From: Candidatus Eiseniibacteriota bacterium
GTDB taxonomy: Bacteria; Joyebacterota; Joyebacteria; Joyebacterales; Joyebacteraceae
Length of the DNA stretch: 33,036 nucleotides
Assembly (NCBI GenBank): GCA_030622115.1
Contig: JAUXGN010000028.1
Location: 1 to 33,036 of the forward strand
Direction of reading: 5' to 3'
Shown one piece after another: positions 1-33,036 of this stretch. The notes below the pieces were generated by a model, which was given only the letters and a program-made list of their open reading frames with translations, did no database searches and was not told where the DNA came from. The stretch's first letter is position 1, and the number at the start of each line of letters is the position of its first letter. The translations under genes and the position numbers were made by a program.

Positions 1-461
1 AGGTTGTAGCTTGTATCCGACCCAACGTCGGCACCCGTGGCGAATATGTCGCCACGGGAGATGGACGAGCACTCTATAGAAGAATCGTCCAGCCGGTACT
101 CGCGTTCGCTGTCCGTGCCGGGCCTACCGCCGGCGCCATCTTCCCGTCCGCGATTCAGTCCGCCCTCGCGCCCCTCTTCCACCAGCGATAGGACCAGACC
201 TGCAAACTCGATTTCCGACCCGGGTGAGAGTTCCACGGTACCGTTCACTGCACGTCCGTCCACTCTGGTGCCATTCCGGCTGCCCAGATCGGTGAGCGTG
301 ATTCTGGAACCTTCGACCGCGATGCGGGCGTGGTTGCGCGAGACAGTGCCGTGTTCCAGCCTGACATCGACTCCCTCGGCACGACCCAGGGACTGTTCAC
401 CCTCCTTCAATACGTGTCGGAACGGCTTGTCTTGAATGGTGCCGATGAGAATGTATGGCAT
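1..461 (-). CDS. FHA-domain protein, 3' end beyond the window
   Basis: Reading the minus strand from an ATG at 461 gives an open frame of about 153 codons that runs off the left edge, so only the N-terminus is visible. Residues 1-95 form a forkhead-associated (FHA) domain, a phosphothreonine-binding module: LGR near residue 25, the SRNH core near 46 and SRNGTRVDG near 64 are the family's conserved blocks. After residue 100 comes a low-complexity Gly/Arg/Glu linker, then sequence I do not recognise. In this position FHA domains are often joined to sensor, GAF, phosphatase or sigma-54 activator domains, but what follows is not visible. The start codon has AGGGAG about 8 nt upstream, overlapping the stop of the ABC transporter gene, so the two are probably translationally coupled and share an operon. 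Confidence 0.85.
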   Translation of the reverse strand, partial: MPYILIGTIQDKPFRHVLKEGEQSLGRAEGVDVRLEHGTVSRNHARIAVEGSRITLTDLGSRNGTRVDGRAVNGTVELSPGSEIEFAGLVLSLVEEGREGGLNRGREDGAGGRPGTDSEREYRLDDSSIECSSISRGDIFATGADVGSDTSYN

Positions 462-473
462 TTGGACAACTCC

Positions 474-2585
474 CTATTGCGCGTACTGAAGCTGGTAGAG
501 GTGATAGTAGTACCCTCTCTGTGAGAGAAGGTCGAGGTGCGTACCGGCCTCTCGGATCTTGCCCTTGTGCATGACCAGTATCTTGTCTGCGTGCTGGATG
601 GTAGACAGCCGGTGCGCGATGACGATCGACGTTCTGCCGGCCATCAGTCTGACCAGCGCCTGCTGTATGAGGTGCTCGGTCTCCGTGTCGATGTTGGCGG
701 TGGCCTCATCGAGAATCAGAATCGCGGGGTCGAACGCGAGCGCTCTCGCGAATGCAAGGAGCTGACGCTGCCCGGTCGAAAGGGTCACTCCTCTCTCGCG
801 AACTTCCTCGTGATAGCCGCCGGCGAGTCTGTCAATGAAAGTGTCCGCGTTAACGTGGCGTGCCACCTCCCGCAGACGTTCGTCGTCGATACCCTGATTG
901 CCGAGACGGATGTTTCCACCTATGTCACCCGCGAAGATGAAGACATCCTGCATGACCAGGCCGATGTGCGAGCGCAGGAACGATCGGTCCATTTGGCGAA
1001 GATCAATCCCGTCGAGAGTGACTCGTCCCTCCTCGACATCGTAGAATCTCTCTATCAGATTGATGATCGAGGTCTTGCCGGCTCCGGTGGCTCCCACGAT
1101 GGCGACGGTCTCCCCGGGTTCGACGGTAAACGAAACGTCCCTCAAAACCTGCTCTCCCTCAGTATACGAGAAGCTCACGCTTTCGAAGGAGATGCGACCT
1201 TCGATGGTGTCCGGCCGGACGGGTTCGTCCGGATCGAGTATCATCTGGTCGTTGTCCAGAAGCATGAAGATGCGTTCCGACGATGCCATCGCCTGCTGCA
1301 TCGTGCCGTACTGCTGAGCGAGATTCCGCAGGGGACGGAAGAACATCTGCACGTACGAGAGGAATGCGACGACCGTTCCGAGCGACAGCGTGTTCCTGAT
1401 GACGCTCCCGCCGCCGTACCAGATCACCAGTCCAATGGCCGTCGAGCTCGCCAGCTCCATGAGCGGCATGAACATCGCGAACGTTCGTATCTGTTTCATC
1501 GCCGCGAGGAAATTCTCGTGGTTGATTCCCGAGAAACGCCTGAAGCTCTCGCTCTCGTGAGCGAAGATCTGGATGACACGCATCCCCCCGATGCTCTCCT
1601 GCAACATGGCGTTTATCTTCGCCACCTTAACGCGGACCTCGCGGAAGGCGTCGCGTATCTTGACGCTGAAGGCTACGGTCGCCCAAGCCATGAAGGGAAG
1701 CACCGCCAGACTCACGAGCGCCAATCGCCAGTTGAGTCTGAGAAGAACGATCACGACTCCGATGAGCACAAAGAGATCGCGAAGCAACATGGTGACGATG
1801 GACGTGAACATCTCGTGTAGAACCTGAACATCGTTCGTCGCCCGTGTCACGAGTCTCCCGACGGGGTTCCTGTCGAAGAAGGAGAGCGAGAGCCTCATCA
1901 TGTGCCTCAGCACCTTCATCCGGATGTCGTACATCACCCGTTGAGATGTGAGTTCCATCATATTGATCTCAAGAAGGGTGAACCCGAAGGAGATGATGAG
2001 CATCACCAGGATGATGATCGCTATGCGCCCCAGACCTCTGGCGTCACCCTCGCGCAGGATGTGGATCTGTTCGGGGGACAGCGCCGCGAGAACGTCTACC
2101 GGAAGCGCTATCCGGTCGCCGGCCACGACAAACTCGGCGGGCACGAGTCCCGCCAGCACGATCTTGTCACGCGCGGCCGCGTAGTACGATTTCTCCAGAA
2201 TGACGCCGAGTTCCGATGCCTTCGCTACGCTTCTGGGATCGTATCCGGAGAGGTGCTTTGCAGTGACGAGATATGCTCTCGGCGGGCGGGCGCCCTCCCA
2301 TCTCGATCCGAAGTCGTCGATCGGCAGGAGATCATCCCGGTGCTCCGATACGAAGCCGGAGGAGTCATCCTCCGCGAGCAGGATTCGAGTGGTGGCGACA
2401 ATGTAGTCGTCTATCGCGGACCGCATAAGAAAAGGAAGCGCCAGTTCAAAACCGGCCACGAATATCAGAATGGCCACAGCCGCCCCGACAGTGCGCCAGT
2501 AGGGTCGGATGAAGACCAGGAGCCGCCTTACCAGTCGCGCGTCAAACGGCTTGCCGGTTGTCTCGTCATGGTGGTCGTGTGTCAT
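474..2585 (-). CDS. ABC exporter subunit with extracytoplasmic insertion (BmrD/YheH-like)
   Basis: A 703-aa fused permease-ATPase of the type-IV (MsbA-fold) exporter family. An N-terminal transmembrane domain (about residues 20-430) is followed by a nucleotide-binding domain with Walker A GATGAGKT (about 497), signature LSTGQ (about 600) and Walker B ILILDEA with the catalytic Glu kept (about 620). Between TM1 and TM2 (about residues 66-190) lies an unusually long, partly charged segment expected outside the membrane; this explains the extra length over about 580 aa and resembles the extracellular domain of Bacillus BmrD. The signature deviates from LSGGQ, as expected for the partner that completes the degenerate site of a heterodimer. 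It starts 48 nt after the 586-aa subunit gene, with GGAAGAAG before the ATG. The substrate is unknown; drugs, lipids or peptides are possible. Confidence 0.92.
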   Translation of the reverse strand: MTHDHHDETTGKPFDARLVRRLLVFIRPYWRTVGAAVAILIFVAGFELALPFLMRSAIDDYIVATTRILLAEDDSSGFVSEHRDDLLPIDDFGSRWEGARPPRAYLVTAKHLSGYDPRSVAKASELGVILEKSYYAAARDKIVLAGLVPAEFVVAGDRIALPVDVLAALSPEQIHILREGDARGLGRIAIIILVMLIISFGFTLLEINMMELTSQRVMYDIRMKVLRHMMRLSLSFFDRNPVGRLVTRATNDVQVLHEMFTSIVTMLLRDLFVLIGVVIVLLRLNWRLALVSLAVLPFMAWATVAFSVKIRDAFREVRVKVAKINAMLQESIGGMRVIQIFAHESESFRRFSGINHENFLAAMKQIRTFAMFMPLMELASSTAIGLVIWYGGGSVIRNTLSLGTVVAFLSYVQMFFRPLRNLAQQYGTMQQAMASSERIFMLLDNDQMILDPDEPVRPDTIEGRISFESVSFSYTEGEQVLRDVSFTVEPGETVAIVGATGAGKTSIINLIERFYDVEEGRVTLDGIDLRQMDRSFLRSHIGLVMQDVFIFAGDIGGNIRLGNQGIDDERLREVARHVNADTFIDRLAGGYHEEVRERGVTLSTGQRQLLAFARALAFDPAILILDEATANIDTETEHLIQQALVRLMAGRTSIVIAHRLSTIQHADKILVMHKGKIREAGTHLDLLSQRGYYYHLYQLQYAQ

Positions 2586-2633
2586 CTGCTTCTTCCACGT
2601 GTTCCTCGGGCGCGTTGCTCGCTACGCCCCGTC

Positions 2634-4394
2634 CTAAGTCTGGACAGCATCCGAATCATCCATCTCCTGCTCCAGGAGTTGTCTCTCGTAGATGTCCGCA
2701 TAGAGACCACCCACCGCCAGAAGCTCCTGGTGTGTTCCACGCTCGATAATGCGCCCGTCATCAAGCACGATAATGTTGTCCGCACCACTGAAGGACGAGA
2801 TCCTGTGAGACACGATAATGCTCGTCCTCCCATGAAGCACAGTGGAGAGACCTCTCTGGATCACCTCCTCCGTCGCCGTATCAACCGAAGAAAGAGCGTC
2901 ATCGAGAATGATGGCCGAAGGCGCCGCAACGATGGCCCTGGCAATGGCGATCCGTTGCCTCTGCCCTCCGGAAAGAGTGACGCCCCTCTCCCCCACAAGC
3001 GTCTCCATGCCCTCGGAGAACTCCTCGATCTCGCTGAGAATGCCCGCGGTCTCCGCCGCACAGCGTATGTCGTCGTCCGTGGCATCCGGCGCTCCGAAAC
3101 GGATATTCTCGGCGATCGTGTCCGAGAAGAGGAACGTGTCCTGCGGAACGTAGCCGAACGCTTTCCTCACAGTTCTCAGGCTGAGTTCATTGACGGCGTG
3201 ACCGTCGAGGAGTACTTGTCCCTCCTCGGTCTCAAAGACCCTCACAAGCAGATTACAGATGGTGCTCTTTCCGGATCCTGTTCTCCCAAGCACCCCCAGA
3301 GTGCTCCCCGCCGGAACAACGAAGGTCACATCCGAGAGCGCGGGCGCTGCATCATCCTCGTAGCGGAACGTGACGTTTCTGAACTCGATCTCGCCACGAA
3401 CAACATCCAGATCCACGGCCCCCTCGGAGTCCGCGATCTCGGGAGTGGACTCGAGAATCCTGTTGATCCTCCCCATCGAAGCCGACCCCCGCTGCAATAC
3501 ATTGACTACCCACCCCATGGCCATCATCGGCCAGGTCAGTATGCCGAGATAGCTCATGAACGCGACCAGGTCACCGGTCGAGATCGTCCCAAGCATCACC
3601 TGACGCCCGCCGATGAAGATGACGATCACGACGCTCATGCTCGACATCAACATCACGAACGGGAAGAACGCGCCCCAGATCCGGACGAGTTCCACGTTCC
3701 GGCGAATGTAGCGCTGCCCGAAACCGGACAGCCTTTCCTCCTGATGCTCCTCCTGCACGTAGGCCTTCACGACACGGACGCCCGCGATGCTCTCTCGCAC
3801 GCCTTCCATCAGATCGGAGAAGGTCTCCTGCACGCGTTCGAAGCGCAGGTGCAGAAGCTTCCCGGCCTTCAAGGTGAAGAAGGCGATGATGGGCATCGGA
3901 ATGAGCGCCAGGAGAGTCAGCTTGACGTTCAGGGCGAGCATGAATCCTATCGACGCGAAACCGAGGATGACCGCGTCCGTCATGGCCACGAGTCCGAAGC
4001 CGCACGCCATGCGAACGGCGTTCAGATCGTTCGTCGCGTGTGCCATGAGGTCACCGGTCTTCGTCTTGGCGAAGTAACGCGACGACAATCTCAGCAGATG
4101 CCCGAAGATCTCATTTCTGATATCTTCTTCTATGTGACGCGACGTCCCTATGATGAGATAGCGCCACACAAAACGGAAGGCGGCGATCACAGCCGCGAAC
4201 ACCGCTATCGTCAGCCCATTAACCGCGAGTCCACCGCCGGTCGCCGTACCAGCCGTGAGGTTGTCCACAGCCTCCTTGATGACGCGTGGAATGAGAAGCT
4301 GGAGCCCGTCAACGACGAGCAGGCTCGCGATGCCGATGACGACGGCGCGGCGGTATCGAGCGAAATGTTTAAGAATACTTTTGAGATTACCCAA
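2634..4394 (-). CDS. ABC exporter subunit with degenerate ATP site (BmrC/YheI-like)
   Basis: A 586-aa fused permease-ATPase, the usual length for an MsbA-type half transporter. Six membrane segments occupy about residues 1-310. The ATPase domain has Walker A GRTGSGKST (about 375), canonical LSGGQ and Walker B AIILDDA. The catalytic Glu after the Walker B Asp is replaced by Asp, the hallmark of the degenerate-site partner in heterodimeric exporters such as TM287/288 and BmrC/BmrD. It therefore most likely pairs with the downstream 703-aa subunit, whose Glu is intact. The start is TTG, chosen because GAAGAGG lies about 8 nt upstream and no ATG/GTG in frame is better placed. A TGTGCTATGCT extended -10 promoter lies about 60 nt upstream. 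First gene of the exporter/FHA operon. Confidence 0.92.
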   Translation of the reverse strand: MGNLKSILKHFARYRRAVVIGIASLLVVDGLQLLIPRVIKEAVDNLTAGTATGGGLAVNGLTIAVFAAVIAAFRFVWRYLIIGTSRHIEEDIRNEIFGHLLRLSSRYFAKTKTGDLMAHATNDLNAVRMACGFGLVAMTDAVILGFASIGFMLALNVKLTLLALIPMPIIAFFTLKAGKLLHLRFERVQETFSDLMEGVRESIAGVRVVKAYVQEEHQEERLSGFGQRYIRRNVELVRIWGAFFPFVMLMSSMSVVIVIFIGGRQVMLGTISTGDLVAFMSYLGILTWPMMAMGWVVNVLQRGSASMGRINRILESTPEIADSEGAVDLDVVRGEIEFRNVTFRYEDDAAPALSDVTFVVPAGSTLGVLGRTGSGKSTICNLLVRVFETEEGQVLLDGHAVNELSLRTVRKAFGYVPQDTFLFSDTIAENIRFGAPDATDDDIRCAAETAGILSEIEEFSEGMETLVGERGVTLSGGQRQRIAIARAIVAAPSAIILDDALSSVDTATEEVIQRGLSTVLHGRTSIIVSHRISSFSGADNIIVLDDGRIIERGTHQELLAVGGLYADIYERQLLEQEMDDSDAVQT

Positions 4395-4454
4395 CGCTTG
4401 AGCCTCTTCGCTACCGCATGCAGAAACGCGGACCGTAAGTCCGCAAGTCCCGTG

Positions 4455-4465
4455 AGCATAGCACA
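4455..4465 (-). promoter_or_regulatory. Extended -10 promoter TGTGCTATGCT for the ABC exporter operon
   Basis: On the minus strand TGTGCTATGCT reads as TGC plus a TATGCT -10 hexamer, about 60 nt upstream of the TTG start at 4394. No good -35 hexamer is seen at 17 nt, so it would depend on the extended -10. The same 11-base pattern occurs before three other minus-strand genes here. Confidence 0.5.
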
Positions 4466-4567
4466 GCGCGCGAAGGACAGCGAGAGCCGTTGACGCGGCC
4501 CTCGCTCAACAGTAAGCTCGCGTCACGAGATACGTATGGGCTGGTCGGTCAACAGAAGGGACATATC

Positions 4568-5686
4568 ATGAAGAACAGCGTTTGTCTGATTGCAGCCACA
4601 CTAGCGCTTGCGATCCTCGCTCTGCCCGCAACAGCAGCCGTGTTGCTGGTAGATCTCGAAGGCGGCGGAGACTATCTGACTATCGGCGAGGGTATCGCTG
4701 CTGCCGACACAGGCGACATGATTCTGGTCGCGCCCGGCATCTACACCGGCGAAGGCAACCGGGGTCTCGATTTCGCGGGGAGAGACCTGCTTATCTCCGC
4801 TGTCTCCCCCCGAGCCGGAGAGGTCGTCATCGACTGCGAGGGCATCGACCGCGCGTTCCATTTCCACTCGGGTGAAAGCCAGGCGAGCATCATCGAGGGC
4901 CTCACGATCAGGAATGGCTACGCGGGTGGAAGCGGCGGTTCGATCTACTGCGCCGCGGGCTCCGGCATCACCATCAGATACTGCGTCTTTGAGAACAGCT
5001 ATGCACCCACCGGGGGAGCGGTGGCCCTCGCCACGGCATCCGCCTATATCCTGGGCTGCACATTCACTGGCTGTACAGCCGCGTACGGCGGCGGCGTCAA
5101 TGCCGGGGGGGCGGATTCCGTAATAGAGGACTCCGTATTCGACGGCAACCACGTCACCTTCTCGGGCGGCGCCGTCAGGTGTGTGAGTTCGGAGTCAACG
5201 ATCTCGGGATGTACGATCTCGGACTGCACCGCCACGATGAACGGGGGCGGCATCCACTGCCAGGAAGGCGATCCCACGATCACCAACTGCACGATCTACG
5301 GATGTGATGCCTACTACGGAAGCGGCATCTACTGCCAGCTCGCCGATCCGCTCGTAACGAACACGATCGTGTCCGGTGGACTGCACGGCTTCGGTGTCTA
5401 CTGCCTGAACAGCAAGCCTGAGATCACCCACTGCATCTTCTATGGCAACCTGCCGCTCGAGGTGCTCTGCGGCAATCACCACGACAACATATCTGAGCCC
5501 CCTCTCTTCTGCGATTCGGAAATCGGTGATTTCACTCTCTGCGCCGACTCGCCGGGGATCGCGGCCAACAATGTCTGGGACGAATCGATCGGCGCTCACG
5601 GCGAGGGCTGTGACGAGTGCGGCAGTCCGGTCAAGGGTTCCTCATGGGGAGCGATAAAGGCCCTCTACAGAGCCGACCTGCAGTAG
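4568..5686 (+). CDS. Secreted right-handed parallel beta-helix protein with SWGAIKALYR C-terminal tail
   Basis: 372 aa from the ATG at 4568. This start has AAGGGA about 8 nt upstream and opens directly on a signal peptide (KN, then a hydrophobic stretch to about residue 23, ending ATAA); 26 upstream in-frame codons look non-coding. The mature protein begins with a DUF1565-like segment (GDYLTIGEGIAAADTGDMI) and continues with about seven beta-helix coils rich in Gly-Gly-Gly, Cys and Thr/Ser (GGSIYC, GGAVALA, GGGVNAG, GGAVRC, GGGIHC, GSGIYC). Such repeats occur in polymorphic outer-membrane-protein-like and pectate-lyase-like surface proteins; I see no clear catalytic site. The end has two closely spaced Cys (CDEC), then GSPV, then SWGAIKALYR and four more residues. 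The decapeptide recurs at the very end of the next gene, so it may be a sorting or anchoring tag. Role inferred: extracellular adhesion or polysaccharide binding. Confidence 0.88.
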   Translation: MKNSVCLIAATLALAILALPATAAVLLVDLEGGGDYLTIGEGIAAADTGDMILVAPGIYTGEGNRGLDFAGRDLLISAVSPRAGEVVIDCEGIDRAFHFHSGESQASIIEGLTIRNGYAGGSGGSIYCAAGSGITIRYCVFENSYAPTGGAVALATASAYILGCTFTGCTAAYGGGVNAGGADSVIEDSVFDGNHVTFSGGAVRCVSSESTISGCTISDCTATMNGGGIHCQEGDPTITNCTIYGCDAYYGSGIYCQLADPLVTNTIVSGGLHGFGVYCLNSKPEITHCIFYGNLPLEVLCGNHHDNISEPPLFCDSEIGDFTLCADSPGIAANNVWDESIGAHGEGCDECGSPVKGSSWGAIKALYRADLQ

Positions 5687-5699
5687 CAGCAGAGCGGCC

Positions 5700-5728
5700 T
5701 GGATGTTTGGAGTGTTCTATGGTATAAT
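5700..5728 (+). promoter_or_regulatory. Promoter with perfect TATAAT and extended -10 (TGGTATAAT)
   Basis: TATAAT at 5723-5728 is preceded by TGG, giving an extended -10. At 17 nt the -35 hexamer is only TGGATG (3 of 6). It lies about 45 nt upstream of the ATG at 5773 and just after the stop of the beta-helix gene, so the second tagged protein probably has its own transcript. Confidence 0.6.
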
Positions 5729-5772
5729 GAGGTCGTGTGGTTCGGGATCAGCCTCACAAGGAGGTGTGAGTG

Positions 5773-6339
5773 ATGCGTACTGCAATCGTATCCGTACTGG
5801 TCGTGGTGCTGGGCGCCGGGATGGCGCTTGCTAACCCGATCCTGGCAGACAACATCTACATCGATTTTGATCCGCCCAACTTTCAGCACCGGGCCAACCC
5901 GGATATGTACACCGGCTTCGATGCCTTTGTCATGGTCGAGGTCGACTTTGGCTATCCGGGATTCACCACCGTGTCGTTCGGGCTCAATGTAACTCCGGGG
6001 ATGAGCTCTGCTCCGAGTTTTGAGAATCTCCTGCCCGGCAATCTTGCGATTGGCGCGTATGACACGGGCATTACTCTGGCTTCGACGGAGTGCATAACAC
6101 CCGAGATGCAGCCGATGGCTATTGCCGTGCTGCATTGTTTCTACCTGGGCGTACCGGGTGACATCGAAATCATCGATCATCCGGAGTTCGCTCGCTGGAT
6201 CGTGCTCTGTGATGACAGCGTAGTCGTCTACTGCGTGCTGGAGCACGGCGGTGTGCACAAGAATCCTCTTGGCGGAGACTGCGGAGGTAACCCGGTAGAG
6301 GACGTCTCGTGGGGCGCCATCAAGGCGCTGTACAGATAG
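5773..6339 (+). CDS. Small secreted protein ending in SWGAIKALYR
   Basis: 188 aa; function not recognised. The ATG at 5773 was chosen because AAGGAGGTG lies 7 nt upstream; a GTG one codon earlier sits too close. A signal peptide spans about residues 1-20 (positive start, hydrophobic VSVLVVVLGAG, end MALA). The mature part looks like a compact beta-rich domain with no known catalytic motif. It begins with ADNIYIDFDPP and has several Cys and aromatic residues in the second half. It ends GNPV-EDV-SWGAIKALYR and then stops, matching the tail of the preceding beta-helix protein at all ten residues although the two bodies show no similarity. Flanked by its own promoter and a strong hairpin, it is likely monocistronic. 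I infer an exported or surface protein recognised through its tail. Confidence 0.85.
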   Translation: MRTAIVSVLVVVLGAGMALANPILADNIYIDFDPPNFQHRANPDMYTGFDAFVMVEVDFGYPGFTTVSFGLNVTPGMSSAPSFENLLPGNLAIGAYDTGITLASTECITPEMQPMAIAVLHCFYLGVPGDIEIIDHPEFARWIVLCDDSVVVYCVLEHGGVHKNPLGGDCGGNPVEDVSWGAIKALYR

Positions 6340-6385
6340 GTCAGCTACCCGGGCGCGAGCTCTGTAGCCAATGAACCACACACGA

Positions 6386-6419
6386 ACAGCCGCCCCGTCC
6401 AGATGGATGGGGCGGCTGT
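6386..6419 (+). terminator. Hairpin terminator after the small tagged secreted protein
   Basis: A perfect 11-bp stem, ACAGCCGCCCC (6386-6396) with GGGGCGGCTGT (6409-6419), encloses a 12-nt loop and is followed by GTTTGC rather than a long U tract. It lies 46 nt after the stop codon at 6339. Confidence 0.65.
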
Positions 6420-6707
6420 GTTTGCATATGTGAGGGGCGGCGCGAAATAGAACGGGAGGAAGGCGGGAGCCTCTCCGGGCACCACGCATCCCTCCCCATT
6501 CACGATGGGAAACCGCTTCGCAGCGACTCCCGGCCCCCCGCAGGGCCTCCAAGAGCGGTCAGCCGCAACCTTCCTGAACATCTCTCACATACAGATACAG
6601 GAAACCCCAGTATTGTGTCAATAGGAAATAGTCCCACGGCAGGCAAAGCAAGGGCATGTCGCACCCCCAACCGGAGGCGACCCCGGACGGTACCGCGACT
6701 GGAGGCA
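6420..6707. other. Intergenic stretch without a convincing gene
   Basis: Between the hairpin and the convergent stop codon at 6708. The open frames seen here lack ribosome-binding sites, signal peptides or recognisable domains and look spurious. No clear promoter or repeat was found. Confidence 0.5.
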
Positions 6708-7379
6708 TCAGGGTTGCTCGATCAGCACGATCGAGTACCCCTCGTAGAAAATGTGTCTCAGGGCTCGCTTTCGACCGAGAAGCAGGTTCGCCTCAACCTC
6801 TCCCGAGTGCCTTGCCACCAACCACATCCCGTTCCCATGTGGCACGAACGATTTGTCGAGTGTGATCTCGATAACAGGGAATGGGGGATTCGCTATCTCA
6901 CCGACGACGCGAACCGGTCCGTGGTCCGCGACCGATATCCAGACGGTTCCATCAAAATGATGCATGTCTCGCGCCACGGCCGTGACCTCGATCCTGTAGC
7001 ACAGAGTCCCTTCCATATCCTCGGTACCGCTGAGCACGAGCGAATACTCGTCGACTCCAAGCTCGGGACCCGTCAGGCTTTCGAGTGTGTACCTGCCGAC
7101 TGGGTAGAGGAGTTCGGAGGAAAGTTCCTCCCTTTTCATACCCTTCCCTGACACATACGTGAGCACGGCTCGAGCCCGCATATTTGAGCCGTCCTTCTGC
7201 GGTTCGACCATGATCTGGCTAACGCTCAGGCTCTCTATGAGCGACCGTGTTCTCACGATGCCCGCATCGTAGGACTCCACGATCTCATCGAGCAGGGGCG
7301 GCGAGTCTGCCCCCACCTCCACCATAGCGGTCGGAACCAGGAACATGAGACAGGTGGCGATGAATGCCGTGCTGATCAA
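6708..7379 (-). CDS. Exported protein, LolA/outer-membrane lipoprotein-sorting-like (tentative)
   Basis: About 223 aa from a TTG at 7379. That start has GGGGAGGAG upstream at good spacing and opens on a hydrophobic signal peptide (ISTAFIATCLMFLVPTAM). A longer frame to 7580 exists, but a good promoter at 7435-7463 lies inside it, so it is rejected; ATG 7412 is an alternative. The mature protein starts with a helix (DEIVESYDAGIVRTRSLIES) and then alternates beta strands: FDGTVWISVADHGPVRV, IEITLDKSFVPHGNGMWL, EVEANLLLG. This helix-plus-open-barrel pattern resembles LolA/LppX-type lipid-carrier folds and related DUFs, but that is from pattern memory, not a motif. It is divergent from the FG-GAP protein gene and shares its regulatory region. 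Confidence 0.7.
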   Translation of the reverse strand: MISTAFIATCLMFLVPTAMVEVGADSPPLLDEIVESYDAGIVRTRSLIESLSVSQIMVEPQKDGSNMRARAVLTYVSGKGMKREELSSELLYPVGRYTLESLTGPELGVDEYSLVLSGTEDMEGTLCYRIEVTAVARDMHHFDGTVWISVADHGPVRVVGEIANPPFPVIEITLDKSFVPHGNGMWLVARHSGEVEANLLLGRKRALRHIFYEGYSIVLIEQP

Positions 7380-7434
7380 CTTCACTCCTCCCCGCTCCAA
7401 TAGCAGGAACATCCCCGGCGATGCGTTTGCCGGC

Positions 7435-7463
7435 ACTCTAGCGATTGCTTGGGAGCGTGTCAA
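7435..7463 (-). promoter_or_regulatory. Sigma-70-type promoter TTGACA-17-TAGAGT
   Basis: On the minus strand, a perfect -35 TTGACA (7463-7458), 17-nt spacer and -10 TAGAGT (7440-7435). The expected transcript starts near 7428, about 50 nt before the TTG at 7379, which supports that start. Confidence 0.65.
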
Positions 7464-7482
7464 GCCGCGCTCCTTGCTTGAC
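7459..7482. promoter_or_regulatory. Inverted repeat joining two divergent -35 boxes
   Basis: GTCAAGC (7459-7465) and GCTTGAC (7476-7482) are perfect 7-bp arms separated by 10 nt. They contain the -35 TTGACA of the leftward promoter and a rightward TTGACG (7478-7483); a CATACT at 7502-7507 could be the rightward -10 (18-nt spacer). A protein bound here could control both genes. Confidence 0.45.
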
Positions 7483-7580
7483 GACGTGGGTGCGCGGGAA
7501 CCATACTCGCGCTGAAGCTTCGGGCTGCCTGTCGCGTCTGACTGGGCAGGCAAGTACGGGAACTCAAGCGAGATGAGCAT

Positions 7581-9356
7581 ATGATGAAACCCTATGGATC
7601 ATACTCCCCAACGCACACGGCCGGGTCGCAGGACCGAGCGAGCCTGCGCACGCGTCTGCCGCTACGCTGCGGCATCCGGCTCACGGCGCTCCTTATGCTT
7701 GCCGCCCCTCTCACGTACGCAGCAGCAGGACAGACGATCGACTTGGCAGAGGTCAACGTCACCGTCCTTTCCGGAGAGACGCCTGGTGAGCAATTCGGCT
7801 ACAGCCTGACTACCGGCGACCTCACCGGCAATGGGCTCGGCATGATCATCGTAGGAGCGCCAGGTCGGACTTCGGCCGATGGAGATCCCGGGGCCGGCGG
7901 TGTCTACGTATTCTCGCCCATGGATATCGCCGCCGCGGACACTTCAGCAGCGAACACCATCTGTGCGTCCGAACTGGCCGTCATCGCGATAGAAGGCACT
8001 GCCGCAGGCTCACGGTTCGGGGCAACGCTCGCCGCTGGAGATTGGAACGGCGACAGCTCCGACGAACTGGTGGTCGGAGCGCCCGACGACGGCCTTCCGG
8101 ACGCCATGCTCCACGGAGCGCTCTATCTCTTCGACATCCCCGACAGTGCCCGCGGGCTCCGCCTCTCGCCGGCCGATGCGCGGCTGATCATAAGAGGAAC
8201 TGCAGTCGCCGGGCGGCTCGGAAGCTCGCTTCTGGTGGCAGACCTGAGCGGCGACGGCAGGGATGAACTCATCGTCTCGGCGTTCAGATCCCCCGGACCC
8301 CGCGGTCGGGACTCCGGGTGCATCTACGTGCTCGATGGGGCCCTCCTGACCGCGGCGACCGGAGAGATCCCGGTAGACTCGGTGGCGAGAATCAGAATAC
8401 TCGGTGAGGACGCCGGGGACGGCATCCGCGGCCTCTCCGTTGCCGACACTGATGGTGACGGAGACGCAGAGCTCCTTGTCGGCGCCTATCTGGCCGATGG
8501 ACCGGACCGGAACCAATTCGATGTTGGGAAGGTCTATGTCGTCGAGGTCGCTGAGATCTTCCCGCCGCTTGAGTCCCCGGATCCAGACTCCCCGGGCTCG
8601 GCGGCGTCCACCGACGCGGCAGCGACCGCTCCCGGCGCGACCGAGATTACACTTCCCGACCACACCATCGCGATCATAACCGGAGCCGTGCCACGGGGCT
8701 TCCTTGGACGCGCCATCGCTGCCGGAGACGTCGACTTCGACGGCAATGATGACGTGTTCGTGTCCGCCTACGCCGCCCGTGGAGAGAGCAGCAAGGAGAC
8801 CGCTGCGGGTGAGGCGTATCTGATCTTCGGGGGGGACGACAGCCTCACAGGGGCATTGGATCTTGCCGACTCAGAGGCGGACGACTCGTTGCTCGGTGAC
8901 CGGCCACGATTCGTCGCCCGATCCAAGTGGAACCTCTTTGGCTTCCCCTTGCTCATGGCGGACGTGAACGGCGACGGACCACAAGACTTGATCACGGCTG
9001 CGCAGTTTGCAAGCCACGGCTCCGACCGCGGACGATGCGGCGAGATCTACATCAACTTCGGCAGTCTCAGATCGGTAATGGAAGCCAAGGCAGGCAGCAC
9101 CGAGCATGCCGACGTGACCATTGTCGGTGCTCATACGCTCGACTCGATAGGCGGAGCGCTTCTGGCGGTCGACCTGATGGGAACCGGGCGCGTGGCGCTC
9201 GTCATAGGGGCGCCGGATGCCACTCTGTGGGAGATCGCGGAAGACGCGGACCTCGACAGCGAGGGATCCGGCGGCACGGACAATGGCATCGCCGAGAGAG
9301 TTGAGCGGAGCGGAAAGGTGTTCGTTGTTCCCTCCGAGCTTCTCATTGATCGCTGA
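7581..9356 (+). CDS. Secreted FG-GAP/integrin-alpha-type beta-propeller protein
   Basis: 591 aa. A long N-terminal region (about 30 residues, Arg-rich) precedes a hydrophobic signal segment (LTALLMLAAPLTYAAAG). The start is ATG 7581 or 7584, with only a weak upstream purine run, so it could also lie further in. The mature protein carries seven FG-GAP repeats, each with F/LG..L..GD, a DxDGDG-type Ca2+ loop and ELxVGA: GEQFGYSL, GSRFGATL, GRLGSSLL, GIRGLSVADTDGDGDAEL, GFLGRAIAAGDVDFDGND, NLFGFPLLMADVNGDG and DSIGGALLAVDL. Seven repeats fit one closed beta-propeller as in integrin alpha subunits. A low-complexity Ser/Pro/Ala stretch lies near residues 330-350. Role inferred: Ca2+-binding surface or periplasmic interaction protein. 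It has no FlgD-like or SWGAIKALYR tail. Confidence 0.9.
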   Translation: MMKPYGSYSPTHTAGSQDRASLRTRLPLRCGIRLTALLMLAAPLTYAAAGQTIDLAEVNVTVLSGETPGEQFGYSLTTGDLTGNGLGMIIVGAPGRTSADGDPGAGGVYVFSPMDIAAADTSAANTICASELAVIAIEGTAAGSRFGATLAAGDWNGDSSDELVVGAPDDGLPDAMLHGALYLFDIPDSARGLRLSPADARLIIRGTAVAGRLGSSLLVADLSGDGRDELIVSAFRSPGPRGRDSGCIYVLDGALLTAATGEIPVDSVARIRILGEDAGDGIRGLSVADTDGDGDAELLVGAYLADGPDRNQFDVGKVYVVEVAEIFPPLESPDPDSPGSAASTDAAATAPGATEITLPDHTIAIITGAVPRGFLGRAIAAGDVDFDGNDDVFVSAYAARGESSKETAAGEAYLIFGGDDSLTGALDLADSEADDSLLGDRPRFVARSKWNLFGFPLLMADVNGDGPQDLITAAQFASHGSDRGRCGEIYINFGSLRSVMEAKAGSTEHADVTIVGAHTLDSIGGALLAVDLMGTGRVALVIGAPDATLWEIAEDADLDSEGSGGTDNGIAERVERSGKVFVVPSELLIDR

Positions 9357-9394
9357 CGCTCTTGCGGACGTCCCGGCATCTGAGAACCTCGGAG

Positions 9395-9877
9395 CTACGC
9401 CGTCTTGATCTTCTTGTCCGCGTTGAAGACCTTCCAGTAGTGGTCCTCGGACGTCCCGGCTTCATCTTCGTCAAAGCCCACACGCACCATCACTCGCTCG
9501 ACGAAGGCATCAGCGTCGCGCTCCTGATTCCGCTTTCCCGCCCTCGCCAGGTAGTAGTGACCCCACTCGTGCGCCACGAGGTACCAGACAGCCAGCACGA
9601 CTGTCTCCGGGTCAGTACTGGTCATGTGATAGAGATTGTGGATGAAGCCGAAGTCATAGACGGGGATGACGGCCTTGTACTCGTCGTCGGTCAGTGTAAC
9701 CTGCCCACCGGTGGTGTCCCAGTGGCGCAGCCGGAGCGAGCGCGAGGAGTAGCTGTCCCTGATCTTGAGCGCCCTGTAGACAAGCGTTCCGACCTGGCTG
9801 TGAACAGTCGCCATGTATCGGAATCCCGATCGCACGCGCCGCACCCACTCCACTTCATTCTTGAGCTTCTTGCTCAA
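9395..9877 (-). CDS. Small HExxH zincin-like protein
   Basis: 160 aa from a TTG at 9877, chosen for GAGGAGG about 7 nt upstream. There is no signal peptide, so it is probably cytoplasmic. Around residue 103 is AHEWGHYY, a zinc-binding HExxH, followed about 14 residues later by QERDADAF, where Glu or Asp could be the third ligand as in gluzincin-type peptidases with ExxxD after HExxH. The N-terminal 90 residues are mixed alpha/beta with no recognised domain. I cannot assign a peptidase family; it may be a minimal metallopeptidase or a DUF with a conserved HExxH. A TGTGCTATGCT promoter sits immediately upstream, and the gene converges on the FG-GAP protein gene. Confidence 0.7.
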   Translation of the reverse strand: MSKKLKNEVEWVRRVRSGFRYMATVHSQVGTLVYRALKIRDSYSSRSLRLRHWDTTGGQVTLTDDEYKAVIPVYDFGFIHNLYHMTSTDPETVVLAVWYLVAHEWGHYYLARAGKRNQERDADAFVERVMVRVGFDEDEAGTSEDHYWKVFNADKKIKTA

Positions 9878-9897
9878 CTTCGCGCCTCCTCACCAAC

Positions 9898-9908
9898 AGC
9901 ATAGCACA
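9898..9908 (-). promoter_or_regulatory. Extended -10 promoter TGTGCTATGCT upstream of the HExxH gene
   Basis: The minus-strand TGTGCTATGCT is identical to the motif before the ABC operon. Its -10 ends 20 nt before the TTG start, leaving a very short leader that still contains the GAGGAGG ribosome-binding site. No -35 match at 17 nt. Confidence 0.45.
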
Positions 9909-9987
9909 GAACGCCGGAGAGAGATGGGACGACATGTACGAGCAATGGGCCGCCGGAGTGTGGGTCACAACACCGGCCACAGATAAG

Positions 9988-10015
9988 GAGGGGCAGCGCA
10001 ATAGCGCCGCCCCTC
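9988..10015 (-). terminator. Hairpin terminator after the MXAN_6640-like peptidase gene
   Basis: A GC-rich 12-bp stem with one mismatch (GAGGGGCGGCGC with GCGCTGCCCCTC on the minus strand) and a TATT loop, followed by CTTATC. It is 36 nt past the stop at 10052. Confidence 0.6.
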
Positions 10016-10051
10016 TCTTCATCCATCAACATGGTAGATCATACGATCACG

Positions 10052-11842
10052 TTACTTCAGCACGACCAGCTTGCCAAAGGCCGTAAGACCATCGACATTC
10101 AGTCTGGCAAAGTAGACACCGGACGCAACCTTGCCTCCGCCGTTGTCCATGCCGTCCCAGTAGGCCAGTTTGTCGCCCGCAGACATCTGCTCGTTCACGA
10201 GCGTCCTGACTTCGCGACCGTTGATATCGTAGATGGTCATCTCAACAGCTCCGCCGCCGTTCTGTATCGAGTAGGATATCGATGTTCCGGCAGTGAACGG
10301 ATTCGGACTCGCAGGCTTCAGTGCGAAAACACTGGCGTCGATGTCGTCGACACCGGTGTCTACCTGCTCAGCGCTGAAGATGTACTCCATGTCATCGTAG
10401 TTCGTGCTGCAGTTGGCGACGACCAGCATGGCGTAGTCGAGCGTGTCCCAGTCCTCGATCGTGGTGTCACCATTGCCCCACGGGTTCAGGCTCATCTCGC
10501 CCAGGTGGTGCGTCCCGCCGACGCCGACGATGTCGTCCCGCGTGCAGATGTCAGCCCAGTAGCTGAGCATCGCAAGCGCCGGGCCATCGAATGAAAGATG
10601 AAGGCCGGTCCAGCCGTTGGCGGGGTTGTTGAACTTGATGAAGTTGAACCCCATGGCGTCTGGACGCATGGCAGTGTACGGCCCGACATCGGTGACGGGA
10701 TACATGCTGAACGATCTGGTAGTCGAAGTGAGCGGGAAGAACTGTCCCTCCTCGTAGTGACCACCATCGTACCGCGAGTTCGTGAAGAAGTTCCAGATGG
10801 CGAACTCGTGGAACTCGTCCGCGAGGGATGTCCCACGTGCCATGAGCACGTTGTTCATCGCATTGTACTCGCTCGACGTCTCCATCTCCCACCAGTTCTC
10901 GACGACGACATCCGGGTGGACATTCTCGCAGAGGTAGAAATTCCAGACGCTTGTTCCGTACCAGCGCATGCCACCCGAAGGATTGTAGTCCAGCGAATAG
11001 TACGGGTTGCTCAGGTAGTAGTTGAGATAGCCCGTGTAGTCGTTGATGTCGTCGTACACGAGATCCTCAGCCCACATCGACGTGCACTCTTTGTACCAGG
11101 TCGGCTCATTGATATCATGCGCCGCCTGCAGGCCATGGCAGAACTCGTGCGCCACGGTGATCTGGATGCACTCCGTCTGTGTGTGTCCGAACCCGGTGAA
11201 GTCGTGGTTGATTACGACGAAGCTAGTGGCGTCGTTGGCCGGCCCGCCTGCGGCGTAGTAGCTGCCCTGGCAGTAGCCGAAGAGACCCGAGCCAAGATCC
11301 TGGACGTAGATGTCGTAGAGGTCGTTGCCGCCACCGCCGTCGGGATCACTGCCGTCTGGGGGAGGTGGGCGAAAACCGGCCTCGTCGACTTCCACGGTCC
11401 ACGAGTACTCCGCGGCCGTCATAACATCATCGCGGAAGGTCGTGTTTGGCCAGCCGTAGATCTTGTGCGTTCCGGATGTGTCGTAATGGATACGGAAGTG
11501 AGTGGTCTCAACGTATGTCTGACACGTCGGCCGTGATCTCAGCCCCCGGATTTCACTGGCGACCGCCTCGGGAAGCGTAGAGAGAATGCTCTCCAACTCC
11601 TCGATCGTGGGCAGGCCACACTTCTCTATCACACCGCCGGCGTACTCATCGGGAACAAGCTCCGGAGCGTAGACAGAATAGGCCTTGAGAAGGTACATCT
11701 CGGCACGGTCGATCACTCCGCGCTCGAAGGCGTCCTCGATCACTCTGCCTGTCGTCGCCTGTTCCACATCAAGCTTGGCGGAACTCGCGACGGCCAAGAC
11801 GACCAGAATTGCCAGCGCCAGCACTGCAGTCAGCCTGCGCAT
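10052..11842 (-). CDS. Secreted MXAN_6640-family metallopeptidase with FlgD-like/type-IX-style C-terminal domain
   Basis: 596 aa. The ATG at 11842 follows GGAGGGAG and opens on a signal peptide (RRLTAVLALAILVVLAVASSA). A pro-region of about 90 residues precedes the catalytic part. That part has TTHFRIHYDTSGTH, NDLYDIYVQDLG and the zinc motif VAHEFCHGLQ (about residue 230), then WYKECTSMWAED, where Glu is the likely third ligand and gives the family pattern. The last ~85 residues (LKPASPNPFTAGTSISYSI, then YDINGREVRTL, YWDGMDNGG, SGVYFARL) are a FlgD-Ig-like C-terminal domain; in FCB bacteria related tails direct export or anchoring through type-IX-like secretion. Substrate unknown. Promoter motif TGTGCTAGAAT lies about 65 nt upstream and a hairpin follows. 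Confidence 0.88.
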   Translation of the reverse strand: MRRLTAVLALAILVVLAVASSAKLDVEQATTGRVIEDAFERGVIDRAEMYLLKAYSVYAPELVPDEYAGGVIEKCGLPTIEELESILSTLPEAVASEIRGLRSRPTCQTYVETTHFRIHYDTSGTHKIYGWPNTTFRDDVMTAAEYSWTVEVDEAGFRPPPPDGSDPDGGGGNDLYDIYVQDLGSGLFGYCQGSYYAAGGPANDATSFVVINHDFTGFGHTQTECIQITVAHEFCHGLQAAHDINEPTWYKECTSMWAEDLVYDDINDYTGYLNYYLSNPYYSLDYNPSGGMRWYGTSVWNFYLCENVHPDVVVENWWEMETSSEYNAMNNVLMARGTSLADEFHEFAIWNFFTNSRYDGGHYEEGQFFPLTSTTRSFSMYPVTDVGPYTAMRPDAMGFNFIKFNNPANGWTGLHLSFDGPALAMLSYWADICTRDDIVGVGGTHHLGEMSLNPWGNGDTTIEDWDTLDYAMLVVANCSTNYDDMEYIFSAEQVDTGVDDIDASVFALKPASPNPFTAGTSISYSIQNGGGAVEMTIYDINGREVRTLVNEQMSAGDKLAYWDGMDNGGGKVASGVYFARLNVDGLTAFGKLVVLK

Positions 11843-11903
11843 AGTTCTCCCTCCGTTTTGGGGTACCAGCCCGGTCTCAACTCATGTATCTTGCCAAGTA
11901 TCC

Positions 11904-11932
11904 ATTCTAGCACAACATGGCCTACAAAGCAA
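11904..11932 (-). promoter_or_regulatory. Promoter TTGCTT-17-TAGAAT with TGTGC extension
   Basis: On the minus strand, -35 TTGCTT (11932-11927), 17 nt, then TGC-TAGAAT within TGTGCTAGAAT (11914-11904). It is about 60 nt upstream of the ATG at 11842. Confidence 0.55.
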
Positions 11933-12015
11933 GAGTCCGAGACATACGCATTCTCCTTAAGATGCGGCGCCGGAAGAACGATCTTAGCCTATTCCGCCGC
12001 ATCACCGGCCATCGC

Positions 12016-12044
12016 TTGACCCTCGGTGATTCCGAGCCCATAAT
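12016..12044 (+). promoter_or_regulatory. Promoter TTGACC-17-CATAAT placing +1 at the site-2 protease start codon
   Basis: -35 TTGACC (12016-12021), exactly 17 nt, -10 CATAAT (12039-12044); each hexamer matches consensus at five of six bases. The expected first base is about 12051, next to ATG 12052, so the mRNA could be leaderless. Confidence 0.5.
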
Positions 12045-12051
12045 GGGAATC

Positions 12052-13209
12052 ATGAGGATCTTGAGACGTGAACCCTCAGTCGCCGGCTTCTGGCGGAACC
12101 GTGGAATACCCCTCTTCTCGGTCATGGGAATCCGCGTGGTTGCCGACTACAGCTGGTTCCTCATAGTGGCCCTGATTGTGGGCAGCCTCAGTCTGGGCTG
12201 GTTCCCGAGCGTCCTCCCCGGCCGTAGCACTGTTCAGTACGTCTCGCTTGGCCTCATCACAGCCTTCTTCTTCTTCGCTTCCGTCTTCGTACACGAACTC
12301 GCCCACAGTCTTGTCTCCGTTCTCAACGGCATCCCAGTCAGGCGGATCACTCTTTTCCTCTTCGGAGGCGTCGCCGAGATAAGCAGGGAACCGTCGGATC
12401 CGACAACGGAACTCAAGATAGCGATGGCAGGGCCGATCGTCAGTGCTGTTCTGGCAGTGATCTTCTGGGGGATCGTCATCCTCTTCGGCTTGGGAAGAGG
12501 ACGACCGGCCGCACAATCCTCGTTTCTTTACCTCGCCGTCGCCAACACCTTCCTGCTGTTCTTCAATCTACTGCCGGGACTCCCGCTCGATGGTGGTCGC
12601 GTTCTGCGCGCCCTCATCTGGCGCTCGACTGGAAGCATGCGTCGTGCGACCTACCTGGCAAGCATGGCGGGCAAGGCAATCGCGGTGATCATGATCGCCG
12701 TTGGACTCCTTCTCATTCTTGCAGCCCGTCAGATCATCAGCGGACTATGGCTCATCATGATCGCGATGTTCCTGAGACAGGCCGCCGATGCGAGCTACCG
12801 CCGAGCAGTCGTCAATCAGGCGTCGCACAGCATCAGAGTGCGCGACGTCATGACGCGCGACGTTGTCGTCGTTCAAGCGGATGCGACGCTCTCCGATCTC
12901 ATCGAGCGCTACTTCCTTCACTATCACTTCATGTGCTACCCGGTGGTGAGCGCAGGGAGACTGACGGGGTATGTCAGCATCAAGGATGTATCGCACATCG
13001 ATAGGAACGATTGGGGAAACACAAGTGTAGAAGCGGTAATGACGCGACTCACGTCTGAGAACGTTCTTTCTCCAGGCGACACGATCGCTCGCGCCGTCGG
13101 CGTGATGTCGGCCCGCGGCCGCGGAAGACTGGTAGTAGTTCAGGACGGTGAACTACTGGGCATCGTGACGCGAGGAGACATCATGAACAGAGAAGGCGCA
13201 CCCCTGTAG
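12052..13209 (+). CDS. Site-2 protease (M50/Rip3-like) with two CBS domains
   Basis: About 385 aa. An intramembrane metalloprotease of peptidase family M50B. Hydrophobic segments carry HELAH (about residue 81) in VFVHELAHSL and LPGLPLDGGRVLRAL (about 175), which supplies the distal Asp zinc ligand; together these are the complete active site. After the last membrane segment come CBS domains at about 263-315 (VRDVMTRDVVVV) and 326-383 (VEAVMTRLT), which usually bind adenosyl ligands. Such Rip3-type enzymes cleave membrane proteins, often anti-sigma factors, but the target here is unknown. The start is uncertain: the frame is open back to 11917, but those residues are Arg/Lys-rich, lack a ribosome-binding site and overlap promoters. 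ATG 12052 fits a leaderless transcript from the promoter at 12016-12044; ATG 12043 overlaps the -10. Confidence 0.9.
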   Translation: MRILRREPSVAGFWRNRGIPLFSVMGIRVVADYSWFLIVALIVGSLSLGWFPSVLPGRSTVQYVSLGLITAFFFFASVFVHELAHSLVSVLNGIPVRRITLFLFGGVAEISREPSDPTTELKIAMAGPIVSAVLAVIFWGIVILFGLGRGRPAAQSSFLYLAVANTFLLFFNLLPGLPLDGGRVLRALIWRSTGSMRRATYLASMAGKAIAVIMIAVGLLLILAARQIISGLWLIMIAMFLRQAADASYRRAVVNQASHSIRVRDVMTRDVVVVQADATLSDLIERYFLHYHFMCYPVVSAGRLTGYVSIKDVSHIDRNDWGNTSVEAVMTRLTSENVLSPGDTIARAVGVMSARGRGRLVVVQDGELLGIVTRGDIMNREGAPL

Positions 13210-13220
13210 GCTGCGCCTTC
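13192..13220 (+). terminator. Hairpin overlapping the stop codon of the site-2 protease gene
   Basis: A perfect 9-bp stem, GAAGGCGCA (13192-13200) with TGCGCCTTC (13212-13220); the 11-nt loop contains the TAG stop. There is no U tract. It lies between convergent genes and could serve both. Confidence 0.45.
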
Positions 13221-13281
13221 GCCACTCTGCGGATCTGTCACCTGTGGCGGTTCCCTACCCTGCCGCCCGCCTCCCGCTTCC

Positions 13282-13884
13282 CTAGCCCTCCGATATGCCG
13301 TCGCGCGACATTCCCATGAGGACGAAGTCGGACAGCGCCTTCGCCTTCGCCCCAAGCGAGTACGAACAGTCGGCGGCCACCCACTCGAACACCACGTACT
13401 GATAGGCCCCGAATACCATGATTGCTGTCGTAGCCGGGTCGAATTCCCGAAAAGTCCCCGCCTCTATCCCACCGCTCACCACATCCTCAATGATGTCCAT
13501 GTAGATGCGGCTGCTCTTCTTCGCTACGGTCTTGACCATCTCTGAACTCTGCCTGAGCTGCGAAAGGAATATCCTTGCGCTCGAGGGGTTGCTCTCCATG
13601 AGTTCGAGTCCGAGCGTGAGCAAGCGTCGTGTCTTGGCCTCCGCCCCGCTCACGGCTCTCACTCCCTCGCTGAGGCGCTCCATGTGAGAACCCAGGAACT
13701 CCTCAAAGACCCCCACGATCAACATCTCCTTGCTTGCAAAGTAGATGTAGATCGTCCCTGCGGCAACGCCGGCCGCATCCGCGATCTCGGATGTCGTCGT
13801 CCGGTGATAGCCTTTCTCGCCGAACAATTTGGCGGCGGCATTGATGATCCGCTCTCTTTTGTTTCCGACACGTTTCCTCGCCAT
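13282..13884 (-). CDS. TetR/AcrR-family transcriptional regulator
   Basis: 200 aa, typical family length. The N-terminal TetR helix-turn-helix (about residues 10-57) is clear: RIINAAAKLFGEKGYHRTT, SEIADAAGVAAGTIYIYF, then ASKEML. The C-terminal ligand domain is all-helical and resembles the type seen in fatty-acid-responsive members, but the ligand cannot be read from sequence. GGAGGT lies 7 nt before the ATG at 13884. A GAACTG-N9-CGGTTC inverted repeat about 50 nt upstream might be its own operator. The gene converges on the site-2 protease gene; a possible target is itself or the neighbouring lipoprotein and peptidase genes (inference). Confidence 0.93.
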   Translation of the reverse strand: MARKRVGNKRERIINAAAKLFGEKGYHRTTTSEIADAAGVAAGTIYIYFASKEMLIVGVFEEFLGSHMERLSEGVRAVSGAEAKTRRLLTLGLELMESNPSSARIFLSQLRQSSEMVKTVAKKSSRIYMDIIEDVVSGGIEAGTFREFDPATTAIMVFGAYQYVVFEWVAADCSYSLGAKAKALSDFVLMGMSRDGISEG

Positions 13885-13932
13885 GATTCAACCTCCACTC
13901 ACCGTTGACACCACGAGCGGTGACCCCATTCA

Positions 13933-13953
13933 GAACTGACTGATTGCCGGTTC
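13933..13953. promoter_or_regulatory. Candidate TetR operator: imperfect inverted repeat upstream of the TetR gene
   Basis: GAACTG and CGGTTC form 6-bp arms (one mismatch) with a 9-nt spacer, a usual TetR-operator geometry. It ends 49 nt before the start codon. Sequence evidence only. Confidence 0.3.
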
Positions 13954-14040
13954 ATCTTCTCCTGTCTACGTGAATATGCTTCAACAACAGCCTAAACAAC
14001 AGGGCTCTCGAAGGCAAGCAGGTTCTTGTATGAAATGAAC

Positions 14041-14086
14041 GACGGTCAGCGATCGAGACAAGGAGAAGCCTCGGACACTGACCGTC
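14041..14086. repeat. Perfect 9-bp inverted repeat, terminator or operator
   Basis: GACGGTCAG (14041-14049) and CTGACCGTC (14078-14086) flank 28 nt. It lies in the 271-nt gap between the lipoprotein stop (14156) and the TetR start (13884). Its place fits a 3' hairpin of the lipoprotein mRNA or a binding site upstream of the TetR gene. An 8-G run (14096-14103) is adjacent. Confidence 0.4.
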
Positions 14087-14155
14087 TGAATGGACGGGGG
14101 GGGCCAACCAGGGGTCGCAGCGCGGCGAACCAAAGGAGAGGAATCGCCGTCCAGG

Positions 14156-16465
14156 CTAGTGCTTCCCGCTGGTCAGACCCTTGTCCCCGCCACTGCTTCT
14201 GGACCTTCCCCTTAGCTCCGGCTTGATGATGTCGCCGAAATCGTGGATCAGAGGAACCCCAAGCACGTAGCTGACAACGCGCGGCATCACGTGGCCGCTC
14301 GTCCAGTTGTTGTAGAAGCTGTGCTCCAGTGGCTGGGTGGTGACGATGACCCATCCACCCCTGTAGTCGTACTCTACCAACGTCGGATGCCCAGCGTCGT
14401 CGACCGTGTACACGGTCGCGCCGTCCGGCAGATTGCTGATGCCCTCGTGGCTTGCGTACTGCCCATAGAGTTCATCCGGAAGCCCCTCAACGATCGGTGC
14501 GCCCGGCAGGCTGACATAATTGTACCAGGTCTCATACTCGGCAAGCTCTATGGCGCCGGGCAGGACAATGCCTGCGCTCGCGATGGACCCGCCGTTCCAT
14601 CCAAGATCGCATGCCTCCCAAAAGATCGTGCCTCCACCTGAGACGAACTGGAGGAAGCGTACCTGGTTCTCAGCATACTCATCGTAGAATGCCTGCGGCT
14701 GATCGTTCTGGATGATGACCAGATCCTCCCCCGGCGTAAGCGAGGCAGTTGCCATCTCAGATGAACCAAGGACTTCGTATTCATTTGCACCCCCGCCCTC
14801 GGTGAATTCCATTATCTCAAGCATCTGGTCGAGCACGGCCGGCACTTCAGGACCCCAGGGAATCGCGTCCCTGAAGATGATGATGTGAACCGCGTTGTCC
14901 TGACTCCCGCCTACGTTGACCGTGTGGACAATGGTATCGTTCAGACAGAGAGGGTCCTTCACCTGCATCGCGACACTCTGAGCCCCTGCCTCCTCAAAGA
15001 CGTGCTGCATCACTTTCTGTGTATCCCAATCCGTGTCCCACTCGCCGTCGTTGTCCCAATCCCAGCGCACCTCGAGATCGATGGTCGCATCGTCAGGATC
15101 GGTCGAGGCCAGTGCGCTGAGCGAAAACGTGGATCCGGCCCTCGCGAACGGAGGACTGACATCAAACGCAGCCGTCGGCGGAGAGTGTGAGTCCGCATGG
15201 CTCATTACTCCGTCGAGTTGCGTGATCCGCTGCTGCTCCTGGGGAGACTGCGTTACCAGGCGCGAGAAAAGGGGCACGCGGGATTCACCTGCCGCCATCA
15301 CTTCTGTCGAGAACGAGATGCCCGCCATGAGCAAGCTCATGGCCTCGACATACTCGGCGCAGTCCACATTGGCGCCCTCCCAGAACCAGGATGCGATTGC
15401 ATCGCTGTCCTGCGAGATGTTCTCGAGAAGGGCTCCTATGAAACCGTATGTATCGTGTGCGGCTGTGTTGGATCCCAGCCTGTTGTCCCAAAGGGAAAGA
15501 TCCAGGCCCGCCGGTTCGTTCTCGACCACCACGCCTGAGCCCACGGCTACGATCTCGGCGATCGCCCGGCATGTGTTCATCATGGTTGCGAGGCCATCTG
15601 CAGTCTGTGATTCGAAGGATCTGAAACTCGCGTTTCTCAGGGTCACGTCGTATGTGCCGTCACCCAGATCCGGAGAGCTTCGCGTCACGCTCGTGGCATC
15701 AACGAGAGGTGGCCAGCCGATCGAGATTCTGATCTTCTCTCTTGCCGAGTCAACAAGAACCAGAAGCGAGTCTGCGCTCCCGACGGTCTTGAAGATCGAG
15801 GTGTAGTAGATGGGATCGCGGTTCACCCACGCAACACTACCGCCCGCGACGTCCTCGAGCCATGGATCCGACAGAGGCAGAGGATTGACCGCTCCGTCGT
15901 CGAGCGCATCTATGGCAATCCCGCACGCCGCCTGCATGATCTCCGGCACGAGTTCACTTGTCAGTGACCCGCCGGACGCATCCGCGAGAACAGTCTCTAT
16001 TGAGACAGTGAGTCGATCCCAGTCGCTCTTCTCCATCACGGTTCCAGCCAGCGACACACGGTCACCAGCTGAGAACAGGACGGTGAATGGATTGAGCATC
16101 GTGAGCGCCGTTGCGGTTGATGCGGCATCGACAGTGATCGCATCATCGGTGGACCCCACGTAGGCCAGCACAAGCGGAATCCCGCCTGGATCCATCACGA
16201 TGAGAACCTGGTGGGAATCAGTATCGGGGATGCGAACCGTGAACGTTCCGTCCGACGCCACGGTCGCGCCCTCTGCGAACGACAGAATATCCAGCTCCGC
16301 GAGATCGATCCGGGACCCTTCCGGCAATACCACGGTTCCGCTAAGAGCCCGGGTAGGTATGACCCACTCATCTTGAGGATCGCTTGGACCGACCGTGCTT
16401 GAGCATGAAGCAAGCACAAGCGCGAGCCCAAGAACAGCGGCTACCAAAATCCTAGCACTCTTCAT
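14156..16465 (-). CDS. Large lipoprotein with PKD domain and glutamine-amidotransferase-like C-terminal domain
   Basis: 769 aa from ATG 16465, chosen because GAGGGGGTG precedes it and it opens on a lipoprotein signal (KSARILVAAVLGLALVLASC; lipobox LASC, lipidated Cys about residue 21). A further 22 in-frame upstream codons are ignored. Residues about 40-150 look like a carboxypeptidase-regulatory/transthyretin-like fold (SGTVVLPEGS, ASDGTFTVRIPD). A central region of about 250 residues is unrecognised. Next is a PKD domain (PTAAFDVSPPFARAG, STDPD, RWDWDNDGEWDTDW, HVFEEAGAQSVAM). The last ~240 residues have VHIIIFRD, LVIIQNDQPQAFYDEY, SGGGTIFWEACDLGW and GWVIVTTQPLEHSFYN, resembling the flavodoxin-like class-I amidotransferase/DUF4350 fold, without an obvious catalytic Cys. 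Likely anchored in the outer membrane; role unknown. Confidence 0.85.
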   Translation of the reverse strand: MKSARILVAAVLGLALVLASCSSTVGPSDPQDEWVIPTRALSGTVVLPEGSRIDLAELDILSFAEGATVASDGTFTVRIPDTDSHQVLIVMDPGGIPLVLAYVGSTDDAITVDAASTATALTMLNPFTVLFSAGDRVSLAGTVMEKSDWDRLTVSIETVLADASGGSLTSELVPEIMQAACGIAIDALDDGAVNPLPLSDPWLEDVAGGSVAWVNRDPIYYTSIFKTVGSADSLLVLVDSAREKIRISIGWPPLVDATSVTRSSPDLGDGTYDVTLRNASFRSFESQTADGLATMMNTCRAIAEIVAVGSGVVVENEPAGLDLSLWDNRLGSNTAAHDTYGFIGALLENISQDSDAIASWFWEGANVDCAEYVEAMSLLMAGISFSTEVMAAGESRVPLFSRLVTQSPQEQQRITQLDGVMSHADSHSPPTAAFDVSPPFARAGSTFSLSALASTDPDDATIDLEVRWDWDNDGEWDTDWDTQKVMQHVFEEAGAQSVAMQVKDPLCLNDTIVHTVNVGGSQDNAVHIIIFRDAIPWGPEVPAVLDQMLEIMEFTEGGGANEYEVLGSSEMATASLTPGEDLVIIQNDQPQAFYDEYAENQVRFLQFVSGGGTIFWEACDLGWNGGSIASAGIVLPGAIELAEYETWYNYVSLPGAPIVEGLPDELYGQYASHEGISNLPDGATVYTVDDAGHPTLVEYDYRGGWVIVTTQPLEHSFYNNWTSGHVMPRVVSYVLGVPLIHDFGDIIKPELRGRSRSSGGDKGLTSGKH

Positions 16466-16546
16466 TATACACCCCCTCATCGCATGCCTGGAGAAGCCCC
16501 CAGAGGGGCCCGCGTCTGCATTTTGTTGCAAGGGGTGTTCCAGAAA

Positions 16547-16578
16547 GACCGGCTCCCCCCATCCGGGAAGAGCCGGTC
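16547..16578 (-). terminator. Hairpin terminator after the M14 carboxypeptidase gene
   Basis: A perfect 9-bp stem, GACCGGCTC (16547-16555) with GAGCCGGTC (16570-16578). On the minus strand it is followed by TTTCTGG. It is 28 nt past the stop at 16606. Confidence 0.6.
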
Positions 16579-16605
16579 ACAAAACACGTAAGTTGTTGTC
16601 TGTCG

Positions 16606-19242
16606 CTACCTAAGGACGATAACCTTCCCGCGGCGGACATCGTCTCCGGCCACCAGCTTCATGAAGTAGAGACCATTCCCTACTCGGCGGCCGTTCTCAT
16701 CGCGTCCATCCCACATGATGTTGACTGCGCCTGGGTCCATCTCGTCATCTACGAGCGTTCTCACCAAACGACCGTCAACACTGTATATCGCGAAGGTCAC
16801 GTTCGCACGAGCCGGAAGTTCGAACGACAGTGATGCCTCCCTGCCGAACGGGTTCGGCCGGGATGGGTGAAGAACGAGGGTCGCGCTTGTCGCATCTTCA
16901 ACCCCGGTCTCCTCGATGATGAACGATGCTGTCGCCATGAGCAGGCTGCGCTCCGTGCCGTCGTCGGCGTAGGTGCGCCAGTAGTATGTGCCGCTGCTCA
17001 GTGCCGACGTCACGGTCCACGATGTCGTACCCGTACCCTCGGCTACGCCGCTGGTGGAGGCAACAAGACTTGTGCAGAGTTCATCGTCGTACACCTGGAA
17101 CCCGTACGTCAGCACGTCGCCCGGGTCCGGGTCGGACGAATTGACCACGGTGAGATCCGGCGTTGAACTGCTCGCCGTTCCCCCATCCGGAGGATCAGAG
17201 AGCGTCGGAACCGTCGGCCTCGCGTTCCCGGTCGCCGGGCCGCTGATCGTAACATCGTCGACGTACCATCCATCCTCGGTAACGTACGCGTCGGATGTGA
17301 AGCGGAAGCGAAGTGTGAACTCGCTCGTGCCAACGTAGTCGTTCAACGAAAGCTCGACCTCTTCAAAGCCGTAGTTGTCGCCGTGGTACTTCGTACCGAT
17401 CTGGTACCACGTGCCGCCGTTGTCATCCGAGACCTCGACGTAGCAGTAGTCGTAGTCCTCTTCCGTGTCGACCCTGTGCCAGAAGGACAGGTCCGCGGCC
17501 GTGGCGGAAGAGAAGTCGATCGGAGTAGCCAGTTCGATCCAAGTGTTCCTGTAGTTGCCGTAGCTGCCGCTGGGACTGTCGGTATACGAGGTCGAGGGAG
17601 AGTGCGACTGCGTGCTCGTGAGTCCCCATAGGCCGTCGCTCTCGACCCAGTTACCTGCGCCGCTTTCCATGTCGTCGAAGAAAACAATCGTCGGCTCCCC
17701 GACCATCCAGGAAAGCTGCTCCTCCATGTAGAGGCCATCGCCCTCGATGACAAGGGTTATGACGAGACCGTGCCCGTCAGGTGTGCTCGCGTCGACCGAG
17801 AACGAGAAAGGATCGCTCGAATTGTCGACCGTCGTCCCCGCCGCGATAGCGCCGAGTGTTGTACTTGCATCGTGGAGCTGGACGTACGGGTCGTCCGTCG
17901 CGATGGTCACGCTCACGCCTGTCGCTCCGGCGATGATCCCCTGGTTCTCGATCGAGACAACAAAATCGAGAGTCTCACCGGCGTCAGGCTCTTGGTCGCC
18001 GTTGCCGCCCGCGAACGTTGTTCCGTCCACCGCAAGGTAGCTTCCTGCGACCCGACAGATATACTGCTGCGGCCAGAGGTTCTCGGCGTTCAAGCTCGGG
18101 ATCTCGCTCTCGGCAGGCCAGAATCCAGTTCCTGCGACTTCAACACACAGAGACCAGATACCCTCAACACCGTATGCCCAGTCGGGCGTCGTCCCGCTGC
18201 AGTTGTAGAGAATCTCGCCTGCCTGCCCCACCTGGTAGCCGTTGTACTGCGCCATGTTGTTGGCAAGTACGCGGAACGTAGCGTCGTCGGGCGTATGGTC
18301 ATTCGTGTAGCCCCATGGCAGGAGAACCATGCCCGCGACCGAATGGAATGTGATGTTGGTAACGAATTCCCGTGCTTCAACAAAGCTCACGTACGCCTGA
18401 ACACAAGGCTCCGAATGAGGGACCGTACCACGATAGGTTTCGCTGCACGGATCACCGGAGCTTCCCACCCCACCCCACTCGTAGTCGTAGTTGCGGTTTG
18501 GATCCACTCCGTAGCAGGACGAGCTTTCGTTGTCGCGCCGATTCTTCCGCCACATCCCTCCGCCACCTGGATCCGTCAGCTCGTTGTAGCAATACCCATC
18601 AGGATTCACGACCGGGACGAACCAGATCTCCCGGTTGTCCACGAGGAACGTGGCCTCCGGATCGATTCCATAGTTCGACGTCAGCCAGGTCATGTAGTGA
18701 AGAAGAACCTCAACCGACATGGGCTCGCGTGCATGGTGCAGACCGTCGAGGAGGATCTCAGGCTCGGACTCATCCACACCCGGGTTGTCCGAGATCTTGA
18801 TCGCCCAGATATCGCGTCCCTCGATGCTCGTGCCGATGCTTATCTTCTCACCAACGATCGAGGGATACGCGGCTGTGAGACTGTCAATGAAATCGATGGT
18901 CTCAGAGAAAGTGTGGAAATCACCGAAGTTCCGCCCGCGCACGCGGGAGGCGTAGAACTCCACCATGTCCTCGATCTCCACCTCCACGTCGAACCCAAGC
19001 GCACGGAGTTCCTCAATCTGGACGTGGTTGGTGACTATCTCCACCATCAGCCCTGGCTTCGACTTCATGACGTCCATGCCGTCGATGCTCACAAATCGAT
19101 GCCAGTCCGACATAGATGCGAACTCTACTCGGGCCTGAATGTACGGTCCATCCGGGCCGACGGCCGTAACTCCCGCTGCAAGGCCGAGCATAAGGCCAGC
19201 CGCTGTCAGAACTGCGAGAAAGGACTTCGAGACACAACCCAT
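16606..19242 (-). CDS. Secreted M14 zinc carboxypeptidase (carboxypeptidase-T-like) with FlgD-like C-terminal domain
   Basis: 878 aa. Signal peptide at residues 1-27, a propeptide to about 110, then the M14 catalytic domain. HHAREP gives zinc ligands His/Glu (about 169-172), DPNRNYDYEWGG is the substrate-Arg/Asn block, and FHSVAGMVLLPWGY gives the third ligand His (about 300). CVEVAGTGFWP carries the catalytic Glu (about 369). All key residues are present, so it should be active, removing C-terminal residues from peptides outside the cell. It continues with a CARDB-like beta domain (about 400-500), a MAM/jelly-roll-like domain (FFDDMESGAGNW to GWYVDDVTISGP), an Fn3-like domain (PTLSDPPDGG to YYWRTYADDG) and a FlgD-like tail (HPSRPNPFGREASLSFELP, VDGRLVRTL, MWDGRDENG, GLYFMKL) of the kind used in type-IX-like export. 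Confidence 0.92.
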   Translation of the reverse strand: MGCVSKSFLAVLTAAGLMLGLAAGVTAVGPDGPYIQARVEFASMSDWHRFVSIDGMDVMKSKPGLMVEIVTNHVQIEELRALGFDVEVEIEDMVEFYASRVRGRNFGDFHTFSETIDFIDSLTAAYPSIVGEKISIGTSIEGRDIWAIKISDNPGVDESEPEILLDGLHHAREPMSVEVLLHYMTWLTSNYGIDPEATFLVDNREIWFVPVVNPDGYCYNELTDPGGGGMWRKNRRDNESSSCYGVDPNRNYDYEWGGVGSSGDPCSETYRGTVPHSEPCVQAYVSFVEAREFVTNITFHSVAGMVLLPWGYTNDHTPDDATFRVLANNMAQYNGYQVGQAGEILYNCSGTTPDWAYGVEGIWSLCVEVAGTGFWPAESEIPSLNAENLWPQQYICRVAGSYLAVDGTTFAGGNGDQEPDAGETLDFVVSIENQGIIAGATGVSVTIATDDPYVQLHDASTTLGAIAAGTTVDNSSDPFSFSVDASTPDGHGLVITLVIEGDGLYMEEQLSWMVGEPTIVFFDDMESGAGNWVESDGLWGLTSTQSHSPSTSYTDSPSGSYGNYRNTWIELATPIDFSSATAADLSFWHRVDTEEDYDYCYVEVSDDNGGTWYQIGTKYHGDNYGFEEVELSLNDYVGTSEFTLRFRFTSDAYVTEDGWYVDDVTISGPATGNARPTVPTLSDPPDGGTASSSTPDLTVVNSSDPDPGDVLTYGFQVYDDELCTSLVASTSGVAEGTGTTSWTVTSALSSGTYYWRTYADDGTERSLLMATASFIIEETGVEDATSATLVLHPSRPNPFGREASLSFELPARANVTFAIYSVDGRLVRTLVDDEMDPGAVNIMWDGRDENGRRVGNGLYFMKLVAGDDVRRGKVIVLR

Positions 19243-19303
19243 GGTGACCGGCTCCCTTCGTAATGAAACGGCTCAAGTATCACTCGTTTGATCCTAATCT
19301 ACT

Positions 19304-19332
19304 ATAATAGCACAGAATGTTCAGAAGATCAA
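19304..19332 (-). promoter_or_regulatory. Promoter TTGATC-17-TATTAT with TGTGC extension
   Basis: On the minus strand, -35 TTGATC (19332-19327), 17 nt, then TGC-TATTAT inside TGTGCTATTAT (19314-19304). It is about 60 nt upstream of the M14 peptidase start and is the best example of the recurring TGTGCTA motif. Confidence 0.65.
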
Positions 19333-19357
19333 TGATTACACGCTCAGTGCAAGGCCT

Positions 19358-20488
19358 CTACCTTCTGTCGCCCTTGGTGTCGATCGTCAGCCTACCCCCC
19401 TCAGAGGCGTGACCCAGACGCGGCATCCACGATTCCAGTAACGCCGCCATTCCAGGAATCCTCAGTCCCGCGCTCAGCGGACCGGGACCGAGCGCATGCA
19501 GAAACCCGCCCAGCTGTTTCGAGTGGTTGATCACCGGCAGGATCTCCGCGACGGCGCGCCTCCGGTAGATCGTCGACGCTTCGTCTCCACTATCCAGCGC
19601 CTGTCTGATCGACTCCGCCGCCAAGCGACCGCTCGCTATCGAATGGGAGATCCCTTCGCCGGTGACAGGATCCGCCAAGCCGGCGGCGTCACCTACAACG
19701 AGGATACGTCCCTTCGCAAGACTCCCCGGTCCGGCCTCCGCCGGCGTGGGTCGCGCGAAGCGACCTTCCACCCTCCAGGAACTCAAGCCACGCTGTTCAA
19801 TGAAGCGATCGACGTCGCGGATGTAGTCCAGACCAAGCGCGGCCCTCCCACAGACACCAACATTCAGATGATCCCTCTTCGGGAAGATCCAGCCATATCC
19901 TCCACTGCGCACACGAGCATCGATGATCACCCTGTCGAGAAACGGATCGAGAGCGGAGGACGTCTCCGGGAACACCCGTGCGTACGCCGCGGCCGAAAGC
20001 CCGAGCGGCGGCATGCCGACCATGCCGCGAATGGAGCCCCTGACACCATCGGCCGCCACAAGATGGGGTGCGCTGAGAGTGCGCGAACCAACCACGATCT
20101 CAACACGCTCACCCGCATCGGTGACGGAATCAACGGCGGCGCCAAACTCCACACGCGCCCCTGCACGTATCGCGCGCTCGGCAAGGTACTGGTCGAGTTC
20201 CTTCCGCGAAGTCGTGGCGACTGTCGTGTCCCGCCCGGTCCAGGTCACCGTCACACGTGGACCAACCGAGAACTCGCTGGTTCTGAAGTTGTAGTGAATG
20301 ATGCTGTTGACGGACGGACCGAGAAGCCCCAGGGCCCTCGAGGTGAGCCCTCCGGCGCACGGCTTGGAGCGTGGAAATACCGCCTTCTCGAATACCGCGA
20401 CGAGAAGACCCAACTCCGCCGCACGCTCAGCGCAGCTGCTTCCCGCAGGTCCTGCACCCACGACTATGAGGTCGAAACGTTTGTTCAC
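19358..20488 (-). CDS. FAD-dependent geranylgeranyl-reductase-family oxidoreductase
   Basis: 376 aa, usual family length. An N-terminal Rossmann FAD site VVGAGPAGSSCAERAA (about residues 9-25) is followed by FEKAVFPRSKPCAGGL, typical of geranylgeranyl reductases. Other blocks are the central APHLVAADGVRGSIR, YGWIFPKRDHLNVGV, and the second FAD motif ILVVGDAAGLADPVTGEGI (about 262-280). The family reduces isoprenoid double bonds in lipid or quinone side chains (ChlP, archaeal GGR), and the same fold occurs in other flavin hydroxylases, so the substrate is open. The GTG start at 20488 has CTGGAG upstream; this lies inside the last codons of a broken CBM9-like gene, one base away from that gene's stop. 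The C-terminal 50 residues carry no membrane anchor that I can see. Confidence 0.88.
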   Translation of the reverse strand: MNKRFDLIVVGAGPAGSSCAERAAELGLLVAVFEKAVFPRSKPCAGGLTSRALGLLGPSVNSIIHYNFRTSEFSVGPRVTVTWTGRDTTVATTSRKELDQYLAERAIRAGARVEFGAAVDSVTDAGERVEIVVGSRTLSAPHLVAADGVRGSIRGMVGMPPLGLSAAAYARVFPETSSALDPFLDRVIIDARVRSGGYGWIFPKRDHLNVGVCGRAALGLDYIRDVDRFIEQRGLSSWRVEGRFARPTPAEAGPGSLAKGRILVVGDAAGLADPVTGEGISHSIASGRLAAESIRQALDSGDEASTIYRRRAVAEILPVINHSKQLGGFLHALGPGPLSAGLRIPGMAALLESWMPRLGHASEGGRLTIDTKGDRR

Positions 20489-20489
20489 G

Positions 20490-20990
20490 CTACTCCAGTA
20501 TCAGTTCGCCGAAGCTCGTCGGGTTGTAGTCTATCGGAACCTGCCAATCGGCCTGAGACTGAGTCCGGTGCTGCTTGCGCCGGAAGTTCAGACCCCAGGT
20601 TCCTGCCTCTCCTGTACCTGCACCGAATGCGCTGAACGGCAGTCACATCTCCGCGTGCCAGCCTTCATCCACTATCCGGCAGACGATCCCGTACTCCCCA
20701 TCCCACGATACGTCGACCGTGTAACGCATGTTCTCGTCGAACGTTATCCTTTGGTCGAAGACCATGCCCCGTGGGTTCACGTAGACTTGGTAGACGACCA
20801 TCTCGTCCGGGTCCGGATGGAAGAAGAACCCGACGCAATCATCAGTGTAGACAGGACCGTCCCGCGTCTCAACGGCGGCCTGGATACTCTCCGCCTCCGG
20901 GTCGGCCGCCCATCCCTCCGGGAGACTCCAACCGGCCTTGTCTTGGATCCCGACTGCCGTGCCTATAGTCCACCCTCGCCGAGCTGTCAA
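20490..20990 (-). pseudogene. Broken CBM9-like (DOMON-type carbohydrate-binding) domain gene with in-frame TGA
   Basis: Minus-strand frame. The segment RDGPVYTDDCVGFFFHPDP, then VYQVYVNPRGMVFDQ and GWHAEM, is interrupted by TGA at 20645-20643. The same frame continues for 50 more codons: LPFSAFG, TWGLNFRRKQHR, FGELILE, then TAG at 20490. Together these are the conserved second half of CBM9-like domains, where EM-(A/R)-(I/L)PFSA is normally unbroken; CGA to TGA is the simplest change. The front is also missing: no start codon with a ribosome-binding site, no signal peptide and no first beta strands upstream. A TTGACA-17-TATAGG promoter overlaps the left part of the frame. I call it a decayed gene, formerly coupled to the downstream reductase. 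A sequencing error at the TGA is the alternative. Confidence 0.7.
20962..20990 (-). promoter_or_regulatory. Promoter TTGACA-17-TATAGG upstream of the reductase
   Basis: On the minus strand, a perfect TTGACA (20990-20985), 17 nt and TATAGG (20967-20962). It would transcribe the CBM9-like remnant and then the reductase gene, leaving a leader of about 470 nt. Confidence 0.5.
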
Positions 20991-21227
20991 TGTCCCCCCC
21001 TTTACTGATCGCGCGCTACTCAGGGTTCACGCTGATGCTAGTCCCACTCGTCTCCGTTGTCAATCTGCACCGGATACCAAGCCAGCAGTGAACCGATCCG
21101 GAATCGGCGGCGGGCCCGTGGCGAGCCGGCTCCCGATCGATGCCGGACTACCCCACGTAGAATCCGTGCCAACTCTCGCACACGACACTCAACACCTTTC
21201 ATTACTTCAAGGAGTTCAACTTTGTAT
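20991..21227. other. Intergenic region with only a doubtful 55-codon frame
   Basis: Between the decayed CBM9-like gene and the promoter of the plus-strand zinc-ribbon gene. A minus-strand ATG near 21200 opens a short Arg-rich frame that ends at a TAG near 21040. It has only a weak ribosome-binding site and no recognised domain, so I do not call it a gene. Confidence 0.4.
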
Positions 21228-21255
21228 TTGACTCCGGAGGACGTGTTGCTAATAT
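21228..21255 (+). promoter_or_regulatory. Promoter TTGACT-16-TAATAT with TGC extension
   Basis: -35 TTGACT (21228-21233), 16 nt, -10 TAATAT (21250-21255) preceded by TGC. It is about 50 nt upstream of the GTG at 21309. Confidence 0.5.
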
Positions 21256-21308
21256 CTTATTCGTTCGTCTTCGAGCCACCCACCAACGACAGCGTGGAGG
21301 ATTAAAGG

Positions 21309-21647
21309 GTGCGCATCTGTCCTGAGTGTGAAACCGTTTACGAAGAACCGGGCATCGACGTCTGCCCAAATTGTGATGTTCCACTGATGGACAAAGTCGA
21401 GGAACCCGATGCAGCACCGACGGTGGACGACAGCGACCTTCCGTCGGACGGTCTCATCGTCATCGAATCAACAGATGACGATGACCGGATCGGGCTTCTG
21501 CGAGAGCTGCTCGAGGATGGCGGCATCCCCTGCTTCCTGAGTGATGAGCTCTTCACAGAAGAACCGACAACGATGGAGAAGATGGTCATGATTCCGCGAG
21601 AGATGGAGAGCGACGCGCGGAAACTCATCAGGAACTACTTCTCCTGA
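21309..21647 (+). CDS. Zinc-ribbon plus DUF2007 protein
   Basis: 112 aa from a GTG at 21309 with GGAGG about 8 nt upstream. The first 27 residues form a zinc ribbon with two Cys pairs (CPECETVY and CPNCDVPL). An acidic linker (about residues 28-45) follows, then a ferredoxin-like DUF2007 domain (DGLIVIESTDDDDRIGLLRE, LEDGGIPCFLSDE, MVMIPREMESDARKLI). Pfam describes DUF2007 as a putative prokaryotic signal-transducing protein; no biochemical role is established that I know of. No membrane segment, so likely cytoplasmic. It has its own promoter and a good hairpin terminator, so it is probably monocistronic. Confidence 0.85.
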   Translation: MRICPECETVYEEPGIDVCPNCDVPLMDKVEEPDAAPTVDDSDLPSDGLIVIESTDDDDRIGLLRELLEDGGIPCFLSDELFTEEPTTMEKMVMIPREMESDARKLIRNYFS

Positions 21648-21706
21648 AGGCATAGTCGACGAGTCAAGACTCAGCGTCTACGAGTTGGGACTCAGCCCGG
21701 AAGAGC

Positions 21707-21741
21707 ACGAGACGAGGCGAACCCTGAAGGGGTCGTCTCGT
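21707..21741 (+). terminator. Intrinsic terminator after the zinc-ribbon/DUF2007 gene
   Basis: A perfect 9-bp stem, ACGAGACGA (21707-21715) with TCGTCTCGT (21733-21741), then the pyrimidine-rich TCTTCTCTTT. It is 60 nt past the stop and is the clearest intrinsic terminator in the window. Confidence 0.7.
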
Positions 21742-21839
21742 TCTTCTCTTTCGAGAAGGGGCGCATCCAGACACGCTCGTGTACGTGAAGCTCCGCACTG
21801 CTGCGCGCCATTTGCTGCGAGGTTCCGCGACACCGAGTG

Positions 21840-22322
21840 CTATCTCTTGTAGCCTATCATCCTGAGGAATTCTCTGCGCTTCTCAGCGTCCTTAGCCCCC
21901 TCCACGCCCTTCGGACCTGAGCCGTCGATAACTCCCAGAACACCCCTACCACCGGCGTTTTCAGCCACGATCACCTCGACGGGATTTGCCGTGGCGCAAT
22001 GGATGGAACACACCTCCTGGCACGCCTTCACCGCAGGGAGGACACTGATGGGGAATGCCTCCTCCATGACTATCACGAACGTGTGTCCCGCTCCGAGAGT
22101 CTGCATGATCGCGACCGCCACATTTTCCAGGCTGTCGTTGTTGCCGTCGTGACGAACGAGACATGGCCCTGACGCCTCAGCAAACGCGACCCCGAATCTC
22201 ACGACCGGAGAAGATGTTGCCATGATCTCACACAGGTCTTCTACAGTCTTGATGAAGTGACTCTGCCCGAGGATGATGTTCGATCCTTCGGGGAACTCGA
22301 CAGGAATGCTCTTCAGCTCCAT
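21840..22322 (-). CDS. Adenosine-specific kinase family protein (PF04008)
   Basis: 160 aa, the normal family length. The ATG at 22322 is chosen because AAGGAGAG lies 6 nt upstream and the protein then begins MELK, as in homologues; a frame open to 22499 would add 59 unrelated residues. Conserved blocks are all present: GSNIILGQSHFIKTVEDL (about 14-31), RFGVAFAEASG, LGAGHTFVIVMEEAFPISVL, CSIHCATANPVEVIVAE and GRGVLGVIDG, then GVEGAKDAEKRREFLRMIGYK. The family is common in archaea and scattered bacteria; its name comes from a structure-based proposal and the physiological reaction is unsettled. It is cytoplasmic. The gene is divergent from a glycosyltransferase gene across a 145-nt spacer containing a palindrome; a likely promoter (TTCATT-17-TATGAT) is at 22393-22421. 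Confidence 0.92.
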   Translation of the reverse strand: MELKSIPVEFPEGSNIILGQSHFIKTVEDLCEIMATSSPVVRFGVAFAEASGPCLVRHDGNNDSLENVAVAIMQTLGAGHTFVIVMEEAFPISVLPAVKACQEVCSIHCATANPVEVIVAENAGGRGVLGVIDGSGPKGVEGAKDAEKRREFLRMIGYKR

Positions 22323-22392
22323 GAGTCTCTCCTTGTCTTCAGTCTCCAGAGCGTTGTCACGTGCGAGCAGTTGGACCGCGCACACGATTGTC

Positions 22393-22421
22393 ATCATACC
22401 GCGGTTCGTGATCAGAATGAA
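22393..22421 (-). promoter_or_regulatory. Promoter TTCATT-17-TATGAT for the adenosine-specific-kinase-family gene
   Basis: On the minus strand, -35 TTCATT (22421-22416), 17 nt, -10 TATGAT (22398-22393; five of six). Its -35 overlaps the palindrome at 22418-22431. Confidence 0.5.
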
Positions 22422-22446
22422 GGGCCCTTCACAAGTGAAGGGCCTT
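22418..22446. promoter_or_regulatory. Palindromic operator-like element between divergent genes
   Basis: The 14-nt perfect palindrome TGAAGGGCCCTTCA (22418-22431) is followed 4 nt later by a third copy of its half-site, TGAAGGG (22436-22442). GCCCTTCAC and GTGAAGGGC (22424-22443) can also pair as a hairpin. There is no U tract, so an operator is more likely than a terminator. Confidence 0.5.
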
Positions 22447-22467
22447 GCAGTTGACCTGGAGGGGACG

Positions 22468-23655
22468 ATGCGTATAGACTGTGACAACGTGTGGCTCACC
22501 CAGGAGAGACGAGTGCGGGTTCTCTATCTGTCAGAGGTTCAGTGGCTCTCGCAGGTGTCGCGGAAGCACCAGATGATACGGCGCTTCCCGCGGGATTGGG
22601 AGATCCTGTTCATCTCACCGATAAACTCCAACAAAGATGAGAACAGTTTCAGAGAGAGAGAAGTGAGAGTCCCGGCCCGCGTGCGTTACGTCTCGATCCC
22701 TCTTCCAAAACCGGATTCCTCCATTCCGCCGATCCGCTTCTTCACGAAGTTTCTGACGACCCTCAGTCGTCGCACGGTGCTTCGCGCGGTGGAGACGTTC
22801 AGGCCCGACGTCGTCGTCTGTTCATACATCTGGACGGCCCCGTTCGTCTCCGACATCCAGAAGATGGGCATCCCCGTCATCTACGACTGCAATGATCTCC
22901 ACCCCCAGTTCTACCCCTGCTGCCGGGAAGAGGCGGAGGGGATGTTCCGCATGATGGCATCCGAGGTGGATGAGATCGTTACTTCGTCGGAGCATCTGAG
23001 GGATGAGTGCGGGCGCGGGCTTCTCATCGGCAACGGTGTGGATCTCGACACATTCACGGGGAAGCAGGAGACTCCGATCCCCGAGGTCATAGCCGAAAGC
23101 CGGCTTGCAGACTGCGAGGATCTGCTGATCTATGTGGGATCGATAGACGGCAGGCTCGACTTCGGAATCCTGCGACGCGTTCTCGAGGTGGTCACAGAGC
23201 GCGGCAGGCGCACGGGCCTTATTCTCTCCGGCAGGATCTTCGATTCGGCGAGGTCCGAGAAGGAGGCTCTCGAGCAGGCGTTCCCGGATTCAGTGCTCTT
23301 CACAGGGAGAATTGAGTACGCGAGGCTCCCGCTCGTCATGTCATCCGCCGTCGTGGGAATCGCACCATTCGTGATGACGCCGCTGACGGAGGCCATCAAC
23401 CCCAACAAGCTCTACATGTACGCGGCGATGGATCTCAACGTCGTCTCGACCCCCTTCTCTGATGAGGTCCGGCGTCACGACGGTGACATCTACATCGCTT
23501 CGGATCCTAGTGAGTTCGCTTCCGCGGTAGAAAAGGCGATCGGCGACGATGAACGCCGCCGATCGCTTCGCGAGAAGATTGCGCTTCCGAACAGCTGGGA
23601 TAGGCGGGCGGAGGAGTTTACCCGCGTTCTGTCCGGTCTCAAGCGCGCGGGCTAG
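22468..23655 (+). CDS. Glycosyltransferase, GT-B fold (TuaH-like)
   Basis: 395 aa from ATG 22468 with GGAGGGG just upstream; the frame is open further left but without a ribosome-binding site. The N-terminal domain begins RVRVLYLSEVQW and has VVVCSYIWTAP, followed by YDCNDLHPQF (about residue 138), like the YD-x-x-D motif of TuaH-type and related enzymes. The C-terminal donor-binding domain has LLIYVGSIDGRLDFGIL, VLFTGRIEYARLPLVM and the signature INPNKLYMYAAMDLNVVST (about 311-329), matching the P-x-K-x-x-E-Y-x-A-x-G-x-P-V-V-S pattern with Met in place of Glu. It transfers sugar from a nucleotide-sugar donor to an envelope glycan; donor and acceptor unknown. Cytoplasmic. Its stop overlaps the stop of the convergent lipoprotein gene within CTAG. 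Confidence 0.9.
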   Translation: MRIDCDNVWLTQERRVRVLYLSEVQWLSQVSRKHQMIRRFPRDWEILFISPINSNKDENSFREREVRVPARVRYVSIPLPKPDSSIPPIRFFTKFLTTLSRRTVLRAVETFRPDVVVCSYIWTAPFVSDIQKMGIPVIYDCNDLHPQFYPCCREEAEGMFRMMASEVDEIVTSSEHLRDECGRGLLIGNGVDLDTFTGKQETPIPEVIAESRLADCEDLLIYVGSIDGRLDFGILRRVLEVVTERGRRTGLILSGRIFDSARSEKEALEQAFPDSVLFTGRIEYARLPLVMSSAVVGIAPFVMTPLTEAINPNKLYMYAAMDLNVVSTPFSDEVRRHDGDIYIASDPSEFASAVEKAIGDDERRRSLREKIALPNSWDRRAEEFTRVLSGLKRAG

Positions 23656-24170
23656 CCTGCCTGGCGTGGCTCATCTTCCCGCGGTTCACCCTCAAACACC
23701 TTGCCCGATTCGAGTTCCTCATCACCGGGTTCTCCCCCTCCCTCTCGGGCGGGGAACGGAACAATGTAGAAATAGAGACTCTCCGTCGGATGGTAGTAGT
23801 CAAGCTCCAGTGTGTAGCTTTCCGACTGGTAGCCTGATGCGTAGACCGTAACTCTGAAGACACTGTCCTCAGGACCCCCATTGCCGTCGCGGTAAAGATA
23901 CCCACCGTAGACCGGGGTGTGGCCCGCACCATTGACGGTCCACGTTCCTATGTAGTCCCAGCTCCACCAGTCTGCCTCATAGAGATCGACCGACGCCCAG
24001 TTGATGGGCATGCCCGTGTAGTAGTCGAGCGCGTGAACGTAGATCTGTGCCATCCTCGGAGGGTAGCGCTCGCAGTCCCAGCACCACGGGCAGACTATGC
24101 ACCCGGATATGATTGCCGGGAGAACTACGACCGCCACAAGCAGCATGAGTTTTCGCACTGTTGGTCTCAT
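23652..24170 (-). CDS. Small lipoprotein
   Basis: 172 aa from ATG 24170, chosen because AGGAGG lies 8 nt upstream (a TTG two codons earlier is too close). Lipoprotein signal peptide: RPTVRKLMLLVAVVVLPAIISGC, lipobox IISGC near residue 22. The mature part begins with more Cys (CIVCPWCWDCERYPP), then a beta-sandwich-like segment (AQIYVHALDYYTGMPINWASVDLYE, FRVTVYASGYQSESYTLEL) resembling transthyretin/carboxypeptidase-regulatory domains. It ends in an acidic Glu/Pro/Gly tail after about residue 145. No catalytic motif. It is the last gene of the run that begins at the ECF sigma gene, so it may be in its regulon (inference). Confidence 0.8.
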   Translation of the reverse strand: MRPTVRKLMLLVAVVVLPAIISGCIVCPWCWDCERYPPRMAQIYVHALDYYTGMPINWASVDLYEADWWSWDYIGTWTVNGAGHTPVYGGYLYRDGNGGPEDSVFRVTVYASGYQSESYTLELDYYHPTESLYFYIVPFPAREGGGEPGDEELESGKVFEGEPREDEPRQAG

Positions 24171-24262
24171 CTTCAAGACCTCCTCTCGTCCAGCCTCTCT
24201 CCAACCCGGTTCTTCATTCCCGAGCCGGCCGCGCGCGGCGAGGGACGATCGAACGCATTCAC

Positions 24263-25762
24263 TCAGCAGCCGGTCACCCTGACTTTGAACCGAATCGACT
24301 TGATGCGACTCGGTTTCCAGGGACCGGCCTTGATCAGTTTGACATCGGTGATCTCTATCTTGGCACTGAGCGGCCCCTTGGTGGTCACGAACACCCGCCC
24401 TTCCCGGGGAACCTCACCATGTCGACCTTCGACATCCAATCGGAAGAGCGTCTCTCCTCCCCAACCGTCGTTCCAGCTCAGTCGCCCGACTATCTCTGTC
24501 GGATCGCCGCGTCTGCTCTCAGTGCAGTCTATGGACAAGTATGCAGTCTCGCCGCGGCAGCGTATCTCCTCGATGAACGCGTCAGAAGGACGATTCATGC
24601 GGAAGTTATCACTCAGGAGCAGTCTTCCCTGCCAATCGCTGTTCCACGAGCCGCCATCCCATGAGTCATCATCCCATGAGTCATCATCCCACGAGCCGTC
24701 GTTCCACGAACCCTCGTTCCACGAGCCGCCGTTCCACGAACCCTCGTCCCAGTCGTCGTCCCAGTCATCCTGCTCCCACAAGTAGCCGCCCCAATGAGCA
24801 TCGTCCCAGTAACCCGATGCCACCCTGAAGCTGACGGAATCGTAGGCCCAGTAGCCCGGGTTGGCGTGCCAGTCAATGTGGACGGGCCACCAGTCGCTCG
24901 ACGAGTTCCAGCGAGGCCCACCGACAACGACGCGACCGCTGGGCTTGCCTGCGATGACGCGGCCATGTCCTCCCTCGACCACCACGCCGGCGCGTCCGCC
25001 CCAGCCGCCGATCGAGCCGTGGAACACCCATGAATGGTAGGTTGGAAGCCAGGGGCCGCGTGAGCCTCTGGGCCAAGGGAGCTCGTGAGCGCAGGCTACG
25101 AGCGTCTCGATGCCCCCCGGCCCAGCGACATGGAGGGAGCTTCTCCGATCATCCGGCACTCTGTAGACGCGTCCCGGATAGACCTTCGATGAGCTGGACC
25201 ACCTGTTTGGATAGAGAACCTCCACCCTTCCATCAGTCGTATAGTCGAGTATCGTTACGTAGCAGGGTCGGTTGACTCGGAAGTAGACCCATATTCTGTC
25301 CCCCGGTCGGTACGTCCCCCACTCACCACGATCCACCCACGTATCAACGCGAAGTCCGCCGGGTTGGAAGTGATAGTAGGCCTCATGGGTATCATGCCAG
25401 CCACCCCAGTCAGGATTGGGACCAACGACGACACGCCGCTGACCGCCCCCGACCACGACGCCACCGTGCGACCCCCCTGGCCCCGGACCACCTTCTATGA
25501 CAACGCCGCCCTGCGGAGCTCCCGGCGGACTCCACACATGCTCAACGTTCGGCTGCTTGGGGGGAGTATGCTGAGGCTCGGCGGCCTCAGTTCCCGGAAC
25601 CACGACAGTCTTCGGTGGGTCGGCGGGCCCGGAGGGCCTTGCCTTGCCGACAGTCACGTCGGCGTGAACCGTCGACGCTACGACGACCACCATGAGAAGC
25701 GCGGCGGTCAGAAGCCGGAGAACAAATCGGCAGGATGTTGGAAGTGCTATCACTCGTGTCAC
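24263..25762 (-). CDS. Secreted DUF4384 protein with Trp-rich pentapeptide tandem repeat
   Basis: 499 aa from GTG 25762, 8 nt after GGGAGG (a GTG three codons earlier abuts it). Signal peptide about residues 1-35 (FVLRLLTAALLMVVVVASTVHA). A Pro/Gly-rich linker (about 38-120) precedes a DUF4384 domain (about 140-225: GTYRPGDRIWVYFRVNRPCY, ILDYTTDGRVEVLYPN, GRVYRVPD), a beta domain found in bacterial surface and stress proteins. After a second Gly/Val-rich part comes a run of W-x4 pentapeptides (DEGSW, NGGSW, NEGSW, NDGSW, DDDSW twice, DGGSW) encoded by a 15-bp repeat. The last ~130 residues form an unrecognised beta domain with three Cys. Follows the sigma/anti-sigma genes in the same direction. 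Confidence 0.82.
   Translation of the reverse strand: MTRVIALPTSCRFVLRLLTAALLMVVVVASTVHADVTVGKARPSGPADPPKTVVVPGTEAAEPQHTPPKQPNVEHVWSPPGAPQGGVVIEGGPGPGGSHGGVVVGGGQRRVVVGPNPDWGGWHDTHEAYYHFQPGGLRVDTWVDRGEWGTYRPGDRIWVYFRVNRPCYVTILDYTTDGRVEVLYPNRWSSSSKVYPGRVYRVPDDRRSSLHVAGPGGIETLVACAHELPWPRGSRGPWLPTYHSWVFHGSIGGWGGRAGVVVEGGHGRVIAGKPSGRVVVGGPRWNSSSDWWPVHIDWHANPGYWAYDSVSFRVASGYWDDAHWGGYLWEQDDWDDDWDEGSWNGGSWNEGSWNDGSWDDDSWDDDSWDGGSWNSDWQGRLLLSDNFRMNRPSDAFIEEIRCRGETAYLSIDCTESRRGDPTEIVGRLSWNDGWGGETLFRLDVEGRHGEVPREGRVFVTTKGPLSAKIEITDVKLIKAGPWKPSRIKSIRFKVRVTGC
24641..24745 (-). repeat. Seven 15-bp tandem repeats inside the DUF4384 gene
   Basis: Seven consecutive 15-bp units; two (24656-24670 and 24671-24685) are identical, and units 4 and 6 (24701-24715 and 24731-24745) are also identical. 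Each encodes one pentapeptide around Ser-Trp, so gain or loss of units keeps the frame. Confidence 0.9.
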
Positions 25763-25940
25763 TGGAATCACCTCCCTGGGGTTCTGAACGGTGCCACGAT
25801 CTCCTGATTCTTCCCGCTGACCGTGCCCGTCTCTCCCCTGCTCATGTTTTAGACGCGAGCACAGAAGGGGTATTCACGGAGGGCGCAGTGCTCCGCCTCC
25901 GCTTGACAGCTTGCTGCCCGTCCCCGCCACGCACAAATAG

Positions 25941-25972
25941 ACCCGGCCGCACCATTACTGGTGCGGCCGGGT
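25941..25972 (-). terminator. Strong hairpin terminator, 14-bp perfect stem
   Basis: ACCCGGCCGCACCA (25941-25954) pairs perfectly with TGGTGCGGCCGGGT (25959-25972) around a 4-nt loop; on the minus strand CTATTTG follows. It lies 72 nt past the stop at 26044 and separates that gene from the DUF4384 gene. Confidence 0.75.
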
Positions 25973-26043
25973 GCACATCGGAAGCCGGAGAGCCTCCTTC
26001 GGTCCGCGCACGCATATCGCACATCGTCAAGCCGCGCGCGGGT

Positions 26044-26562
26044 CTACCCTCTTGCGGAAAGCGCCAGAATGAGCACCCCGCCACTAATCGGGGGTCCACC
26101 CAGAAGCACGGTACCGCCGTTCTCAAGTCGGATCTTCGTCCTCAAGATGATCTCCTCCCTGGGCTGACCGCGTCCTGCGGCAACCTCTGTTCGGAGATCC
26201 TTCATGAGGGTAACCATCATCTCGATTCGACCGATCCCATCTTTCTCAAACCGCTCGGGCCTCACTTCAAGCACGAAGTGCTCAGGGAGTTCAAGCCTGA
26301 CAGCATCGCCGAACTCAGTCTCAGACCTGGCGAGTCCGAGAAAAGAATAGCTGTTGTAGGCAAAGAGTGACTGGAGTTTCGGCGCGAATGCCTTGATCTT
26401 GGCGTCTATGACGGGCCCGCCGGATCTGGAAAGCTCTTCGGCTGGAACCGTCGCCGCGGCGATAGACGTCACCTCGACGGTCACGTCCTTCGCAAGTGAC
26501 ACCGAGGAAAAGGCCAGGACAGCGGCCAGAGTTGTGAGGAGAATTCTAGCAACGGTTCGCAT
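26044..26562 (-). CDS. Exported protein of unknown function downstream of the anti-sigma gene
   Basis: 172 aa from ATG 26562 with AAGGGA about 5 nt upstream; seven earlier in-frame codons are excluded. Signal peptide about residues 1-24 (RTVARILLTTLAAVLAFSSVSLA). The mature protein has VIDAKIKAFAPKLQSLFAYNSYSFLGLAR, RLELPEHFVLEVRPERFE, EIILRTKIRLENGGTVLLGGPP and GGVLILALSARG. I have seen this pattern (LKSLF-Y-SY, later GGTVLLGGP) in unnamed exported proteins next to sigma/anti-sigma pairs in other diderm bacteria, but I know no function; the C-terminal strands recall secretin-like ends only loosely. Likely co-transcribed with the sigma and anti-sigma genes, ending at the hairpin 25941-25972. 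Confidence 0.75.
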   Translation of the reverse strand: MRTVARILLTTLAAVLAFSSVSLAKDVTVEVTSIAAATVPAEELSRSGGPVIDAKIKAFAPKLQSLFAYNSYSFLGLARSETEFGDAVRLELPEHFVLEVRPERFEKDGIGRIEMMVTLMKDLRTEVAAGRGQPREEIILRTKIRLENGGTVLLGGPPISGGVLILALSARG

Positions 26563-26658
26563 AGTATCCCTTGCGAGGTTCACACATAATCCAACGCTTC
26601 ACACATCTCCTTCGACATGCGTGCGCGTCGGCAACCGATGGAATCCAGAGCCCTGTCA

Positions 26659-27213
26659 CTACATCGCGCCGGGCCCGTTCCCTCTGATACTTCCGTCCAC
26701 TTCTTCGGCGAACACCCAGATGACCGTCATCTCGGGGTCGTTCGACGTAAAGGCCATCGGCGTATAGCCGACCGATAACGTCTCAAGCGACTCAACAACG
26801 CAGGAGTTGCCGCTACCGGAACCGGCGGGACCGTTCATGATCCCCAATGGACCGATGGCAACAAACGCAAGCACAGCCACAGCGCAGACTCCGGCTGCGG
26901 CAAGAGCGCGCCGGCGTGGATCCGCATGAACGGGCCTGGCTTCACGAATCCGAACCGGCCGTGCGGCCTTCCTCTCCACCCTGCCAAGCTCCTGGGAGAG
27001 GATGCGATCGAACCGCGCCCACTGCTCACCCGTAACCGGTGGCGCCGCCGACGCCTCTTTCAGGATTCTAGCAAAGCCCCGGATTGAGTCAAGCTCCCTC
27101 GCGCAGTCGCCACAGGACGCAAGATGTCTCTCCACCTTCCGGCGAAGCCTGTCGGAGAGCTCGTTGTCGGCATAGGCCGTCAAATAGCGCTCTATGCGGC
27201 AGTTCCTCTTCAT
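26659..27213 (-). CDS. Zinc-finger anti-sigma factor (zf-HC2)
   Basis: 184 aa. The N-terminal ZAS/zf-HC2 domain has H30, C34 and C37 in HLASCGDC, plus C5, the HxxxCxxC set that binds zinc in anti-sigma factors of group-IV sigma factors. A basic linker (about 75-103) leads to one membrane helix (ALAAAGVCAVAVLAFVAIGPLGI, about 104-126), leaving a ~58-residue outer segment ending with DPEMTVIWVFAEEVDG. It should hold the ECF sigma at the membrane until signalling. The ATG lies 3 nt after the sigma gene's stop, with GGAGAC inside the sigma gene, so translation is coupled. The site-2 protease at 12052 is a possible but unproven processing enzyme. Confidence 0.92.
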   Translation of the reverse strand: MKRNCRIERYLTAYADNELSDRLRRKVERHLASCGDCARELDSIRGFARILKEASAAPPVTGEQWARFDRILSQELGRVERKAARPVRIREARPVHADPRRRALAAAGVCAVAVLAFVAIGPLGIMNGPAGSGSGNSCVVESLETLSVGYTPMAFTSNDPEMTVIWVFAEEVDGSIRGNGPGAM

Positions 27214-27216
27214 CGT

Positions 27217-27846
27217 TCACTCGTCTCCAGAATCCGTGTCCACGGCAAGCCCGGCCTCTACGTATGGCTCAAGCATCGTCCTGAGCTTCTTTCGAGCGTA
27301 GTGAAGTCGTGACATGACCGTTCCTATCGAGCACCCCACGACATCGGCGATCTCCTTGTACGGCATCCCCTCTATCTCGTAGAGAACAAAGACTGACTTG
27401 TGATACTCGGGGAGCGCGTCGACCGCTTTCTGAATCTGTTCTCCAAGCTCCGATGTCAGGGCCTTCTTCGCCGGTCCTCTGGGAGGCCTGATCCCGATCG
27501 GTTCACTGTCCGCGTACTCGGCTACCTCTTCAGGGACCGCGCGCGACGAGACAGATCGCGACTGCTTCCTCGTGTAGTCAATGCAGGTGTTGATCGCGAT
27601 GCGATAGAGCCAGGTTGAGAATCTCGACCGTCCCTTGAAGCTCTTGATCCCTTTGAACGCCCTGACGAAAACATCCTGCGCGAGATCCAGAGCCAGATCC
27701 TGATCCTTGGCAAACCTGAATGCGACGGCGTAGACGATGTCCTTGTGCTTCGTTATGAGGTAATCGAACGCCTCGCGGTCGCCGGCCTTGCTCGCGCGGA
27801 CCTTCTCAAGATCAAGTTCGAGTTCCCTCGGGTCGCGCTCAGGCAT
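27217..27846 (-). CDS. ECF-type RNA polymerase sigma factor
   Basis: 209 aa from ATG 27846 with GAGGGA 4 nt upstream; an ATG five codons earlier has poor spacing. Region 2 (about residues 22-90): DREAFDYLITKHKDIVYAVA, the core-binding DLALDLAQDVFVRAF and the -10 recognition part RSRFSTWLYRIAINTCIDYTR. Region 4 (about 140-195): ALPEYHKSVFVLYEIEGMPY then KEIADVVGCSIGTVMSRLHYARKKL, a helix-turn-helix for -35 recognition. No region 3, so it is a group-IV (ECF) sigma factor. The linker is long and acidic/basic (VPEEVAEYADSEP). It is followed at once by its anti-sigma gene and then by genes for exported proteins, so envelope-stress or envelope-biogenesis control is a fair inference. Confidence 0.95.
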   Translation of the reverse strand: MPERDPRELELDLEKVRASKAGDREAFDYLITKHKDIVYAVAFRFAKDQDLALDLAQDVFVRAFKGIKSFKGRSRFSTWLYRIAINTCIDYTRKQSRSVSSRAVPEEVAEYADSEPIGIRPPRGPAKKALTSELGEQIQKAVDALPEYHKSVFVLYEIEGMPYKEIADVVGCSIGTVMSRLHYARKKLRTMLEPYVEAGLAVDTDSGDE

Positions 27847-27900
27847 GGTCCCTCGCAGCATCCTTAGACGGAGAGCGTCCGGGCATATTCACGCCGGTTT

Positions 27901-29256
27901 CTAGTAGCGTATCTCCCCGTACTCACTGAGCTTACGGGTCACGATCTCCTGAATCTCAGCGAGCCGCTCCTCGGTCTTGGCCTCAAAACGCATCACGATA
28001 ACCGGCTGCGTATTGGATGCTCTCACAAGACCCCAGCCGTCTCCAAAGAGAATCCGGACGCCGTCTACGTCTATGACGTCGTAGTTCGCCTTGAAGAACT
28101 CTACGGCCTTCCTGACCATCTCGAACTTGGTCGCGTCGTCGACTGTCTCACCGCGTATCTCCGGAGTCGCATAGTACTTCGGGATCGTATCAACCATCTG
28201 GGAGAGTGTCTCGTCCGTCCGCGACAGCATTTGAAGCACTCTACAGGATGCGTAGACAGCGTCATCGATCGGGTAGAAATCGTCGGCCAGGACCATGTGC
28301 CCACTCATCTCCCCCCCGATTGGCGCTCCAGTCTCCCGCATCTTCTGTTTGAGAAGCGAATGGCCCGTCTTCCACATCGTCGGTGTCCCACCATGCGCCT
28401 CGATATCCTCGATCAGCGCTTGCGAACACTTCACATCGAAGATGATCTCGGCCGGCCCTTTCGCAAGAACCTCTCTGGCGAGAAGCGCGAGGATCTTGTC
28501 GGCGAACACGACCTCCCCGTTCTCGTCAACCACACCAACGCGATCGGCATCACCATCGTATCCAATGCCGATGTCTGCCCCGTGCTCCTTGACCGCGGCG
28601 ATGAGATCGGTGATGTACTCCATCACGGTCGGATCGGGATGATGACCCGGAAAGTCCCCGTCCGGCTCGCAGAAGAGCGAGATCACCTCGCACCCGAGTC
28701 CGGTCAGAAGATCCTTGGCAACAAGACTCGCACAGCCGTTTCCGCAGTCCGCGATAACCTTGAGAGGGCGTTCGAGGTGGATGCGCTCACTCACCGCGTT
28801 CGTGTACGCATCCAGTATCTCCGTGGTCGACCGGCTTCCCTCCCCCGTCTCAAAATCGGCGTCCTCGATAAGCTTCCGGATCTTCTGGATCTCCTCACCA
28901 AAGACAGAGGCCTTGCCGAGGTTCATCTTAAAACCGTTCATATCGGGGGGATTGTGGCTGCCCGTGATCATCATGGAGGCGTCGACGGGGAGTTTGTACA
29001 ACGTGAAGTAGAGGGCCGGCGTCGGGACTATACCGACATCGACGACATCTATGCCGACGGAGTTAGCGCCTTCAGTGACAAGAACCATGAACGGTCTGGT
29101 CGAGTGCCGGACGTCCCCACCCAGGGAGATGGTCTTCCCGCCGTGTCTCCTCACATACGTGCCGAACCCACGGCCGATATTTCGCACAACTTCATCGGTA
29201 AGTTCCGTGCCGACGACGCCACGAATGTCGTACTCCCTGAATATATAGCTCTTCAT
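27901..29256 (-). CDS. manB: Phosphomannomutase/phosphoglucomutase
   Basis: 451 aa, normal for the alpha-D-phosphohexomutase family (AlgC/ManB type). It interconverts hexose-6-phosphate and hexose-1-phosphate via a phosphoserine. Motifs: N-terminal FREYDIRGVVG, active-site TGSHNPPDMNGFK with the phospho-Ser (about residue 98), metal loop YDGDADRVG (about 234), sugar-binding GGEMSGHM (about 314) and C-terminal phosphate-binding RASNTQPVIVMRFEAKT (about 411). All are complete, so it is likely active; mannose versus glucose preference cannot be read safely. It supplies GDP-mannose or UDP-glucose precursors for envelope glycans, in keeping with the glycosyltransferase in this window. GAGGAG precedes the ATG. 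The symbol manB is used loosely. Confidence 0.94.
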   Translation of the reverse strand: MKSYIFREYDIRGVVGTELTDEVVRNIGRGFGTYVRRHGGKTISLGGDVRHSTRPFMVLVTEGANSVGIDVVDVGIVPTPALYFTLYKLPVDASMMITGSHNPPDMNGFKMNLGKASVFGEEIQKIRKLIEDADFETGEGSRSTTEILDAYTNAVSERIHLERPLKVIADCGNGCASLVAKDLLTGLGCEVISLFCEPDGDFPGHHPDPTVMEYITDLIAAVKEHGADIGIGYDGDADRVGVVDENGEVVFADKILALLAREVLAKGPAEIIFDVKCSQALIEDIEAHGGTPTMWKTGHSLLKQKMRETGAPIGGEMSGHMVLADDFYPIDDAVYASCRVLQMLSRTDETLSQMVDTIPKYYATPEIRGETVDDATKFEMVRKAVEFFKANYDVIDVDGVRILFGDGWGLVRASNTQPVIVMRFEAKTEERLAEIQEIVTRKLSEYGEIRY

Positions 29257-29342
29257 ATCGCTCCTCTCGGTGGTCGCAGAAAACGCTTTTCTACTCTCTG
29301 GTGTCGCCGCCGCTCGGTTTCGGTGTCCCGGGCGGAGGGGGC

Positions 29343-29960
29343 TTACTCCCCGCCGCGCTCCGGCTGCTCGGGCACAGGCGGTTCAGTGCTGTCTCTCAAA
29401 TCTGAGTTCAGATGGAGCGCGCTTCTGATGTCCACCCACCAACCCTCGGGGTTGACGCTCGTGAACTCCACGCCCATCTTGGCTCTGCCCACTATCTGGA
29501 CGGTCACGATGGCTGGACCCTCACCCTGTCTGTTGAGCTTGGCATCGAAGACACCGAGTTCGTTCACTGATTCGAGATTGATGACGAACCGCATCGGAGC
29601 CCGCTTGCCGGACTTGTCGAGAACGTAGAACGCCGTGCGTGTGAGTCTGACATCGGCTCTGAAGGGTTTGTTCCTCTTCCCGTTCACGTAGCGGACGCTG
29701 ATCTCGGACTCCTCTCGAACGATGCCCTCCCGAAGCGCGCCCTCATCCCACTGCTTCTGCATCGCCGCAGCCTTTCGCTTCCTCCAAATCGTACTCAGAA
29801 CCGCGAACAGCGGAGCGGCGCCATACGGAATGGCGGAACTCAGCTTGCCGATCATCTTCCGGTCCAACTGTATCACATCATGCTTGAGGAAGATGATGTA
29901 GCCGACGGCAATCGCGGCGAGGGCAAACAACGCCCATCGCTCGTCACGCTCTTCGGCCAT
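29343..29960 (-). CDS. Two-helix membrane protein of unknown function
   Basis: 205 aa from ATG 29960 with AAGGAGAG about 8 nt upstream; eleven upstream in-frame codons are excluded. After a charged start come two hydrophobic helices (ALFALAAIAVGYIIFL, about 10-25; IPYGAAPLFAVLSTIW, about 43-58), then a basic stretch (RKRKAAAMQKQW) that should be cytoplasmic. A C-terminal beta domain of ~120 residues follows (FRADVRLTRTAFYVLDKSG, MRFVINLESVNELGVFD, PAIVTVQIVGRAKMGVEF), resembling a PH-like/GRAM-type fold only in strand pattern. The tail is Pro/Glu-rich. I do not recognise the family. It lies between trpS and the phosphohexomutase gene, same strand, with gaps of about 90 nt. Confidence 0.75.
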   Translation of the reverse strand: MAEERDERWALFALAAIAVGYIIFLKHDVIQLDRKMIGKLSSAIPYGAAPLFAVLSTIWRKRKAAAMQKQWDEGALREGIVREESEISVRYVNGKRNKPFRADVRLTRTAFYVLDKSGKRAPMRFVINLESVNELGVFDAKLNRQGEGPAIVTVQIVGRAKMGVEFTSVNPEGWWVDIRSALHLNSDLRDSTEPPVPEQPERGGE

Positions 29961-30055
29961 TGTCGTCTCTCCTTGCTCCGATACTTCGGTCACATCACTC
30001 GATCCGAACGATCACTCCATGCCGGCTCGCCTCGCGCTCGGTCACTCCATGTTCG

Positions 30056-31039
30056 CTACCCGAAGGCTAATCCTATGCGACTTTTGACCTCCGCCATCGT
30101 CTCCCTTGCTATCTTCTGCGCGCGGTCGGAGCCGGTCAGCAGTATCTCCGTTATGGCATCGGGCTTCGCCAGAAGCTCATTCCGCTTCTCTCTGAGTGGA
30201 GCGATGGTCTCCTCAAGGTGGGCGACCAGTATTCTCTTGCACTCCACACAACCGATGCCGGCGCTTCTGCATCCCTTTGCACAGTACTCCTGTTCTTCGG
30301 AAGTTGAGAAGATCTTGTGATAACTGTAGATATTGCAGATGTTGGGATTCCCTGGATCGTCCCGCCGCTGTCGCGCCGGATCAGTCTTGGCGGTCGCTAT
30401 CTTCTTCTGCAGATCCTTGTCGGAATCGTCTAGATAGATACAGTTGTCGAGACTCTTGCTCATCTTGTTCTCGCCGTCGAGACCCATCACCTTTGCCCCC
30501 CTGCCCAACACCTCCGCCGGCTCGGGAAAGGTGTCACCGAACGTCGCGTTGAATTTCCTTGCGATCTCTCTCGTGAATTCGAGATGTGGAACCTGGTCCT
30601 CCCCCACAGGAACTATGTGGGATTTGTAAAGCAGGATGTCGGCGGCCATCAGCACCGGGTAGTCGAAAAGCCCCATGCCGACCTCTCCAGGATTCTGTCT
30701 CACCTTTTCCTTGAACGTCGGGATGCGCGACAGGCGCCCCATTGATGTCTGGCAGTTGAGTATCCACGCCAGTTCTGTGTGTTCGCTCACGCGCGACTGG
30801 ATCATAATGATGCTCTTGTCCGGATCAAGTCCCGCCGCAAGATAGCCTGCCGCCGCGTCCAGAATGCGAGCGGGCATCGCGCTGGGATCGTACGGGGCCG
30901 TTATCGCGTGATAGTCAACGATCCCGAACACGGGCTCATACTCATCCTGAAGCTCTATCCACTGTTTGATCGCACCGAGGTAGTTCCCGATGTGGAGCCT
31001 GCCGCTCGGTTGTATCCCACTGAAGAAGTGTTTCTTCAT
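30056..31039 (-). CDS. trpS: Tryptophan--tRNA ligase
   Basis: 327 aa, typical bacterial TrpS. A class-I aminoacyl-tRNA synthetase that activates Trp with ATP and charges tRNA-Trp in the cytoplasm. The HIGH-type motif is SGRLHIGNYLGAIKQW (about residues 12-27, HIGN at about 17). Other family blocks are YHAITAPYDP, IQSRVSEHTELAWIL, YPVLMAADILLY, VGEDQVPHLEFTR and KVMGLDGENKMSKSLDN with KMSKS at about 193. A Cys-rich stretch (CAKGCRSAGIGCVECK, about 260-275) is like the region found in many homologues. GGGAG precedes the ATG at 31039. It begins 24 nt after the M1-like/TPR gene, so the two may be co-transcribed. Confidence 0.97.
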   Translation of the reverse strand: MKKHFFSGIQPSGRLHIGNYLGAIKQWIELQDEYEPVFGIVDYHAITAPYDPSAMPARILDAAAGYLAAGLDPDKSIIMIQSRVSEHTELAWILNCQTSMGRLSRIPTFKEKVRQNPGEVGMGLFDYPVLMAADILLYKSHIVPVGEDQVPHLEFTREIARKFNATFGDTFPEPAEVLGRGAKVMGLDGENKMSKSLDNCIYLDDSDKDLQKKIATAKTDPARQRRDDPGNPNICNIYSYHKIFSTSEEQEYCAKGCRSAGIGCVECKRILVAHLEETIAPLREKRNELLAKPDAITEILLTGSDRAQKIARETMAEVKSRIGLAFG

Positions 31040-31063
31040 CTCATCTCCCGGAAGAAATCCTGT

Positions 31064-33036
31064 TCACTCGAGATCGAGGACAAGGCCCCTCGCCTCATCA
31101 CTGATCGGATTGGCATCCAGAGCTGCACGGTACGACAGAAGAGCTGCCTCGCTCGCGCCGTTCGCGGCATGGAGCATCCCGGACGCGATGTGAAAACGCT
31201 CCATGGCCTCCCGTGACGATACGCCTTCGGAGACGAACTCCGATGCGATCTCGAGGCTCAGTGCCGCCTCTTCGGCACGACCAAGTTTGAGCAGTACGAT
31301 CGCGCGGTCGCTGTGTCCGACGATATCATCGGGTCTGAGTTCCGTGTAGGTATCCAGGTGCTGGAGAGCCGCCGCATCATCCCCCGCGAAGGTCTCGAGT
31401 CGCGCCACCCACAGGACGTGTGATGCATTACCGGGGTCAAGTTCGATAGCGTTTCGAAGCGCTGCAAGACCGTCGGTGAACCTCCCTGAACGCACGAGCG
31501 CTTCGCCGTAACGATACTCATATGTGGCCTTGCCGGGACAGAGGGACACGGCCGCGCCGAACCCATCTACGGCGGCGCCCCAACGATTGGCCTCGGCCGC
31601 ACGAACGCCCTGTTCGAAATGGAGCTTCGCACGCTCAATCTGATCGACTCTGGGGATGATCTTTCGCGCGTCGATGATCACCTGAACAGGCTCAAGTTCC
31701 GCACTGAACTCAAACGACTGCGTCGCGCTCTCGATCGTCACCCACTCATCATACGTCCAACCTCCTATGTCCAGTGTCAGGGGAACCGGGGTTCTGAAAA
31801 ACTCCCCTGATTGGGTGATTATCCCCCGCACAAGGTAGCCTCCTCCATCAGACACCGTCTCGTACTCAAGAACATACACCGGAAGTTCAGCTCGGCAGAT
31901 CCACTCGTAGAGGAACCAGTTCAGGTCCTTCCCGGAAACGTCGGAAAGAGCTTGCGCGAAGTCGCGGAGACCGGTGATCCCGCCGGCGTTGTCTTGAGCC
32001 AGGGCTGTGAGCGCTCCACAATAGGCATCGTAACCAAGCATTTCGTCGAGCATTCCCATGACAGCAGATCCGCGTCCCCTCGCTATCCCCCGATCACAGC
32101 GCTCATTCGGAACCATGCAGAGGTTCAGGAGAGAACGTCCGGAGGAATCCGCGATCACCCGAGCGAACTGCCTGTGACGAAGCGCCCGTCTGAGCGCTGC
32201 CTCTTCCTCCCCACGGACATCCTCCAACCACCGGATCTCCGCGTGAGCCGCGATCCCTTCCGAGATGAGTGCGCCGGCAGAGATCGAGTGCCCCCACCAG
32301 CATCGGGCCAACTCCAGGATGTACTTATCAGGCTGTGGGGGTTCGACCGTACCACCTTCGGTCAACGCCTCCTCGACGATTATGAGACCGGGTCCGGAGA
32401 TAGCAGAAACGCCGAGTGCACCGATGGGAACCGTGACAACGCTCAGCCAGTCGTAGGGATAGGGGCCGAGACAGGTTTCCAGGAACCGGATCGGTTCCTT
32501 CATGACCTGAGCCATCGGGATGAGAGCCTGAGTGCGGTACTCCGCCTCCTGAGAGTCGGTACCATGAAACTGGTGATAGCCGAGAAAGAGATTGCCCACG
32601 AGTCCCCACGAGCTGTCTAGTGCGCCGACGACAAGAGCGGCTGAAGGAATGGGAATCTCTGTCTGCCAGACATCCCCGCCGGCGCACGGGCCCGGAACAG
32701 CGGTCGGAGAAGACGCCATGCCTGAGAGCGTCCCCGTGAACAGACATGATTGACCGATCGGGTATCTCACCGTCGCGCGAAACAGCGCAATGTCACCGGT
32801 CCACGACGATGGATACCAGGCATCCTCGCCGGTGAGGATCACAAGACCTCCGGCGGCGCCGTTTGGATCGAGTGCCGGAGATACCAGGCCCTCATACGCG
32901 ATAAGAAGCTCGATATCGGCGGCATCATCGCCATGCGCTTCTCCGGATTCGCCCGCCGGGGTCAGAAGAACTTCCATCCTGCGCCCTCTGCGATCGAAAT
33001 CCAGATAGTCGCCGCCGGCGGTCTTGAGAGAGAGAA
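31064..33036 (-). CDS. M1-peptidase-like pseudoenzyme fused to C-terminal TPRs (5' end beyond the window)
   Basis: The frame is open to the right edge, so the N-terminus is missing; at least 656 residues are visible. The front two thirds follow the M1 (aminopeptidase N-like) layout: an N-terminal beta domain, then FLETCLGPYPYDWLSVVTVP, SGPGLIIVEEAL, ILELARCWWGHSI and ISEGIAAHAEIRWL, and a helical part (DVSGKDLNWFLYEWI, AELPVY). M1 enzymes have HExxH-WWG here; both His are replaced (LELAR, 32317-32303), and the GxMEN block reads SAISG, so peptidase activity is not expected. The C-terminus holds about five TPR repeats (AKLHFEQGVRAAEANRWGAA to LSYRAALDANPIS), which bind proteins. Probably a scaffold or binding protein, cell location unknown because the start is not seen. 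It precedes trpS by 24 nt. Confidence 0.82.
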   Translation of the reverse strand, partial: LSLKTAGGDYLDFDRRGRRMEVLLTPAGESGEAHGDDAADIELLIAYEGLVSPALDPNGAAGGLVILTGEDAWYPSSWTGDIALFRATVRYPIGQSCLFTGTLSGMASSPTAVPGPCAGGDVWQTEIPIPSAALVVGALDSSWGLVGNLFLGYHQFHGTDSQEAEYRTQALIPMAQVMKEPIRFLETCLGPYPYDWLSVVTVPIGALGVSAISGPGLIIVEEALTEGGTVEPPQPDKYILELARCWWGHSISAGALISEGIAAHAEIRWLEDVRGEEEAALRRALRHRQFARVIADSSGRSLLNLCMVPNERCDRGIARGRGSAVMGMLDEMLGYDAYCGALTALAQDNAGGITGLRDFAQALSDVSGKDLNWFLYEWICRAELPVYVLEYETVSDGGGYLVRGIITQSGEFFRTPVPLTLDIGGWTYDEWVTIESATQSFEFSAELEPVQVIIDARKIIPRVDQIERAKLHFEQGVRAAEANRWGAAVDGFGAAVSLCPGKATYEYRYGEALVRSGRFTDGLAALRNAIELDPGNASHVLWVARLETFAGDDAAALQHLDTYTELRPDDIVGHSDRAIVLLKLGRAEEAALSLEIASEFVSEGVSSREAMERFHIASGMLHAANGASEAALLSYRAALDANPISDEARGLVLDLE

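Follow-up and report, generated by a model that had tools for sequence, protein, structure and literature searches.

Several secretion and anchoring machines, namely exosortase, rhombosortase, myxosortase and the T9SS, came to light through C-terminal sorting signals. T9SS cargo is marked by C-terminal domains (CTDs) of about 40-80 residues that fold as a beta-sandwich or beta-sheet (TIGR04183/PF18962, FlgD_ig-like PF13860 and the short CTDs of Prevotella intermedia); the shortest described span about 40-55 residues (PMC11969387), and PorV of F. johnsoniae is contacted by a lysine that is almost invariant and lies close to the end of the CTD (PMC10994853). The decapeptide SWGAIKALYR, carried by two neighbouring exported proteins in the window (the whole stretch of 33,036 nucleotides that we analysed), is the core of a 15-16-residue tag, the WG tail, [TS]-P-V-E-x-[ST]-[ST]-W-G-x-I-K-x-[LM]-Y-R-COOH. 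Like the T9SS CTDs, the WG tail is a modular element at the extreme C-terminus; the proteins that bear it are Sec-exported and vary in their bodies, and their genomes encode SprA, PorU and PorV. As in motif E of these CTDs, a Lys or Arg stands at or near the C-terminus with hydrophobic residues before it. Unlike them, it is about 16 residues long, is disordered in an AF2 model and has another motif (W-G-x-I-K-x-L-Y-R). None of 40 tagged proteins matched TIGR04183, PF18962 or FlgD_ig PF13860. As the first-pass annotation held, the tag differs from the FlgD-like tails found elsewhere in the window.

The PEP-CTERM, GlyGly-CTERM and MYXO-CTERM signals offer a second comparison, being likewise short stretches of C-terminal homology, shared within one genome by dozens of exported proteins that are otherwise unrelated. 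The WG tail differs from them in having neither a transmembrane segment nor an Arg-rich cytoplasmic tail: it ends 9 residues past the Trp, and no hydrophobic helix is seen in the logo or the sequences. A membrane-anchored CTERM signal is thereby ruled out, and with it a substrate of the exosortase, rhombosortase or myxosortase type. Dockerins and encapsulation peptides are also short C-terminal modules on varied cargo. However, the WG tail lacks the calcium-binding repeats of dockerins (no match to dockerin type I repeats, PF00404, among the 40 tagged proteins) and no partner was found for it, and its cargo is exported, not encapsulated. In its logic the tail resembles T9SS CTDs and CTERM signals, but it is filed under neither class, since defining features of each were tested for and not found. 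A PEP-CTERM protein is itself encoded in the same genome (L053:8787-9479, minus strand; PF07589, 4.2e-7), which brings the classes of C-terminal sorting signal present there to at least three.

In the window (Table 1), the beta-helix protein ends in ...GSPVKGSSWGAIKALYRADLQ-stop, with SWGAIKALYR encoded at 5642-5671 and followed by four more residues; the 189-aa protein ends in ...GNPVEDVSWGAIKALYR-stop, where the decapeptide occupies 6307-6336 and its Arg is the last residue. Direct reading confirms that the same ten residues stand at the ends of two unrelated adjacent exported proteins and that six of the ten codons differ, every one at the third base only (tca/tcg, gga/ggc, gcg/gcc, ata/atc, gcc/gcg, ctc/ctg), both as first annotated. 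The 189-aa protein has no Pfam match; its top Foldseek matches in the PDB are all cohesins (E 1.6e-4), and in its AF2 model the tail (residues 172-189, pLDDT below 50) is disordered beside a well-modelled beta-sandwich. The model of the beta-helix protein, made without an alignment, had a mean pLDDT of 51 and was left out of the structural reading.

Table 1. Tagged proteins, their tails and the FlgD-like tails of the window.
Feature	Position	Strand	Basis
Exported right-handed beta-helix protein, 372 aa, tagged	4568..5686	+	ORF; PF13229 6.8e-16; signal-peptide-like N-terminus (Sec)
C-terminal tag copy 1: SPVKGSSWGAIKALYR, then ADLQ and stop	5624..5671	+	Sequence; fits 44-protein own-genome logo
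Exported 189-aa protein, cohesin-like beta-sandwich body, tagged	5770..6339	+	ORF; AF2 body pLDDT 81-92; Foldseek
C-terminal tag copy 2: NPVEDVSWGAIKALYR, stop codon directly after	6289..6336	+	Sequence; AF2 pLDDT about 38-44, off the body
FlgD_ig (T9SS type A-like) C-terminal domain of another exported protein, end ...FGKLVVLK	10109..10282	-	PF13860 3.3e-9; Por_Secre_tail 0.0011
FlgD_ig C-terminal domain of an M14 carboxypeptidase-like protein, end ...RRGKVIVLR	16648..16842	-	PF13860 6.7e-9

The motif is by no means confined to these two proteins. We searched DNA with the pattern W-G-x-hydrophobic-K-x-hydrophobic-Y-[RKQHNS] and used the reversed pattern as control; counts for the window's own genome (2.63 Mb) come from such searches and from the stretches retrieved around the matches, rather than from a full proteome. 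There, the pattern gave 50 matches and its reverse none, ruling out chance as the source of the motif. Translation of the retrieved regions placed it in 49 ORFs, most of which stop one residue past the tyrosine, and nearly all matches are the C-terminus of a Sec-exported protein. Alignment of 44 of these tails gives the logo [TS]-P(37/44)-V(40)-E(32)-x-[TS]-S(38)-W-G-x-I(37)-K-[AS]-[LM]-Y-R(39)-COOH, with the stop directly past the residue after Tyr in 40. Conservation starts abruptly at P-V-E, all positions upstream being near background information; P-V-E and S lie outside the search pattern and so were not imposed by the selection of matches. Codons at conserved residues vary freely: all four Gly codons are used, and the last position shows five Arg codons as well as AAG (Lys) and CAG (Gln). 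Relaxed forms exist (W-S or W-T, or F for Y), 18 of which reach a position-specific score of at least 17.9 against a reversed null maximum of 0.3. A single copy in the genome is clearly internal, an SWGAIKTLYR in L061 (G000:C42:291-316) with 331 residues after it. The tail matches no Pfam or NCBIfam model, none of six tail sequences occurs in the 5.4 million papers searched, and the portion of the published description of Effluviviacota (probably the window's phylum) reached by a term search contains no discussion of protein sorting.

With the stop codon added to the pattern, the tag is found in all 20 genomes examined from the window's phylum, at 14-57 copies each (662 in total; none reversed), and a second phylum, that of an Eisenbacteria record, has it in 41 of 47 genomes (468 matches). 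Scanning contigs of GTDB species revealed at least 110 stretches with the tag, nearly all of the matches listed being in-frame C-termini. The labels among these listed matches, which are the submitters' record titles and in some phyla rest on one match, are Eisenbacteria, Krumholzibacteriota, Latescibacterota, Zixiibacteriota, Poribacteria, Coatesbacteria, Aegiribacteria, Cloacimonadota, UBP1 and one 'Gemmatimonadota'. Syntrophaceae- and Treponema-labelled genomes were rejected as carriers: each has a single chance match (TGG for the stop; an 11-residue ORF). Dozens of copies per genome, an exact C-terminal position and several phyla lend good support to the selection on the peptide that had been proposed from the two window copies.

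What kind of proteins carry the tail? By a simple home-made score, 135 of 149 WG proteins with a complete start (91%) have a signal-peptide-like N-terminus, against 143 of 511 control ORFs (28%). Clustering by body divided the 40 carriers of the window's genome that have clear starts into 17 groups, among them beta-helix, FG-GAP, LTD, Cleaved_Adhesin/MAM and choice-of-anchor J bodies and unknowns; choice-of-anchor J is a family whose name refers to varied C-terminal anchoring signals. Most carriers are thus signal-peptide proteins with varied bodies, a point that the first-pass annotation had proposed to check. A lipoprotein route was considered and rejected, a lipobox-like motif occurring in just 16 of 165 WG proteins. 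The WG tail is probably a C-terminal sorting signal on otherwise unrelated Sec-exported proteins.

The question of what reads the signal leads to the FlgD tails, of which the same genome is rich (109 FlgD_ig matches). Some WG bodies have FlgD-tailed homologues (46% identity in an adjacent pair at L032, 49% between L086 and L056), in some cases encoded by the adjoining gene, and some homologues of carriers have no tail, or another tail. No protein among 165 WG and 87 FlgD-tailed ones has both tails intact, as is expected anyway if each must sit at the C-terminus. The one combined case seen is a minus-strand ORF at L058, in which a degenerate WG tail that has Arg for Trp comes after a FlgD-like C-terminal domain (ESSRGLIKTLYR; end ESSRGLIKTLYRRGSSSP). 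The ending [KR]x(3,4)hh[KR]-COOH (h, hydrophobic) is shared by 93% of WG proteins, a figure partly imposed by the search pattern, by 70% of FlgD-tailed proteins and by 1.5% of controls. This C-terminal grammar and the swapping of bodies, common to both tails, favour a common reader.

The T9SS components are present. SprA was found in 19 of the 20 genomes of the window's phylum (the exception is 57% complete), in 46 of 47 genomes of the second phylum and in 45 of 48 genomes reached through tag matches, two of those without it having chance matches only; PorU was found in all 20 genomes of the window's phylum at E <= 0.001, 15 of them above the cut-off. The window's own genome encodes SprA, PorU and PorV, with PorU adjoining a PorV-family barrel and ten PorV-family matches of E below 1e-19. 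Tag-bearing genomes with weak or no SprA (G034, G047 and G074) are likely incomplete or fragmented MAGs; in G034 the best PorU-family match is just 88 bits. SprA is also found in tag-free genomes (five of the second phylum are strongly SprA-bearing: G096, G097 and G102-G104), and because it is almost universal in the tested phyla its co-occurrence with the tag is confounded by ancestry and provides no independent test. Gene neighbourhood linked no PorV paralogue to the tag; on C33, one PorV-family gene adjoins a tagged gene, about what gene density predicts. A second PorU-like (gingipain-family) protein, itself FlgD-tailed, is encoded at G000:C95:27579-30545, with equivalents in G003, G007, G012 and G019; in several genera its gene has a UshA-like gene next to it and tagged cohesin-like genes nearby. 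We did not retain it as a paralogue tied to the tag because this nearness may be ordinary gene-order conservation.

As the whole best explanation, we propose that the WG tail is a sorting signal with the T9SS as its reader, to which we give a probability of roughly 0.5. Once the protein has been exported by Sec, the flexible tail would serve as a handle for recognition at the outer membrane, which would bring the passenger to the cell surface or keep it there. Less certainly, a PorV-family shuttle barrel might bind the basic and hydrophobic C-terminus of the tail and SprA might translocate the cargo. The WG tail would then be a minimal substitute for the beta-sandwich CTD of larger FlgD-tailed cargo in the same cells. 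Of the original proposal, a sorting, anchoring or processing signal is thus well supported, while an 'unnamed export route' is not established: SprA, PorU and PorV are present, and both the grammar of the C-terminus and the swapping of bodies suit the T9SS as reader.

Alternatively, the tail might be the sorting or anchoring signal of a dedicated machine other than the T9SS, be it an outer-membrane receptor, a transpeptidase or a translocon. Several observations point that way: the tail is far shorter than known T9SS CTDs and lacks their fold, some genomes have SprA but not the tag, proteins with a WG tail are much smaller than those with a FlgD tail (median 278 versus 693 aa), and the same genome has further sorting classes such as its PEP-CTERM protein. 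Such a machine would be distinct from the T9SS and from all CTERM and sortase systems and would serve dozens of surface proteins per cell in several candidate phyla. We consider it a serious rival but less probable than the T9SS, given that no candidate was found and that grammar and body swapping are shared with the FlgD tails. Still less probable is a role not in export or anchoring but after export, as a docking peptide for a scaffold in the periplasm or at the surface, by the logic of dockerins or encapsulation peptides. In the AF2 model the C-terminal peptide is amphipathic and weakly helical and hangs on a flexible linker, which would suit such a role, and several body families (beta-helix, FG-GAP, LTD, cohesin-like) are of kinds that typically serve in interactions, but no scaffold was identified, and a sorting signal accounts better for the exact position of the C-terminal carboxylate and for homologues in which a FlgD tail takes the place of the tag. 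Dockerin-cohesin pairing was rejected as an explanation: the 189-aa body is cohesin-like, yet hardly any canonical dockerins occur in the phylum (2 of 20 genomes). Finally, inheritance of the shared tail as the last part of a single domain, or its recent duplication as DNA between neighbours, can be dismissed: some carriers of the genome are mutually paralogous (body clusters of 10, 6, 4, 4 and 3), but both versions are refuted by the synonymous codon differences, already read as excluding a recent duplication in the first-pass annotation, by the 17 unrelated bodies, by upstream sequence devoid of conservation, by a disordered tail that lies outside the modelled fold instead of forming the last strand of a shared domain, and by homologues with no tail or another one.

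The tag marks roughly 2% of a genome's genes and spans several uncultured phyla. Should the T9SS be its reader, as we favour, the known minimal T9SS signal would drop from about 40 to about 16 residues; should it not be, the tag would point to an unknown machine. The tag also offers a simple rule to predict surface proteins of these lineages.

A few further occurrences deserve mention. At L179:6221-9582 and L187:8211-9574, ORFs adjoining tagged members of the 189-aa cohesin-like family (L179:7158-7943 and L187:9008-9574) have dockerin-like ends, with a weak Pfam match (E 0.007) in one of the two only. Three to four tagged paralogues stand in tandem arrays at G041:C68, L072 and L045. Viral contigs gave six matches, five of which (IMG/VR, L197-L201) are in-frame C-terminal tails, possibly host contamination or exported proteins borne by phage.
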